Shown here: positions 1 through 64,000 of the stretch, piece by piece
How positions within the stretch are numbered: the first letter of the stretch is position 1
How the letters are laid out: the number at the start of each line of letters is the position of its first letter
Assembly: GCF_021462415.1 (NCBI RefSeq)
Contig: NZ_JAKEDS010000001.1
Location: 1,088,273-1,152,272 of the forward strand
Direction: 5' to 3'
Source of the DNA: Rhodohalobacter sp. 614A
GTDB taxonomy: Bacteria > Bacteroidota > Rhodothermia > Balneolales > Balneolaceae
DNA: 64,000 nt
Translations under genes and position numbers: made by a program
Notes under the pieces: generated by a model
Database searches by the model: none
What the model was told of the DNA's origin: nothing
What the model saw: only the letters and a program-made list of their open reading frames with translations

Positions 1-255
1 AGTAATATGGACATCCTGGATTTTATGGGATGCCGTAATCCAATTAAAATCAGAATCCAATTCAGGCATATGAGCACTTTGAATTGCCTCTTGCACAGAA
101 TCTTTATCGATGCCTGCCTCTTCGGCGATATGAAGAAGTTCATCCTCTGTTAACCCTTGTTGATCGCCATACAGATCTTTCCTGGCCTGAATCTTAGAGG
201 CTTTGGTGAGAATTTTACTGATCTCTTCTTTGGAAAATGTTGGTTTGTTATCCAT
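1..255 (-). CDS. Hypothetical protein, N-terminal part (cut by window edge)
   Basis: An open frame of 85 codons runs from an ATG (complement of 253-255) off the left edge without a stop. It begins MDNKPTFSKEEISKIL and continues with a helical segment GLTEDELLHIAEEAGIDKDSV at about residues 34-54. This 'GLT-DEL-IAEEAGID' helix-turn-helix-like stretch is a common N-terminal module of uncharacterised membrane or regulatory proteins in Bacteroidota and Gemmatimonadota; it does not give a function. The gene is divergent from the large sensor kinase at 525, so the 269 bp between them must hold both promoters. Codon use looks like real coding sequence. The rest of the protein lies outside the window. 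Confidence 0.7.
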   Translation of the reverse strand, partial: MDNKPTFSKEEISKILTKASKIQARKDLYGDQQGLTEDELLHIAEEAGIDKDSVQEAIQSAHMPELDSDFNWITASHKIQDVHIT

Positions 256-489
256 GATTCTATCAATCATAAAAGCTATAAAAGATTAATGAATATGTTT
301 AAAAACTAAAAATAGATGGAATGATTTATGGTAGAATACACTTGAAATTAGATCTAAATAGTTAAAGGAAATTCTTTTTTGTAAATTTTAGTAAGAGAAT
401 TAACTGGTGCACGTTAACGGTCGATAAAAACAGAGAAGTGGGGTGTTGGAAGATCTAGCCAATAATGGGATACGAGCGCTCAACAAGTA

Positions 490-512
490 AATAAATCTCC
501 TTTTGATTTATT
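490..512 (+). promoter_or_regulatory. Small inverted repeat just before the kinase start
   Basis: AATAAATC at 490-497 is mirrored by GATTTATT at 505-512, a perfect 8-bp stem with a 7-nt loop ending 12 bp before the kinase ATG at 525. The loop contains CTCC and no ribosome-binding site is obvious. It could be a translation-control hairpin or chance in A+T-rich DNA. Confidence 0.25.
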
Positions 513-524
513 AACTCATTCAAT

Positions 525-3500
525 ATGAGTCACCAACAAAAATATGCCGCCCTTTTTTTTGCGATAATGCTTCCGGGCATAATAGCTGCTCAACCGGGTA
601 GTATTCAATTTAATCATCTTACGATTGAAGATGGGCTATCTCAGTCTACGGTCCAGTCTATTCTGCAGGACAACCAGGGCTATATGTGGTTTGGGACTCA
701 GGATGGATTGAACCATTATAACGGGTATGATATTACCGTTTATAGAGACGATGTACAGGATTCCACCACCATTAAAGGAAATGACATCCGGGTCATTTAC
801 GAAGATAGTGATGATCGTTTATGGATTGGTACACAAACCGGCGGTTTAAATCTTTATGACAGAAACAAAGACCAGTTTTTACATTACAGGGCTATTGATG
901 AAGACTGGTGGACTCTTTCTGCTGATGCCGTGTGGGATGTTCTGGAAGACAGCTACGATACTTTTTGGGTTGGAACCAGTTACGGGTTGAATATTATGAA
1001 TCGGGAAACGGGCAGGGGATTACGAATATTTTCTGATAGTGAAAATCCAAAAACCCTGACTGATAACCAGATTACCATACTGTTTGAAGATTCAAACCGG
1101 GACCTCTGGGTGGGAACCGCAAATGGTTTAAATAAATTTAACCGAAACGATTCTACATTTACACGTTATCTGTACCGCTCAGAAAATCGGAGAGAATCTG
1201 CATCTTTTTATATAAACACCATTTACGAAGATAGTAAAGGGAATTTTTGGGTTGGAACCGAAGAAAATGGGCTGCTGCTGTTCGACCGGGAAAACGGCAC
1301 CTATCATAATTACACATACAACGTAGACAATCCACAGGGTATAAGTGATAATTCTGTAATTGCCATACTGGAAAGTATAGACGGAGATCTTTGGGTGGGC
1401 ACAGGCAATCGTGGGCTCAACCTGTTGGATACAGAAACATTTACATTCAAAAAATACAACCATGAGTCTCAAAATCCTCAAAGCCTCAGTAACGATGGGA
1501 TAAACTATGTTTACAGAAGCAATGAAGGATTTCTTTGGATTGGTACGTTTGCCGGGGGTGTGAGTTATGTGGATCCATCTCCACCGCTTTTTCGTCATTT
1601 CCAAAATGAGCCGATGAATCCAAACAGCCTGAGCAACAATGTGGTACAAAGCTTTTTCCAGGATCGAAATGGAGATATCTGGATCGGGACGGATGGAGGG
1701 GGACTGAATCTCTTTGATCCCGAAACAGGTAATTTCAAACATTATCGCCATGTACCGGGGAATTCAAACTCAATTTCAGGCGATGTGATTCTCGATATCT
1801 ATCAGAATGACATGGGTTTATGGCTGGCAACCTACGGCGGCGGGGTAACCTTATTTGATACGAGAGAGAATAGCTTCAGGACGTTCAGGCAGACTACAGA
1901 AAATACGGAGGGGCTGAGCAGTGATTTTGTTTTTGTCATTACTCCTGCAGATGATGGAACGTTGTGGTTTGGAACAAACCTTGGCGGGCTAACGGCTTTC
2001 AATCCGGTAACGGAAAGATTTGAATGGTATTTGGCAGATCCCAATCAACCAAACAAGCCCGCAACCATTGCAAATAATGATATCCGTTCCATTTTTAAGG
2101 ATAGTGAGGGAGATATGTGGATGGGGGCATATGGGAGTGTATTAAACCGGTACGATACCGACGAAGGACGTTTTTATCTTTATGACATCAACACAAATTC
2201 TGATTTGTTTGCCAGTGTAGTACAAGACATTTATGAGGATAGTAAAGGCAGGCTTTGGTTGGCTACCCGGGGCGGCGGCCTTAAACAATTCATGCAGAAA
2301 ACCCATCAGATAATCACGTATACCGAAGACGATGGTTTATCCAGTAATATTGTTCATGCTATTGAGGAAGATGAATTCGGAATACTGTGGTTGAGTACCA
2401 ACGGGGGGATTTCAAAATTTGATCCACAAAACAAAACGTTTGAAACCTATGGTATAGAGAATGGAATACAGAGCCGGGAATTTAATCCCAGCTCATCTTT
2501 GCGAGACAGAGAAGGTTATATTTACTTTGGCGGGGTGAATGGGTTTAATCGTTTTCACCCAAGGGATGTACAAACCGATTCAACGGTTGCGCCTGTTGTT
2601 CTTACAGACCTTCATCTTTTCAACAAATCAGTTGGTGTTGGGGAGGATTCCCCGCTTCAAAAACAGATAAGCCAGACAAGCCGGTTAACATTAGGCCATG
2701 ACGCATCTGTAATCACTTTTGAATATGCTGCACTGGACTTTAGCGCACAAAAAGGCAATCAATTTGCCTATATGATGGAAGGTTTTGATGAAGACTGGAA
2801 CTATGTAGAAGATATTCGCAGAGCAACGTATACCAACCTGAGTCCCGGAGAGTATACCTTCCGCGTGAAAGCGGCCAACCGTGATGGAGTTTGGAATGAA
2901 GAGGGTGTTTCAATTGCCGTTGTTATCAGGCCTCCATTTTGGCAAACGGCTTGGTTCATTGTGCTGGTATTGCTTGCCATAGCGGGCACTGCTTATTTGG
3001 TTTATTGGCTCAGAGTTCGCTCTATCAGAAACCGCAACCGAATGCTTGCAAGAGTTATTGCCAAACGGACAAATGAGCTCCAGAAGGCAAATTCAACCAA
3101 AGATAAGCTATTCTCAATTATTGCTCACGATCTCATAAATATTTCAACGGGGTTAAGTGGTTTGTCCGGGTTGATGAAAGAAAGCCTGGAACAGGAAAAT
3201 ATGGATGAGGTGAAGGAGTATTCTGGTCATTTGCACAATACGATTGGTCAATTTGCCATTATGCTGAAAAACATGCTGGACTGGGCCAGAAGCCAAACGG
3301 GTAAAATTCAATATGATCCCATGAATTTTATTCTTGCTGATATTGTAGATGAGATCATTGAGCAGCAAGAATCCCGCGCTATTTACAAAAGCATAAAATT
3401 ATCATCCTTGGTTGACAAAAATCTGGAAGTGTATGCCGATCCGGATATGATATTGGTAATCCTCAGAAATTTAATAGCAAATGCGTTGAAATTTACTCCG

Positions 3501-3815
3501 GAAGGAGGAAAGATTGAGATAACCGCGGCGGAAGAAATGGATGCTGTGAAAGTTTCAGTTCGCGATAACGGTATTGGAATGAGCGAGGAGATGGTTTACA
3601 AAATTTTCAATCAGGATGAATCAGTAACTACGCTGGGTACTTCCAACGAAAAGGGTACCGGTCTTGGAATTTCTCTGTGTAAAGACTTCATTCGGAGAAA
3701 TAAAGGAAAATTAAGTGCCGAAAGCGAACCCGGTGTGGGGACTACGATCTCATTTACGTTACCTTTTGCGCAAGAGATGGAATCCTATCCCGGTATGATG
3801 ACCCAGGCTTCTTGA
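525..3815 (+). CDS. Propeller-type sensor histidine kinase
   Basis: Large envelope-spanning sensor kinase of 1096 aa. After a signal peptide (about residues 1-22) come many two-component-regulator propeller (Reg_prop) repeats with the recurring 'WIGT..GGLN.(F/Y)D' motif, about residues 30-690, forming the periplasmic sensor. A Y_Y_Y domain follows (about 725-800), then one membrane helix (about 808-828), a HisKA segment with phospho-acceptor H868 and a HATPase domain (N-box around N982, then DNGIGM and GTGLGISL). Unlike the common hybrid form, it has no receiver and no AraC output domain, so the signal must pass to a separate regulator; none is adjacent. The H-box reads HDLINIS and lacks the usual Pro after HDLKN. 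In this family such sensors often detect sugars or peptides; the ligand here is unknown. Confidence 0.9.
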   Translation: MSHQQKYAALFFAIMLPGIIAAQPGSIQFNHLTIEDGLSQSTVQSILQDNQGYMWFGTQDGLNHYNGYDITVYRDDVQDSTTIKGNDIRVIYEDSDDRLWIGTQTGGLNLYDRNKDQFLHYRAIDEDWWTLSADAVWDVLEDSYDTFWVGTSYGLNIMNRETGRGLRIFSDSENPKTLTDNQITILFEDSNRDLWVGTANGLNKFNRNDSTFTRYLYRSENRRESASFYINTIYEDSKGNFWVGTEENGLLLFDRENGTYHNYTYNVDNPQGISDNSVIAILESIDGDLWVGTGNRGLNLLDTETFTFKKYNHESQNPQSLSNDGINYVYRSNEGFLWIGTFAGGVSYVDPSPPLFRHFQNEPMNPNSLSNNVVQSFFQDRNGDIWIGTDGGGLNLFDPETGNFKHYRHVPGNSNSISGDVILDIYQNDMGLWLATYGGGVTLFDTRENSFRTFRQTTENTEGLSSDFVFVITPADDGTLWFGTNLGGLTAFNPVTERFEWYLADPNQPNKPATIANNDIRSIFKDSEGDMWMGAYGSVLNRYDTDEGRFYLYDINTNSDLFASVVQDIYEDSKGRLWLATRGGGLKQFMQKTHQIITYTEDDGLSSNIVHAIEEDEFGILWLSTNGGISKFDPQNKTFETYGIENGIQSREFNPSSSLRDREGYIYFGGVNGFNRFHPRDVQTDSTVAPVVLTDLHLFNKSVGVGEDSPLQKQISQTSRLTLGHDASVITFEYAALDFSAQKGNQFAYMMEGFDEDWNYVEDIRRATYTNLSPGEYTFRVKAANRDGVWNEEGVSIAVVIRPPFWQTAWFIVLVLLAIAGTAYLVYWLRVRSIRNRNRMLARVIAKRTNELQKANSTKDKLFSIIAHDLINISTGLSGLSGLMKESLEQENMDEVKEYSGHLHNTIGQFAIMLKNMLDWARSQTGKIQYDPMNFILADIVDEIIEQQESRAIYKSIKLSSLVDKNLEVYADPDMILVILRNLIANALKFTPEGGKIEITAAEEMDAVKVSVRDNGIGMSEEMVYKIFNQDESVTTLGTSNEKGTGLGISLCKDFIRRNKGKLSAESEPGVGTTISFTLPFAQEMESYPGMMTQAS

Positions 3816-4010
3816 TTACTTACCTGATTTTCTCATCACTAATATTTTATACCTGATTTTGTTACCAAACGGCGTCAGCATTGCAAAGGTAATTTTCAAT
3901 ATCTGAAGGCTTTATAAATGAGTGTGTTTAGTTTAACTTGGCCCAGACATCTGATTAGGCTCTAAGGTGTTAGATTTGATAGTTAGACAGGATAATTTTC
4001 ATAACGTGTA

Positions 4011-5027
4011 ATGGCAAATAAATATGTAAAGGAGTTAAAAAAATGGGTGCAATATGCTGCCAATTCTTTCTCAACATGTGGTTTGGAAAGAGTCAGTTCT
4101 GCGCCACATATTTTTAGAGTGCTCTACCAGGGAGACAGGTTAGATCCCTTTTTGTACTTATACTCTCTTTCATCTCGCTACATGAATGAGAGGGTGTACT
4201 ATATTGTATCGTTTTACTGGAGTGTAAATGAATGGACAATAGGTAACATCCATAAAGATTTGGCCCGTTTTAAACGGTTGTTCAGGAAACACACTGTAAT
4301 TTTCCTGGCTAATTCTCCCGAAGAGCTTGAGCTGTTAAAACAAAATAATTTCAATGCGGTTCTGTGTAATCACAACTGTTTTGTTGATGAAAATATTTAT
4401 CGCCCGCTTAAGCAAGAAAAAAAGTTTGATGCTGTATACGATGCCCGACTGTCACCTTTTAAGCGTCATCAGCTTGCCGAAAAAATTACAAGCCTCGGTT
4501 TGATCACCTACATTCATGATTTTTCAAATCAAGAGGAATACACAACGATGGTCAAGCGAAAATTAAATTATGCACACTGGTTCAACAAAACTCCAGACGG
4601 ACTCCGTCATTTAAGCGCTACTGAGGTAAATGAAGCACTTAATAAGTGCAAAGTAGGGTTATGTCTGAGCGCCGAAGAAGGTGCAATGTACGCAAGCATT
4701 CAATATTTGCTGGCCGGGCTTCCGGTTGTGAATGTACCGAATAAAGGCGGCCGAGACGTCTTTTTCGATGGTTATAATTCCATTACAGTTGAGCCTGAGG
4801 CAGGCATTGTTGCGGAGGCTGTGAAGGGAATGATAGACCGAAACCCGGACCCTGAAACCATTCGAAATAATACCATACAGTTGATGGAGATACACCGCAA
4901 CTACTTTATCGATCTGATCAATCAGATAGGAAAAGGCGAAGGTTATGACCTTAATTTCAAAGAAAAATGGGATTCTTTGTTTTATAACAAGTTTATCCGT
5001 TGGGTCTCTTATAAAGAAGTTTTATGA
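4011..5027 (+). CDS. Glycosyltransferase, group 1/GT4-like
   Basis: Cytosolic protein of 338 aa with no signal peptide. The C-terminal third resembles the nucleotide-sugar-binding half of GT-B (group 1) glycosyltransferases: LCLSAEEGAMYASIQYLLAG, then LPVVNVPNKGGRDVFF, and a GYNSITVEPEA segment matching the 'E-x7-E / YLLAGLPVV' pattern. The N-terminal half is poorly conserved, as is usual for the acceptor side. It probably transfers a sugar in surface polysaccharide or glycoconjugate synthesis, but it stands alone with no polysaccharide cluster, so donor and acceptor cannot be named. It converges on topA 70 bp downstream. The ATG at 4011 is preceded by A+T-rich sequence without a clear ribosome-binding site. 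Confidence 0.75.
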   Translation: MANKYVKELKKWVQYAANSFSTCGLERVSSAPHIFRVLYQGDRLDPFLYLYSLSSRYMNERVYYIVSFYWSVNEWTIGNIHKDLARFKRLFRKHTVIFLANSPEELELLKQNNFNAVLCNHNCFVDENIYRPLKQEKKFDAVYDARLSPFKRHQLAEKITSLGLITYIHDFSNQEEYTTMVKRKLNYAHWFNKTPDGLRHLSATEVNEALNKCKVGLCLSAEEGAMYASIQYLLAGLPVVNVPNKGGRDVFFDGYNSITVEPEAGIVAEAVKGMIDRNPDPETIRNNTIQLMEIHRNYFIDLINQIGKGEGYDLNFKEKWDSLFYNKFIRWVSYKEVL

Positions 5028-5097
5028 TCGGAGAAAACGATCTCAATTTAATTCGGTTGCTCTACTACTTCTATTTCCGATCCTCTTACAGAAGCAA

Positions 5098-7644
5098 TTA
5101 TTTCTTCCCTTTTTCCTCGATAAGTTGAACCGCATCCGCCATTCTGAACTCTTCCGGTTCAGTGCCTTTGGGAAGAGAGATATTGGTACGCCCGTATTTA
5201 ATGTAAGGACCATAACGTCCATCCATTACTTTTACAGGTTTGTCCGTTTCCGGATGTTTGCCAAGGTCTTGAATCTCTGAACTGCTCTTTCTTCCTTTTC
5301 CTTTTTCCTTGAGGAGTTCCACCGCACGGTCGAGTTCAATTTCAAGAACATTGTCCGTCTTTTTCAGGGATTTGAAATTTCCGTCGTGAAGAACAAACGG
5401 TCCGTACCGGCCAATTCCCGCTTTCACAACTTTTCCGGTTTCGGGATGCTCGCCAAGCGTACGGGGCAATTCGAGAAGTTTAAGGGCTGTCTCGAAATCA
5501 ACATCTGCAGGTTTCATGCCCTTTAAAAGCGAAACACGTTTTGGCTTTTTATTATCCTCGGTTACATCTCCGAGTTGAACGTAAGGGCCATAACGGCCGG
5601 TTAAGACGTAAACCGGTTGTTCAGTTTCAGGGTGTTCGCCTAAAGATGTAGGGCCTTCTTTTTCAGTCACAAGCAGTTCTTTAATTTTTTCAGCAGAGAG
5701 TTCTCCGGGATCAAGATCTACAGGAAGAGAAGTTGTGATATCCTCGCCATTAGACTCAACCTTCACATAAGGGCCAAACCGGCCAACATGAACCCGCATT
5801 CCATTTAATCCCTCAATAGGCAGGTTCAGCACTTTGGCTTTTTGAGGATCGATTTTATCCTCTTGCTGATCCACCTGGTTTTTCAGTCCGCTATCTCCTT
5901 TGTAATAATCGTCGAGGTATTTAACAGGATCGTATTTTCCTCGTGCAATCTCGTCGAGTTTGTCTTCGAGTTCAGAGGTAAAATCACTGTCCACCAAATG
6001 AGGAAAATGGTTTTCTAAAAGCTCTGTTACGGCAAAAGCAGTATATGATGGTATCAGTGTCTTTCCTTCACTCTTGGCGTATCCTCGCTCCTGTATAGTG
6101 CCGATAATGGTAGCATAGGTACTCGGCCGGCCAACGCCGCTTTTCTCCAGTTCCTTCACAAGCGTTGCTTCCGTATATCGTGCCGGTGGTTTTGTTTCGT
6201 GGGAAATGGACTCCAGTTTATGAAGATCCGTGGAATCACCTTCCTTCATTTCGGGCAGGAAAATTTCCTGGTTTTCGATGGCGGCCTCGGGATCATCACT
6301 TCCCTCCACATAGGCCCGGAAGAATCCCGGAAAGAGAATCTTTTTTCCGCTTGTCTTAAAATCGGCTTCGGTTCCATTATGCTTCGCCGTAATCGTCACG
6401 TTGGTAAATTCCAGTTTGGCTTCAGCCATTTGAGTGGCGATGGTCCGTTTCCAAATCAAATCATAAAGCTTTAGCTGGCGTCCGCTCAATCCGGATTTTT
6501 CGGGATGCGTAAAACTGGAACCTGCCGGGCGAATCGCCTCATGTGCTTCCTGGGCGCCTTTGGCTTTTCCATACGTTCGCACGCGCTTAAAGAGATATTC
6601 TTCGCCATATTGAGTTTCCACTTCATTTCGGGCCGCAGTAATTGCCTGGCTCGAGAGATTCGTGGAGTCCGTTCTCATGTACGTGATATACCCGTTTTCG
6701 TACAACTTCTGGGCAATACTCATCGTATCTCTTGCAGAAAATCCAAATTTTCGGTTGGCTTCCTGCTGCAGGGTTGAGGTAATAAACGGCGCCGATGGAT
6801 TTCGTTTCTGAACGTTTACATCCACATTTGTAACCGACCAATCCGCTTCGTGCAGAAGATCGCGGAGTTTTCCGGCTTTTTCCTCATCGAGAAGAACAAC
6901 GCTGTCCGGTTTTTTGAGCTTGCCGGTGTTTTCATCAAAATCCTTTCCACTGGCGAGGCGTTTGCCGTCTACGTGAGAAAGAACGGCATCAAATTTATTT
7001 TTGTCGCCCGACTTTGTGAGAATGGCTTTTAGATCATAATACGTTCCGCTTTTGAACTTCATCCGTTCACGTTCGCGGGCAACCAGGAACCAAACAGCTA
7101 CTGATTGAACACGGCCGGCAGAAAGGCCCGGTGCAATCTTCTTCCACAAAAGCGGCGAAATGGTGTAACCGGCCAGACGATCCAGAATCCGGCGCGTTTC
7201 CTGTGCGTGAACCAAATTCATGTTTATATCACGAAAATTATCCAGTGCTTCTTCGATTGCTTCTTGGGTAATTTCGCGAAATGCCATTCGTTTCACCGGA
7301 ACTTTAGGATCCAGAAGTTCTGTGAGGTGCCAAGAAATAGCCTCACCCTCACGATCCTCATCCGTAGCTAAAATCAGTTCATCAGAGTCTTTTAACTGCT
7401 CTTTCAGCTTTTTAACAATCTTCTTTTTTCCGGACGGCACCACATAAATCGGATCATATCGCTCATCTACATTGATGCCGAGATTTGACCAGGATTCTTT
7501 CTTGTATTTTGCCGGAATCTCTTTGGCTGATGACGGCAGATCCCGGATGTGCCCCATGGATGAATCAACCACGTAGCCTTTTGGCAAATACTTCTTGATG
7601 GTTTTGGTTTTTGTGGGTGACTCTACAATTACTAACGACTTCAT
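5098..7644 (-). CDS. topA: DNA topoisomerase I (type IA)
   Basis: Relaxes negative supercoils by single-strand cleavage and passage; 848 aa. The N-terminal TOPRIM domain starts with VIVESPTKTKTI (E8) and carries the DxDxE metal site at D95, D97 and E99. The catalytic tyrosine is Y322 in ITYMRTDS. The core domain includes the typical GRVQSVAVWFL and EAHEAIRP segments. The C-terminus (about residues 595-845) has no zinc-finger cysteines; instead there are four copies of a roughly 60-residue repeat with the signature LGEHPET...GRYGPY, the form common in Bacteroidota and many other bacteria. The start lies 3 bp after the stop of the upstream peroxiredoxin gene, so the two are almost certainly co-transcribed. 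Confidence 0.97.
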   Translation of the reverse strand: MKSLVIVESPTKTKTIKKYLPKGYVVDSSMGHIRDLPSSAKEIPAKYKKESWSNLGINVDERYDPIYVVPSGKKKIVKKLKEQLKDSDELILATDEDREGEAISWHLTELLDPKVPVKRMAFREITQEAIEEALDNFRDINMNLVHAQETRRILDRLAGYTISPLLWKKIAPGLSAGRVQSVAVWFLVARERERMKFKSGTYYDLKAILTKSGDKNKFDAVLSHVDGKRLASGKDFDENTGKLKKPDSVVLLDEEKAGKLRDLLHEADWSVTNVDVNVQKRNPSAPFITSTLQQEANRKFGFSARDTMSIAQKLYENGYITYMRTDSTNLSSQAITAARNEVETQYGEEYLFKRVRTYGKAKGAQEAHEAIRPAGSSFTHPEKSGLSGRQLKLYDLIWKRTIATQMAEAKLEFTNVTITAKHNGTEADFKTSGKKILFPGFFRAYVEGSDDPEAAIENQEIFLPEMKEGDSTDLHKLESISHETKPPARYTEATLVKELEKSGVGRPSTYATIIGTIQERGYAKSEGKTLIPSYTAFAVTELLENHFPHLVDSDFTSELEDKLDEIARGKYDPVKYLDDYYKGDSGLKNQVDQQEDKIDPQKAKVLNLPIEGLNGMRVHVGRFGPYVKVESNGEDITTSLPVDLDPGELSAEKIKELLVTEKEGPTSLGEHPETEQPVYVLTGRYGPYVQLGDVTEDNKKPKRVSLLKGMKPADVDFETALKLLELPRTLGEHPETGKVVKAGIGRYGPFVLHDGNFKSLKKTDNVLEIELDRAVELLKEKGKGRKSSSEIQDLGKHPETDKPVKVMDGRYGPYIKYGRTNISLPKGTEPEEFRMADAVQLIEEKGKK

Positions 7645-7647
7645 AAA

Positions 7648-8127
7648 TCAATTTTGTAAGGATTCGACAAGCTCTTTCAATTCTTCTGCATGAGCTTTTG
7701 TATTTACTTTCTCGATAATTTCCAGAACGGTTCCGTCCGTATCAATCACGTAAGCAGACCGGCTGGGAGCTTCAAAGGTATTTCCGAACATATTCTTTTC
7801 AACAATAGAATCGGTGGCTTCGGCAAATTTATAATCGGGGTCAGATGCCAGGATATAGTTGATCCCTTTTTTCTTTGCATAATTTTTGTGCGACCTGTAC
7901 CCGTCTTTGCTGATAGCAATCAGGTTGTATCCCTTTTTATTGAACCATTCTGCCTCTTCGGCAAGACTTTCGTTTTGTTTATCACAACTGCTTGTGTTGT
8001 TTTTCATGTAAACGGAAACAATAGCCGGCCGATCCAGAAGTTCTGAGAATTGGACGTCTTTTTGTTCACCATTTTCTACAACGGTCAGGCTAAAATCGGT
8101 ATCAATTTTTTTTCCTTTGGAAATCAT
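7648..8127 (-). CDS. Peroxiredoxin of the Bcp/PrxQ type
   Basis: Thiol peroxidase of 159 aa with a thioredoxin fold, expected to reduce hydrogen peroxide or organic peroxides in the cytoplasm. The catalytic loop reads MKNNTSSCDKQ: T45 and peroxidatic C48 are present, but the proline of the usual P-x3-T-x2-C motif is replaced by Met41. C48 is the only cysteine, so this would be a 1-Cys enzyme relying on an external thiol. Later segments ISKDGYRSHKNYAKK and SAYVIDTDGTV fit the BCP family. The first gene of a two-gene operon with topA (3 bp gap). Function as a classical peroxidase is likely but the altered loop lowers certainty. Confidence 0.85.
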   Translation of the reverse strand: MISKGKKIDTDFSLTVVENGEQKDVQFSELLDRPAIVSVYMKNNTSSCDKQNESLAEEAEWFNKKGYNLIAISKDGYRSHKNYAKKKGINYILASDPDYKFAEATDSIVEKNMFGNTFEAPSRSAYVIDTDGTVLEIIEKVNTKAHAEELKELVESLQN

Positions 8128-8289
8128 GATGCTCTATAATTCTTGTATGTTTTGGGCACTATAACCCAAATCATATCTCATTTCGTTCTTTCCATATTGA
8201 AATGAAATTCAGAGACTTTTAGTATACACATTCTGAAACACATTGAGCAACTGATTTTGTTTGAGGATTTTTTTCCTCACAAAAAGAGA

Positions 8290-8856
8290 TTACTTATTGT
8301 TCATATGCAAGAGTAAATGAGCGACTGCCGCCACAACAATCGAGTGATGAATGGTACTGCTTTTCACAAGATCAAGAAAACGCCTGAGAGGTAATACATG
8401 TATATCAATGTCTTCATTGCCATCAAGATTTTGTTCACCTGTTTTGATACAGTTTTCTGCCAAAAAGATGGATGTAAAATTGTTCAGAAAGGCGGGGTTG
8501 GCACTGGTTTCCCCGAGAAGGGTCCACTTTTTGGATTGATACCCGGTCTCCTCCAGTAATTCGCGTTTGGCCGCTTCCAGCGGGGATTCTCCCTCATCAA
8601 TCATACCGCCGGGAATTTCCAGGGTTGATTGATGAATGCCGGCGCGGTATTGTTCAACCAAAACAACTTCCTGATCTTCATTTAAAGCGATGATGTTAAT
8701 CCAATCCGGTGCATTCAAAACGATAAATGGAGCGGTATCCGTTTTTTTATCCGGCAAAAGCTCTCTTTGATGAAGAGAAAAAATGGGAGTTTCGAAGAGT
8801 TTCTTATCTTCAATGATATCCCATTTGGGTTTGGAAAATGAAAATGAATCAGACAT
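8290..8856 (-). CDS. NUDIX hydrolase, ADP-ribose pyrophosphatase-like
   Basis: Predicted 188-aa cytosolic pyrophosphohydrolase acting on ADP-ribose or a related nucleoside diphosphate derivative. It has a complete NUDIX box, G-x5-E-x7-RELLEETGY, embedded in LEIPGGMIDEGESP...; the preceding EQYRAGIHQSTLEIPGG is typical of the ADP-ribose pyrophosphatase branch (NudF-like). The frame is open further upstream to 8988, but that part would overlap the AMP nucleosidase gene and reads as low-complexity shadow sequence; MSDSFSFSKPKWD at 8856 is the natural start. It is divergent from AMP nucleosidase with only 14 bp between the two starts, so the promoters must overlap the coding regions. Both enzymes handle adenine nucleotide breakdown. 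Confidence 0.9.
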   Translation of the reverse strand: MSDSFSFSKPKWDIIEDKKLFETPIFSLHQRELLPDKKTDTAPFIVLNAPDWINIIALNEDQEVVLVEQYRAGIHQSTLEIPGGMIDEGESPLEAAKRELLEETGYQSKKWTLLGETSANPAFLNNFTSIFLAENCIKTGEQNLDGNEDIDIHVLPLRRFLDLVKSSTIHHSIVVAAVAHLLLHMNNK

Positions 8857-8870
8857 AGCGAAGCAATTAT

Positions 8871-10049
8871 ATGGATGAACGACTTGAAATCGCAGGAGAA
8901 AACTTTTCAACCGATGAAGAACGAACTCAAATCGTAGAAAAGGCGTGCGATCTGATGGAGAAGATATACCAGGACGGGGATTATCCAAAACTGATGGTGA
9001 AGCGTTCGTGGTCGGAACATAACCCGATCATTACCGGCGAGATGGCGTTGCCCAGTGCGTATCGCTGGTATTTAAAAAGAGAGCTCAGAAAACTGCTTGA
9101 GAAAGGCGCCAGTATGAAAATCTTTCCTTCCCGGCCGCGGGTAGAAGTGAATGATCCGCTTCTTTTTGATAATGCTGATGAGGATGACTGGGACATCACC
9201 CAAAAGAAAATGTTTCTGTACAGCCCGGAACGGATTGACATTTCCCTGAACCGGCTGGAGCATTACACCGGAACCAAACCGGAAGATTTTCAACGGTATA
9301 TCATTTTCACAAATTATGATATGCATGTAAACGTGTTTGAAGATCTCTTTCCCGATTGTGTAAAACCAAACCGGTCGGTTCAAATGCCGGCGTATCATCA
9401 CAAGCTGCCGGAGAATAAAGGGTTTTCTCTGGTGAACATTGGGGTGGGGCCATCCAATGCGAAAACCATTTCGGATCATGTGGCCGTACTTCGTCCCGAT
9501 GCAATGGTGATGGTTGGGCATTGTGGCGGATTACGGAATCATCAGGACATTGGCGACTTTGTTCTGGCAACCGGTTTTATGCGTGCAGATGGAGTTTTGG
9601 ATCAGTTGCTGCCACTCAATATTCCCATTACTCCGAACCATTTGTTGAATGTTTACCTGAAAGAAGTGCTCGATTCAAACAACCGAAAATACCGGTTGGG
9701 AACCGTGTATACCACAGCTAACCGGAACTGGGAATTCATCAAAAAAAGAACGGTTCACGAAATCCACATCAGCCGGAGTGTAGCTATTGATATGGAATCC
9801 GCAACCGTAGCTACAAATGGATATCGCTATCGGATACCGTTTGCCACACTTTTATGTGTGAGTGATAAACCCCTGCATGGAAAGCCGAAATTAAGTGATA
9901 CGGCTCAGACGTTTTATCAGAATTCCAAAGAGATGCACCTGGAAATCGTAATTGATGCGTTGAATATGAGCAAAGCCAACTACCCGGACGGATTGCCAAA
10001 TTCAAGCATCCGGGCCATAAACGAACCGCTGATGGGTGGGCCGGAGTAG
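8871..10049 (+). CDS. amn: AMP nucleosidase
   Basis: Hydrolyses AMP to adenine and ribose 5-phosphate, controlling adenylate pools. The 392-aa protein has the N-terminal AMP nucleosidase domain (about 10-160, with VKRSWSEHNPIITGEMALPSAYRWYL) and a C-terminal phosphorylase/nucleosidase fold with VGHCGGLRNHQDIGDFVLATG, SVAIDMESATVATNGYR and the catalytic Asp in VSDKPLHGKPKL. It is about 90 residues shorter than the 484-aa E. coli enzyme, mainly in the regulatory half. The ATG at 8871 is only 14 bp from the start of the divergent NUDIX gene. Recognition is strong; the allosteric behaviour cannot be inferred. Confidence 0.95.
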   Translation: MDERLEIAGENFSTDEERTQIVEKACDLMEKIYQDGDYPKLMVKRSWSEHNPIITGEMALPSAYRWYLKRELRKLLEKGASMKIFPSRPRVEVNDPLLFDNADEDDWDITQKKMFLYSPERIDISLNRLEHYTGTKPEDFQRYIIFTNYDMHVNVFEDLFPDCVKPNRSVQMPAYHHKLPENKGFSLVNIGVGPSNAKTISDHVAVLRPDAMVMVGHCGGLRNHQDIGDFVLATGFMRADGVLDQLLPLNIPITPNHLLNVYLKEVLDSNNRKYRLGTVYTTANRNWEFIKKRTVHEIHISRSVAIDMESATVATNGYRYRIPFATLLCVSDKPLHGKPKLSDTAQTFYQNSKEMHLEIVIDALNMSKANYPDGLPNSSIRAINEPLMGGPE

Positions 10050-10057
10050 AGAATATC

Positions 10058-10111
10058 GAACAAGGAATGAAGAAGTCTGAAGTTGACTTCGCTATTCGTT
10101 ATTCCTTGTTC
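10058..10111. repeat. Nested palindromic element between amn and radC
   Basis: GAACAAGGAAT at 10058-10068 pairs perfectly with ATTCCTTGTTC at 10101-10111, and inside this GAAGTC (10072-10077) pairs with GACTTC (10085-10090). The whole forms a two-part hairpin. It sits after the amn stop and before the putative ECF promoter of radC. It may serve as a terminator without T-tract or be a dispersed REP-like intergenic repeat. Confidence 0.6.
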
Positions 10112-10136
10112 ATTATTCATCATTCCAAAGTTTTTC

Positions 10137-10169
10137 TGTAAGGAATTCACCATTTCCAGTTCATACATA
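10137..10169 (+). promoter_or_regulatory. Putative ECF-sigma promoter of radC
   Basis: A 33-bp block TGTAAGGAATT-N11-GTTCATACATA, identical in both outer 11-mers to a block upstream of the anti-sigma gene at 11571-11603. Read as a promoter it gives GGAATT, a 16-bp spacer and TACATA, which is the usual geometry of ECF-sigma promoters (GGAAC-like -35). The radC ATG lies 17 bp beyond the block, implying a very short leader. Inferred from two occurrences only. Confidence 0.5.
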
Positions 10170-10185
10170 TAAAAAGACTTTGTGA

Positions 10186-10902
10186 ATGGAACTGGAAGAA
10201 TTTGATACCGATCAATATAAAGGGCGGGCTGTCCGGGAGATGATGCCCGATGAACAGCCGCGTGAAAAACTGCTAAAGTACGGGCCTGAAAGCCTGTCGA
10301 ATGCGGAGTTACTGGCAATTCTGTTACGAACCGGCTCTAAAGGAATGAATGTAGTGGATACCTCCCGCGCACTGCTCGATCGGTTTCGTGGACTGAGAAA
10401 TCTTTCCAAACAAGACTGGCAATCGCTGAAAATAATTCCGGGTATCGCTCAAGTAAAAGCATTAACGCTCGAAGCCGTATTTGAACTGGCCAGGCGAATT
10501 CAAATGGAATCTTTGGGGGATGAAGTCACAATCACCACGCCCGAAATGGCTGCGGCTTATTTTATGCCACGCCTCAGAGATTTAAAACACGAAGAGTTTT
10601 ATGTAGCATTTCTCAACAATTCCAAGGTCTTAACCGGCTACAAAAAAATCAGTTCCGGCAGTTCAACAGCCACTGTTGTCGATCCCGCAGAAGTAATGCG
10701 CCAGGCAATTTTAAACCACGCCAATAGCATTCTTCTCGTTCACAATCATCCGTCCGGTTATCTGAAGGAATCGAAGGCAGATATTACTCTGACCAATCGT
10801 TTGAGTGAGGCAGGAAACATGCTTGGGGTGCCGGTTATCGATCATATTATTATTGCCGGGGATGGCTACATAAGCCTCAGAAATAAAAATATTCTTACCT
10901 GA
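10186..10902 (+). CDS. radC: RadC family JAMM/MPN+ domain protein
   Basis: 238 aa. An N-terminal UPF0758 helix-hairpin-helix part (REKLLKYGPESLSNAELLAILLRTG, about residues 27-52) is followed by a JAMM metalloprotease-like domain with HNHPSG and the trailing SKAD, the H-x-H-x10-D zinc signature (about residues 186-199). RadC proteins were named for DNA repair, but their biochemical role is unresolved. The loop after HNHPSG is YLKESKAD instead of the commoner DPxPSxxD, with the metal Asp kept. The preceding 33-bp motif suggests that it is under the control of the ECF sigma factor encoded just downstream. The ATG at 10186 has no good ribosome-binding site. Confidence 0.92.
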   Translation: MELEEFDTDQYKGRAVREMMPDEQPREKLLKYGPESLSNAELLAILLRTGSKGMNVVDTSRALLDRFRGLRNLSKQDWQSLKIIPGIAQVKALTLEAVFELARRIQMESLGDEVTITTPEMAAAYFMPRLRDLKHEEFYVAFLNNSKVLTGYKKISSGSSTATVVDPAEVMRQAILNHANSILLVHNHPSGYLKESKADITLTNRLSEAGNMLGVPVIDHIIIAGDGYISLRNKNILT

Positions 10903-11014
10903 TTTCGGTTGCTTTAAAAATTCTAATCTTTCAGCTGAAAATAATCCAATTTTAATTTGTCCAAAAAGGGGCATCTGTTATATTCACAAGGGTATAAATA
11001 AATCTTTGTGCGTT

Positions 11015-11554
11015 ATGGACTATTCGGAATTGGTGTATGCTGTTGAAAGGGGCGATATGCAGACGGCAAACAGAATGTGTGCAGAAGCTATACCAATTTT
11101 GAAAAAGTATCTCATATCTAAGGTGAATGCCAGCCCTGAGGATGCGGAAGACGCGGTTCAAAAAATGTTTGAATACGTGATTCCGAAAATTCAGAATGAT
11201 GAAATCACCAGTCCATCCGGATTGCTTTCCTATATGTTGGCCGGCGCAAGGCACAGTTACTACAAAATAGTTCGCGATTTTGATTTAGATAAGTACGGAG
11301 AAATCGAAGAAGATTTGGTTTCGGAAGCCGACCAGGTTTGGAATCTCGTGAATGAAGAACAGCAAACGATTCTTTCAAGATGTATCGAGAAGTTGAAGGG
11401 GCACTACCAGGAAATGATTACTTTCCTGTTTGACCACCCGGATGCAGACTCTAATGAGATTGCAGAATATTTTGATATTTCATTGAATAATGCGTGGATA
11501 CGTAAACACAGAGTAATTCAGCAGTTGAGCGATTGTGTGCAGCAATATTTCTAA
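11015..11554 (+). CDS. ECF-type RNA polymerase sigma factor
   Basis: Predicted 179-aa alternative sigma factor. Region 2 is seen in SPEDAEDAVQKMFEYVIPKI (about residues 44-63 counted from this start) and region 4 in SNEIAEYFDISLNNAWIRKHRVIQQL near the C-terminus, a helix-turn-helix for the -35 element. The frame opens at a TTG at 11006, but the ATG at 11015 (MDYSELVYAVERGD) is preferred. Conservation to textbook ECF factors is modest, so it belongs to a divergent subfamily. The next gene encodes a membrane protein with TPR-like repeats that fits an anti-sigma partner. Its likely target motif is found upstream of that gene and of radC. Confidence 0.82.
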   Translation: MDYSELVYAVERGDMQTANRMCAEAIPILKKYLISKVNASPEDAEDAVQKMFEYVIPKIQNDEITSPSGLLSYMLAGARHSYYKIVRDFDLDKYGEIEEDLVSEADQVWNLVNEEQQTILSRCIEKLKGHYQEMITFLFDHPDADSNEIAEYFDISLNNAWIRKHRVIQQLSDCVQQYF

Positions 11555-11570
11555 GAAGATGAAAAAATAT

Positions 11571-11603
11571 TGTAAGGAATTGGCAAAATCCGGTTCATAC
11601 ATA
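11571..11603 (+). promoter_or_regulatory. Putative ECF-sigma promoter of the anti-sigma gene
   Basis: Second copy of the TGTAAGGAATT-N11-GTTCATACATA block; 27 of 33 positions match the radC copy at 10137-10169, and both outer 11-mers are exact. It lies in the 99-bp gap between the sigma and anti-sigma genes, 50 bp before the ATG at 11654. A promoter here would let the sigma factor raise its own antagonist, a feedback loop. Inference from motif repetition. Confidence 0.5.
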
Positions 11604-11653
11604 CGAGAGGTTGTAAGAGTAAGTATCAACCGGAGTGAATAAACCCCACTACA

Positions 11654-12478
11654 ATGAAAGAAAAAGAGAAGATAGAGATACTTAAAAAAATAGATCTGTA
11701 CATCCGAGGGAAACTGACACAAGACGAAATCGATGAGTTATGGAAAACATTTCTCGAACATCCGGAATACTACGATATTCTGGAAACGGAAGTACACCTG
11801 AAGAGCCTCATTAAAAAAGGCGAAAAACCCCGATTTTCTTCTGAAAGGGCGGAGCCATCAACAGGTTCTGATATTTCCGGCATTCACACCTACAAAGGAT
11901 GGCTTTATGCTGCCGCCGCGGCTGTAATCCTGGCTTTGGGATTACAGTTTTTTGCCCTGCAGCAACCCGACTCCGTTCAGAGTTTTGCCCTTGCAGAAAT
12001 TGAGCAGACTCATTTGATCGGCGCCGATGTTCTTCGGTCCGGCGAAGAAGGGAATGAAAACCTGGACGTTGCTATTAACGATGCTCTGGCTACCGCTTAC
12101 GAAGGAGAAACGGAAAGAGCTATTGCGCAATTTCAGGAAATTTTAGGTCAGTCACTTTCTGATCAACAAAAAGCCAGGGTAGAAATGAATCTTGGAATCC
12201 TGCTCTATAACAACGGGCAGTTTGAGACGGCAAAAAACCACTTTGAATCTGTGACCGAAATTGAAGATTTGGAAGATCACCAGGTAGAAAAGTCGTGGTG
12301 GTTTCTTGGGAATACGTATCTGAACCTGAATCAGCCAAGGGCAGCGAGGGAGGCAATCTTTACTGCGTATAGCATGGATGGACCGTTTCAGGCGGCAGCA
12401 CTTTCTCTGCTGAAAAAACTGGATTTACGGCTGGGAAATCTCCCAACCGATGAACAGCCTTCCCGATTGGGAAATTGA
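11654..12478 (+). CDS. Anti-sigma-like membrane protein with TPR repeats
   Basis: 274 aa. A cytosolic N-terminus (KIDLYIRGKLTQDEIDELWKTFLEHPEYYDILETEVHLKSL, cut here as a helical region, residues 13-53) resembles the short N-terminal domains of anti-sigma factors. One membrane helix follows at about 82-101 and then a periplasmic part with TPR-like helices (AYEGETERAIAQFQEIL; NLGILLYNNGQFETAKNHFESV; WFLGNTYLNLNQPRAAREAIFTA). No zinc-binding HxxxCxxC motif is present. Its place directly after an ECF sigma gene is the main argument for the role: it would hold the sigma factor at the membrane until a periplasmic signal is sensed. No direct evidence of binding is visible. Confidence 0.75.
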   Translation: MKEKEKIEILKKIDLYIRGKLTQDEIDELWKTFLEHPEYYDILETEVHLKSLIKKGEKPRFSSERAEPSTGSDISGIHTYKGWLYAAAAAVILALGLQFFALQQPDSVQSFALAEIEQTHLIGADVLRSGEEGNENLDVAINDALATAYEGETERAIAQFQEILGQSLSDQQKARVEMNLGILLYNNGQFETAKNHFESVTEIEDLEDHQVEKSWWFLGNTYLNLNQPRAAREAIFTAYSMDGPFQAAALSLLKKLDLRLGNLPTDEQPSRLGN

Positions 12479-12485
12479 AAACAAG

Positions 12486-12550
12486 ATTCCCAGGTCTCTG
12501 ATCTTACAATTCTGGTGAAATTATTTTTCACCTCGATGAGACCGGGGAAT
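12486..12550. terminator. Convergent junction with nested inverted repeats
   Basis: The outer arms 12486-12498 and 12538-12550 match in 12 of 13 positions. Inside, GGTGAAA (12514-12520) pairs perfectly with TTTCACC (12526-12532). The structure overlaps the ppk stop codon and separates the convergent anti-sigma and ppk genes, so it could end transcription from both sides. T-tracts are short. Confidence 0.4.
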
Positions 12551-14779
12551 AGGCTCTGAGTATGATTTGGTATGAGTCATCAGGAAATCATGCGTACCCA
12601 ATTTTTTCTCTCCTTTTTTGCGCTCCACTTTACGATAGCTCCCGTTCGATTTCATGATCCATCGTTGCTGGTTATCCCGCAGGTAAATATTCAGCATAAA
12701 CTGAAGGTATTTTTTCAGAAGCGGGTGTTCGATGGGCGCCAATACTTCAACCCGGGCATCAAGGTTACGATGCATCCAGTCGGCCGAACCTGTAAAGTAA
12801 AGGTCGTCCCCACCGTGGTGGAAATAGTAACAGCGTGAATGTTCAAGGAACCGGCCAATAATGGAGTGGACGTGGATGTTATCACTCAAGCCTTTTTTCT
12901 GAGGAATAAGCCGGCAAACACCTCTTACAATCATATCGATTTTAACACCGGCTTGGGATGCTTCATACAGTTTCTGAATAATCAGTGGGTCTTCCAAGCT
13001 GTTCATTTTGGCAATAATGCGGGCTTCCCGTCCTTGCTTGGCTTCATCAATTTCGGCCTGGATTAAAGCCATGATGTTATTCCTCAAATGCTTGGGGGCA
13101 ACAAATGTTTTTTTGAAAGTCTGATCAGGAGCGTAGCCGGTTAGAAGATTAAAAACATCGGAAACATCGGACGCAATATCGTCGCGACAGGTAAAGTATC
13201 CAAGGTCTTCATAGAGTTGAGCCGTATCCGGGTGATAATTCCCTGTTCCGATGTGCACATAACGGCGAAGCCCGTCTTCTTCCTCGCGGACAACAATCGT
13301 CAGTTTGGTATGAATTTTTAAACCGGCAATTCCGTACGAAACGTGAACTCCTGCTTTTTCAAGACGCTGTGCCCAGCTTATATTTCGCTCTTCATCAAAC
13401 CGGGCTTTTAGTTCAATCAAAATGGCGACCTGTTTATCCGCTTCGGCCGCACGAATCAATGCATGCATTAAAGGCGAATCGCTGGAAGTTCTGTAGAGGG
13501 TTTGCTTGATGGCCAGAACTTTTGGATCACGCGCCGCTTCTTCTACAAAACGCTGGGTAGACGATTCAAAACTATGATAAGGATGGTGAACAATGAAATC
13601 GCCTTTTTTAATGACCTGGAAAACGCTCGGGGTTTCTTCATCAATAGGATGCCGGAAGACAGGATGAAGCGTGGGCACCCACTGTTCAATCTTCAAGTGC
13701 TGGAATCCCTCAATATTATACAGCTGCATTGCGTCTGCGAGCCCGATCGGCCCTTCCATTTCAAACACTTCATTTTGGTGAACATTGAGGTGGCTGAAGA
13801 GATATTTCTTGACATCAATCGGCATATTCTTGTCGATTTCCAGGCGCACAACTTCAGCAAACCTGCGTTCGCGAAGTTCTTCTTCAATCATTTCAAGGAG
13901 GTCATCAGCTTCTTCCTCATTGCGTTCGAGATCGGCATTTCTTGTTACCCGAAAAACATTTGCAGAAAGTACCTCCACGCCCGGAAAAAAACGTCCGATT
14001 TTTTCAACAATCAGATCCTTTACAGAAAGTAAAATTACCCGATCTTCCGTGTGCTCAAGTTGAATCCATCGGGGGCGATTGGCCGGGATTTTAATTCGTG
14101 CAAAAAGAAGTTCATCATTTGCCTTATTTCGAAGCTTGATAGCCAGAGACCGGCTTTTGTTTGAGATAAACGGGAAAGGATGCGCTTCGTCCACAGCCAG
14201 TGGCGTGATGATCGGATAGATTTGCTTCTCAAAATATTCATCCGCTTTTTGCTGAAGGGATGAATCCAGTTCGGAGTATTCCTTTATCTGGATGCCGTTC
14301 TTTTTCAGCTTCGGTAGCAGATCGTCCAGGTAACAACTTCGGTACTGCTTAATCATTTTTTTCACAACCCTTCGGATGGCATGGAGTTGTTCGTCCGGAG
14401 TTTTGCCGTCAACCGTTAATTCGGATACACCCGCATGAAGTTGTCTCTTTAAACCGCCTACGCGTTTTTGGAAAAACTCATCAAGATTGGAGCAAACAAT
14501 CCCGATAAATTTTACCCTTTCAAGAAGAGGTAATTCCTCATTCAGAGCCACTTCCAGAACCCGCCAGTTAAACTTCAGCCAGTTAACCTCATAATTCAGA
14601 AAGTAGTCACTGCCGAAAATTTTCAGTTCGCTTGGTGTCAGGTCTTTTTGCAACCCTTTTTGTGAAAGAATCTCGTTTTTCAATGGATTCGATTTGGATT
14701 TCTTTTTCTTTAATTTTTGCAAGTTCACCGGTTTGAACTCATTCGTGTCCGGTGAATACGATGATTTCGACATTGACAA
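12521..14779 (-). CDS. ppk: Polyphosphate kinase 1
   Basis: Makes inorganic polyphosphate from ATP (reversible); 752 aa. After a basic N-terminal tail (about 50 residues rich in Lys) comes the N domain with YFLNYEVNWLKFNWRVLEVA, followed by VCSNLDEFFQKRVGGLKRQ. The phospholipase-D-like C domains contain the autophosphorylated histidine H490 in GLKIHTK and a second conserved histidine in YVHIGTGNYHPDTAQLYEDLG. The C-terminal region includes GSADWMHRNLDARVEVLAPI. The N-terminal tail is longer than in E. coli Ppk (688 aa) and could start at either of two ATGs (residue 1 or 3). It is divergent from ruvB with a 149-bp gap. Confidence 0.96.
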   Translation of the reverse strand: MSMSKSSYSPDTNEFKPVNLQKLKKKKSKSNPLKNEILSQKGLQKDLTPSELKIFGSDYFLNYEVNWLKFNWRVLEVALNEELPLLERVKFIGIVCSNLDEFFQKRVGGLKRQLHAGVSELTVDGKTPDEQLHAIRRVVKKMIKQYRSCYLDDLLPKLKKNGIQIKEYSELDSSLQQKADEYFEKQIYPIITPLAVDEAHPFPFISNKSRSLAIKLRNKANDELLFARIKIPANRPRWIQLEHTEDRVILLSVKDLIVEKIGRFFPGVEVLSANVFRVTRNADLERNEEEADDLLEMIEEELRERRFAEVVRLEIDKNMPIDVKKYLFSHLNVHQNEVFEMEGPIGLADAMQLYNIEGFQHLKIEQWVPTLHPVFRHPIDEETPSVFQVIKKGDFIVHHPYHSFESSTQRFVEEAARDPKVLAIKQTLYRTSSDSPLMHALIRAAEADKQVAILIELKARFDEERNISWAQRLEKAGVHVSYGIAGLKIHTKLTIVVREEEDGLRRYVHIGTGNYHPDTAQLYEDLGYFTCRDDIASDVSDVFNLLTGYAPDQTFKKTFVAPKHLRNNIMALIQAEIDEAKQGREARIIAKMNSLEDPLIIQKLYEASQAGVKIDMIVRGVCRLIPQKKGLSDNIHVHSIIGRFLEHSRCYYFHHGGDDLYFTGSADWMHRNLDARVEVLAPIEHPLLKKYLQFMLNIYLRDNQQRWIMKSNGSYRKVERKKGEKKLGTHDFLMTHTKSYSEPIPRSHRGEK

Positions 14780-14928
14780 TCCTATTTAGACGGCTGGAAA
14801 TTATTGTGTGCTGTTTATCAAATACTCCTAACGAAAAATGTTGGAGTTTGATTTCGAACACTGAATTTCAAGATTAAGTTAATTATTATAAGATTAACTT
14901 AGTTTTAACATTTTCGAAGGAATAAATA

Positions 14929-15954
14929 TTGCAGAATCCACTTTTGAATCCGGAAGAGAAAGATCCCGTAATTGAAGAATCGCTAAGGCCCTCATCTCTG
15001 CAAGAGTTTGTTGGCCAGCAAAAAGTTATCCAAAACCTGTCCATTTTCATCCAGGCGGCAAGGAAACGTGGAGAAGCCCTGGATCACGTAATTTTATCGG
15101 GTCCGCCCGGCCTTGGAAAAACCACGCTCGCCTTTATCATTGCCAGGGAAATGGGCGTTCAAATCAAACCGACAACAGGCCCCGTGCTCGAAAAACCGGG
15201 CGATCTTGCCGGACTTCTGACCAACCTCGAAAATGGTGACGTTTTGTTTATTGATGAAATTCACCGTCTCAATCCGGTTGTGGAGGAGTATCTCTATTCG
15301 GCTATGGAGGATTATAAGCTCGATATTGTAATCGATTCAGGCCCCAATGCGCGGAGTGTTCAGATCGAATTAAATCATTTTACGCTTGTTGGAGCAACCA
15401 CCAGAAAGGGTTTGTTGACGGCACCTTTACGCGCCCGTTTCGGCATTGATATGCGGCTGGATTATTACGATGCCGAACTCCTTCAAAGAATTGCATATCG
15501 CACAGCAGGAATCCTGAATTATGGAATTACGGATAAAGGGGCTTATGAAATTGCCAGAAGAAGCCGGGGTACTCCGCGAATTGTAAACAAATTGTTGAGA
15601 AGAACGCGTGATTTTGCCCAGGTTGATGGCCTTGATTCCATTGACGATGCTATTGCGGATAAAGCTCTTAATGCTTTGGATGTTGATAAAAATGGCTTGG
15701 ATGAGATGGATGTTCGCATCCTGAAGGCGATTGTAGAAAACTACAAAGGCGGGCCGGTTGGTTTGGGCACACTTGCAGTGGCCGTTGGAGAGGACAAAGG
15801 AACCATAGAGGAAGTTTATGAGCCATTTTTGATCAAAGAAGGATTTATGCAGCGCACCCCGAAAGGACGGGTTGCCACGGCAAAATCGTATCAATATTTA
15901 GGGGTTAAAAAAGGCGCCCCGGATAATGACGACCGCGATTTATTTAATTTGTAA
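14929..15954 (+). CDS. ruvB: Holliday junction branch-migration ATPase RuvB
   Basis: AAA+ motor that drives branch migration of Holliday junctions with RuvA; 341 aa. Walker A is GPPGLGKT at residues 58-65, Walker B ends in DEIH at 109-112, and the sensor/arginine-finger region [18 protein letters not shown] follows. The C-terminal winged helix includes [16 protein letters not shown]. The start is a TTG at 14929, preceded by GAAGGA; the first in-frame ATG lies far inside the ATPase domain, so the TTG start is well supported. RuvA and RuvC are not in the window. The gene ends 6 bp from the convergent beta-helix lipoprotein gene. Confidence 0.97.
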
Positions 15955-15960
15955 ACCGCA

Positions 15961-17568
15961 TCATTCCCATTCATTCCAAAGATTAACGGGATTCAGTGAA
16001 CGGTCTACAACGACGCTGTCCGTGATTTGTGAATTTGTGACGCCGCACTGTCCGTCCGACCACGCGTGATTCATGGCTGGTGGATGACAGTTGTATTGAT
16101 CTCCGCATATCCAGTTTGCACGGTTTGGAGTGGATGAGTTGGCTCCCGTAAAAATGTGGGTAGCACAATTTCCAGGTGAATAATTTGCTGAATAAAAAGC
16201 CACATTGCTGGAATCCCAGGCAGTACTGTACATTTTGTTCGCTTCTACTTTGATATGATGCCCGCCGGCAATCCCGATTCCTACCTGCCCGGGATTTATG
16301 CCGATATTGCCAACCGCTTCCTGAAATCGGCCGCCGCCATCCCCAAGCATGATAAATGAACCAGAACCGGAAAGACTGTGGCCACGGGCACGATTGCGAT
16401 GAACCTGAATCCAGTCGGTACTGTCGCCGGCGGATTTGTAAATATTGATCCAGTCTTCCAGGGGATCGGCACCGTAAGGATCAGTGCGAATCATAGTATT
16501 TTCTGAAATTCGAATGCCGGACCCGGTGCACTCATCACACTGGAAAAAGTTGCGTCCCGTATTCAATCCTTCATTATTTACAACTTCCAGAGGCCCATCG
16601 CTGAAACGCAATCTTACGGCAGACGCCACATTTTTGAAATAGGATTCACGAATTCTTATATCTGACGCATTATCCAGCTGGATTGCCCCGTAATTTTGAC
16701 CCGAAGAATCCGGTGCTATATTGAGGAAGCGTCCTTTTCTGATGGTTACAGCAGATATTCCGCTGGTAGAAAAAATGCCGTGGAGGTGATAATTACGCAT
16801 CTCAATCCATCCAATTCTGTTTTGGTTGATTCCTCCGCTAAATGCCCTGTAAATGGAATCTTGTCCGTCCAGAACAGCTCCGCTCAGCCCCATCCACGAG
16901 TTGCCGGTTTTTGAAGTAAGCACAGATTGGCCGGTGTGAACTCCTCCACGAACGATAAACTTGCTTCCAGCGGGGCATGTGTAATTTGCAATGCTAAAGC
17001 TTTCGCCCATTCCAATCAGAACAAAATCACCCAGTTGATTGAACAAATTACTACAAGCTGATGATTCATCGGTATCAGAAGCCCAGTTTTTTAATATTTC
17101 GCGGATCTCCTGTGTGCTTTTTCGGCGTGGTCCGTCGGCAGATTCGGCTGACGAATTGAGAAGGTTTTCTATCCTGCGGCTGAGAATAGAATGTTCATTA
17201 TCGGTAAGTGAACTGAAATTTTTATCCAGTCTTTGCAGCGACTCAGACAATTGTTCAAGCGTTTCATCATCAAAATAGATGGTATTTGAGGTGGCAGTGC
17301 GGACCGGTGCACCCAATTCCAGCACATCTTCATCACTGAGGCTGTCAATTTCTGTGCTGTTCATGGATTCAACATCATCAATCATATCCAGAAAATCCGA
17401 ATAAAGATCCTGCGGAGTAGTAACCCCGGCTTTTTGTAAGATATTGGTATCCACCTTTTCGGCGGGAATATTTTTGTCTCTGTCATTTCGGATGCTGAAT
17501 TCGCAGGAAGCAGCTCCGGCCGCCATCACAAAAATAAGAGCATAGCTAAAAAGGAGAACTCTTCTCAT
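15961..17568 (-). CDS. Lipoprotein with right-handed beta-helix domain
   Basis: 535-aa predicted surface or periplasmic lipoprotein; lipobox AAGAASC with C22. Residues about 40-165 form a helical acidic region with MNSTEIDSLSDEDVLELG. From about 185 the sequence shows short repeating strands typical of a pectate-lyase-like parallel beta-helix (VLDGQDSIYRAFSGG, IEMRNYHLHGIFS, IRIRESYFKNVASAV, GIRISENTM). Paired cysteines (CDEC near 345, others near the C-terminus) may form disulfides. No catalytic residues of a polysaccharide lyase could be assigned, so it may bind rather than cut glycans. A full-length paralogue, broken by a stop codon, occurs at 24822-26438 on the other strand. Confidence 0.8.
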   Translation of the reverse strand: MRRVLLFSYALIFVMAAGAASCEFSIRNDRDKNIPAEKVDTNILQKAGVTTPQDLYSDFLDMIDDVESMNSTEIDSLSDEDVLELGAPVRTATSNTIYFDDETLEQLSESLQRLDKNFSSLTDNEHSILSRRIENLLNSSAESADGPRRKSTQEIREILKNWASDTDESSACSNLFNQLGDFVLIGMGESFSIANYTCPAGSKFIVRGGVHTGQSVLTSKTGNSWMGLSGAVLDGQDSIYRAFSGGINQNRIGWIEMRNYHLHGIFSTSGISAVTIRKGRFLNIAPDSSGQNYGAIQLDNASDIRIRESYFKNVASAVRLRFSDGPLEVVNNEGLNTGRNFFQCDECTGSGIRISENTMIRTDPYGADPLEDWINIYKSAGDSTDWIQVHRNRARGHSLSGSGSFIMLGDGGGRFQEAVGNIGINPGQVGIGIAGGHHIKVEANKMYSTAWDSSNVAFYSANYSPGNCATHIFTGANSSTPNRANWICGDQYNCHPPAMNHAWSDGQCGVTNSQITDSVVVDRSLNPVNLWNEWE

Positions 17569-17792
17569 GATTTAATCGGTTGGGTTGGGTTGATGATTGA
17601 TGTCTGCATGAAACGTATGCTACGATAAACAAAATTTGGCAACGAGTCTATAACAGATACTTAAAGCGCTGACGAAACGATAAACCAAATGAGCAATAAA
17701 AGTTGGCACTTGAGAAATGAAACATGGTCAGATTTTTTGTACATTGAGCCGCTTTGAAGTGCTAACCAAGATTATCTAAAAGAAGATTTTAT
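17569..17792. other. Divergent promoter region before metK
   Basis: The 224 bp between the beta-helix lipoprotein gene and metK hold the promoters of both. I looked for a SAM riboswitch on the metK side and found no conserved SAM-I or SAM-II core. An AAGAAGA stretch lies just upstream of the metK ATG. Confidence 0.4.
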
Positions 17793-18944
17793 ATGAAACA
17801 TTTGTTTACCTCAGAATCGGTTTCCGAAGGCCATCCGGATAAAGTTGCCGACCAGATTTCCGATGCCATCCTGGATGCTATGCTTTCGCAGGATCCCGAT
17901 TCAAGAGTAGCCGTTGAAACGCTTGTGACCACAGGCCTGGCCATGTTATCGGGAGAAGTACGAACCGAAGCGTATGTAGATGTCCAGGAAATAGTTCGTG
18001 AAGTAATCCGCGACATTGGTTATACAAAAGCCAGCTACCGGTTTGATTCCGATTCCTGTGGCGTGATTTCTGCCATCCATCAGCAGAGTGCAGATATTGC
18101 ACAGGGCGTAGACGAAGGAGAGGATAAAGAGCAGGGTGCCGGCGACCAGGGGATGATGTTCGGCTATGCAACGAAAGAGACAGACTCGTATATGCCGATG
18201 ACTCTTCAGTATTCGCACGATTTGCTTAAAAAGCTGGCTCATATTCGTAAAGTCAGCGGCGAAATGCCTTACCTTGGCCCGGACAGCAAAAGCCAGGTTA
18301 CTGTTGAATACGATGAAAACAACAAGCCGAAACGAATTCACACGATTGTGATTTCCACTCAGCACGATGATGGTATTGAGCAGTCTCATATCAAAGAGGA
18401 TGTTAAAAAGTATTTGATCAAATCTGTTATCCCCTCCAATCTGGTTGATGACGAAACCATTTTACACGTCAACCCAACCGGAAAATTTGTGATTGGCGGT
18501 CCGCACGGCGACACGGGTTTGACCGGCCGAAAAATTATTGTGGATACGTACGGCGGCCGTGGTGCCCATGGCGGCGGCGCATTTTCCGGAAAGGATGCTT
18601 CCAAAGTAGACCGAAGTGCGGCTTATGCAGCGCGACACATCGCCAAAAACATTCTCGCTGCCGATTTAGCTGACGAGTGTCTTGTTCAGCTAGCGTATGC
18701 TATCGGTGTGGCCGAGCCTGTTTCCGTAAATGTTTACACGTACGGAACCGGAAAAACGAGTGATGTACAACTCGCAGACGCTGTTTCTAAAGTGTTTGAT
18801 TTGACGCCGTCCGGAATCATTTCGCGACTTAAACTCAAAACACCTGGTTTCAGGAAAACAGCTGCATACGGCCATTTTGGGCGTGATGAGTTTACCTGGG
18901 AAAAACTCGATTACGTGGATCAGCTTGCCAACGCTGTGAAATAA
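17793..18944 (+). CDS. metK: S-adenosylmethionine synthetase
   Basis: Makes S-adenosylmethionine from methionine and ATP; 383 aa, the normal length. The N-terminal signature is [25 protein letters not shown], the ATP-binding motif [12 protein letters not shown] lies at about 115-126, and the phosphate loop [19 protein letters not shown] at about 260-278. Three alternating domains are complete to the C-terminal [15 protein letters not shown] strong terminator follows. No methionine-cycle gene is adjacent, and no riboswitch was recognised upstream, so regulation is not visible. Confidence 0.98.
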
Positions 18945-18979
18945 AGAAAGAGTGTAAATCCCGAAAAGCTTTTAAAAGT

Positions 18980-19017
18980 ATACCCGGCAAGAATTAATTT
19001 TCCTGCCGGGTATTTTC
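18980..19017 (+). terminator. Rho-independent terminator after metK
   Basis: Left arm ATACCCGGCA (18980-18989) pairs with TGCCGGGTAT (19004-19013); the stem extends inward with AGAA/TTCC-type pairs and one mismatch, and is followed by TTTTC. Position 36 bp after the metK stop is typical. Confidence 0.85.
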
Positions 19018-19039
19018 ATTCAAAGAGTGGATTGCCATC

Positions 19040-19777
19040 ATGAAATCACATCGAATTTCTTCCGTCTCTTTTTTGTGGATTGCGGCTCTGCTTCTTTTTG
19101 CGTCATGCTCCGACAGCAGTACCGGTGGCAGCAATTCAGGTTTGTCGGAAGACCAGGAAAATGTGATTCAATATTTCAAAGATGTAGCGCTGGGATTTGA
19201 GTTTGGCAATGCTCTTGAAATCACACGAAAATGGAATGAAGATATTTTGATTTTTGTGGATGGCGAAGAGAACCAGATGTTGCGGGATGAACTTGATACG
19301 GTAGTTTCTGAGCTAAACAATTTGCTCGCTTTGGATGATATCGAAATCAGCACTACAACAGATTCTACAACCCACTTTAACTATTACCTGTTCCTTGGCC
19401 CGGGAGAAGAATACGCCCAAATAGAACCCAATGCACAGGGATATGTGGAGTCTAATTTTGGGTTGTTTTTTGTGAATATGAATGCCGCAAATCAAATTGT
19501 TAGCGGAACCATGTATGTCGACACCAACCGGCCCGCCCCGATGAATCAACGGCATCTTCTTCGTGAGGAATTAACGCAATCGTTGGGAATGGCAAAAGAC
19601 TCAGACAAATATTCTGATAGTATTTTTAATTCCAGTTATTCGGTAGATGTTACCGAGTTTTCGGAGTATGATGAAGCCGTGATTAGGCTTTTGTATCATC
19701 CGTCTATGAAGGCTGGATTCAATGCGTCTCAGGCGGATTCCGTTCTCTATGGAATCATCGATGATGTGATCTATTAA
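19040..19777 (+). CDS. DUF2927-like lipoprotein, first tandem copy
   Basis: 245-aa lipoprotein with lipobox LLLFASC (C23). The C-terminal part has LLREELTQSLGMAKDSDKYSDSIFN (cut here by position, about residues 177-200) and AVIRLLYHPSMKAG, which match the DUF2927 pattern 'LREELTQ-LG-..DS..YPDSIF ... AIRLLY'. DUF2927 has no established function; the EE pair in a helix followed by a loop hints at a metal-dependent fold, which is inference. A paralogue of the same layout starts 39 bp downstream. No export partner is seen nearby, and the two copies are likely co-transcribed. Confidence 0.78.
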   Translation: MKSHRISSVSFLWIAALLLFASCSDSSTGGSNSGLSEDQENVIQYFKDVALGFEFGNALEITRKWNEDILIFVDGEENQMLRDELDTVVSELNNLLALDDIEISTTTDSTTHFNYYLFLGPGEEYAQIEPNAQGYVESNFGLFFVNMNAANQIVSGTMYVDTNRPAPMNQRHLLREELTQSLGMAKDSDKYSDSIFNSSYSVDVTEFSEYDEAVIRLLYHPSMKAGFNASQADSVLYGIIDDVIY

Positions 19778-19816
19778 ACGAAATTTCTTCGATGCTTTTT
19801 AATCAATTTGATTCAA

Positions 19817-20548
19817 ATGGTTAAGACACAGCATAGCACATTCATTGTTCTTCTCATGTTTCTTGCTCTTCTGCTTTCCCAGTGCAAGACGGAACCCTCA
19901 CAAAAGGAAAATTCACAGTTGTCTGAAAATCAAGATGAAATTATTGACTACTTCAAAGAAGTGGCTTTGGGTTTTGAATTTGGCGGACCGGAAATTACAC
20001 GCAAATGGGATCGCGATATTTTGATTCTGGTTGAAGGCGAGGAAAATCAAGCACTTCGCAATGAACTGAATGATATTGTTGAAGAGCTAAATGATTTAAT
20101 TTCTGATGAAAATATTGAGCTCATCATAACAAGCGATTCTTTGGACTATAACTTTTATGTGTTTTTCGGAACCGGGGATGATTATGCAGACATTAATCCC
20201 GATGCGGAAGATTATGTCGCCGATAATTTTGGGTTTTTCTACGTCAATACGAATATCTCCGATCATATCATTTGGGCATCTATGTATGTGGATACAGAAC
20301 GGGCAGATCCACAACGCCAGTTACATCTTTTGCGGGAAGAATTAACACAATCTCTTGGACTGGCAAAGGACTCCGATTGGTATTCCGATAGTATTTTTAA
20401 TTCCGATTATACCGTAGCGGTGACCGAGTATTCCGAATTCGATAAGGCCCTGATTCAACTTCTCTATCATCCGCAAATGAGTACCGGCCTCGACAGTACC
20501 GAAGCCGATTCTGTTTTAAGGGAAATCATTGGCGATGTGATTGAATAA
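19817..20548 (+). CDS. DUF2927-like lipoprotein, second tandem copy
   Basis: 243-aa paralogue of the preceding gene; lipobox LALLLSQC (C23). Matching segments include the N-terminal YFKEVALGFEFG, the middle EITRKWDRDILI and the C-terminal LREELTQSLGLAKDSDWYSDS. The frame opens at a TTG at 19808, but the ATG at 19817 gives a normal signal peptide. The two copies keep gene length and motif order while differing throughout, so the duplication is not recent. Function unknown. Confidence 0.78.
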   Translation: MVKTQHSTFIVLLMFLALLLSQCKTEPSQKENSQLSENQDEIIDYFKEVALGFEFGGPEITRKWDRDILILVEGEENQALRNELNDIVEELNDLISDENIELIITSDSLDYNFYVFFGTGDDYADINPDAEDYVADNFGFFYVNTNISDHIIWASMYVDTERADPQRQLHLLREELTQSLGLAKDSDWYSDSIFNSDYTVAVTEYSEFDKALIQLLYHPQMSTGLDSTEADSVLREIIGDVIE

Positions 20549-20592
20549 TCGGATTTCGAGAGCAATTTTTTCATGAGAGCATAGTTCTCAAC

Positions 20593-21615
20593 TCACTTCA
20601 AAACTCCAATCGCCCGCAATACATAACCGACCGGACGAAAAAGGTAATACACGAATCGAGAGGGCGGCAGCCAGTCATACTTCAGATCCGTTTTACAGAA
20701 GGTGATTACTTTGGTCACATCCACTTTGTGTTGCCAATGCGGAAACAGTTTCCAGCGATAGAGGGTTAGCCGGGTTGTGTTGAGGCGGCTGATATGCGGA
20801 TCACCCTCCGGCTGTTTACATTGTTCAATAGCGAAAGAGCCGAGGTTATGGGTATCGTTTTTTTTCGAAGGAAACTGTTTGCCGTTTGGGAAAAATTCCT
20901 GAAGCATATCGTTACAAATATCCACCTGCCGATGGGCGTTGCAATCCGAAATAATTCGATCAAATGTATCCCAATGGATCTCTTCCCGCTTCAGGATTTC
21001 ATGAATATCCACCAGCCACTTAAGGCGAAACCAAGCGTGATTCCCTCCGTGCACGATCAGGTAAAATAGCTCAAATTCCAATGAAAGCCGGTTCAGGGTT
21101 TGTCCACCGAATTCTACCGATTCAATACTTCCTTCAAAAAGCCGGCGAATCGTTTTTGGATTGGCAATTCTCGTTGAAAACAGTTTCCAGTGCACTTCAA
21201 TCATCACTCCCGATTTCGGATGAATCATCTCAACCTGGTTGATAAAATGAAGAGTGATTTTCTGTTTTTTTGGTGACTGCGGCCATGCAAATTCTGTGGA
21301 TTGATATCCGTGGCGTTCGAGAAGTTGCATCGTCCGGTTTACATCTTTGGGAGCCACAAGGAGGTCAAAATCGCGGAAGGCGCGGTAAGTGGGGTCACCA
21401 TAAATACGCTGGGATAGCAAAGGGCCCTTCAGGTTCAGAAACCAGATATTTTGTTCACATAGAGCTTTGGTCACCTCAATGAAGGCGCCAATTCGCTGCA
21501 TACCCAAAAGCCGATCCTGCTGGTTTTCAGCATTTGTTGATTCACCTAAAAAGTCGTCAATCTGTCTCTCGGAGAGGCGGTGGCGGTTTCGTAAAATTTC
21601 CCGGGAAAGATCCAA
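20593..21615 (-). CDS. Nucleotidyltransferase-fold protein (PF14907-like)
   Basis: 340 aa. The segment FLNLKGPLLSQRIYGDP followed by AFRDFDLLV (residues about 59-87) is the hallmark of the uncharacterised nucleotidyltransferase family PF14907, with the acidic D-x-D metal site in DFDLLV. Further conserved pieces are VMIEVHWKLF and FYLIVHGGNHAWFRLKWLVDI. These genes often sit with PqqD-like or lasso-peptide and polysaccharide genes, but nothing of that kind is next to it here. The only start ahead of the domain is a TTG at 21615 just after an in-frame TAA; an ATG about 40 codons in (MQRIGAF) is possible. Target molecule unknown. Confidence 0.78.
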   Translation of the reverse strand: MDLSREILRNRHRLSERQIDDFLGESTNAENQQDRLLGMQRIGAFIEVTKALCEQNIWFLNLKGPLLSQRIYGDPTYRAFRDFDLLVAPKDVNRTMQLLERHGYQSTEFAWPQSPKKQKITLHFINQVEMIHPKSGVMIEVHWKLFSTRIANPKTIRRLFEGSIESVEFGGQTLNRLSLEFELFYLIVHGGNHAWFRLKWLVDIHEILKREEIHWDTFDRIISDCNAHRQVDICNDMLQEFFPNGKQFPSKKNDTHNLGSFAIEQCKQPEGDPHISRLNTTRLTLYRWKLFPHWQHKVDVTKVITFCKTDLKYDWLPPSRFVYYLFRPVGYVLRAIGVLK

Positions 21616-21793
21616 AAGAACGGTGTTGTATTAATGAGTTTCTGGAAAGATAATATTAAAGTCCGTGCCGAATAGAAACCAATGCCTTCAAGGAAAGTTA
21701 AATTTGATGGTTTTTTCGTTAGAAAAACCGCTCTTTTTCTCCCATCTTCTTTTTGTAAATTGCGCGCACTAATCTCAAACAATTCAAGGAAAA

Positions 21794-23098
21794 ATGAAGG
21801 TAACCAAACATCTTGCGCTCGCAGTGATGATGGCCTTTGTATGTAGCCTGACGGCTTTTAGCCAGTCAACGCCGCAGGCATTTACAGGAGCTCACATTAT
21901 CCCGATCTCCGGCGAGCCGATAAATAACGGAGTTCTCGTAGTTCAGGACGGAAAAATTGTAACTGTCGGAGATGCCGATACCCGGATTCCCCGTGGAGCA
22001 GATGTTCATGATGTATCCGGCAAAGTATTGATGCCCGGACTTGTGGACACACACTCTCACGTGGGTGAAGGAGATGGCGGGGATTATTCATCCTCATTAC
22101 ATCCCGACGTTCGGATTATGGACACCATCAACCCGAGAAGCAAAACCTTTCGGAAAGTGGTTGCCGGCGGGCTGACCAGTATCAATATCATGCCGGGTTC
22201 CGGACTTTTGATGAGCGGCCAAACGGTATACGTGAAACCAAAACCCGCCGATACGATCGAAGAGATGCTGATTGTGGTGGATGAAGAAACCGGAGTTTAC
22301 GGGGGGTTGAAAATGGCCAACGGAACCAATCCGCTGCGATCAAACGGATCACCGGGTACACGGGCAAAATCTGCTGCGATGGTTCGTGAACTTTTTATCA
22401 AAGCGCAGGAGTATCAGAAGAAAATAGAGGAAGCTGATGGCGACCCGGATGAAATGCCGGCGCGCGATTTGCAGATGGAAACTCTTGTTGAGGTTCTTGA
22501 GGGGAAACGAATCGTTCATAACCATACCCATCGCCATGATGATATTTTAACGGCCATTCGGCTTGCCGACGAATTTGGTTACCGGCTGGTTCTTCAGCAT
22601 GTGAGTGAAGCTCATAAAGTGGCAGATGAAATTGCAAAGTCCGGCGCTCAGGCATCGATTATTGCTATTGATTCTCCCGGCGGAAAACTCGAAGCCATCA
22701 ATATGATCAATATAAACGGACGTGAACTCGAGGCGGCCGGGGTGGATGTTGCTTTTCATACGGATGATTCCATTGTAGATTCCCGGTTTCTAATAAGATC
22801 TGCGGCATTAGGTGTTCGTAATGGAATGAGCCGGGAAGCAGCGCTCGAAGCCCTGACATTAGCCGGCGCACGCATGATGGATATTGATGATCGTGTGGGC
22901 TCTCTTGAAGAAGGAAAAGATGCGGATTTTATTATTCTCTCCGGCGATCCGTTCAGCGTTTATACTCACGTTGAGCAAACCTGGATTGAAGGCGAAAAAG
23001 TTTTTGACCGAAGCAATCCGGAAGATCGTGAGTACGCAACCGGCGGATATGAAATTTTCCGAACCATGAACATGCATATGCACGGGGAGGGTCACTGA
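21794..23098 (+). CDS. Secreted amidohydrolase, imidazolonepropionase-like
   Basis: 434 aa, with a signal peptide ending near AFSQS (residue 24). The amidohydrolase fold is intact: the flanking beta-sandwich GAHIIPISGEPINNGVLVVQDGKI, the first metal pair H87 and H89 in DTHSHVG, later histidines in VHNHTHRHDD and VLQHVSEAH, and the catalytic Asp in AFHTDDS. The C-terminus carries the family motif GSLEEGKDADFIILSGDPF. It should hydrolyse an amide or cyclic amide bond in the periplasm; related secreted enzymes act on dipeptides, but the substrate cannot be fixed here. The next gene, a related protein without metal ligands, starts 2 bp after the stop. Confidence 0.88.
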   Translation: MKVTKHLALAVMMAFVCSLTAFSQSTPQAFTGAHIIPISGEPINNGVLVVQDGKIVTVGDADTRIPRGADVHDVSGKVLMPGLVDTHSHVGEGDGGDYSSSLHPDVRIMDTINPRSKTFRKVVAGGLTSINIMPGSGLLMSGQTVYVKPKPADTIEEMLIVVDEETGVYGGLKMANGTNPLRSNGSPGTRAKSAAMVRELFIKAQEYQKKIEEADGDPDEMPARDLQMETLVEVLEGKRIVHNHTHRHDDILTAIRLADEFGYRLVLQHVSEAHKVADEIAKSGAQASIIAIDSPGGKLEAINMININGRELEAAGVDVAFHTDDSIVDSRFLIRSAALGVRNGMSREAALEALTLAGARMMDIDDRVGSLEEGKDADFIILSGDPFSVYTHVEQTWIEGEKVFDRSNPEDREYATGGYEIFRTMNMHMHGEGH

Positions 23099-23100
23099 TT

Positions 23101-24342
23101 ATGAAAATGTTAGAGAAGAATTTTATGAAGATTAGAAACATCGTAACGGGCCTGTTTGCTTTTGCGATTGTTGTTACATCCGGTGTGATTTCCAACGCTG
23201 ATGCGCAAATTGCCGTGAAAGGTGAGACCGTTTATACCGTCAGCGGATCTGCCATTCAAGACGGCGTTGTATTGGTGCGAGATGGTAAAATAGAAGCTGT
23301 TGGAAGTGCTGATGACGTAGATATTCCAGGTGATTATGACGTTCACGAAGCCAAGATTGTCACACCCGGTTTGATTGATGCGCGAACCGTTGTTGGCCTG
23401 GCAGGTTACTACAACCAGGATCACGACCAGGATCAACTTGAAACCTCAAATGCCGTTCAGCCGGAATTGCGGGCCATTGATTCATACAATGCACGGGAGT
23501 TTTTGGTGAACTTTTTGATGAAAGAAGGAATCACGACTATTCATACAGGACACGGCCCCGGAGCTGTTATCAGCGGCCAAACCATGATTGCCAAGACTTC
23601 CGGCCAAACCGTTGAAGAATCCCTGGTGGATTCATCCACAACACTCGCCGTAACATTCGGGCCAAGTGTAGAGCGGAACTTCGATTCTCCCGGTACACGA
23701 GCAAAAGCGGTTGCCGTTCTCCGGCAGGATTTAATCAAAGCGCAGGATTATGCGGAGAAAAGAGCAGCCGGAGAAGATCAGTCGCGTGACCTGAAAATGG
23801 AAGCATTGGCCGATTTGTTGGACGGCAAAATCACGGCGCTGATGTCTGCCCATACCTCTCACGATATCATGACGGCTCTGCGGATACAACGCGAATTTGG
23901 ATTCCCGATGATGCTGGAAGGTGCCTCCGAAGCATACTTGGTTTTGGATGAAATCAAAGAAGCAGATATCCCGGTAATTATCCACCCGTTGATGATTCGT
24001 CCCTATGGCGAGAGTAAAAATGCGAGTATGGAAACGCCTGCAAAGTTGAAGAAGGCTGGAATTCCATTTGCATTCCAGAGTGGATATGAAGGATATGTGC
24101 CTAAAACCCGCGTAGCCAAGTTCGAAGCAGCCATTGCGGCCGCCAATGAACTGGGTTTTGATAACACACTTTATGCACTCACATTAGGTGCGGCTGAAAT
24201 TCTTGGAATTGATGAACGGGTAGGCTCCCTCGAAGAAGGAAAAGATGCCGATATTGTTCTCTTTGACGGCGATCCATTTGAGTATGTCACTCATGTTGAA
24301 GGGGTCATCATCAACGGAGAAGTTGTGTACGAAGGCGAGTAA
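23101..24342 (+). CDS. Amidohydrolase-fold protein lacking metal ligands
   Basis: 413-aa secreted protein with the same overall fold as the upstream gene (VVLVRDGKIEAVG near the start, GSLEEGKDADIVLFDGDPF near the end). At the first metal site, DTHSHVG of the partner is replaced by DARTVVG, with R95 and V97 where the histidines should be. The second-site QHVSEAH becomes EGASEAY, and the acidic HTDDS becomes QSGYEG. It is therefore probably inactive as a hydrolase and may be a structural or regulatory partner of the upstream enzyme; the 2-bp spacing supports coupled translation and a complex. An M9 start (MKIRNIV) is an alternative that would give a shorter signal peptide. Confidence 0.87.
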   Translation: MKMLEKNFMKIRNIVTGLFAFAIVVTSGVISNADAQIAVKGETVYTVSGSAIQDGVVLVRDGKIEAVGSADDVDIPGDYDVHEAKIVTPGLIDARTVVGLAGYYNQDHDQDQLETSNAVQPELRAIDSYNAREFLVNFLMKEGITTIHTGHGPGAVISGQTMIAKTSGQTVEESLVDSSTTLAVTFGPSVERNFDSPGTRAKAVAVLRQDLIKAQDYAEKRAAGEDQSRDLKMEALADLLDGKITALMSAHTSHDIMTALRIQREFGFPMMLEGASEAYLVLDEIKEADIPVIIHPLMIRPYGESKNASMETPAKLKKAGIPFAFQSGYEGYVPKTRVAKFEAAIAAANELGFDNTLYALTLGAAEILGIDERVGSLEEGKDADIVLFDGDPFEYVTHVEGVIINGEVVYEGE

Positions 24343-24353
24343 TATTATTATTA

Positions 24354-24417
24354 GTCATTGCGAACGGAGTGAAGCCCCGAAGGGATCCCTACGGAACTTC
24401 ATTTCATTCGCAATGAC
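24354..24417. repeat. Short palindromic intergenic element
   Basis: GTCATTGCGAA at 24354-24364 is the exact reverse complement of TTCGCAATGAC at 24407-24417; the interior is partly self-complementary (GTGAAG with CTTCAT). This is the pattern of a REP/MITE-like non-coding repeat. The right end recurs in the two copies at 27851-27871 and, altered, at 29661-29681. Confidence 0.7.
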
Positions 24418-24827
24418 AAATTTAATGTAGAAATAGTCAGTATGGGTCCCTGTAACTTTTCGAAGTCCTGACAACGTTGTGAAATCCAGGAATTCAAACG
24501 ATGACAGGAGTACACTTGGTTCGTGCTCTGTCAGTTACTATCGAGATGTGGTGAGCAAATCTTTTAGAATTTTTGGTAACATTTTAGAAATTCATGTATC
24601 CTATTAGAAAGTAGTTTTCATCAAGATAATAGTCGTTCACGGGTACTCGGAATTCAAAAATTATTGATAACCTCCGTTCATCAGGAAGAAGTCTTTTCAA
24701 TTCTTTTATCTGTAAAAGGGAGGCAAAACTTGGTTAACTGATTGTTCGAATCATCATTACTCTATTATTTTTTTCTACTTTTGTAAAATTATACTATTTA
24801 TTGGCTAAGGAGGGTATGACTATGAAA
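24397..24827 (+). repeat. Leader repeat, copy 1 (direct repeat of 27851-28277)
   Basis: About 425 bp upstream of the broken beta-helix gene are repeated nearly base for base at 27851-28277 upstream of the second GLUG gene, including the start codon. Identity is high by eye, with scattered substitutions and a 4-bp length difference. The end carries AAGGAGGG about 7 bp before the ATG at 24822, a strong ribosome-binding site, and TACTTTTG at 24776-24783, a possible Bacteroidota -7 element. Apart from this repeat I see no gene in 24343-24821. Confidence 0.85.
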
Positions 24828-26438
24828 AAGAGAAAAATTATTCTCGCACTCGCAATTTTTATGATGACAGGGCTCCTGTTTTCATGTATTGAAAGTAATA
24901 TTGGGACAGTCAGAAGTGACGACTCTATTCTAACTGAGAATGTAATGGCAACCGCTGCAGAACAACAATTTAGAAGAGAATCACCCGAAAAAATATATAA
25001 AGACTTTCAAGAAATGTTAAGCAAACTTGAAAGTATGAATAGGACAGAAATAGATACCATGAGTGATGAGGAGGTCCTTGAGCTGGGGAAACCATTCCTC
25101 AACGCTTTTGAAAATACAGTAAAATTCGATAGAGAAACGTTGGAAAGGTTAAGTGAAGCCACCCGTGTTATGAATGAAAATCCGAAATCGATCACCAAAA
25201 AAATGCATAGTGAAACCGTAAAGGAGGTTGAGGATATTCTTTCATCATCGGCTTCAAAGTTTGAGAAACGCACCTTTGATACAAAAGGTTTACGAGGCCA
25301 CCTGACAAACATAACCGGAACAAGAGATATTATAGAGGATGTATTTGAATGTAGTGAATTTTTTAATGTGCAGGGAACTAACGTTTACCTTTACCATGGG
25401 GATGTTTTTGGACTTGCGAATGTTATCTGTCCGGCTGGTTCAACGTTCAATATCATTATCGGAACACATTATGGGCATATGATTGGTGATTCCAAAAATG
25501 GAAATATATGGATAGGATTGATGGCCGTTTTAGATGGTGGAGGATCCACAAAAAGAGCCTTTAAAGACGGGATGAATAATAATGTTATCAGTTGGTTGAC
25601 GATAAGAAATTACAGTCAGAATGGTATTGTCTCTGATGGAAGCGATAACGTTTCAATATCGTGGATGACGTTCAAAAACATTGCTCCTTCATATGATGGA
25701 GAAACTAACGGTGCGATTAATTTTGAAGATTCCCAATACATTTTTGTGAGGTATAATGAGTTTGAAAATGTGGCGGCAGGTGTACTGTTTACAGACTCTG
25801 AAGGTCCTTTATAAGTGATTAATAATGAAGCATTTAACAGTGGGCGAAATTTTTTTCAATGTAATAACTGTAATGGAGCAGGCATTCGAATTAACAGAAA
25901 TTCTATGGAACACACATCAGCTTATGGTAACACAAGCTTGGTAGATTTCATAAGTATTTTTAAATCAGAAGGAATAAGTAGTGATTGGATACAAGTAAAT
26001 AATAATCGGGCCAGAACAAATGGTACTGGAAGTGGGATGGATACCAATGGTTCTTTTATTATGTTAGGAGATTGGGGAGGTAAATATCAGGAGGCTAAAA
26101 ATAATATCGGTGTCAATCCGGGACAAGTAGGCATCGGAGCTGCAAGTGGTAATCATATAAGAGTCGAGGATAATCAGATGTACAGTCAGTTGATAGATGG
26201 CATTAGCAATGTGGCTTTTTATTCATGGAAAAATCCGATAGATGCTCCAAATTGTTCTAATCATATATATGAAAACAATATAGCTAATTGGATTTACGGA
26301 AAGCATGATCAACCAAATAATTATGGGAACCAAAATATAGCATGGTCTAATGGTAGTTGTGGCTTATCTCATCAGATCCTTCTTAGCAATACAGATGAAG
26401 ACACCACTATGGGACCCGAAATTTGGAATACATGGTGA
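24822..26438 (+). pseudogene. Beta-helix lipoprotein gene broken by an in-frame TAA
   Basis: Paralogue of the 535-aa lipoprotein at 15961-17568. The first part (330 codons from ATG 24822, lipobox TGLLFSC with C22) ends at TAA 25812-25814, and the same frame then continues open for 207 codons to 26438. The intact paralogue reads GPLEVVNNEG where this gene reads GPL-stop-VINNEA, so one GAA to TAA change explains the break. Conserved pieces before it include MNRTEIDTMSDEEVLELG, and after it SGRNFFQC and NPGQVGIG. Read through, the product would be about 538 aa, the same as the paralogue. Likely a recent nonsense mutation; a sequencing error or stop read-through cannot be excluded. The region is visibly more A+T-rich than its neighbours. 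Confidence 0.85.
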
Positions 26439-26443
26439 TAAAG

Positions 26444-27778
26444 ATGAAAAGAAAATTCACGTTAACTCTTCATTTTTTACTGTTCTTCTTATTTCTTTCT
26501 TGTATATCTAACTCGGATAGCCAATTTGAGGGAGGTTTGGGAACAGAAGAGAATCCATATCAAGTGGCCTCTGCCGAACAACTCCAGCGAATCGGAGATG
26601 AAGAAAATCTTGATAAACACTTTATCCAGGTGAAGGATATAGATGCCACTGAAACTTCTGACTTCAATGATGGAAAGGGATTCCTGCCGATTGGAAATAT
26701 CGGCAATCCCTTTCGTGGAAGTTATAACGGGAATGATTTTACTATCTCAGGTCTGGTATTGGATTATAATGAACCACACATGGGCTTGTTTGGATATGTA
26801 AAAAATAGCCTTATCGAGAATATAGTACTTATCAATTCTGATGACACGAATTGTAGTTTTGAAAAACTTCGAACAAAAGCTCTAAAACAAACAGGAAATA
26901 TGAATGCTTCCTATGATGTTAATATTCTCAATGATGACATCGGTGCCGCGGGTTGGCTTGTTGGTTATAATGATGAAGGAACAATTCGCAGTTCATCATC
27001 AACTGGATATTTTTCCGGGGAGGGTATTCGGTTTGTTGGTGGGCTCGTCGGCTATAATACGGGGCTTATTGAGAATTCTCATACTACCTCCCACAGCTCC
27101 AGTTTGGATGCAATCACTGGAGGATTTGTAGGAGGGAACACAGGTTTAATCAGAGATTCATATGCAACCGGTTGTGCAGCCTCATCTGGTACTGCGGGTG
27201 GCTTTGTTGGATATAACGATGGAGGAGAAATCTTGAATTCGTATGCAACAGGTGATACTTTTGCCAATTCAATTACGGGGGGACTGGTTGCTTTCAATCT
27301 CGCTGGAGGTAAGATTAAGGCTTCATTTTCCAGCGGTAAGATGATGGGAGTCGGTTCTGCTGCCGGTGGATTGGCAGGAATAAATCACGGCAAAATAGAA
27401 GACTCTTATACAATCAAAAACTTTAGTGAATTCACTCAAGCAACAGAAGTAGGCGGCATAGTGGGCATTAACAAAACAGATGGAACCATTATTACCTCCT
27501 ATTCAGCCGGTAAACTCGCAAGCGAGCCTGGCTCAACAATTGGTGGTGTTGCCGGTTTGAATGAAGGCGTGATTGAGTCGAGCTATTGGGATATGACTGC
27601 AACGGGTGTAAACATCGGAGCAGGCTACGGAAACGCAGATGGAATGATGGGGCTCCCGACAGACCAATTAATTGGCCCGACCGCACAGGAAAACATGTCC
27701 GGCTTTGATTGGTTGAATGTCTGGACAATCACTTCGGATGGATATCCTGTTTTGAGATGGCAGGAAGAGGAGAATTGA
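26444..27778 (+). CDS. GLUG-repeat lipoprotein 1
   Basis: 444-aa lipoprotein (lipobox FLFLSC, C20). The N-terminal 115 residues contain GGLGTEENPYQVASAEQL, usual before GLUG arrays, then repeated GLUG motifs of the type GGLVGYNTGLIENSHTT (about 200-390), and a C-terminal cap ending in WTITSDGYPVLRWQ. GLUG proteins in this phylum are surface adhesin- or beta-helix-like; the ligand is unknown. The frame opens at a TTG at 26423, but the ATG at 26444 matches its paralogue's start. The gene begins 5 bp after the broken beta-helix gene, so both once shared a transcript. The ends are almost identical to those of GLUG lipoprotein 2, whereas the middle differs strongly. Confidence 0.85.
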   Translation: MKRKFTLTLHFLLFFLFLSCISNSDSQFEGGLGTEENPYQVASAEQLQRIGDEENLDKHFIQVKDIDATETSDFNDGKGFLPIGNIGNPFRGSYNGNDFTISGLVLDYNEPHMGLFGYVKNSLIENIVLINSDDTNCSFEKLRTKALKQTGNMNASYDVNILNDDIGAAGWLVGYNDEGTIRSSSSTGYFSGEGIRFVGGLVGYNTGLIENSHTTSHSSSLDAITGGFVGGNTGLIRDSYATGCAASSGTAGGFVGYNDGGEILNSYATGDTFANSITGGLVAFNLAGGKIKASFSSGKMMGVGSAAGGLAGINHGKIEDSYTIKNFSEFTQATEVGGIVGINKTDGTIITSYSAGKLASEPGSTIGGVAGLNEGVIESSYWDMTATGVNIGAGYGNADGMMGLPTDQLIGPTAQENMSGFDWLNVWTITSDGYPVLRWQEEEN

Positions 27779-27780
27779 TC

Positions 27781-27871
27781 TCAGATTGGAGGCATTCGAT
27801 ATGCGAGCTCAGTACGTTCGAAGATTGTTCCAAGGGCATCCCTTTTGGGGCTTCATTTCATTCGCAATGAC
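27781..27871 (+). repeat. Tail repeat, copy 1 (direct repeat of 29591-29681)
   Basis: The 91 bp right after GLUG gene 1 match the 91 bp right after GLUG gene 2, both starting TCAGATTGGAGG and ending GCAATGAC. This shows that the duplicated unit includes the 3' flank. Its last 21 bp overlap the start of leader repeat copy 2. Confidence 0.8.
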
Positions 27872-28277
27872 AAATTTAATGTAGAAATAGTCAGTACGAG
27901 TCCCTGTAACTTTTCGACGTCCTGACAACGTTGTGAAATCCAGGAATTCAAACGATGACAGGAGTACACTTGGTTCATGCTCTGTCAGATACTATCGAGA
28001 TGTGGTGAGCAAATCTTTTAGATTTTTTGGTAACATTCTAGAAATTCATGTATCCTATTAGAAAGTAGTTTTCATCAAGATAATAGTCGTTCACGGGTAC
28101 TCGGAATTCAAAAATTATTGATAACCTCCGTTCATCAGAAAGAAGTCTTTTCAATTCTTTTATATGTAAAAGGGAGGCAAATATTGGTTAACTGATTATT
28201 GGGATTACCCTTACTCAATTATTCCTTTTCTACTTTTTAAAACTATACTATTGGTTAAGGAGGATAGGACTATGAAA
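27851..28277 (+). repeat. Leader repeat, copy 2 (direct repeat of 24397-24827)
   Basis: Second copy of the long leader, here placed directly before GLUG gene 2. It keeps the strong AAGGAGG ribosome-binding site, but TACTTTTG has become TACTTTTT. Together with the tail repeat it fills the whole 493-bp gap; no gene is seen in it. Confidence 0.85.
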
Positions 28278-29588
28278 AGAAAATTCACGTTAACTCTCCA
28301 TTTTTTACTGTTCTTCTTATTTCTTTCTTGTATATCTAACTCGGATAGCCAATTTGAGGGAGGTTTGGGAACAGAAGAGAATCCATATCAAGTGGCCTCT
28401 GCCGAACAACTCCAGCGAATCGGAGATGAAGAAAATCTTGATAAACACTTTATCCAGGTGAAGGATATAGATGCCACTGAAACTTCTGACTTCAATGATG
28501 GAAAGGGATTCCTGCCGATTGGAAATATCGGCAATCCCTTTCGTGGAAATTATAACGGGAATGATTTTACTATCTCAGATCTGGTATTGGATTATAATGA
28601 ACCACACATGGGTTTGTTTGGATACGTAAAAAATAGCCTTATCGAGAATGTATCACTTGTAAATTCAACATCTTCAAAAATTCGAAATACTCTGCAAAAG
28701 GTTCTACATGATACTATACAAATAAATGATACTTATTTGGTAAATCTTGCTTTAGAAGATATTCGTTCCGCCGGATGGCTGGTTGGATTTAATGACGGCG
28801 GTACTGTGCGAAGTTCATCTACCAGCGGAAGATTTGCTATTGAAGGAACTCATATTGGAGGACTTGTTGGCTTTAATGCCGGCAAGATTGATAATTCCTA
28901 TACCACCGGAAATGTATCCAGCCTTCAGGCATTTGTAGGTGGCTTGGTGGGGGGGAATATTGGGCAAATCAGTAATTCATATTCAACTGGTTCCGTTTCA
29001 GCACCTGGAAGCGCCGGTGGTCTGGTTGGACATAATAATGGAGGCCAAATTTCTACTTCCCACATCACGGGCCAAACAAGTGCAAATTCACGAGTTGGTG
29101 GATTAGTTGCTTTAAATACCGGGGGGCAAATTTATTCTTGTTATTCTATGGGTCAAATTCTGGGGTATGGCGAAACTACTGGAGGTTTGGTTGGAGAGAA
29201 CAGTGGAGAAATCAAAAACTCCTATTCGCTCATCGAATTTAATGAGTCGACTGAATCTGACAATGTGGGCGGCATAGTGGGTATCAACAAAACAGATGGA
29301 ACGATCATTACCTCCTATTCAGCCGGTAAACTCGCAAGCGAGCCTGGCTCAACAATTGGTGGTGTTGCCGGTTTGAATGAAGGCGTGATTGAATCGAGTT
29401 ATTGGGATATGACTGCAACGGGTGTAAACATTGGAACAGGTGCAGGGAGTACAGGTGGAATGATGGGGCTCCCGACAGACCAATTAATTGGCCCGACTGC
29501 CCGGGAAAACATGCCCGAGTTTAATTGGGTGGATGTCTGGACAATCACTTCGGATGGATATCCTGTTCTGAGATGGCAGGAGGAGTGA
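28272..29588 (+). CDS. GLUG-repeat lipoprotein 2
   Basis: 438-aa paralogue of the preceding GLUG lipoprotein, with the same lipobox (C20). Residues 1 to about 125 and the last 110 are nearly identical between the two, even at the DNA level. The middle (about 126-325) shares only the repeat pattern, here with cleaner GLUG motifs such as GGLVGFNAGKIDNSYTTG and GGLVGGNIGQISNSYSTG. The ATG at 28272 follows AAGGAGGATAGGACT, a strong ribosome-binding site. It is probably exposed on the outer membrane; function unknown. Its own leader repeat means it can be expressed separately from copy 1. Confidence 0.87.
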   Translation: MKRKFTLTLHFLLFFLFLSCISNSDSQFEGGLGTEENPYQVASAEQLQRIGDEENLDKHFIQVKDIDATETSDFNDGKGFLPIGNIGNPFRGNYNGNDFTISDLVLDYNEPHMGLFGYVKNSLIENVSLVNSTSSKIRNTLQKVLHDTIQINDTYLVNLALEDIRSAGWLVGFNDGGTVRSSSTSGRFAIEGTHIGGLVGFNAGKIDNSYTTGNVSSLQAFVGGLVGGNIGQISNSYSTGSVSAPGSAGGLVGHNNGGQISTSHITGQTSANSRVGGLVALNTGGQIYSCYSMGQILGYGETTGGLVGENSGEIKNSYSLIEFNESTESDNVGGIVGINKTDGTIITSYSAGKLASEPGSTIGGVAGLNEGVIESSYWDMTATGVNIGTGAGSTGGMMGLPTDQLIGPTARENMPEFNWVDVWTITSDGYPVLRWQEE

Positions 29589-29590
29589 TT

Positions 29591-29681
29591 TCAGATTGGA
29601 GGTATTCGATATGCGAACTCAGTACGTTCAGAGATTGCGCCAAAGGCATCCCTTTTGGGGCTTCGTTTTACTTGCAATGAC
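29591..29681 (+). repeat. Tail repeat, copy 2
   Basis: The 91-bp partner of 27781-27871, immediately after GLUG gene 2. It ends the duplicated islet; the convergent oxidoreductase gene stops at 29683. Confidence 0.8.
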
Positions 29682-29682
29682 T

Positions 29683-30774
29683 TTATAATTTCATCCACTG
29701 CTCATCCAAACGGGACGAATCCATAATAGCTTGTACAATTCGGAGATCTGTCATGCCTTCCTCTCCGGGTGCAATGGGGGTACGATTTTCTTTGATGGCG
29801 AGTGCATCGTCATCCATCTGGCGGGCTTGCTGATGATTTGGGTCAGCCGATAGAATAGTTCCATCACTCGTTGATCCTCTTACTCCGTTGTAGGATAAAA
29901 ACGGCCGCAACCGATACCATCCATCGGAACAATCGACATCAAGATAGTTCATCCCATTTCCAAAACTGGACTTGCCTTCCATGATCAGGCCATTGGGAAA
30001 TTCAAGCTCAAAATCCGTGTATTCATCACAATCGCTATAAATGTCTTCTCGAACAGACCACTGCTTTGCCCTCACCGCAACAGGTTCCATTCCTGTGGAA
30101 TATCTCGCTGCGTTGATCGGATAAACACCCATATCAAATAAAGAACCTCCGCCCATTTTTTTAACGGCCCGCCAATTATCCGGCTCATGATTTGCCCTAA
30201 ATCCCCCACCTGACCGAATGGCCGTTACTCTGCCATACGTTTCCTCTGCTCCATATTTGATGATGGTCTGTGTGTTCGGTTCGTGCTGCATCCTGTAACC
30301 GATAGCAAGTTGTACTCCATTTTTGTTTGCAGCATCAATCATAGCCTGGCACTCCGCTACGTCCATAGCCATTGGCTTCTCGCACCACACGTGTTTGCCC
30401 GCATTGGCCCCGATAATGGAATATTCAGCGTGCATGTTGTTTGGCAGTACGATGTACACAATGTCAATGTCATCGTTATTGGCAATTTCGTGCATCGTCT
30501 CGTAATTGTATACGTTGCCATCGGGGATGCCATATTTTTCCTGCCAAACGGGAATTTTTTCAGGAGAGCCTGTTACAATTCCCCGAAGTTCACAATGTTC
30601 GGTTTGTTGTAAGCCGGGAGCCAACAGGTTTGTGCTGTAATACCCCAAACCTACAAGAACTACCCCAAGTTTTTCTTTGCTTTGTGGGAGAATGATGGAT
30701 GGAAAACCAATTGCAGAAACTGCAAGAGCAGAGCCTGTTCGCAGAATAAATTCTCTTCGTGAAATGTCGGACAT
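29683..30774 (-). CDS. Gfo/Idh/MocA family oxidoreductase, Tat-exported
   Basis: 363 aa. The N-terminus MSDISRREFILRTGSALAVSA is a twin-arginine signal (SRREFI), implying export of the folded, cofactor-loaded protein. A Rossmann fold follows with VVLVGLGYYSTN and the family motif CEKPMAMD (E132-K-P134), then the C-terminal Gfo/Idh/MocA domain with GGGSLFDMGVYPINAARY, which resembles glucose-fructose oxidoreductase. It should oxidise or reduce a sugar or sugar derivative with tightly bound NADP. The frame extends 13 codons upstream to 30813, but the ATG at 30774 gives the proper Tat signal. No sugar operon adjoins; it lies between the GLUG islet and the divergent SusC/SusD locus. Confidence 0.9.
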   Translation of the reverse strand: MSDISRREFILRTGSALAVSAIGFPSIILPQSKEKLGVVLVGLGYYSTNLLAPGLQQTEHCELRGIVTGSPEKIPVWQEKYGIPDGNVYNYETMHEIANNDDIDIVYIVLPNNMHAEYSIIGANAGKHVWCEKPMAMDVAECQAMIDAANKNGVQLAIGYRMQHEPNTQTIIKYGAEETYGRVTAIRSGGGFRANHEPDNWRAVKKMGGGSLFDMGVYPINAARYSTGMEPVAVRAKQWSVREDIYSDCDEYTDFELEFPNGLIMEGKSSFGNGMNYLDVDCSDGWYRLRPFLSYNGVRGSTSDGTILSADPNHQQARQMDDDALAIKENRTPIAPGEEGMTDLRIVQAIMDSSRLDEQWMKL

Positions 30775-31263
30775 AAGTACCTTGATTAAAAGTTCGCTTT
30801 TCTCAATATGCAAAATCCCAATCAGAAATTTAAGAGATGTTGACAGTGGTTAAAGGTCTCTGATTTTTGGGATGCAGATTCTGGTCAAAAGGATACTGAA
30901 ATTACATGAAGCATACCGAAAAAACCTAAATATAAGAGGTTTTATTTAAAATATTCTTTGAACATTTAGGCAAAAACACATCCTTTCTTCAGTTGTATCG
31001 GAAAGATTTGTACGAAATTATTAAAGATCTATACAAAATTATTCGTTTTTCCTTGTGCTTTGGTTTTTCATACAACTGTAAATATACTCTGCTTTAGGAT
31101 TAAATAAAGTCAGTCAAACTCACTTTTTTCCTTAAAATATATGTCAAAATTATTTTTTTAATAAAAAAAGTAATATTTGAAATGTTCTCACTTCAACTTT
31201 CCAAAATTAATTCAAAACAATCGGGTTGAATCCCGGTGCCATTCTAATATGACAGGTGATACT
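30775..31263. promoter_or_regulatory. Divergent control region before SusC, with tandem repeat
   Basis: 489 bp without a gene. An imperfect tandem repeat with 21-bp period lies at 31004-31044 (AGATTTGTACGAAATTATTA, then AGATCTATACAAAATTATTC). AGTTGTAT at 30991-30998 and ATACAACT at 31070-31077 form an inverted repeat around it. A further long inverted repeat spans about 30815-30872. These are candidate regulator sites for the SusC operon, inferred from symmetry only. Confidence 0.4.
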
Positions 31264-34200
31264 ATGAAGCTTTATACAATTCCAGCTTTAAGCTTTTTGA
31301 TCTCATTATGTTTTTCGGGAATATCTTTTGCTCAAACCGGAAACGTAACGGGTACAGTTACGGATACTTCGGGGGAACCACTTCCAGGAGTAAATATCGT
31401 TATACAACTTCAGGCAAGATCGATAGGTGCTTCGACAGATCTGGATGGAGTTTACACGATAGAAGATGTGCCTGCGCGCACATTAGATATTACTGCAAGG
31501 TTTGTAGGATTTAGTTCCCAAACCAAAGAAATTGAGGTATTAGCAGGAGAAACAATAACAGTAGATTTTGAACTCGGCTCATCTACACTAAACCTGAATG
31601 AGGTGGTTGTTACCGGTACAGCCGGCCCTGTTCAGCGGCAAGCTATCGGGCATTCCGTCTCATCTGTAAGTTTCGATGATGTTGAAAGTACCACGCAAAC
31701 AACCTTACAGGGGGCTTTATCAGGAAAAGTTCCAAGCGTAAGTATTGCCGGCGGCGGTACCATTGATCAGGAGCCAAGAATTCGAATCCGGGGAACCTCC
31801 AGTATTTCTATGTCAAACCAACCATTGGTTTATGTCGATGGTATTCGGGTGAATAGTTCAGGCGGATTTGCTGCCGGAGTTGGCAGTGGAGGAATAGGAA
31901 GTCCATCAGCCTTGGCAGGGATCAATTTTGACGCTATTGAACGTATTGAAATTCTCAAAGGACCTGCCGCAGCAACCTTATATGGTTCACAGGCCAGTTC
32001 CGGGGTGATTCAGATTTTCACCAAGCAAGGTCTGCGCGATACACCTCCTCAATTTGATATCAAACTTTCGAACAATTTTATACAAATGCCTGATCGCTGG
32101 AATCACATGACAGGCATAGTGGAAAACCAGGAAGAGCAAGATCGGGTGTTCGAATATACCGGGGTGAGACATGAACTTTACGAACCGTTTAAAGGCCAAT
32201 ATCAAATGGCTGACCTCTATGATCTTGGAATGGGACAGGAAATATCAGCCACGGTTCGGGGAGGCGGGGAAACCGTTACCTATTCGTCCAGCGTTCGATA
32301 TAGCTACACGGACGGACCCTTCAATCCACAACCAAGCGATTTTAACGGAGGGGCTGTTGGGGATGGAAATGACCTCAGCAAGCGTCTCTACTTCAATGGG
32401 GATCTGGAATTTATCCCTTCTGATGATTTTCGTATTCGGTTAAATACAGCCTATACCAATTCCAATTACAGCACTTATAATACGGGTATAGAAATTTATT
32501 CAGTTACAAATAGTTATGGCAAGCCGGAGAGAATAGGAACCCTTTCTCCTTATGATACATTTGGACATCCTTTTGCAGCCACTCCCCGTGAAGCCAGTTA
32601 CTATGAAATTGGCGATGTAACGAACAGTGGATCTGTATCCCTCCAGGCCCATTACATTGCTTCCGATGAAATTACCCTGGATGCAACAATCGGTGTAGAT
32701 TACAGAGATCAGCGAAGCCGCAGTTATTCCCCATTCGGCTATGCGGTGGATGGATTGGCTCCTTCAGCCAGTGGAGATTTAGGTTTGGGATCCAGTCAGA
32801 ATCTCACATGGTCATTCGAAACCAAGGCAAGCTGGATCGCAGATTTTACGGAGGCTCTTCGTTCAAGTTTTGTAATGGGAGTTCAGGGATATGCCAGGGA
32901 AGTGAACTCTCAATGGGCTTCAGGAACGGCCTTTTCTGGTCCCGGCCTGGAAGTAATGGGAGCCACAGCCAGCCAAACTGCAAATTCTTCATTTCAGGAA
33001 GTCGTCGATCTCGGTGTATTTGCCCAGGAACAGATTGACTATGAGGACTGGGTTTATCTTACAGTAGGATTGAGACTGGATGCCAGTAGTGCTTTCGGAT
33101 CGGATTTTGACTATGCAACCTATCCCAAAGTATCCCTTTCATTGCTGCCATTCGATGCACTGGATATTAGCATTCCAAAAGTCTCAACCTTCAGGTTAAG
33201 AGGTGCGTGGGGGCAATCGGGCCAACAGCCAAGTGCATTCGATCAGTTTACAACGTTTTCTCCGGTCAATTCTCCGGAAGGCTCGGGTGTAATCACTGGA
33301 AATTTGGGAGACCCTTCTTTAAAACCTGAAGTAGCAACGGAATGGGAGCTTGGTTTTGAGATGGGATTATTTAATGATCGTGTTGGCATTCAAACCACAT
33401 ATTGGGACCGAAAAGTGAAAGATGCATTGATTGCCCGAACATTCGCGCCTTCCGGTGGATTTGTTCAACCACAATTAACCAATGCAGCAGAACTTGAGGG
33501 AAAAGGTCTTGAGATAGAATTTGATACAGATCTTTACCAAGGACAAAACTTCTCTCTGAATGTGTTTGCGTCGGCTGCATATCTCTGGGAACAGGTGAAA
33601 TCTCTGGGTGGTGCCCCGCCAATTAAAGTGGATGCTACCTATGTACGAGACCGAATGTATGTTCAAGAAGGATATGCTCCCGGAGTTTATTTCGGGGCAA
33701 TGTCCGCTCCGGGAGTAACAAGCCCAATTGATATTAACCGTGATGGAATACCGGACAGCCAGGGCGAACTGGAAACTTATTTCAGTCAGCCTCGCGATCC
33801 ATCTGAATTTGCGCCAAGTTATATTATGGTTGCCGGTCCGGATGGTGAACCAACCGTAGGAGGTACAGGTTATTTGGGTCATTATTTGGGCAAGCCAACT
33901 CCCGATTGGGAAGGATCATTTGGGTTTTCCGCCAATTTTCTGAAGAATTTCAATCTTTCTACCCGCTTCCAATACGCTACAGGCAACTATTACCATCATA
34001 ACCTGACGATTGCTTTCCGTCGTTCAAATGCAGGAATTGGCCGAAATTATATGCCGGCTTCTACACTGGAAGGGATTCTGAAAAACCCCGCTTCATCGAC
34101 AGCCGAGAGGGTAGATGCAGCTCGTACATGGGCTAGAGAAATGGTAGGACTTTCGCCGTTCGACGGGTTGAATGAAGTTTCCGAAGCCGATTACATCCGA

Positions 34201-34455
34201 TGGAGTAATCTAAGCATATCTTATAATCTCCCGGCGACTTTGATAAGCAGAACCGGATTGAGAAGTGCATCTATAACGGCGTCTGGTAATAATCTTGCCC
34301 TTTGGACAAAATACAACGGTGTGGATCCCACAGCTACAGGCGAGGGTTCCGATGGAGGAGACGGAGGTCTCTATGAAAACTTTGGCCAGGGAATGGATAC
34401 GTACGCAATCCCTCTCTTAAGAACGTACTCACTTTCTCTTAACGTAGGCTTTTAA
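31264..34455 (+). CDS. SusC/RagA-type TonB-dependent receptor
   Basis: 1063-aa outer-membrane transporter that, with the SusD-like lipoprotein next to it, imports oligomers using TonB energy. Signal peptide 1-23 (ending SFAQT). A carboxypeptidase-regulatory-like domain (GTVTDTSGEPLPGVNI) at about 27-105, then a TonB-box-like stretch LNLNEVVVTGTAG, the plug with SSVSFDDVESTTQTTLQGAL and RIRGTSSISMSNQPLVYVDGI, and a large beta-barrel to the C-terminal LSLNVGF. The frame opens at a TTG at 31177, but the ATG at 31264 matches the signal peptide. The genes around it encode peptidases and amidohydrolases and no glycoside hydrolase, so peptides are the likely substrate. Confidence 0.94.
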   Translation: MKLYTIPALSFLISLCFSGISFAQTGNVTGTVTDTSGEPLPGVNIVIQLQARSIGASTDLDGVYTIEDVPARTLDITARFVGFSSQTKEIEVLAGETITVDFELGSSTLNLNEVVVTGTAGPVQRQAIGHSVSSVSFDDVESTTQTTLQGALSGKVPSVSIAGGGTIDQEPRIRIRGTSSISMSNQPLVYVDGIRVNSSGGFAAGVGSGGIGSPSALAGINFDAIERIEILKGPAAATLYGSQASSGVIQIFTKQGLRDTPPQFDIKLSNNFIQMPDRWNHMTGIVENQEEQDRVFEYTGVRHELYEPFKGQYQMADLYDLGMGQEISATVRGGGETVTYSSSVRYSYTDGPFNPQPSDFNGGAVGDGNDLSKRLYFNGDLEFIPSDDFRIRLNTAYTNSNYSTYNTGIEIYSVTNSYGKPERIGTLSPYDTFGHPFAATPREASYYEIGDVTNSGSVSLQAHYIASDEITLDATIGVDYRDQRSRSYSPFGYAVDGLAPSASGDLGLGSSQNLTWSFETKASWIADFTEALRSSFVMGVQGYAREVNSQWASGTAFSGPGLEVMGATASQTANSSFQEVVDLGVFAQEQIDYEDWVYLTVGLRLDASSAFGSDFDYATYPKVSLSLLPFDALDISIPKVSTFRLRGAWGQSGQQPSAFDQFTTFSPVNSPEGSGVITGNLGDPSLKPEVATEWELGFEMGLFNDRVGIQTTYWDRKVKDALIARTFAPSGGFVQPQLTNAAELEGKGLEIEFDTDLYQGQNFSLNVFASAAYLWEQVKSLGGAPPIKVDATYVRDRMYVQEGYAPGVYFGAMSAPGVTSPIDINRDGIPDSQGELETYFSQPRDPSEFAPSYIMVAGPDGEPTVGGTGYLGHYLGKPTPDWEGSFGFSANFLKNFNLSTRFQYATGNYYHHNLTIAFRRSNAGIGRNYMPASTLEGILKNPASSTAERVDAARTWAREMVGLSPFDGLNEVSEADYIRWSNLSISYNLPATLISRTGLRSASITASGNNLALWTKYNGVDPTATGEGSDGGDGGLYENFGQGMDTYAIPLLRTYSLSLNVGF

Positions 34456-34466
34456 GGAGAAACAGA

Positions 34467-35762
34467 ATGGTTCTTAAAAAAAATCTGACAAATATAATCC
34501 GATCAACTATGAAACTCGTAAAAAGAAAAAAATCTCTCATACTTTTATCGGTCCTCTTTTTGTTTGCCGGGGCCGGTTGCGACAGCCTGCTGGATGTAGA
34601 GAATCCCAATAGCCTTACCGAAGATGATATCTATAATCCGTCTTCGGCTACAGGTTTAAAGAACGGGCTATTGCACCAGCTAATGGTTGGGATGAGCTGG
34701 ACGTATGCCGCAACATCCACAACGAGTGACGAGCTCTATTGGACTGGCTCATATGAATCATACAGTGATTTTGATTCAGGAAATCTTGACGTGAACACGA
34801 ATGAGATTGTCGTAGCCGGATTCCCGGAAATAAGCCAGGCCCGTTATATGGGGGATCTGGCTGTAGAAACGCTTACCGAAATAGACGGTGATGGCGAACT
34901 GGGAGATCCTACAGACCTGACGCGATCGTTGATTTATTCTGCCCTCGTAAAAATTATCATCGCTGAAAATTATGATAATTTTGTGATCTCTGACCGGCAG
35001 GATACCTCGCCTCCGGTAGGAGCGGATAATATGGATTCCTTTTTTACCGAGGCGATCACTTTGCTCGACCGCGCTGTAAGCCGGTCAGAAAACAGCACAT
35101 TAGAGGCGCAGGCCCTTGGGCTTCGGGCCAGGGCTAAACACAGTTTGGGTATGTGGGCAAAGCTGAATCCGGCCGGCAGTGTTCCCGCGAACCCGTTGGT
35201 TTCCGGTTCAGGTGCATCAGCTGATGCCGAAGCGGCTATCGCATTGATGGATGGCGATTATAAAGCCACATTTAACTATCAATCGGCCTTGTTTACGAAC
35301 TATATGGCAGGCCAAGTAAATAGTCGTGGAGAAATCACCCCGATTGATCCGATCTTCTCCGATCTTAAAACCGGTGAGCCAGATCCCCGCGCAACAGTGA
35401 TTATTTCTGATTTCACAGATATCGCTACCTATACAGAGAATTATCCTCCTTATACTTGGGTGAGTGCCCGGGAAATGCACCTTATTGTTGCAGAGGAAGC
35501 TGTAGGTTCTGATAATTTAAGAGCCGTTGATCACATCAATTTTGTTCGCGGACTGGATGGACTTCCGGAAGTTACAGCCGGGGATGACCTTGTAGCATTC
35601 ATCGAGCACGAACGGCGGGCAAATCTCTTCTTCCAGGGAAGGCGACTTTTGGATATGTACCGGTTTGGTACCTCTGCTCCTCAATGGGATGCGAGTCAGG
35701 ATCCTGTAGGCACCTTATTACCCATTCCTCAGAATGAAGTTGAAGCAAATCCTGAAATCTGA
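34467..35762 (+). CDS. SusD/RagB-type lipoprotein
   Basis: 431-aa surface lipoprotein acting as the substrate-capturing lid of the SusC-type channel encoded 11 bp upstream. The lipobox is FAGAGC (C38 from this start), followed by DSLLDVENPNSLTEDDIYN, typical of the SusD N-terminus. The C-terminal WVSAREMHLIVAEEA, VDHINFVRGLDGL and HERRANLFFQGRRLLDMYRF motifs match the RagB/SusD family. AAGGAG lies 7 bp before the ATG at 34467, although the ATG at 34509 (MKLVKRKK) would give a more usual signal peptide. A terminator follows, so SusC and SusD form their own transcript. Confidence 0.92.
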   Translation: MVLKKNLTNIIRSTMKLVKRKKSLILLSVLFLFAGAGCDSLLDVENPNSLTEDDIYNPSSATGLKNGLLHQLMVGMSWTYAATSTTSDELYWTGSYESYSDFDSGNLDVNTNEIVVAGFPEISQARYMGDLAVETLTEIDGDGELGDPTDLTRSLIYSALVKIIIAENYDNFVISDRQDTSPPVGADNMDSFFTEAITLLDRAVSRSENSTLEAQALGLRARAKHSLGMWAKLNPAGSVPANPLVSGSGASADAEAAIALMDGDYKATFNYQSALFTNYMAGQVNSRGEITPIDPIFSDLKTGEPDPRATVIISDFTDIATYTENYPPYTWVSAREMHLIVAEEAVGSDNLRAVDHINFVRGLDGLPEVTAGDDLVAFIEHERRANLFFQGRRLLDMYRFGTSAPQWDASQDPVGTLLPIPQNEVEANPEI

Positions 35763-35785
35763 ATATTTCAGAATCAGAGTTTTTA

Positions 35786-35849
35786 ATACACTCCGCACTT
35801 TGCATTAAGATTGAAGTGAAGTTTAAGGTTGAGTGCGGGGTGTATTTTT
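35786..35849 (+). terminator. Terminator-like hairpin after the SusD gene
   Basis: ATACACTCCGCACT at 35786-35799 pairs with AGTGCGGGGTGTAT at 35832-35845 (13 of 14 positions), followed by a run of five T. The loop is long (32 nt), but the stem is strong. Confidence 0.65.
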
Positions 35850-35888
35850 ATCATCAGAAATCCTCTTACAAGAGCAGTCAACAAAACA

Positions 35889-37511
35889 ATGTATTTAAGA
35901 AAATTTAAAGGTTATAGTTTTACAGCAGTAATCAGAAAGCTGACAAGCTTACTCGGAGTTCTTTCAGTCACGATTAGTTTGAGCATAGCGCAACCATCTG
36001 ATCCCGCTCCGGACAGAGTTCGCGGAGATGGTCCCTACGAACGGTTGATTATCCGCGGAGCAAACGTAATAGACGGAACAGGAGCTCCGGCGGCAGGGCC
36101 TATTGATATCGTGATTGAGGGAAATCGCATCACACAGGTACGGGGAGTTGGCTATCCCGGTGTGCCGATTGACGAAGAACGCAGGCCCGACGGTGCAACC
36201 AAAGAAATTGATGCTTCGGGAATGTATGTAATGCCCGGGTTTGTGGATATACATGTTCACTCCGGCGGAAAACCCAAAGTACCGAATGCAGAGTACACGT
36301 ATAAATTGTGGATGGGCCATGGAATTACAACGGTTCGCGGAGTTCCTTTTGATGATTTTGAATGGTCGTTGAGTGAAACCGAAAGGGCCAATAACAACGA
36401 GATTACAGCACCCCGAATGTTCAACTATCAACGGCCGGGTTCCGGTTGGGATCGACCCGTTCACACGCCCGAAGATGCCAGGGAATGGGTTCAATGGGCG
36501 GCTGATCAGGGAATTCATGGATTAAAACTCGGTGCGGAAGATCCCGAAATAATGGAGGCGTTGATTGATGAAGCCCATCAATTAAATCTTGGAACAGTGG
36601 CTCACCTCGATCAAATGGGAGTCGTTCGGATGGATGCAATTCAGGCGGCCGAAGTCGGTCTGGATGCCATCACACATTATTACGGCCTTTTTGAAGTACT
36701 TTACGATGATCATGATGTACAACCCTACCCGTTTGATCATAACTACAGAAATGAAACGCACCGGTTTGGCCAGGTAGCCCGCCAATGGGATAAAATTTAT
36801 GAACCAGGCGGAGAAGAGTGGAAGGCATTGATTGATCGATTTTTGGAACTCGATTTTACACTGGACCCAACGATGACAGCATACCTTGCAAGCCGCGATG
36901 TGATGAGAGCCCGAAATGCCGATTGGCACGATGAATATACGATGCCGCAAATGTGGGATTTCTATAAGCCGAGCCGAACCAATCACGGATCTTATTACTG
37001 GGACTGGACAGTTGAAGATGAACTGGAATGGGATAAATTCTATAAAGTTTGGATGCAGTTTCTCGACGATTATAAGGATGCAGGAGGACGCGTAACGGTT
37101 AGCTCCGATGCCGGTTTTATCTACAATCTGTATGGGTTCTCAACCATCGAAGAGATGGAGCTTTTTCAGGAAGCCGGTTTTCATCCGCTGGAAGTTATTC
37201 GGTCATCCACTCTACATCCTGCAGAAGAGCTTTCCAAACAGATGGAGGAGCCGGTGGAGTTTGGAATCATCAGGCCCGGCAAACTGGCCGATCTTGTCAT
37301 TATTGATGAGAATCCTATCGCCAACTTAAAAGTACTCTACGGTACAGGACATGTTCGGTATAATGACGAAACAGGCGTAGCTGAACGGGTTGGGGGAGTG
37401 AAATACACCATCAAAGACGGAATTGTATACGACGCCCAACAGCTCCTGGAAGATGTTCGAAACCTTGTTGATGAACAAGAGGAAATTGTAGGCGAAAAAG
37501 ATTCATACTAA
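35889..37511 (+). CDS. Secreted amidohydrolase, peptide-locus copy 1
   Basis: 540 aa with an N-terminal signal sequence ending near SIAQP. Amidohydrolase fold: RLIIRGANVIDGTGAP, the metal pair H122 and H124 in DIHVHSGG, a lysine in GLKLGAEDP that could be the carbamylated bridging ligand, then VAHLDQ and ITHYYG histidines, and the acidic VSSDAGF. The C-terminal cap has RPGKLADLVIIDENPIANL. The frame opens at a TTG at 35829, but the ATG at 35889 gives 540 aa and places the HxH at the same residue number as in the paralogue at 40223. The proposed role is hydrolysis of dipeptides or cyclic amides in the periplasm, an inference from context. Confidence 0.88.
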   Translation: MYLRKFKGYSFTAVIRKLTSLLGVLSVTISLSIAQPSDPAPDRVRGDGPYERLIIRGANVIDGTGAPAAGPIDIVIEGNRITQVRGVGYPGVPIDEERRPDGATKEIDASGMYVMPGFVDIHVHSGGKPKVPNAEYTYKLWMGHGITTVRGVPFDDFEWSLSETERANNNEITAPRMFNYQRPGSGWDRPVHTPEDAREWVQWAADQGIHGLKLGAEDPEIMEALIDEAHQLNLGTVAHLDQMGVVRMDAIQAAEVGLDAITHYYGLFEVLYDDHDVQPYPFDHNYRNETHRFGQVARQWDKIYEPGGEEWKALIDRFLELDFTLDPTMTAYLASRDVMRARNADWHDEYTMPQMWDFYKPSRTNHGSYYWDWTVEDELEWDKFYKVWMQFLDDYKDAGGRVTVSSDAGFIYNLYGFSTIEEMELFQEAGFHPLEVIRSSTLHPAEELSKQMEEPVEFGIIRPGKLADLVIIDENPIANLKVLYGTGHVRYNDETGVAERVGGVKYTIKDGIVYDAQQLLEDVRNLVDEQEEIVGEKDSY

Positions 37512-37537
37512 AGAAAGCTCCAATCGACGATCTGCTT

Positions 37538-39445
37538 ATGAAGCGCCAAAACTTATTCTGCCACAACATAAAAACGAAGGATATGGAACGATCAAAAACC
37601 AAATCGCCCGCTCAATCTCAACGAATAAATATTCATCAGATACGAGAAGTCTACATTTTGTCATTTGCGATATGTGTTCTTTTAATGATGAATCCTGTTT
37701 CCATTCAGGCTCAGGATGCAGATGTAGTTCTGGATCCCGAGTGGGCACAAGATCCACCTGAACTTTCAACACTTGTGAATTTTGCCAGGGAAGAAAGTGA
37801 TTTTCGGGTGGCGGTTGTCCGTTACCTGGAAGATCGTGCAGCAATCGGAAGACGTTATCCCGTTTACTATTCACCAGTCCGGCAGGAACGGTATCGCGAC
37901 TTTTTTACGGGATGGCAGGAAAGTCTTGAGGAAGTGGACTTTGACGCACTCAATCATGAAGGACAAATCGATTACATCCTCCTGAAAAATCGGGTGACCT
38001 ATGATCTGGAAATGCTGAATCTCGACGGAGAACGGTGGATCCAAATTTCCGACTTGGTTCCTTTTTCGGAAGATCTGAGGCTTCTCCAAGAAACGCGTTA
38101 CAATCGTGAACGAGTTGTACCCCGTGAGTCAGCGCAAACCATGGATGATGCGGCCATTTTGCTTGAGGAGCTAACCTACGAATTGAAGAATAGTGAAGCC
38201 TCGGACTATCCCGATGTAAGTCCGGCGATAGCCAGCCGCGCGGCTAATTATGTGGCTCACCTGCGCGAAACAGTATCTGACTGGAATGATTTTTATGAGG
38301 GCTACGACCCCATGTACAATTTTTGGAACCGCGTTCCCTATGAACGCTTACAAACTGCTCTGCAGGACTACGAAAATGCACTCATCGAAAATTTAGTAGG
38401 AATTACTCCGGGTGATCCGGGGCCAATCATCGGTGATCCGGTGATGGCGGAAGGTCTGGAAGCCGATCTGGCTTTACACATGATTCCATACACAGCCGAA
38501 GAATTAATCGCTATCGGCGAGCGAGAATTTGAGTGGATTGTTGACCGGTTTGAAGAGGTTTCCAACGATATGGGTTTTGGCGATGACTGGAAAGCTGCTC
38601 TTGAACACGTGAAAGGCCTGGCCCCGCCACCGGGAGAAAAACCATGGGCTATTTTTGATATTGCTGATTACTCGGAAGAGTATGTCCACAATATGGATAA
38701 TATCACCATTCCGCCATTGGCCGAAGAGGTATGGAGATTGGATATGCAAACCCCCGAACGCCAGCTGATTAATCCATTTTTCAGTGGTGGTGAAGTCACT
38801 CGCGTATCCTATCCAACTGACGATATGACCCATCAAAATAAATTAATGAGCATGCGGGGAAATACACCGCCATTCAATTTTGCGACGGTTCATCACGAGC
38901 TTATTCCCGGTCATCATTTGCAGGGATTCATGTCAGATCGTTTCAATGTACATCGCGGCGATTTGAATCGAACGCCATTTTGGGGCGAAGGTTGGGCACT
39001 TTACTGGGAACTGATTCTTTGGGATGACGGCTTCCCCCGCGATAATCCCGACAAGATCGGAATGCTTTTCTGGAGATTACACCGTGCCGCGAGAATTGTC
39101 TTTTCGCTGAATTTTCAACTTGGAAACTGGTCGGCCCAGGAGGCAGTGGATTTTCTTGTGGATGAAGTGGGCCATGAGCGAGCTAATGCCGAGGCAGAAG
39201 TGCGTCGTTCGGCAAGAGCAATGCCGCTCTATCAGATCGCTTACATGATTGGCGGCATGCAATTCAGGGCACTTCGGGAAGAAGTTGTGGATAGTGGCGA
39301 TATGACGCTCACGGAATTTCATGATGCTGTTTTACAGGGCGGACGAATGCCGATTGAAATGGTTCGCGCCCGTTTAACCAAACATGAACTGAACGCGGAT
39401 TATGAAAGCCAGTGGCGGTGGGAAGGAGATTCGCTGGCCGATTAA
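37538..39445 (+). CDS. DUF885 family metallopeptidase-like protein
   Basis: 635 aa, exported (hydrophobic segment about 38-58 ending IQAQD). DUF885 domain with the zinc motif HELIPGHH at residues 453-460 (variant HExxPGHH) and the downstream GEGWALYWELILWDDGF that supplies the next glutamate. Members of this family behave like carboxypeptidases or other zinc peptidases; biochemical evidence is limited. Two starts are possible: ATG 37538, or ATG 37583 (MERSKTK) just after GAAGG. It lies between two paralogous amidohydrolases, 26 bp after the first, and is probably in the same operon. Confidence 0.88.
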   Translation: MKRQNLFCHNIKTKDMERSKTKSPAQSQRINIHQIREVYILSFAICVLLMMNPVSIQAQDADVVLDPEWAQDPPELSTLVNFAREESDFRVAVVRYLEDRAAIGRRYPVYYSPVRQERYRDFFTGWQESLEEVDFDALNHEGQIDYILLKNRVTYDLEMLNLDGERWIQISDLVPFSEDLRLLQETRYNRERVVPRESAQTMDDAAILLEELTYELKNSEASDYPDVSPAIASRAANYVAHLRETVSDWNDFYEGYDPMYNFWNRVPYERLQTALQDYENALIENLVGITPGDPGPIIGDPVMAEGLEADLALHMIPYTAEELIAIGEREFEWIVDRFEEVSNDMGFGDDWKAALEHVKGLAPPPGEKPWAIFDIADYSEEYVHNMDNITIPPLAEEVWRLDMQTPERQLINPFFSGGEVTRVSYPTDDMTHQNKLMSMRGNTPPFNFATVHHELIPGHHLQGFMSDRFNVHRGDLNRTPFWGEGWALYWELILWDDGFPRDNPDKIGMLFWRLHRAARIVFSLNFQLGNWSAQEAVDFLVDEVGHERANAEAEVRRSARAMPLYQIAYMIGGMQFRALREEVVDSGDMTLTEFHDAVLQGGRMPIEMVRARLTKHELNADYESQWRWEGDSLAD

Positions 39446-39511
39446 TTTCAGCCATTGCTTCATAAAAATCAAAAGAATGAAATTTCCATCCATCACCCCA
39501 AAACCTATAGA

Positions 39512-40159
39512 ATGAGCCTAAAAGCCGTCGTTTCTTATGCATTAAGTTTTTGCCTGTTTGTGACTCATATTTCGCTGCCAGTGGTGCATGTCGGGTCATC
39601 AATTCAGGATGCTGTACGGGTGGCTTTTGTAGGATTTCACTTTGAAGAAATCACTGTGGATAAGCAAAATGAAATGGATCAGAATCTCTTTCTTCTTTTG
39701 GACTCCGAACCAAGGCTCTATACAATCCCCATGGAGACCATACATGAACGGCTTGATGAACAACTTTTAACCAATTTACAGACAAATCCGCAGGCGGAGG
39801 ATTTACAGCAAGCTGCCCGGTTGCTGGATGCAGATCACATTTTTACCGGGTCATTGCAGAATCCAAGCAATGATCCGCAATACACAGCTCTGGTCGGAGA
39901 TGTAATACGGTATGATTCTGTGGATGGCCAACTTTACAACTTACGGATCCAGAGCTTTTACGAGAATTTTGATACGGAACTAACCAGGATTTATACACAG
40001 TTAATCCAGACCATTGTCCCGCCTGAGAAGAAAGGGTTTTTTAGAAGGTATTTACCTGGTGTGCTTATCGTTGCGGCAACTGCGGCAGCAGTCATTATTC
40101 TGGTTGGTGGCACCGATGGCCAGGGAACGGGGGAAGGTCCGGGGCCTATCGCACCTTAA
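39512..40159 (+). CDS. Exported protein of unknown function, C-terminally anchored
   Basis: 215 aa from ATG 39512 (the frame opens at TTG 39455). A hydrophobic signal segment near the start (VVSYALSFCLFVTHISL) and a second helix near the C-terminus (LPGVLIVAATAAAVIIL), followed by a Gly-rich tail. The middle VRVAFVGFHFEEI ... LLDADHIFTGSLQ ... GDVIRYDSVDGQLYNLRIQSF has the rhythm of the small alpha/beta domain found in CsgG, LpoB and FlgT-type envelope proteins (compare 'VAVxxF ... GADxIxxGxI'). That similarity is weak. The gene sits within the peptidase/amidohydrolase cluster, so a role in its assembly at the outer membrane is possible but not shown. Confidence 0.65.
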   Translation: MSLKAVVSYALSFCLFVTHISLPVVHVGSSIQDAVRVAFVGFHFEEITVDKQNEMDQNLFLLLDSEPRLYTIPMETIHERLDEQLLTNLQTNPQAEDLQQAARLLDADHIFTGSLQNPSNDPQYTALVGDVIRYDSVDGQLYNLRIQSFYENFDTELTRIYTQLIQTIVPPEKKGFFRRYLPGVLIVAATAAAVIILVGGTDGQGTGEGPGPIAP

Positions 40160-40222
40160 AAAATCTGCAAAACATCTTAATAATTACAGCCTAACCGAAG
40201 AACTAAAATCAAATAAACCAAA

Positions 40223-41845
40223 ATGAAACTCTCCAAACATACGCTTCAAAAGTTTGTTCCATCATTGATGGGAACAGGCCTGATTTTCCTATTAACAGTG
40301 GGACTCACTTTGTCTGCCATCGCTCAACCTTCTGAACCTGCGCCCGACAGAACAGAAGGCGACGGGCCTTATGAAAGGCTAATTATCCGTGGTGCAAATG
40401 TCATTGATGGAACCGGCGCTCCTATGTCCGGGCCGAAAGATATTGTCATCGAGGGAAATAAAATTGTGGAGGTTCGAAGTGTTGGTTATCCCGGTGTGCC
40501 TATTGATGAAGAGAGACGCCCTGATGGTGCAACTCACGAGATTGACGCTGAAGGGATGTATGTGATGCCCGGATTTATCGATATGCATGTTCATACAGGT
40601 GGCAAACCAAAGGTGCCGGAAGCGGAATATGTTTACAAACTATGGTTGGGCCACGGTGTAACAACGGTACGGGGAGTTCCATTTGGAGGGCATGATTGGT
40701 CGCTAAGTGAAAAAGCGCGAAGTGCTAATAATGAGATTACAGCTCCGAGAATGGTTAGTTATCATCGCCCTGGTTCCGGTTGGGATGAAGGATCCATTGA
40801 TACTCCGGAAAAGGCTCGCGAATGGGTTCGGTGGGCAAAAGAAGAAGGTGTTGATGGATTAAAAGTGGGAGCCTATGATCCGGAAATTATGGAAGCGTTG
40901 TTAGATGAAGGCAAAACGCTGGGAATGGGAAGTACTGCTCACCTTGCTCAATCCGGTGTGGTACGAATGAATACGCTTGATGCCGCTCGTTTGGGATTGG
41001 GAGCTCAAACTCATTTTTACGGTTTGTTTGAATCCATGTATGATGACAGAGATGTACAGCCCGGCCCATACGATTATAATTATCAAAATGAGCAAGATCG
41101 ATTCGGACAGGTAGCCCGCCAATGGGATATGATCGTGGAGCCCGGTGGAAAGGAATGGAATGCATTGATTGATGAATTCCTGGAATACGATTTTACGATG
41201 GATCCAACCATGACCATCTATGAAGCCAGCCGTGATGTAATGAGAGCCCGAAATAAAGACTGGCATCGGGAATATACCCTGCCAACCCTGTGGGATTTTT
41301 ACAAACCCAGCCGAAGAGCTCACGGTTCCTATTGGTTTTACTGGACGACCGAAGATGAAGTGGCATGGAAAAATTACTACAACGTTTGGATGCAATTTCT
41401 GGATGACTATAAAGATGCCGGGGGGCGGGTTACAACCGGATCAGATTCAGGATTTATTTACCAGTTGTATGGATTCGGATACATTCGTGAGTTGGAACTC
41501 CTTCAGGAAGCCGGTTTCCATCCGCTTGAAGTGATTCGGTCGGCAACCCTTTCCGGTGCAGAGGAACTTGTAAAAGCCAGTGGTGAAGACATTGATCGTG
41601 GAATTATTCGTCCGGGCAAACTCGCCGATTTAGTGATTGTGGAGGAGAATCCCATTGCGAATTTGAAAGTGCTTTACGGAAACGGCGCAATACGGCTGAA
41701 AGGCGTGGATGAAGTAGAACGGGTTGGCGGTGTAAAATATACGATCAAAGATGGTATTGTATATGATGCCAAACAACTCCTGCAAGACGTGCGCGATATG
41801 GTGGATGCGCAGGAAAGTGAGCTCGGCGAAAAAGAGTGGTACTAA
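40223..41845 (+). CDS. Secreted amidohydrolase, peptide-locus copy 2
   Basis: 540 aa, the same length as copy 1 at 35889 and very similar along the whole protein (both share GPYERLIIRGANVIDGTGAP and YPGVPIDEERRPDGAT). Signal peptide ending near LSAIAQP. Metal ligands are H122 and H124 in DMHVHTGG, a lysine in GLKVGAYDP, STAHLAQ, QTHFYG and the acidic TGSDSGF. The duplication brackets the DUF885 gene and the 215-aa protein. The two enzymes differ around the active site (for example DDFEWSLSE versus GGHDWSLSE), which could mean related but different substrates. A terminator follows. Confidence 0.9.
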   Translation: MKLSKHTLQKFVPSLMGTGLIFLLTVGLTLSAIAQPSEPAPDRTEGDGPYERLIIRGANVIDGTGAPMSGPKDIVIEGNKIVEVRSVGYPGVPIDEERRPDGATHEIDAEGMYVMPGFIDMHVHTGGKPKVPEAEYVYKLWLGHGVTTVRGVPFGGHDWSLSEKARSANNEITAPRMVSYHRPGSGWDEGSIDTPEKAREWVRWAKEEGVDGLKVGAYDPEIMEALLDEGKTLGMGSTAHLAQSGVVRMNTLDAARLGLGAQTHFYGLFESMYDDRDVQPGPYDYNYQNEQDRFGQVARQWDMIVEPGGKEWNALIDEFLEYDFTMDPTMTIYEASRDVMRARNKDWHREYTLPTLWDFYKPSRRAHGSYWFYWTTEDEVAWKNYYNVWMQFLDDYKDAGGRVTTGSDSGFIYQLYGFGYIRELELLQEAGFHPLEVIRSATLSGAEELVKASGEDIDRGIIRPGKLADLVIVEENPIANLKVLYGNGAIRLKGVDEVERVGGVKYTIKDGIVYDAKQLLQDVRDMVDAQESELGEKEWY

Positions 41846-41856
41846 CTAAGACCTCA

Positions 41857-41895
41857 AACACCTTCCCCGATCCGCCATACGGGGGAGGTGTTTTC
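41857..41895 (+). terminator. Terminator after amidohydrolase copy 2
   Basis: AACACCTTCCCC (41857-41868) pairs with GGGGGAGGTGTT (41881-41892) with one to two weak positions, followed by TTTT. It separates copy 2 from copy 3. Confidence 0.75.
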
Positions 41896-41920
41896 CCTAT
41901 TCCTTAATACAACCAGAAAA

Positions 41921-43522
41921 ATGACACATTCTCCAAGACTTAGAAGTAAATATCTGCTTGTTCTTTTGTTGTTTCTGATGATTAGCACATCAGAACTTTA
42001 TGCTCAAAATCAATTTGGTGAGCTTGCTGAAGGCCCATATGGCAAATTGGTCATCCAAAATGCGATGGTAATTCCAGGGCATGGTGGGCCGCCTGTGGGT
42101 CCCTACGATATTATCATCGAAGGAAATATGATTACGGATATGGTTCCGTTCGATCCGGTTACCGCTGAGCGTCGGGGTGATACAGATCGGCCAACCGGCG
42201 ACCGGACCATCGATGCTACCGGCAAATATATCATGCCGGGAATGATCGATTTGCACATGCATTTGAGACAGGAACCCATGCCAATCGAATATGTTTATTA
42301 CACAAAACTGGCCCACGGCGTGACTACGCTTGTGCCGGCGCCCGATCGCGGACTCGATACCGCAATGGACGAAGCAGAACGAAGTGCGAATAATGAGATT
42401 CTGGCTCCCCGAATGTTTCCAATCTGGGGCTGGGGAAGTAATACGGATTTCGACAGAGAATTTTTGGAGAATCCGGAAAATGCTCCGGAAATAGCCGAAG
42501 AGATGATGAGCCGGGGAGCACATGTCGTAAGCGTCGGAAGTTTGGGGTGGAATCAGGAATTACTGGGTGCCGTTTGCGAAGCGGTAACCGAAGCCGGCGG
42601 AATCACAACCTATCATATTCCCCCAAATACAACCTCTGTTACACAAGCTGTGGATGCCGCACGGCTTGGGGTGACAATGATTGAGCATCACTATGCTTAT
42701 GCCGAATCTTCGCTCGACCGCCAGGTACAGGACTATCCGCGGGATTACAATTACAATGATGAAAATGCCCGTTTTCGTCATGCAGGAAAAGTCTGGACCG
42801 AGGCAAACAAAGAACGTTTATTGGGCGAAGTTGCAGACTCTCTTGTTGCATATGGAGTTCACATGCTTCCCACGCGGGTCGTTTACGAAGCCAATCGCGA
42901 TATTCTTCGGGCAACCAGCCTTCCCTGGCATGAAAAATATACGCATCAGGCACTCATCAACTGGAATCTGCCGAATCCAGCTTTTCATGGTTCTTATCAC
43001 TATGACTGGACTTCCGATGATGAATTCTACTGGAGTTACGCTTTTGATTTATGGGGAGATCTGATTTATGAATTCAATAAACGCGGCGGACACGTTTCCT
43101 ACGGCACAGATGATAACTACATTTGGGCTACGCCCGGTTTCTCCAATATTCGGGAGTTACAACTGCTTCGCGAAACCGGTTTACATACCCTCGAAGTACT
43201 GAAAGCAGCTACGTACAACAGCGCAATAACATTGCGGCAGGAAAAACTTGGCCTGGTTCGCCCGGGTTATAAAGCGGATTTAATGATTGTGGATGGCAGC
43301 CCGCTTTACAATTTGCGTTTCATGTATTCATTCGGGGCGGTTACTCTTGATGAGAATGGTGAAATGATGCGGACGAATGGCATTGAACATACCATCAAGG
43401 ATGGTGTTGTTATCAATAATGAACGGTTGATGGAAGAGGTAGAACGGATGGTGAAAGAATCCAAAGAAGGGATTGATGAATCCAATATTCAGAACTCTCC
43501 ATTTTTGATTGAAGGCGAATAA
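41921..43522 (+). CDS. Secreted amidohydrolase, peptide-locus copy 3 (divergent)
   Basis: 533 aa from ATG 41921 (the frame opens at GTG 41888, inside the terminator). Signal peptide ending in SELYAQ. First metal pair H112 and H114 in DLHMHLRQ; later TYHIPPN, IEHHYAY and the acidic YGTDDNYIW are present. The lysine of GLKLG in copies 1 and 2 is replaced: the aligned stretch reads VVSVGSLGW. This suggests a different metal centre, perhaps mononuclear. The C-terminal cap LVRPGYKADLMIVDGSPLYNL is typical. It is related to, but clearly more distant from, the other two copies and has its own leader after a terminator. Confidence 0.88.
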   Translation: MTHSPRLRSKYLLVLLLFLMISTSELYAQNQFGELAEGPYGKLVIQNAMVIPGHGGPPVGPYDIIIEGNMITDMVPFDPVTAERRGDTDRPTGDRTIDATGKYIMPGMIDLHMHLRQEPMPIEYVYYTKLAHGVTTLVPAPDRGLDTAMDEAERSANNEILAPRMFPIWGWGSNTDFDREFLENPENAPEIAEEMMSRGAHVVSVGSLGWNQELLGAVCEAVTEAGGITTYHIPPNTTSVTQAVDAARLGVTMIEHHYAYAESSLDRQVQDYPRDYNYNDENARFRHAGKVWTEANKERLLGEVADSLVAYGVHMLPTRVVYEANRDILRATSLPWHEKYTHQALINWNLPNPAFHGSYHYDWTSDDEFYWSYAFDLWGDLIYEFNKRGGHVSYGTDDNYIWATPGFSNIRELQLLRETGLHTLEVLKAATYNSAITLRQEKLGLVRPGYKADLMIVDGSPLYNLRFMYSFGAVTLDENGEMMRTNGIEHTIKDGVVINNERLMEEVERMVKESKEGIDESNIQNSPFLIEGE

Positions 43523-43594
43523 ACAGCAAACTCATTATTTTCTGTTATAATTTATAATCATATATCAATTTTCAACAGACAGAAGGTATTTAAA

Positions 43595-46507
43595 GTGGTT
43601 AAACTTATTTTTGGTCGATTTAGGCAACTATTCCTGATTTTTATTCTCATTTCTACCATAACAGCTTGCTCTCAATCAGAAACAGAAATCTATGTAGATG
43701 ATACCAATGAGGCTTTGACGCTTCTTGAGCAACAGCGCTCGGAAGCTATCACTGCTTTGGAACAGGAGGTAACGGCCGAAAACGTAAATAAATTAATTGA
43801 TCTTGGGAGCTGGATAGAGGCCGATCAGTTTTTAAAACAAAGCTCCGGATCAGGTATAGATCTGAGTTTGGCGGAGGCTCGTCTTCTGATGAAAAAGCAT
43901 CAATATCAACAGGCAGAAGAAGTAGTTCAGAATGTGCTGCAGGAGAATCCATCACACATCGGCGCAAACGTTCTAAAAGCAAAGCTGGACGTACAAGCCT
44001 GGAATCTGTCTGAAGCAGCGCTAACCGCTCAGGAAATTTTAGAAGCCGAGCCGGAAAATAAAGATGCCGGTGTGATTATGGGCCAGGTAGCTCTTTTGAG
44101 TCGGGATTATGAATCGGCGTTAGAATGGGCGGAGGATGTACAATCTTGGTACCCGGATTTTGCCGACAGTTATCTTTTGGAAGCGGAAACCCAGTTTTGG
44201 GATCAAAATCCCGCCGAAGCTGAAGAAGCTCTCACCCGTGCAATTGAACTTGATCCATTTAACGCGGATGCCCGTTTTAGTTATGGTTATGCTATCTGGC
44301 GCCGTGTGGATGCCACTCAGCTTGACGATATGGCTAATCAGTGGAACCTGGCGATGGAGGTGAATCCGTTGCACTATCTCACGCATTGGCACTTCGGAAA
44401 TGGCCACACCAATTTAACCTATGCCGATTATGCGGAACCGAGCGACAGCCTCGTACGTGCCCGGCTGGCGGAAGCGGATGCCTTAATCCCGGAAGGAAGA
44501 GTAGATGAAGCGATTGCAATGTCTTACGAAATTGAGTCGGAATATCCCGAGTCTGTATTGCCCGAAATGTTTCGCGGATCGGCATTTTACATGCATTACA
44601 ATATGGATCATATTGCCAGGATTGATTCCGCGCAGGCTGCATTTGAATCGATTTTGGAACGCAAGCAGAACTATGGCCCGGCTCATAATGGGTTGGCGGC
44701 TGTCATCAAACAGCGTCAGTTTACCTACCTGAATGCCTATCCACAGCTCGAAGAAGTGATTGATCAGACCGAAATTCCCGAAGAAGGGTCGGTTTTTTAC
44801 GATGTGTTTGAGGATGCGAATTACTATCCGGGAGATCGCGTGAAGAAAATGATCGCCCAGCAGATTGGTCCCAGCAAAGCCTACCTGCCAATGATCCAAA
44901 TGTTTGATTCCGATTTTGCAATTCCACCCCTACATAAGGATTTGGCCGAGGCGATGGAGCAGAGTTATTTTCGATTCGGTACCACGTTTGATAATCGCCA
45001 GTGGATGGACATTCGCGGCGTGGGAAGTGGCGCAACCGGAATTGAATATCTCGAACGGGGCGCGCACCTGGAGCGAAATGTGCTGGCTCATGAGTATGCC
45101 CATCTCTATCACGGGCGAATCCTGACGGATAAAGAAAGCCGTCGAATTCGGGAGCTTTATTTTGCGGCCAAAGAGGGAGATTACACATTGGATTATTACG
45201 CCAGCAATAATGAAAGTGAATATTTTGCGCAGGGATATGCCGGGTTTTTGTCTGAGTCGAAAGTGCATCCGCTGAATCATAAATCGATGAATACAAAAGA
45301 ATACATTCAGGAAAAAGATCCTGATTTGTATGCATTTCTGGATTCTCTTCTCCAAAAACAACAAGCCTATTTGGATGGCGAAACCGAGCTTTTTGATGAT
45401 AACTGGGCGCAAACATATGTATCACTTGCGGGACGTTCGGGTTGGGGAGGCGGTCCTGACATTGAACAGGCGGCGGAGTATTTGGAAACGGCGCTGTCTT
45501 ATAGTTCCGATTATCTTCCGGCGCTGTTAGAATACGCTGAGTTACACGCAGAGCAAGGCGATTTTGAAGCAGCAGCCGACAAAATCACCCAGGCCAAAGA
45601 GGTTGATGAAAATTATGCGCCGATTTACGTGACGGAAGCTAACCTGATGCACCAGGAGGCATTGCAGGGAAAAATAACCTTTCAGGAAAGTATTGAATCA
45701 CAGCAAGCGCTATTCGAAAAAGTGGATTCGCTGGAAACGGATTTAGCAGAACGCGCGAGTGTGAATCGGTTATTCAGAAGTCGGCTGGAGGAGTACGGGC
45801 ATGTCAAAGAAGCAATGGACGTGGCGAACGGATATGCAGAAAACGGGCCAACGGTTTCGACGTATCTGCGGGATCGCAAAGAGGAAGCCGAAGCATATGC
45901 AGATTTTCTTCAAAGCAAGTTGGGTTTCTCTGAAGAAGTCATAGAACCATTTCAGGAACTGGTTGGCCAAAATCCCCAGAATTTTGAATACCGGCGAATG
46001 TATGCGGATGTTCTTTACAATGCTGGCGACTATGAAGAAGCACTTCGGGTTCTTGAAGAAGGACAGCGAATTTTGGAATCCGCCAATAATGAACGAGCAG
46101 ATTATACACTTCGCATCGCCCGATTAATATTTGATAATAGCCCAGAAGAAGCTCTTTCCATGTTGAGTGACCTGGACAAAGATGAGCTCAGCAGCGAAGA
46201 TCAGGTGCTATTGGCGGAATTATATATCGAATCAGGTGAAACAGAGGAGGCTTCATCGGTCATCGAAGCAATGGACGAACCGGTCACACCGATTGAAAAG
46301 GCCAACAGGCAATACATCGAAGGGAAGCTGGCAATCTCATCGGGCGAAAACGAAAGTGCCATCGAACACTATCAGTCAGCATTATCAGAAAATCCCTATC
46401 ACTTGAACGCTCGCCAGGAATTGACAGAGCTTTATGAAATTCAGGATAATGAGTCGGCCGCAGAAGAACTTTCAGAGGAAGCAGAACAACTGGGAATTAA
46501 TCTTTGA
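43595..46507 (+). CDS. TPR lipoprotein with gluzincin-type motif
   Basis: 970-aa lipoprotein (lipobox STITAC, C25). Many TPR helices run from about residue 60 to 400 (for example YQQAEEVVQNVLQENPSHIGANVLKA, here only by position 109-134) and again from about 615 to the C-terminus. Between them lies a domain with HEYAH at 499-503 in NVLAHEYAHLYHGR and, about 45 residues on, SNNESEYFAQGYAGF, which could supply the third zinc ligand. This looks like a zinc peptidase domain framed by protein-binding TPR arrays. The start is GTG at 43595 after AGAAGG. It fits the peptidase theme of the cluster; no characterised homologue is recognised. Confidence 0.78.
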   Translation: MVKLIFGRFRQLFLIFILISTITACSQSETEIYVDDTNEALTLLEQQRSEAITALEQEVTAENVNKLIDLGSWIEADQFLKQSSGSGIDLSLAEARLLMKKHQYQQAEEVVQNVLQENPSHIGANVLKAKLDVQAWNLSEAALTAQEILEAEPENKDAGVIMGQVALLSRDYESALEWAEDVQSWYPDFADSYLLEAETQFWDQNPAEAEEALTRAIELDPFNADARFSYGYAIWRRVDATQLDDMANQWNLAMEVNPLHYLTHWHFGNGHTNLTYADYAEPSDSLVRARLAEADALIPEGRVDEAIAMSYEIESEYPESVLPEMFRGSAFYMHYNMDHIARIDSAQAAFESILERKQNYGPAHNGLAAVIKQRQFTYLNAYPQLEEVIDQTEIPEEGSVFYDVFEDANYYPGDRVKKMIAQQIGPSKAYLPMIQMFDSDFAIPPLHKDLAEAMEQSYFRFGTTFDNRQWMDIRGVGSGATGIEYLERGAHLERNVLAHEYAHLYHGRILTDKESRRIRELYFAAKEGDYTLDYYASNNESEYFAQGYAGFLSESKVHPLNHKSMNTKEYIQEKDPDLYAFLDSLLQKQQAYLDGETELFDDNWAQTYVSLAGRSGWGGGPDIEQAAEYLETALSYSSDYLPALLEYAELHAEQGDFEAAADKITQAKEVDENYAPIYVTEANLMHQEALQGKITFQESIESQQALFEKVDSLETDLAERASVNRLFRSRLEEYGHVKEAMDVANGYAENGPTVSTYLRDRKEEAEAYADFLQSKLGFSEEVIEPFQELVGQNPQNFEYRRMYADVLYNAGDYEEALRVLEEGQRILESANNERADYTLRIARLIFDNSPEEALSMLSDLDKDELSSEDQVLLAELYIESGETEEASSVIEAMDEPVTPIEKANRQYIEGKLAISSGENESAIEHYQSALSENPYHLNARQELTELYEIQDNESAAEELSEEAEQLGINL

Positions 46508-46576
46508 ACCGGAGCTTCCATCAAACCAAATCATCAAATTTAAAAACAACAATCATCATTCAAATCGGCATCTATC

Positions 46577-48094
46577 ATGGATTCTGTAAATAAAACCAAC
46601 TATATACGTTTACTATTTATACTTTTTTGTGGGTTGTACCTGAGCAATCCGTTGCTCATTCAGGCACAGGAATTAAACCGGGAATTGCCTGCGGATACCG
46701 TTTTGGTTTCCACAGATGAAGTGACCATCAAGGGCGAAAATATTCCTTATCAAGTCATGACCGGAACCCAGCCGGTGTACGGTGAAGACGGTGAACCCGA
46801 TGCGGCGCTTTATTTTACTTATTACGAACGAACGGATGTGGACGATAAAGCCAATCGCCCGATTTTTATCTCGTTCAATGGCGGGCCGGGAGCCGGATCG
46901 CTCTGGATGCACCTGGGATACACCAGCCCGAAACGCCTGAAAATCAGTGACGAAGGATATCCCGTTCAGCCATATGGAATTGAAGACAATCCGCATTCAA
47001 TTTTAGATGTGGCCGATATCGTATATGTGAATCCAGTAAATACCGGTTTTTCCAGGATTCTGAATGATGGAGAAGGCGAACAATTTTTTGGGGTGAATGA
47101 AGATCTGACGTACTTGGCAGATTGGATCGATAATTTTATTTCGCGTCGCGGACGATGGGAATCACCAAAATATTTGATTGGTGAAAGTTATGGAACGCCT
47201 CGTGTTTCCGGTCTTTCAGGTATGCTTCAAAGCCGGCACTGGATGTTTTTAAATGGTGTGATTTTAGTTTCCCCCACGGGATTGGGTCTCGAACCGGCCG
47301 GTCCGGCACCCCGGTCGTCAGTTCTTAAATTACCATATTATACGGCCGCGGCCTGGTATCACAATCAACTGCCCTCTGAATTACAGAGCAGGGATCTGAC
47401 GGATCTGCTGCCGGAAGTAGAAGATTTTACGATTGATGAATACTTGCCGGCCGTATCGCGTGGAGGATTTATCGATGATGCTAAAAAGCAAGAGATCACC
47501 GGAAAAGTAGCTCAATATGCGGGTTTGTCCGAAGAGTTTGTAAGCAATTACAACAACGTTGTACCGGAATCGGCTTTCTGGAAAGAGTTACTGCGTGATG
47601 AGGGTTTTACCATTGGCCGTCTCGATTCGAGATATAAAGGAATTGATAAAGCAGCCGGTGGGGATCGATACGACTATCCGGCGGAATATTCTTCGTGGAA
47701 GCATTCCTTTACGCCTGCAATCAACCACTATTTGAGGGATGTTCTCGGCTTTGAAACCGATCTGCAATATTACGTATCGGGCCCGGTTCGTCCGTGGAAC
47801 CGAGATGGAAATGAAACCGGAGAAATGCTGCGGCAGGCCATGGCAGAAAATCCCAATCTTAAAGTGATGGTTCAGTCCGGTTATTATGACGGAGCGACGG
47901 ATTATTTCTCCGCCAAGTATGTAATGTGGAATCTGGATCCTAGTGGAAAAATGAAAGACCGCTTTCGGTTTGAAGGCTATCGTAGCGGACATATGATGTA
48001 CCTGAGAACGGAAGACCTGGAAAGCTCCAATGAGCATATCCGGGAGTTTATCATGGATTCACTTCCCGAAGAAGGAGCTCCGGCGCAGTACTAA
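46577..48094 (+). CDS. S10 family serine carboxypeptidase
   Basis: 505 aa, exported (signal ending near LIQAQE). An alpha/beta-hydrolase of the carboxypeptidase Y family: the oxyanion stretch FISFNGGPGAGSLWMHLG, the nucleophile S204 in LIGESYGTPR, the acid in QSGYYDGATDYFSAKY, and the histidine in YRSGHMMYLR. All three triad members are visible. S10 enzymes remove C-terminal residues from peptides at acidic pH and usually tolerate proline poorly or well depending on subtype. It is the third hydrolase class in this cluster and the strongest evidence that the SusC/SusD pair handles peptides. A terminator follows. Confidence 0.93.
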   Translation: MDSVNKTNYIRLLFILFCGLYLSNPLLIQAQELNRELPADTVLVSTDEVTIKGENIPYQVMTGTQPVYGEDGEPDAALYFTYYERTDVDDKANRPIFISFNGGPGAGSLWMHLGYTSPKRLKISDEGYPVQPYGIEDNPHSILDVADIVYVNPVNTGFSRILNDGEGEQFFGVNEDLTYLADWIDNFISRRGRWESPKYLIGESYGTPRVSGLSGMLQSRHWMFLNGVILVSPTGLGLEPAGPAPRSSVLKLPYYTAAAWYHNQLPSELQSRDLTDLLPEVEDFTIDEYLPAVSRGGFIDDAKKQEITGKVAQYAGLSEEFVSNYNNVVPESAFWKELLRDEGFTIGRLDSRYKGIDKAAGGDRYDYPAEYSSWKHSFTPAINHYLRDVLGFETDLQYYVSGPVRPWNRDGNETGEMLRQAMAENPNLKVMVQSGYYDGATDYFSAKYVMWNLDPSGKMKDRFRFEGYRSGHMMYLRTEDLESSNEHIREFIMDSLPEEGAPAQY

Positions 48095-48120
48095 TCAAAC
48101 AGAAAATCTACATTTATAAA

Positions 48121-48187
48121 GAGGGTGCCTTTTTACAGACGGCTAACATCTTAAGATTCCTCAAACTATTTCAGGGCACCCTTTTTT
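48121..48187 (+). terminator. Terminator after the S10 carboxypeptidase gene
   Basis: GGGTGCC (48123-48129) pairs with GGCACCC (48175-48181), followed by six T. The loop is long (45 nt), which lowers confidence slightly. Confidence 0.6.
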
Positions 48188-48205
48188 AAACTCTAAAAAC
48201 AGGTA

Positions 48206-49057
48206 ATGAAACTCCCCTTTCTTTTTGCAAAACGTTTTGTAGCAGGTGAAACGTTAGGCCAAGCACTGCCTTCTGTACAAGAGATAAATAATAAAAACAT
48301 TGCTGTAACTCTCGATTTATTGGGAGAAGATGTTACGGATCAACAAACTGCTGACGAAACGGTTACAGAATATATCCATCTGCTGAAGCAAATTCAGGAA
48401 GCGGGATTGAACGCTACCATTTCCGTTAAAGCTACGATGCTGGGCCTCAGTATCGATAAATATCATTGCAAAGAAAATTTGTTCTCTCTTCTTGAAGTGG
48501 CAAAAGATCTGGGCCAGTTTGTAAGGATTGATATGGAAGGTTCAAAACATACGCAGACAACAATCAACCTGTTTAAGGAAGCTCAAAGACAATTTGGCAA
48601 TCACGTTGGAATTGTAATTCAGGCATATCTGCACCGATCAAGAAATGATATCGAGGAACTGGCCGATTTAGGAGGAGACATCAGAATTTGCAAAGGGGCA
48701 TATAACGAGCCAGAAGACATTGCGCTCCAAAATATGAATGCCATTCGCGATGCTTACAAATCATATGTAAAAGTCTTATTGAAGAAGACGTACTATCCGC
48801 GTATCGCCACTCACGATGATGAGTTGATTCAGTGGGTAAAACAGTATGCAAAAAAGGAAAATATCGACAAGTGTGGCTTTGAATTTCAAATGCTCTACGG
48901 ACTTCGGGAGCAGACCATAATCGATTTGGTAAATGAAGGGTACAATGCCCGGATTTACGTACCCTATGGAACCATGTGGTTTCCCTATTTCAGGCGCCGC
49001 CTTGCAGAACGAAAAGAGAATATCTGGTTTGTGCTGAGTACTCTTTTTAAGCAGTGA
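48206..49057 (+). CDS. Proline dehydrogenase
   Basis: FAD enzyme that oxidises proline to pyrroline-5-carboxylate at the membrane and passes electrons to quinone; 283 aa, the short monofunctional form. It begins FAKRFVAGETLGQAL and shows the barrel motifs ISVKATMLGL, VRIDMEGSKHT, IVIQAYLHRS, IRICKGAYNEP, IATHDDELI and FEFQMLYG, and ends with the substrate-binding YFRRRLAER pattern. The P5C dehydrogenase partner is not in the window. Its place at the end of a peptidase cluster suggests use of proline released from imported peptides. An AraC regulator and a truncated DapA-like gene follow. Confidence 0.94.
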   Translation: MKLPFLFAKRFVAGETLGQALPSVQEINNKNIAVTLDLLGEDVTDQQTADETVTEYIHLLKQIQEAGLNATISVKATMLGLSIDKYHCKENLFSLLEVAKDLGQFVRIDMEGSKHTQTTINLFKEAQRQFGNHVGIVIQAYLHRSRNDIEELADLGGDIRICKGAYNEPEDIALQNMNAIRDAYKSYVKVLLKKTYYPRIATHDDELIQWVKQYAKKENIDKCGFEFQMLYGLREQTIIDLVNEGYNARIYVPYGTMWFPYFRRRLAERKENIWFVLSTLFKQ

Positions 49058-49273
49058 TAGGGTGATAATAGATTGATCGCTTAACGCTCCGGAGGGATTT
49101 CAACGAGGAAATTTCAGAGGTGATTTTTTATAAAGTGTTTTCGACCCCGTTTCAAAAAGATGAAACTGCACTCAAACTGACGGGTTTTAGCTTTTTATAT
49201 CTTAATGTTGGTGGCGTTCTTTGCCCGTAATTGCGGGATTAAAAAGAGAAGAGGTGTACCCTGATTTTAGAAC

Positions 49274-50167
49274 TCAACTGAGAACACTTGCTAATTGATC
49301 ACACTTCTTTGTGTAAGATTTTGGAGTTGTCCCGGTCAGTCTTTTAAACTGCCGATTGAAATTGGAAACGTTGTTAAATCCGCTTTCAAAGCATATTTGA
49401 GAAATACTTAAATCGCTGTTTCTAAGAAGTTTGCAAGCCTGGGAAATTCGTACCTCATTTAAAAATTCCGAGAATGTTTTTCGGGTGCGTTTTTTAAAAA
49501 ATCTGCAAAAAGCCGCTTTACTGTAGTTCGCTACATGGGCAATTTTCTTTAAAGGGATATCTTCTTTGTAATTGGTGAGGATGTAATTAATCACACTGTT
49601 AATACGCTCACTTTCTTCATCTTTGGGAGGAGTTGAAGTAGTAACCGTTGTCAGGTATTCATAATTTTGCGATCTGGCTAAATGATTTAATATCGACAGA
49701 ATTTTAAGGAATCGGTCAAATCCGGAGATGTTAAGGAGCTTTTTTATTTCATCACCCAAGGTATATGCAAGGTCAGGATAAAATTTAATACTTCGGTTTG
49801 CATGGCGGATAAGATTTCGGATTGTAAGAGTTTCAGAGATGTTGAAAAATCCATCTCCCAGCGAGTTAATATGGAAAAAGACATTTATCGAGCGGGAACT
49901 GAGGCCCGAATTACTTTGAAAATATTTCGGATCACTCTTAAAAAGGTGGCTTTGGTTCGGGCCGATCAAAAAAAGGTCGCCACGGGCAAAAGGCGTAATA
50001 GAATCGCCCACAAAAAGATCACCCGATCCTTCAATGATATATGTGAGTTGCAATTCCGGGTGATGGTGAAGTTGGTCGTAGAAATGATCTAAATCATCAT
50101 ATTCCAGGACAAACCCTTCTTTATCAATTTTTGGTATGCGAAAATGAATCGATTGTGCTTCATACAT
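49274..50167 (-). CDS. AraC family transcriptional regulator
   Basis: 297 aa. The N-terminal cupin-type sensor domain (LTYIIEGSGDLFVGDSITPFARGDLFLIGPNQSH, about residues 38-71, given by position) and the C-terminal double helix-turn-helix (PLKKIAHVANYSKAAFCRFFKKRTRKTF then ISQICFESGFNNVSNFNRQFKRLTG, about 200-285) are complete. Genes of this type commonly flank sugar or hydroxyproline catabolic operons. It is divergent from the truncated DapA-like gene, which it probably controlled, with a 209-bp A+T-rich region between them. It may also act on proline dehydrogenase, inference only. Confidence 0.92.
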   Translation of the reverse strand: MYEAQSIHFRIPKIDKEGFVLEYDDLDHFYDQLHHHPELQLTYIIEGSGDLFVGDSITPFARGDLFLIGPNQSHLFKSDPKYFQSNSGLSSRSINVFFHINSLGDGFFNISETLTIRNLIRHANRSIKFYPDLAYTLGDEIKKLLNISGFDRFLKILSILNHLARSQNYEYLTTVTTSTPPKDEESERINSVINYILTNYKEDIPLKKIAHVANYSKAAFCRFFKKRTRKTFSEFLNEVRISQACKLLRNSDLSISQICFESGFNNVSNFNRQFKRLTGTTPKSYTKKCDQLASVLS

Positions 50168-50376
50168 AGTACTATATTCTTAATTAACAGTACTTAATTA
50201 ATCACGGAGGCCAATTTTATATAATTATTTGGCTTATACAAGCTGTAGAGATCAATCTGATAATATTTTCATAATTTTAGAAAATATTATATAGGTATTG
50301 GCTTTATTCTTTCTCGTTATTTTAGGCAAATAACACAAGTAACCTAAAAAAATAATTATAAAGCTTCATTGGAAAG

Positions 50377-50859
50377 GTGTTTACCCAGCAATCCATGCTT
50401 GAGCAACTTTTAAAGCTCGATAATATCCAGGCCATAAAAGAATCTACGCGCGATCTTACGAATGTAACAAGGATGATCAACCGGTTTGGTGATGAGATTA
50501 AAATTCTCTGTGGCGTGGATACATTGGCAATGGAAGCGATGATTATGGGGGCTCATGGATGGGTTGCCGGCTTGGTAGCCGCTTTTCCGCACGAAACCGT
50601 TGCTGTGTATCAATTGATACAAGAAGGTAAAATCAAGCAAGCACGAGAGCTTTTCAGATGGTTTTTGCCATTGCTTGAACTCGATATCAATTCCAAACTT
50701 GTTCAGAATATAAAACTGGCAGAAGTGGCAACGGGTTTGGGGACAGAATACGTTCGCCCACCGCGATTACCGTTGGCGGGAGAAGAAAGAGAATCCGTTC
50801 AGAATATTATCGATACGGCTTTGGCCAGCCGGCCTGATTTGTCGGCAACAACTTTTTAA
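50377..50859 (+). pseudogene. Truncated DapA-family aldolase/lyase gene (C-terminal half)
   Basis: Only about 160 codons of a normally 290-310-residue dihydrodipicolinate-synthase/NAL-family enzyme remain. The segment DNIQAIKEST carries the Schiff-base lysine (K15 if translation starts at ATG 50395), followed by ILCGVDTLAMEAMIMGAHGWVAGLV, typical of the family's second half. The TIM-barrel's first half, with the YNNP and TTGE motifs, is absent, and the 200 bp upstream is A+T-rich and does not encode it in any frame I could read. Homology begins abruptly at about 50377 (VFTQQSMLEQLL, the 'TPEML' helix). It is probably a deletion remnant; with AraC and proline dehydrogenase next door, the original enzyme may have been a hydroxyproline-pathway deaminase. 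Confidence 0.8.
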
Positions 50860-50961
50860 TAAGCAAAAATATATTTCTTCTTGCCAAACAATCCGGCAAT
50901 GGGCGGAGGCGCTGTTGAATCACCCGATGATTAACCCAAATCGTTTTATGTGAGTTTGATT

Positions 50962-51591
50962 TTAATCGTCAGGATTGCCATTTACAGGAATTTTATTGTC
51001 GTATTCAACACGTGTGATCGGAACCTCATACGGCTCCCAAATACCAAATGACAGAAACGGAGCAATGCTCTTCCAAATCCTCATGATCTCGCTGTCTTCT
51101 TTGAATGTAGCTCTTAGAATGGCCATCAAATCTTCATTTATCTTTCGTTCCCACTCGGCTCCATATCGATTATAACCTTCTTCTTCGCTCATCAAGAAAT
51201 CTTCGGGGGTGCGGTAGTTAAGCTGTCTGTAAAACCGGTGGGTGCTGCCATAATCATTCAATTGATAGCGATTCATGTCAGATTGCAGGATATCCATTTG
51301 GTAGGGAGCTGCGTTGGGATTCTGCGGTTGTTCTGCACTTTGCTCTTCCGGGAACTCTCTTGGGGTTTTGGTACTGTCTTCACTTTGTGCCAAAGCCACA
51401 GATGCAAAACTCAGTGTAATCAGAATAACTCCGGTAAACGTTCTTGGAAATGCCGGGCAAATTCCGGACTTCGTAAGTGTGAAATAAATCTGCCTCAAAA
51501 AAAGTATAAGCCAGGATCTCATTTTTGAGGAAATTCCAGTTCGATTAATTTTTTCAAAAGTGAATGTATTTGATGAAACCGGCTCCATCAT
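50962..51591 (-). CDS. Hypothetical exported protein
   Basis: 209 aa from ATG 51591; an internal ATG (MRSWLILFLRQ, codon 24) is an alternative start. A hydrophobic signal segment ends near SVALAQSED (about residue 70). The mature part is Gln/Asn/Pro-rich at first (EEQSAEQPQNPNAAP) and then Tyr/Arg-rich and helical (STHRFYRQLNYRTPEDFLMSEEEGYNRYG), ending near ITRVEYDNKIPVNGNPDD. I recognise no family. It faces away from its right-hand neighbour across 369 bp and is convergent with the truncated lyase gene. Confidence 0.6.
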   Translation of the reverse strand: MMEPVSSNTFTFEKINRTGISSKMRSWLILFLRQIYFTLTKSGICPAFPRTFTGVILITLSFASVALAQSEDSTKTPREFPEEQSAEQPQNPNAAPYQMDILQSDMNRYQLNDYGSTHRFYRQLNYRTPEDFLMSEEEGYNRYGAEWERKINEDLMAILRATFKEDSEIMRIWKSIAPFLSFGIWEPYEVPITRVEYDNKIPVNGNPDD

Positions 51592-51960
51592 AAAGCCATA
51601 ATAATAAACTACTGAGTTCCGGTATTATTTTAGTTTGTTTCAATTTCGATTAAAACAGGCCGGTATGTTGATTTTTATACATTGAGAAGCCCCCCGCAAA
51701 AAAACGATGTTATGGAACAATTCCTATTCAAAGCTATCTAACTATCTGTAACTCATTAGAAATCTTATTGATAGACTTAATGAGTTACAATATATCAACA
51801 CGAAGCCAGATTGTTTGTCGGTTCAAATTGGCAGTGGAGAACAAATTTAATGTGGTGCGCAGAAATTAAGGACCTTCCATCACTGCGATTAATGGACCGA
51901 TATTCATTTAGGCCGTGTTTAAAACGAACAATGAACCCTAACAAAAACAGAAGATTCAAG
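51592..51960. other. 369-bp intergenic region with a perfect inverted repeat
   Basis: No gene recognised. TGTAACTCATTA at 51747-51758 is exactly mirrored by TAATGAGTTACA at 51778-51789 with a 19-nt A+T-rich loop. No T-tract follows, so an operator or a structured RNA element is more likely than a terminator. It lies about 170 bp upstream of the small lipoprotein gene and 156 bp upstream of the divergent hypothetical gene. Confidence 0.5.
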
Positions 51961-52383
51961 ATGAAAAAATCAGTGAGAATAATAGTTGCGCTTCTTTTTA
52001 TGATGAGTACAGCCTTTTTTGTACAGTGTGGAGACTCAGGCGAAATGGAAGCCGACAATAATTTTGAACAAGAACGAGAGGAATTGCTGGCAGATCTTGA
52101 AGATCTCGAGCAAAACATAAATGAAGATCTGGATGAACTGGGAACCCGGATTGAAGATGCCGGCGAAGATCTTGATGAAGGTGTACAAGAGGCCTATAAC
52201 GAACTTCAGGATCAACAAAATGAAGTTGAAGAAGCCATTACAGAAGTAGAAAATGCTACCGAAGATGGTTGGGAAAATGTTAAATCAAATACCCAAGAGG
52301 TATATGATGACATTTCTGACCAATTCGCACAATGGCAACAGGACCTTGAAAACCTGGAAATAGATATTGATGCGAATTCTTAA
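51961..52383 (+). CDS. Small acidic coiled-coil lipoprotein
   Basis: 140 aa, lipobox AFFVQC (C23). The mature part is highly acidic and heptad-patterned (EREELLADLEDLEQNINEDLDELG; LQDQQNEVEEAITEVENATEDGW), so a helical, rod-like periplasmic lipoprotein is predicted. The frame is open upstream to TTG 51811, but ATG 51961 gives the signal peptide. A strong terminator follows, so it is transcribed alone. Function unknown; such proteins are often envelope-stress-linked, which is not shown here. Confidence 0.78.
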   Translation: MKKSVRIIVALLFMMSTAFFVQCGDSGEMEADNNFEQEREELLADLEDLEQNINEDLDELGTRIEDAGEDLDEGVQEAYNELQDQQNEVEEAITEVENATEDGWENVKSNTQEVYDDISDQFAQWQQDLENLEIDIDANS

Positions 52384-52407
52384 GAAGTAATTTCGCAGAA
52401 ACTAAAA

Positions 52408-52438
52408 AAGGGCGGCCATTATTGGCGGCCCTTTTTTT
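52408..52438 (+). terminator. Terminator after the coiled-coil lipoprotein gene
   Basis: AGGGCGGCCA (52409-52418) pairs with TGGCGGCCCT (52423-52432) with one mismatch, followed by seven T. The remaining 260 bp to the FIST gene hold no gene that I can see. Confidence 0.85.
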
Positions 52439-52697
52439 ATGGTTAAAATTTTTTTGAACAGTTTATACAAGGCTACTCTTTTATTATTTCTTGCTTGAAG
52501 ACTTGTGTTAGTTTTAATCATCAGGCAAGACCTCTCCTCCAAAATTCTTTTTTACCGGTTAAAAATACATTTTAAAAGTTATGATGGATCGATTCTAAAT
52601 AGCTCCGTCAAGATGAGAAGAAATCTATTTGGTTTATCCGTAACTTTTATTTTAGTAACATTTGTGAAATACGGGCTTTAAATAACGGTTGGCTTAC

Positions 52698-53849
52698 ATG
52701 ATGAATTTAACTCAGGTTGTGTTTTCTGAGGAGAAAGGGTGGAATACAACATATAAAACCACAGATTTTTCACCTGGCAAAGCAAACCTTGTATTGGCTT
52801 TTTCGGCAAAAAAATTATTGTCAGATACAGAGCTGACGGATTCGATACAAGAAAGATATCCAAATGCAGAAGTTGTTTTTTGCAGTACCGCAGGTGAAAT
52901 TGCCGGAGTTCATGTAGATGATGATACCATTGCGTGCACAGCCATTCAATTTGAGAAGACGAGCCTAAAGACTACAATACTCAATATCGGTGATTTTGAG
53001 TCAAGTTTTGAATTAGGTTCTAAAATTCCGGAGGCCCTGGGCGTGTCGGGTTTAAAGCATATCCTCCTTATTTCCGACGGACAATTGGTGAATGGTACAG
53101 AACTGACAAATGGCATTAGCGAAGCTACTCCGGAATCCGTCATCATTACGGGAGGAATGGCCGGGGATGCGGCTAATTTTTCAGAGACCATTGTAGGATT
53201 AAACAAAGAGATAGGAACCGGAAATGTAGTTGGTATCGGTTTCTATGGAGATCATTTGAACGTAAAATATGGAACCATGGGAGGTTGGGATGAATTTGGA
53301 CCACACCGAACCGTTACCAAATCAAATGGTAATATTTTGTATGAATTGGATGGTAAAAGTGCACTTGATCTCTATAAAAAATACCTGGGGCCCAAAGCGA
53401 ATGAGCTTCCGGGATCTGCGTTACTCTTTCCGCTAAGTATGCAGACAACCCCGGAACGTGAACCATTGGTACGAACCATTCTTTCTATTAACGAGGATGA
53501 TAAGTCCATGATTTTTGCTGGAGACATCCCTCAGGGTTCCACGGTTCGGTTTATGAAATCCAACTTCGACCGGCTTATTGATGGCGCTTCAATTGCAGCT
53601 TCAAATAGCCTGGATAAAGAAAATGATCATCTAAAACCGCAACTGGTACTGTTGATAAGCTGCGTTGGGCGGAAACTGGTTTTAGATCAGCGGATTGAAG
53701 AAGAAGTGGAAGCTGTAGAGGAAGTTTTTGGGAAGAATGTATGCTACGGTGGATTCTACTCGTACGGAGAATTGGCGCCCAGTCAACGTAACACGAAATG
53801 TGATTTGCATAATCAAACAATGACATTGACAACTTATTTTGAAAGTTGA
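52698..53849 (+). CDS. FIST N and C domain sensory protein
   Basis: 383 aa, cytosolic. Both FIST domains are present: the N-terminal part with ANLVLAFSAKKLL, VVFCSTAGEI and ILLISDGQLVNG, and the C-terminal part with GSALLFPLSM, REPLVRTILSIN, LVLLISCVGRKLVL and GGFYSYGELAP. FIST domains are proposed to bind small ligands such as amino acids and feed signalling proteins. The histidine kinase gene begins at once downstream, so FIST is likely the input of that kinase in a two-protein sensor. The frame opens at TTG 52689; ATG 52698 or 52701 is preferred. Confidence 0.92.
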   Translation: MMNLTQVVFSEEKGWNTTYKTTDFSPGKANLVLAFSAKKLLSDTELTDSIQERYPNAEVVFCSTAGEIAGVHVDDDTIACTAIQFEKTSLKTTILNIGDFESSFELGSKIPEALGVSGLKHILLISDGQLVNGTELTNGISEATPESVIITGGMAGDAANFSETIVGLNKEIGTGNVVGIGFYGDHLNVKYGTMGGWDEFGPHRTVTKSNGNILYELDGKSALDLYKKYLGPKANELPGSALLFPLSMQTTPEREPLVRTILSINEDDKSMIFAGDIPQGSTVRFMKSNFDRLIDGASIAASNSLDKENDHLKPQLVLLISCVGRKLVLDQRIEEEVEAVEEVFGKNVCYGGFYSYGELAPSQRNTKCDLHNQTMTLTTYFES

Positions 53850-53868
53850 CAAAGCCATAAAGCAAATA

Positions 53869-55782
53869 ATGAAAGACAAGAAAATAGATAATTCGTTATT
53901 GCTTCGTCAGATACGCAAGTATCTGGGATCGGTGGATAATATCCAGGAAGAAATGGAGCCAATTTTTTTGGCAATTAATCAATCTTACAATCATTACGAA
54001 GGGGATCGGGAGTTGATTGAACGGGCGATGGATTTAAGTTCAGAAGAGCTCTCCGAATCCAATACAAAACTCAAACAGCAAGTTGATATACATGTAAAAA
54101 CCCTTCAAAAAGTAAAAGAGTCTCTTGCCACTTTAGAGATAGAAGACTCAGAATTTGTTGATGGAACCGATCTTGTAAAATTGGCCGAATATTTACAATC
54201 AGAGATTAATCAACGCCGGAAGGCAGAGAAAGAGCTTAAAGCAAGCAGGAAACGTTACAAATTACTTATAGAGACTGCACAGGACATTATTTACAGGGTA
54301 AACAAAAAGGGTGTTTTTTTATACATGAATCCTGTGGCTTACCGGCTTTTGGGCTATTCGGCAAAAGAAATCAGGAAGATGAATTATGTTGATTTAATCC
54401 GTAGCGATCATCAAAAAAGAGTCGTGAATTTTTATAAAAAGCAGGTTAAAGATTTAAGAGAATCGACCTACCTGGAATTTCCCATTCAAACAAAAAATGA
54501 AAAGGAAATCTGGATTGGACAGAATGTTCAGTTGATTACGGAAGATGGAGAATTTCAGGGCATTCAGGCTGTAGCCCGGGATATTACTGAGATTCATCGG
54601 GTTAGTGAAGATTTAAAAGCTGCAAAGAAAGAAGCGGAAGAATCTTCAAAGGCAAAGGAGATTTTTCTGGCAAATATGAGCCATGAGATTCGCACCCCCA
54701 TGAATGCTATTATCGGTATGGCTCGCCTTCTTCAAAAAACAGAATTGGATTCAGAACAAAAGAAATATCTTCAGGCTATATCAACAGCTTCCAATAATCT
54801 GATTGTATTGATTAATGATATTCTGAACTTGTCGAAGATTGAATCAGGCAAACTTGAAATTGAAGACCTTGGATTTCGAATTATTGATTTACTTGAATCG
54901 ATTTATTATTCCCAGAAAATTATTGCCGATTCCAAAAAACTGGATTTCAGCTATTCTCTGGATCCGTCTGTTCCCTGGATTTTGCGGGGAGATCCCTATC
55001 GCTTTAACCAGGTTTTAACCAACCTTATAAACAATGCGATTAAGTTTACACAGCATGGTTACGTAGAATTAAATGTGAAACTTCTGGAAAAAGTTGGAGA
55101 TGAACATCGCATCCTTTTTTCTATAAAAGATAGCGGAATTGGTATTCCGGAAGATAAGCTTGGGGAAATTTTCGACAGTTTCTCCCAGGCCGATAACAGC
55201 GTAACCCGAAAATTTGGCGGCACCGGCCTTGGGCTGTCCATATCAAAATCTCTTGTTCAGATGATGAATGGAGAACTGAGTGTTGAAAGTACATTGGGAG
55301 AGGGCACCGAGTTTTCCGTTATTATTCCGTTTAAAGAGGCGAAAGAAGTTGACGTGAATATTGAGCAGGATTTCGATTCCCGCTCTTTAGAGTTGAAAGG
55401 AATGAATGTGTTATTAGTGGAAGACAACCACATTAACAAATTGGTGGTAAGTACTCTTTTTGATAAATGGGGCATTCACTACGATTGGGGTGAAAATGGA
55501 GAAGAGGCTCTCGAATTTTTGAAAAAGAAGAAGTACGACATTATCCTCATGGACATACAAATGCCTATAATGAGTGGATTGGAAGCGACCGAAATTATTC
55601 GGAAAGATCTCAAACTGAATCTTCCCATTATTGCGCTAACTGCCCATGCATTTAAAGAAGATGAAGAGAGATGTATCGAAAGTGGAATGGACGATGTAAT
55701 CGTGAAGCCGTTTGAGCCTTTTTTGTTATTCAATAAAATGTTGAACCAGCTTTATATAAAAGGCAAGACAACAATTAATTAA
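53869..55782 (+). CDS. PAS hybrid sensor histidine kinase with receiver
   Basis: 637 aa from ATG 53869; a TTG at 53839 overlapping the FIST stop by 11 bp is an alternative. No membrane helix. A helical N-terminus (about 1-120) is followed by a PAS domain (KLLIETAQDIIYRVNKKG; about 130-245), HisKA with H272 in MSHEIRTPMNAIIG, a HATPase domain (NNAIKFT, DSGIGIPEDKLG, FGGTGLGLSI), and a C-terminal receiver with D562 in ILMDIQMPIMSG. The phosphoryl group may move on to an unlinked Hpt protein. Being soluble and adjacent to FIST, it probably reads an intracellular metabolite through that protein. Confidence 0.95.
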   Translation: MKDKKIDNSLLLRQIRKYLGSVDNIQEEMEPIFLAINQSYNHYEGDRELIERAMDLSSEELSESNTKLKQQVDIHVKTLQKVKESLATLEIEDSEFVDGTDLVKLAEYLQSEINQRRKAEKELKASRKRYKLLIETAQDIIYRVNKKGVFLYMNPVAYRLLGYSAKEIRKMNYVDLIRSDHQKRVVNFYKKQVKDLRESTYLEFPIQTKNEKEIWIGQNVQLITEDGEFQGIQAVARDITEIHRVSEDLKAAKKEAEESSKAKEIFLANMSHEIRTPMNAIIGMARLLQKTELDSEQKKYLQAISTASNNLIVLINDILNLSKIESGKLEIEDLGFRIIDLLESIYYSQKIIADSKKLDFSYSLDPSVPWILRGDPYRFNQVLTNLINNAIKFTQHGYVELNVKLLEKVGDEHRILFSIKDSGIGIPEDKLGEIFDSFSQADNSVTRKFGGTGLGLSISKSLVQMMNGELSVESTLGEGTEFSVIIPFKEAKEVDVNIEQDFDSRSLELKGMNVLLVEDNHINKLVVSTLFDKWGIHYDWGENGEEALEFLKKKKYDIILMDIQMPIMSGLEATEIIRKDLKLNLPIIALTAHAFKEDEERCIESGMDDVIVKPFEPFLLFNKMLNQLYIKGKTTIN

Positions 55783-55951
55783 GCTGTATACAAACGCAGA
55801 GAAGAAGGAAGCTTTCTGCATTTATTATAAAAGTACGTTTTTTTAGAACGACCGTGCTTGCCAACATGTTCTTTCAAATCAATCGGCAGGAAAAAGCCCG
55901 ATTTTCATTTGCATTTTTTGTATTTTAAAAGATTTGAAATGAACCCCACTA

Positions 55952-58783
55952 ATGCCTGAAACCGACTCATCCACCAAGAAAAATATTTCGCAGAACGGGT
56001 CACCGTCTTCCGATCGTCCCATCATTGTAAAAGGTGCGCGCGTTCACAACCTGAAGAATATTGATGTGGAAATTCCGCGCAACAAAATGACGGTGATTAC
56101 AGGCGTGTCGGGATCCGGAAAATCGAGCCTGGCTTTTGATACAATTTACGCAGAGGGCCAACGCCGGTACGTGGAAAGCCTCTCCAGCTATGCCCGGCAG
56201 TTTTTGGAGCGAATGGATAAACCCGATGTGGATTTTATGCAGGGTATTTCTCCCGCCATGGCCATTCAGCAAAAAACAACAAGCAGTAATCCACGGTCAA
56301 CAGTGGGGACGTCCACCGAGATTTATGATTACGTTCGGTTGCTGTTTGCGCGGATCGGGAAAACCATATCACCGGTTTCGGGCAAAGAGGTTTTCAAGGA
56401 TACCCCAAAAACCATTATCAATGAATTGTTTGAGGAACTTGAGGAAAAGACAAAGTTCTATGTGTTGTTTCCGTTTGAGCTCAGGGAAGGAAGAAAGATT
56501 GAAGAACAGCTTACAGTTCTGAAAGAGAAGGGGTTAACGCGGCTTATCCATATTGAAGACGAATTGCTGGTGGATTTAACCCGCGATGATTATGATCCCC
56601 AAAAAATCAATCCTGAGAAATACCGCGTTCTGGTAGATCGTCTTGCCATCAAAAAAGATGAAGAAACCCGAAGCCGGATTGCCGAATCTATCGAGACGGC
56701 ATTTCGGGAAGGACACGATCGTTGTTCGATCAAAATCAGAAATGGTGAGGAGCGAAAATACAGCGAACGGTTTGAGCGGGATGGCATGGAATTCCTGGAG
56801 CCGTCTCCACAAATGTTTTCTTTCAACAACCCTTTTGGGGCTTGTGACGAATGCGAGGGATTCGGGCGGGTATCCGGAATTGACGAAGACCTGGTGATTC
56901 CTGATCCCGACAAAACCATTCGGGGCGGCGCGGTGGCGCCATTCGATTCGCAGAAATTCAGCAAGTATCTCCGTGATTTTATCAAGGTTGCGGCACGGGA
57001 TAAAATCCCGATTGATACTCCTTACAAGGATCTGGATAAAGACGCCAAACGGATTTTGTGGTATGGAAAAGACGATTATGTTGGGATTTACGGATTTTTT
57101 GAAGATGTAAAAAGCCAGTTTTATAAAGTTCACATGCGGGTTCTTTATTCGCGCTATCGCGGGTACAGCCGGTGTCCTGAATGTGAAGGATATCGGGTTC
57201 GGAAAGATGCGCTCTATGTGAAAGTAAATGGTCAACACATCGGAGAAGTATCGGAAATGACCATCGGGGATGCACGTGAATTTTTTGAGAATCTTGAACT
57301 CACAGAGTTTGAAAAATCGGTTGCCGGACAAATTCTTTATGAGATCCGAAAACGCCTCAAATACCTGGATGAAGTTGGGCTGGATTATCTTACACTGGAT
57401 CGGCTGACAAATACGCTGAGCGGTGGTGAGTCACAGAGAATCAGTCTTGCTAACTCATTGGGAAGTTCACTCATCGGGAGCCTGTATGTTCTGGATGAAC
57501 CGACCATCGGCCTTCATCCGCGCGATAACAATCGACTCATCAACATTTTAAAATCTCTGCGGGATATTGGAAATACCGTTTTGGTTGTGGAACACGATCC
57601 CGAAATGATGCAGGCGGCTGACAACATTATTGATATCGGTCCATTTGCCGGAACCCATGGAGGAGAAGTGGTCTTCAGCGGGCCGTACGGAGAACTTCTG
57701 GAATCCAAAACCCTGACCGGGAAATACCTGAGCGGCAGAAAAGAGATACCGATTCCCAAAAAACGCCGGAAAGGAAATGGCAAATCACTGATGGTTGAGG
57801 GCGCTTCCGAACACAATTTAAAAAGCATAAATGTTGAGTTCCCTCTTGGAAAGTTGGTTTGCGTAACGGGTGTTTCAGGCTCGGGAAAATCAACCTTGGT
57901 TCATGATACGCTTTATGCGTCCGTTCAAAAGAAACTCGGAACCTGGAAAGAGAAGATCGGTAGAAACAGAGGCGTAAAAGGTATCCAGTATGTGGAAGCC
58001 GTTGAGATGGTAGACCAAAGCCCAATCGGTCGGTCTACGCGTTCCAACGCGGCAACATATACCAAAGCGTTCGACGGAATTCGCGATCTTTTTGCGAACA
58101 CCAAGCAGTCCAAAATCATGGGTTATACGCCGGGCCATTTTTCATTTAACGTTCCCGGTGGACGTTGCGAAGCCTGCCAGGGCGAAGGGGTTCAAAAAAT
58201 TGAGATGCAATTTATGGCCGACATTGAATTGCAGTGCGAAGAATGCGGCGGAACCCGTTTCAGGAAAGATATTCTTCATGTGAAATACCGAGGCAAGAAT
58301 ATTCACGATGTGCTGGAAATGAACATCAGCGATGCTATCGACTTTTTTGTGGATGAACAAACCATCGTAAACAAATTGCAGCCTATGGAGGATGTTGGGC
58401 TTGGTTATTTGAAGCTTGGGCAAAGCGCCACAACACTTTCCGGAGGGGAAGCACAGCGTGTAAAACTGGCGAAGTTTTTATCCAAAACGAACACAGATGA
58501 AACGCTCTACTTTTTTGATGAACCGACTACCGGTCTGCATTTTGAAGATATCTCGAAACTTCTGAAATCCTTTAATGAATTGGTGGATAACGGCCATTCG
58601 GTCATTATTATCGAACATAACCTTGATGTAATCAAAGCAGCCGACTGGATTATCGATGTTGGCCCGGAGGGTGGTTTTGGCGGAGGGCAGATTGTAGCTG
58701 CCGGAACACCTGAAGAGATTGCACAAAACGAAGAAAGCCATACAGGAAGATTTCTTAAAGATATTTTAAATGGCTTGGCATAA
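55952..58783 (+). CDS. uvrA: UvrABC excision nuclease subunit A
   Basis: Damage-recognition ATPase of nucleotide excision repair; 943 aa. Two ABC modules: Walker [21 protein letters not shown] at the N-terminus and [16 protein letters not shown] in the second half, signatures [12 protein letters not shown] and [13 protein letters not shown], and Walker [12 protein letters not shown] and [10 protein letters not shown]. Zinc motifs are visible as CDEC ... CPEC in the first half and CEAC ... CEEC in the second. The UvrB-binding region is complete. No LexA box was recognised upstream. UvrB and UvrC are not in the window. Confidence 0.98.
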
Positions 58784-58846
58784 TTCAGAAAAAGGGTTGA
58801 GTTTTACAGATTTTCTGTGTTCCATATATTCGATCATTTATCAGAC

Positions 58847-59962
58847 ATGAAAAACATACTCACTATCAAACGATCATTTTTTCTGGTTTTTATTTGTGCA
58901 GTGGCAAGTTTAGGTACGGCTGCCGCTCAATCTCAACTTAACAGAGTCTCTCTCACACAAAGAGGGGACGGCAACGGATATGTGATCCGCTATCATTTAA
59001 CCGAAATGGTAGGCTCTTATGATGTGGTACAGCCCGATACCAATCGTATCCAGATGCAACTTTTTTCATCAAACCTTGATGTAGAGAATGTTGAAATGCC
59101 TGAGGTGAACGCCGAAGTTACAGGCATTGATTTGGTTCCGATTGAAGGGGGACTCGGAGTAGATGTCAGAACTGCTGGAGGCGTTTTTTTCCGGGCGGAA
59201 GCTTATCCGGATCAAAACCGGCGGGATTTGCTCTTAAACCTCGAATATGTGACCCGCGAAGAAGCAGTGGAGTTAGCTTCACAGATTGAAGTTTTTGCAT
59301 GGTCTGTGCAGCAGCAGGAAGAGGCAACAGATCAAGAAACGGTGGAAATGGTTGACGAACCCGAGAGGGAAGAACAACCACCCCGAAGAGTGACCAGAAG
59401 ACCGGCAAAAGTAAGTATTGGGTTCGCCGGGGGACTTGGAATTGCAAACAAGATAGGCGGAGGCTATACAAGTGAAGCACGCCAGGGAATGACGATGGGG
59501 CTTACCGCTTCAATTAATCTTCCATATCAATTACTAAATTCTTTCGATACAAGTTTTGAAACAGGGATTTTTTATACTCAGAAAGGTTTTAAAAATCCAT
59601 CAGGCGAAAAAATTGATGCACAAACCGTTGTTCTCGATTACATTGAAATTCCCCTGATGGTTAAGTTGCGTTATGATTCAGATGAGACTGTAAAACCGTA
59701 TGGAATTGGAGGACTTTATACCGCTTTCAGAACGGCTGCAGAGGTTATCCGTGAGGATGGCGACAGGGGGAATATCGGCGGCCAAACAAGTAATATGGAC
59801 CTGGGCGTGGTGGCCGGTTTGGGGTCCGACTTCGTTTTTGATAAAGCGACCGTCAGTCTTCAGGTAAGAGGTGGGATTGGAATCCCCCGAATGTTTAACG
59901 AAGGATATAGCGGTGCAGAAAGGCCGGTCTATTTGTCTCTGCTGTTGGGTTTTCAGTTTTAG
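58847..59962 (+). CDS. Outer-membrane beta-barrel with AMIN-like front domain
   Basis: 371 aa from ATG 58847 (the frame opens at GTG 58817). Signal peptide ending TAAAQS. Residues about 28-145 resemble an AMIN-type domain (VIRYHLTEMVGSYDVVQPDTN, RIQMQLFSSNLD), the fold that binds peptidoglycan or partners in secretins and amidases. A charged linker rich in Glu and Arg follows (about 150-195), then a porin-like barrel (SIGFAGGLGIANKIGGG ... FETGIFYTQKGF ... YIEIPLMVKLRY ... KPYGIGGLYTAF) ending in LSLLLGFQF with the terminal Phe expected by the BAM machinery. The combination suggests a protein tying the outer membrane to the wall; that is inference. Confidence 0.78.
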   Translation: MKNILTIKRSFFLVFICAVASLGTAAAQSQLNRVSLTQRGDGNGYVIRYHLTEMVGSYDVVQPDTNRIQMQLFSSNLDVENVEMPEVNAEVTGIDLVPIEGGLGVDVRTAGGVFFRAEAYPDQNRRDLLLNLEYVTREEAVELASQIEVFAWSVQQQEEATDQETVEMVDEPEREEQPPRRVTRRPAKVSIGFAGGLGIANKIGGGYTSEARQGMTMGLTASINLPYQLLNSFDTSFETGIFYTQKGFKNPSGEKIDAQTVVLDYIEIPLMVKLRYDSDETVKPYGIGGLYTAFRTAAEVIREDGDRGNIGGQTSNMDLGVVAGLGSDFVFDKATVSLQVRGGIGIPRMFNEGYSGAERPVYLSLLLGFQF

Positions 59963-60084
59963 AAAGGAATTTATTTTAGATATCCAGAGTTAAGCAGTTG
60001 TACTTTTTTCTGCGTTTGCAGGTGAACCGAAAGTCATCCGGGTTTGGGATATTCGTGTGGGTAAATTCTAGTTGGTGCGAATGA

Positions 60085-61614
60085 ATGCTTAAACTATTTT
60101 CCATTTTAAATGTGAAGTTGTGGTGGAGGTCGCTTCAGGGAGTAGAAGTGGCGGCCATCATCTTCTATTCTGTTTTTGTAATGCTGGCAACCGGCCAGTT
60201 TTTTGGGGTGATACTTGTCCTGCTATTTACATCAGACATCGAACAATTCAAATCTGTATATCCCTGGCTGACGGAGGAAGTTCACCTGTTTGCAAATCTT
60301 CTTTTTGTGAATGCCTTTTGGTTAACGCAGGTATTTTTTACAAAGATCAGCCGTCTTAGGATCAACGAAAACCGGAAGCTTCTTTCTTTTGGGATGCCGG
60401 CCAGAAACCTGTCTCATTATCTGAACCTGGCTGGTTTTATGCATCCGTTAAACCTTATTTTTCAGGTGATCTGGATTGTGTACTTGGGATTCCTGGCTGA
60501 ATCCACCATGCAGCAAATCATTGTTGTTCTATTGGTTTTGGTGAATTATGGCCTTATAACATCCATTAAATGGAGATTTAGAATATTTGCGGCAGACCGG
60601 TTTAAAATTGTAAGTGGGGTTACATTACTCCTCGTAATTTTTTTGCTGTTGTTAGCTTCCACCGTCAATTTCAGGCCATACATCAGTTCCCCGCAAACAG
60701 CTGCACAATTTTTGGTTGACTGGCTCTACTACTCGCCGGGTTATGTGTTTTATTATATCGGCACTTCTCTTACCAAACCACTTGAACAGGTAATCGTGAT
60801 TTCTGTTTTATTGGTTCTGACTTTACTCCTGAACTGGGACATTTTCCTTAAAACAAAAGATGCACTGCTCTCTCCGCCCAAAAGTAGTTCCAGCACTCAA
60901 TCAACTAACCAGTTATCGAAGTTTATGAAATGGCTGGGCAAAGAAGGTGGCAAATATTTTTATACCGTCTGGAATCACAAATACAGTAAAATTCAGTTGC
61001 TCATTACATACGTTTTTGTGGTTCCTTATGTGGTACTCTTAGGAGACAGTATCTATATAATCGGTGTTCTGCTAACGCTTATTCCCATTATTTACCTCAT
61101 GGTGATGTTAACCAACATGTTTGGGTTTGAGAATCGCGAACTGTTGTTATCCCTTCAGATGCCCATTAAACGAAAAACGATGGTGACGCAACGTATCATG
61201 GCAGCATTACTGGTAAGTCTTGCAGGTTCAAGCATTGTGTTTATTATGGTGCCGATATTTATTGAGTCCGTTCCGGTTATGATTCAGGTTCACCTCGGCA
61301 TATTAACCATCTGTCTCGTTTTTCTTCATTACATCATGACCAGTTGTATCGAAAATTATAAGAAGATTGAAGAAGTGAGTGTGATGTCTATATCCAACCC
61401 GGTACTGCCAATCTCCATGTCGTTCAGTGCCATGTTTATCGTTATGATTTTAGGGTTGTTTACATTTTTTGTATTTGAGGAGTACATTTGGTACCACATT
61501 GCTACGCTGATTTGTCTCGATTTGATATTGGGAATCACGCTCATTCGGAAAATTTACTCCATGCCCGAACCATTTCAATTGAAAGTTATACCCCATTTAT
61601 GGAACGAGCTTTAA
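60085..61614 (+). CDS. ABC transporter permease-like membrane protein
   Basis: 509 aa with about 12 hydrophobic segments (for example VEVAAIIFYSVFVMLATGQF, GVTLLLVIFLLLLASTV, ILTICLVFLHYIMTSCI). No sequence motif is specific, but the next gene is an ABC ATPase overlapping the last 16 bp, which makes this the transmembrane partner. Proteins of this size with two six-helix halves in gene pairs like this are common in the phylum and usually export an unknown compound. No substrate-binding lipoprotein is present, which also favours export. Confidence 0.78.
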   Translation: MLKLFSILNVKLWWRSLQGVEVAAIIFYSVFVMLATGQFFGVILVLLFTSDIEQFKSVYPWLTEEVHLFANLLFVNAFWLTQVFFTKISRLRINENRKLLSFGMPARNLSHYLNLAGFMHPLNLIFQVIWIVYLGFLAESTMQQIIVVLLVLVNYGLITSIKWRFRIFAADRFKIVSGVTLLLVIFLLLLASTVNFRPYISSPQTAAQFLVDWLYYSPGYVFYYIGTSLTKPLEQVIVISVLLVLTLLLNWDIFLKTKDALLSPPKSSSSTQSTNQLSKFMKWLGKEGGKYFYTVWNHKYSKIQLLITYVFVVPYVVLLGDSIYIIGVLLTLIPIIYLMVMLTNMFGFENRELLLSLQMPIKRKTMVTQRIMAALLVSLAGSSIVFIMVPIFIESVPVMIQVHLGILTICLVFLHYIMTSCIENYKKIEEVSVMSISNPVLPISMSFSAMFIVMILGLFTFFVFEEYIWYHIATLICLDLILGITLIRKIYSMPEPFQLKVIPHLWNEL

Positions 61615-62360
61615 TTATAGAAAATCTTACAAAAGCGTACGAAAAGGACCCGGTTCTGAAATCGTTAAATTTGGACGTTCCGGCGGGTAATATTTTTGGT
61701 TTGATTGGCCCGAATGGCGCCGGCAAAAGTACACTTATCGGGATCCTTACCGGTATTCTGGCTTACGATGAAGGATCCATTAAAATTGATGGTGTGCCTT
61801 ATACGCCCGCGAATGAAGTAGAGATCAAAAAGAAAGTGGCCTCCGTTTTACAGCCTCCTTTACTGTTCGAAAATTTTACTTCATATGAATTCATTACATA
61901 TGTCTGCGAGATGTACAGCATCTCAACTCACGACCTGGATGAGAAAATCGATTCTTTGTTGGAGTATTTTGAGATTGAAGAATTTGCCCAGGTGAAGACC
62001 AAACAACTTTCTTCCGGAAGCAGGAAGAAATTGGCATTTTGTGCAGCTATTCTCACCAATCCCAAGCTCCTCTTTTTGGACGAACCGTTTGAAAGTGTGG
62101 ATGTCATTTCTATCGGCAGAATGAAGAACGTTATCAGAAGGCTGCGGGATAAAGGCGCGACAATTTTTATCACCAGCCATATCCTGGAAGTTGTCGAAAA
62201 TCTTTGTGATGATATCGCTATCCTTCACAAAGGGAAAATTCTTGCCTACCTGGATTCGGAAAGCCGGCGCGATCTCGAGAAAGATTCAAACCTGAATGAA
62301 ATATTTGAGCAGTACGTAGAGAGTGATGCAAAAAGCGAAGACCGGCTTAGCTGGCTATAG
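61599..62360 (+). CDS. ABC transporter ATP-binding protein
   Basis: 253 aa. Walker A GPNGAGKST at about residues 35-43, a Q-loop near VLQPPLLFENFTSYEF, a signature read as LSSGSRKKLAF in place of the usual LSGGQ, Walker B LLFLDEPFESVD, and the switch ITSHILEVVE. The variant signature with Ser for the second Gly is seen in some exporter ATPases. The ATG at 61599 lies inside the permease gene (16-bp overlap), indicating translational coupling; the frame is open upstream to 61488 but that is permease coding sequence. It powers export together with the permease. Confidence 0.92.
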   Translation: MERALIIENLTKAYEKDPVLKSLNLDVPAGNIFGLIGPNGAGKSTLIGILTGILAYDEGSIKIDGVPYTPANEVEIKKKVASVLQPPLLFENFTSYEFITYVCEMYSISTHDLDEKIDSLLEYFEIEEFAQVKTKQLSSGSRKKLAFCAAILTNPKLLFLDEPFESVDVISIGRMKNVIRRLRDKGATIFITSHILEVVENLCDDIAILHKGKILAYLDSESRRDLEKDSNLNEIFEQYVESDAKSEDRLSWL

Positions 62361-63561
62361 AGGTTTCGGCATCGGCGGAAGGTATTTCACCGTGCAAGAC
62401 TACGAGACTTGTTATCATAAATAAGAAACCCGTCAAAGCCGTAAAATAGAATGTGCCTTCCAGGCTGACGTAGAGATACACCAGTCCGAGTAAATACGGC
62501 CCAAGGGCTTGCCCGATTCTCATTACCATCCAGTTTACAGATAAGAAAGCAGCACGAAATTCTTTGGGTGCGTACCCGGTCAGGAGGTTCAAAATACTGG
62601 GGATATTCATTCCCTGTGCCACACCAAAAAGAGAAATCGGTATTGCAAAAAACCAGATATTATCGATGGAAGGGATAATGAGAAAGATGAGAAAATAGAG
62701 TGTAGCTGCCGTTTTGATCAACGTCTGTTCGTTAAAACGTGCCGTTAATTTCCCGAGTTGGGCAGAGGTGATGGCCGTTACAAGTGAAGAACTGGAGAGG
62801 ATAGCCCCGATAGCAAACGAGGTTTTCGCAAATTTCTCATCAAGCAGAATGGTGAAAAATGTAATATACCCACCATACAAAATGATGAAGGTAAAAAACA
62901 TGCACAGGAATAATCCCAAGACCGTTTTGGAAAGTAAGGCCGATTTGATCTCTTTCAAGTAGAACTTTATTTCCAACCCGTTTTTTTCCTTTTCATTCTG
63001 CAGGGAAAAGAGTGCGAAGAGTCCAACAGGCAGGGCAATGAGACTCAGGTAAAATGGGTAGGACCAACCAATAATAGCCAAGGCTCCGCCAATTGCGGGA
63101 TAGAGTGCGGTGCCAATACTGAGCACGCTTCCGTTGTAACCCATAACGGTTGCACGGTCGTTGCCAAGGTAAAGATCGCCAATCAATGTCAGGTTTAATA
63201 CTCCGAGCGCCGCGCTCCCGATTCCCTGGAATACGCGGAACATCAGGAGTTCCTGGAATGTATCGGCGAGGGCACAGGCGGTTCCTGCAATCCCAAAAAG
63301 AAAGAGAGAAGGAACCAGAATAATTTTTCGGTTGAAGCGGTCGGCAAGAATCCCAAAAATCGGCGTAAAAATAATTCCCGGAATCGTAAAAAATGTGATG
63401 AGAAGCCCAATTTGGTTGGTGTTTACATCAAGAGCCCGTCCAATGGAAGGAAACGCAGGAGCAATACTTGTGACGCCCATAACCGATGTGAGTGTAACGC
63501 CGAAAATAATGTACAAGTTAATGTCTCTAAAAAGACTGTTTTTTGAGATCTGCAGTTTCAA
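62347..63561 (-). CDS. MFS efflux transporter
   Basis: 404 aa with about 12 membrane helices, major facilitator superfamily, drug:H+ antiporter (DHA1) type. The motif-A loop GILADRFNRKIILVPSLFLFG follows helix 2, and helix 4 carries FRVFQGIGSAALG. The second half has LGKLTARFNEQ in the equivalent loop. The start is a TTG at 63561; the first ATG would remove part of helix 1. Its 3' end overlaps the ABC ATPase gene by 14 bp tail to tail. Substrate unknown. Confidence 0.9.
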   Translation of the reverse strand: MKLQISKNSLFRDINLYIIFGVTLTSVMGVTSIAPAFPSIGRALDVNTNQIGLLITFFTIPGIIFTPIFGILADRFNRKIILVPSLFLFGIAGTACALADTFQELLMFRVFQGIGSAALGVLNLTLIGDLYLGNDRATVMGYNGSVLSIGTALYPAIGGALAIIGWSYPFYLSLIALPVGLFALFSLQNEKEKNGLEIKFYLKEIKSALLSKTVLGLFLCMFFTFIILYGGYITFFTILLDEKFAKTSFAIGAILSSSSLVTAITSAQLGKLTARFNEQTLIKTAATLYFLIFLIIPSIDNIWFFAIPISLFGVAQGMNIPSILNLLTGYAPKEFRAAFLSVNWMVMRIGQALGPYLLGLVYLYVSLEGTFYFTALTGFLFMITSLVVLHGEIPSADAETSIAS

Positions 63562-63781
63562 AAAATTAAGATTATGCCAATTTTTAGAATTTGTGCCTGT
63601 AGAAAGGCTGTAATATAAAGCCCTTTTTTATATTTTTTTTAAATCGATTTCTTTAAAACATTTTATCCAATGATCGTTCGAAATATCTTATTTTAAGATA
63701 TCCAATTCTGCCGACTACAAATTTTTGGCTAAATAATTAATATGCTTTGGGTGCATAATCAATTAAAAAAGGATTTGAGCT

Positions 63782-64000
63782 TTGTTAATTAAGAATCATG
63801 TAATCTCTGATGTCGCAAGCCGCCGATATACAATCAAATTTGCAAAAACAGAAGAGGAGGTAGAAGCTGCTCAACGGCTCCGATATAACATTTTTAAAGA
63901 AGAGCTGGATCGCAAGTTTTTATTTGAAAACGGGGTAGACAGGGATAAATATGATGATCAGGCCCACCACCTGATTGTTGTTCACAATGAAACAGACAGC
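63782..64000 (+). CDS. OlsB-like N-acyltransferase (partial, cut by window edge)
   Basis: 73 codons run to the right edge. The frame starts just after an in-frame TGA, with TTG at 63782 following AAAAGGA, so the TTG start is well supported. RRYTIKFAKTEEEVEAAQRL, then RYNIFKEELDR and DDQAHHLIV match the N-terminus of the GNAT-like ornithine lipid synthase/hemolysin family (Acetyltransf_5), whose members put a 3-hydroxyacyl chain on ornithine or glycine to make aminolipids. The rest of the protein lies beyond the window, so the exact acceptor cannot be judged. Confidence 0.75.
   Translation, partial: MLIKNHVISDVASRRYTIKFAKTEEEVEAAQRLRYNIFKEELDRKFLFENGVDRDKYDDQAHHLIVVHNETDS

Follow-up and report, generated by a model that had tools for sequence, protein, structure and literature searches.

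Near-identical ends and divergent middles in tandem GLUG-repeat genes of Rhodohalobacter sp. 614A: probable recombination between copies in the same genome

Two neighboring genes in a 64,000-nucleotide stretch of the Rhodohalobacter sp. 614A genome (the whole of which we call the window) encode GLUG-repeat proteins that agree closely at both ends and diverge in between. This arrangement raises the question of whether the ends have been homogenized, the middles have been replaced, or selection has simply held the ends constant. Both genes, here named A and B, were found exactly at the coordinates originally predicted (Table 1), and each exceeds the gathering score for PF07581 (73 bits versus 20.5). 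Gene A encodes a likely lipoprotein signal, an N-terminal cap, GLUG repeats at a spacing of 26 to 29 amino acids, and a C-terminal block. By inspection, its start runs from a hydrophobic stretch into FLSC (C20), an imperfect lipobox, and the product is likely a lipoprotein. AlphaFold models of both window sequences are poor (pLDDT 46, below fold-search quality), with a strand spacing that is solenoid-like. A sequence search of the PDB gave no useful match, and a scan of genome contigs returned only a distant match, from Clostridia. The signal and the solenoid-like repeats, together with analogy, lead us to infer that the middles of the GLUG proteins may be surface-exposed binders.

Table 1. 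Features of the A/B region (positions in the window)
Feature	Position	Strand	Length	Basis or remark
Leader U1, upstream of gene X	24397..24821	+		Core 96.7% identical to U2 (11/336 mismatches)
Gene X, secreted beta-helix-like protein	24822..26438	+		Weak Beta_helix match of intact paralog
Heptamer ATGAAAA at X start	24822..24828	+		Repeated at the starts of A (26444-26450) and B (28272-28278); marks the junction where copy 2 lacks X
GLUG gene A	26444..27778	+	444 aa	ORF; Pfam PF07581 Glug E=1e-20; repeat positions
5′ block of A	26444..26821	+		98.7% identical to 28272-28649 of B; exact run 250 nt
Divergent middle of A	26822..27451	+		60% nt identity with B; saturation at silent sites
3′ block of A	27452..27769	+		Identity 91% with B and 79% with the third copy, C
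Downstream flank of A, common with B	27779..27871	.		87% to 29589-29681; ends in REP-like half palindrome (..CTTCATTTCATTCGCAATGAC)
Leader U2, directly upstream of B	27851..28271	+		Homology to U1 runs on to ATGAAAA
GLUG gene B, tandem paralog of A	28272..29588	+	438 aa	ORF; Pfam Glug E=9e-21
5′ block of B	28272..28649	+		Codon-alignment segmentation
Divergent middle of B	28650..29267	+		60% nt to A, silent sites saturated
3′ block of B	29268..29585	+		91% to A
Downstream flank of B, common with A	29589..29681	.		87% to 27779-27871

Stepped identity between genes A and B

The original prediction held that about 375 bp at the start and about 330 bp at the end of the two genes are near-identical, that the middles have only a repeat pattern in common, and that uniform drift would not produce such a profile. 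Optimal segmentation of the codon alignment agrees with the first of these statements. Sharp breakpoints fall at nucleotides 378 and 1008, which delimit a start block of 378 nt, a middle of 618 to 630 nt, and a 3′ block comprising the last 318 nt, and three segments are preferred over one (BIC 1112 versus 1374). Mismatches amount to 5/378 (1.3%) in nucleotides 1 to 378, 249/618 (40.3%) in nucleotides 379 to 1008, and 28/318 (8.8%) in nucleotides 1009 to 1326. Identity at four-fold-degenerate sites takes the same course (96%, 34%, and 86% in the 5′ block, middle, and 3′ block, respectively), as does dS (about 0.03, 1.6, and 0.23-0.27), and none of 100,000 shuffles reached the observed maximum of 38 consecutive identical four-fold sites. 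The statement about the middles did not hold: they are co-linear homologs with 50% amino acid identity, and the in-register score clearly tops every one-repeat shift.

The two ends differ from each other as well. The 5′ block carries proportionally fewer mismatches than the 3′ block (Fisher p = 3e-6), and the leader core fewer than the downstream flank (11/336 versus 12/92; Fisher p = 8e-4). Judged by these mismatch counts, the 5′ side of A and B would be younger than the 3′ side, and such an age gap is hard to attribute to a single event unless the replacement extended across the 3′ flank.

Copies in the genome and in the genus

A third short GLUG gene, C, lies on the minus strand 43 kb upstream of A (C1:1070214-1071527). 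Its 3′ block is 79% identical overall to those of A and B (86% in nucleotides and 77% at silent sites over 51 codons, with a peak of up to 87% in codons 346-375), and its middle matches theirs at only 54 to 58% of nucleotides. Homogenization has therefore reached a copy 43 kb away. The middles of A, B, and C are about equidistant (54-60% nt) and form one clade (support 98/97); they are about equally old, and the ends of A and B are young. Further middles between the same ends, for which the original prediction proposed a search of the genome, were absent: DNA and protein searches of this genome (99.3% complete) recovered A, B, and C as the only full copies and detected neither partial nor silent cassettes with the same ends, the remaining GLUG matches being longer, different proteins.

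Short GLUG genes were also present in several of 28 genomes of the genus, a set in which the relatives are drafts and which permits comparison between species. In the ortholog pairs G008_95/G013_65 and G008_100/G013_174, the middles are 82 to 83% identical in nucleotides and four-fold identity is similar along the whole gene. Paralogs within G008 or G013 have middles only 46 to 48% identical and ends 61 to 74% identical (fixed segments), rising locally to 95% at the 5′ end in G013. The ortholog middles have a dN/dS of about 0.4 and thus do not point to diversifying selection at the scale of the gene. Related strains that all carry the same two middles had been named as an observation that would speak against exchange; the same two middle types do persist in G008 and G013, so this observation was made, though for species rather than for strains, and it counts against an active cassette system of variable antigens.

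The 3′ ends evolve in concert, clustering by genome or species group. Regardless of middle type, genes of one genome have a four-fold identity of 0.61 in the last block and genes of one species group 0.63, versus 0.41 between groups; between different middle types, the middles reach 0.30 to 0.32. In the 3′ block tree all G011, G017, G020, and G019 genes are grouped (99/100), and the middle tree splits the same genes into ancient types. The N-terminal tree mostly tracks middle types, with G000 and G008_100/G002_190 as exceptions, and 5′ clustering by genome is clear in G000 only, so homogenization affects 3′ ends throughout and 5′ ends less consistently.

Several duplicated loci carry, between flanks that they share, middles of different ancient clades. 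A sister relationship of the middles is rejected by AU tests in G013 (p = 2e-6), in G011_31/73 (p = 4e-6), where the flanking gene X copies are about 90% identical, and in G002 (p = 2.5e-4), in which the middle of G002_190 forms a long branch. The G013 genes are apparently tandem (121-bp contig-end overlap) and, like A and B, share the leader, the 5′ end, and the 3′ end. Chimeric loci are seen between species in G011_31, in the N-terminus of G008_100, and in the G013 tandem. A TPR-like gene downstream of two G002 GLUG genes (L056:1-1311 and L057) is duplicated at 78 to 79% identity; the GLUG middles there are of different ancient types.

Middles that are typed across species, 3′ ends that sort by genome, and duplicated loci of mixed clades indicate that ends have been homogenized and middles moved. 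The original prediction had posed these as alternatives; across the genus both occur, as 3′ concerted evolution and as mixed middles (AU p = 2.5e-4 to 2e-6). We therefore think it probable that A and B are old tandem paralogs and that their family evolves through ectopic homologous recombination among the copies within one genome. By gene conversion and unequal crossing-over, presumably of the RecA type, the conserved leader, signal, and N-cap and the C-terminal block would be copied repeatedly between loci, because these end blocks are long and similar enough to recombine. The repeat-built middles would be too divergent for homogenization and would thus survive as separate types of great age, occasionally moving as a whole to another locus. 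Such exchange is likely slow, on an evolutionary scale rather than within a culture.

Local history and competing explanations

Homology between the A and B loci extends beyond the genes, for about 92 bp downstream (87%) and for about 420 bp upstream of B. The leader before B matches the leader before gene X, not the sequence upstream of A, and the stop of gene X is 5 nt before the start of A. A copy of X immediately precedes GLUG genes on two contigs of G011 and in G002, and X also lies ahead of one in G008; given this adjacency in four species, the order of X and GLUG gene at A is probably ancestral. Parts of the downstream flank of A recur elsewhere in the genome. A REP-like palindrome at 24350-24421 (GTCATTGCGAACGGAGTGAAGCCCC...) lies at the left edge of the presumed duplicated unit, and pieces related to it follow A, follow B, and are present elsewhere in the genome. 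No contingency repeats or Rfam elements were found in the A/B region, nor any inverted repeats around A and B besides the REP-like sequences.

REP-like sequence at the ends of the downstream flanks and at the left edge of the leader suggests a route for the duplication. A unit of leader, X, GLUG gene, and flank may have been duplicated between REP-like sequences; X would then have been lost from copy 2 at the 7-bp repeat ATGAAAA, and the 5′ and 3′ exchanges would differ in age. Gene X contains an in-frame TAA at 25812-25814 and may be a pseudogene, or the stop may reflect a sequencing error; paralogs are intact at 15961-17568 (minus strand) and at L106, and the copy beside G011_31 is also interrupted. 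Two further paralog pairs lie in the window: 19040-19777/19808-20548 has no high-identity ends (43-75% along the gene), and 35820-37508/40217-41842 is about 71% identical over 1.5 kb.

Considered by themselves, A and B are explained nearly as well by a recent duplication and the replacement of one middle as by recurrent exchange. Under the former explanation, a recent tandem duplication of leader, X, and GLUG gene was followed by one event in which the middle of one copy, perhaps with its 3′ end, was replaced by that of a divergent paralog. U1 and U2 are homologous although U1 precedes X, which puts the leaders out of register for A-B conversion, and the junctions resemble those of a duplicated unit. 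Comparable replacement is seen in G011_31 and G002_190. However, the middles of A, B, and C form one clade of about equal age, the genome lacks a donor copy, and the 3′ block is homogenized in C too, which calls for separate events at that end at least. We consider such a single replacement possible but unlikely. Purifying selection alone, with constrained ends and a freely drifting middle, has almost no chance of being the explanation. Across the family, the amino acids of the end blocks are more conserved than the rest of the protein, and purifying selection accordingly explains some of the similarity of these blocks, mainly in the C-terminal block between species. As the sole cause it is contradicted by silent sites and by the noncoding leader: four-fold identity between A and B is high in the ends and low in the middle, ortholog pairs keep similar four-fold identity along the gene, and the leader core is 97% identical.

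The original prediction also raised a variable surface antigen cassette, and an active system of this kind, like those of msp2, vlsE, and pilE, would draw on a reservoir to exchange middles often while cultures grow. The exact identical runs of 250 and 86 nt in the shared flanks could support recombination now, and the predicted solenoid-like middle would sit in a probable surface lipoprotein. Nevertheless, this explanation is very unlikely, since the 99.3% complete genome holds three full copies without partial, silent, or extra middles, two species retain the same pair of middle types (dN/dS about 0.4), contingency repeats are absent, and the inverted repeats near A and B are only REP-like. 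Silent-cassette systems, in which conversion acts on a variable middle between conserved ends, need donor copies (PMC4534519); these are absent here. A diversity-generating retroelement also seems doubtful: the middle differs at 40% of sites, and a template copy is lacking.

Silent-site GC content and known systems

Recurrent exchange between copies might also leave a mark on base composition. In 18 of 18 short GLUG genes of the genus, four-fold GC is higher in the last 60 codons than in the middle (mean +0.30), ranging from 0.43 to 0.82 at the 3′ end and from 0.28 to 0.55 in the middle of the same genes; the same contrast in 36 control ORFs of the genome studied here is -0.03 (s.d. 0.12). After amino acid matching, it is +0.31 to +0.32 in other species and +0.10 in G000. 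The contrast is weak in A and B, and silent GC is not raised in their recently converted 5′ block. Among homologous C-terminal blocks, the contrast is +0.29 where the genome also holds a close paralog (n = 15) and +0.07 where it does not (n = 23; p = 2e-4), a comparison that is confounded because the close-paralog genes mostly belong to one subfamily. Raised four-fold GC was noted in the C-terminal blocks at 27452-27769 and 29268-29585 and in that of L005:8215-9528, and is usually absent from homologous blocks without a close paralog.

This pattern fits GC-biased gene conversion and is treated as a lead. That conversion of the 3′ block is GC-biased, pushing the converted end to high silent GC, is a tentative proposal that we hold to be rather doubtful. 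Recombining stretches of bacterial genomes have been found to be GC-richer independently of selection on codon usage (PMC4450053), and one study reported that bacteria lack such a bias (PMC8153448). Unlike in the former work, the contrast here lies within single genes and one protein domain family. If the proposal is true, the family would contain its own test of whether bacterial gene conversion is biased toward GC, with the converted end and the unconverted middle of the same genes as a controlled setting for this disputed question.

Conserved ends flanking a variable middle recall Anaplasma msp2, Borrelia vlsE, and Neisseria pilE; unlike those systems, this family has no silent donors or single expression site, and its middles are old and conserved between species. 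The closer likeness is to babA/babB/babC of Helicobacter pylori (also homA/homB and sabA/sabB), which have near-identical N and C ends and a divergent middle. The 3′ segments of the bab genes are closer within a strain and their middles closer between strains (PMC3960876), and bab chimeras swap 5′ regions (PMC4552749). The same relation is found here at the level of species, with middles alike between genomes by type and 3′ ends alike within a genome, and exchange is seen between species rather than between strains. The H. pylori genes code for adhesins in the outer membrane of a gastric pathogen and undergo phase variation through CT repeats, whereas the present genes encode probable GLUG-repeat lipoproteins and no contingency repeat was found. 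In the library searched, two papers mention the GLUG motif, and their titles and abstracts do not deal with end homogenization in this family. The finding carries over to GLUG-repeat proteins a pattern familiar chiefly from a human pathogen; in these proteins the shared ends can serve as anchors for moving repeat-built middles between loci.
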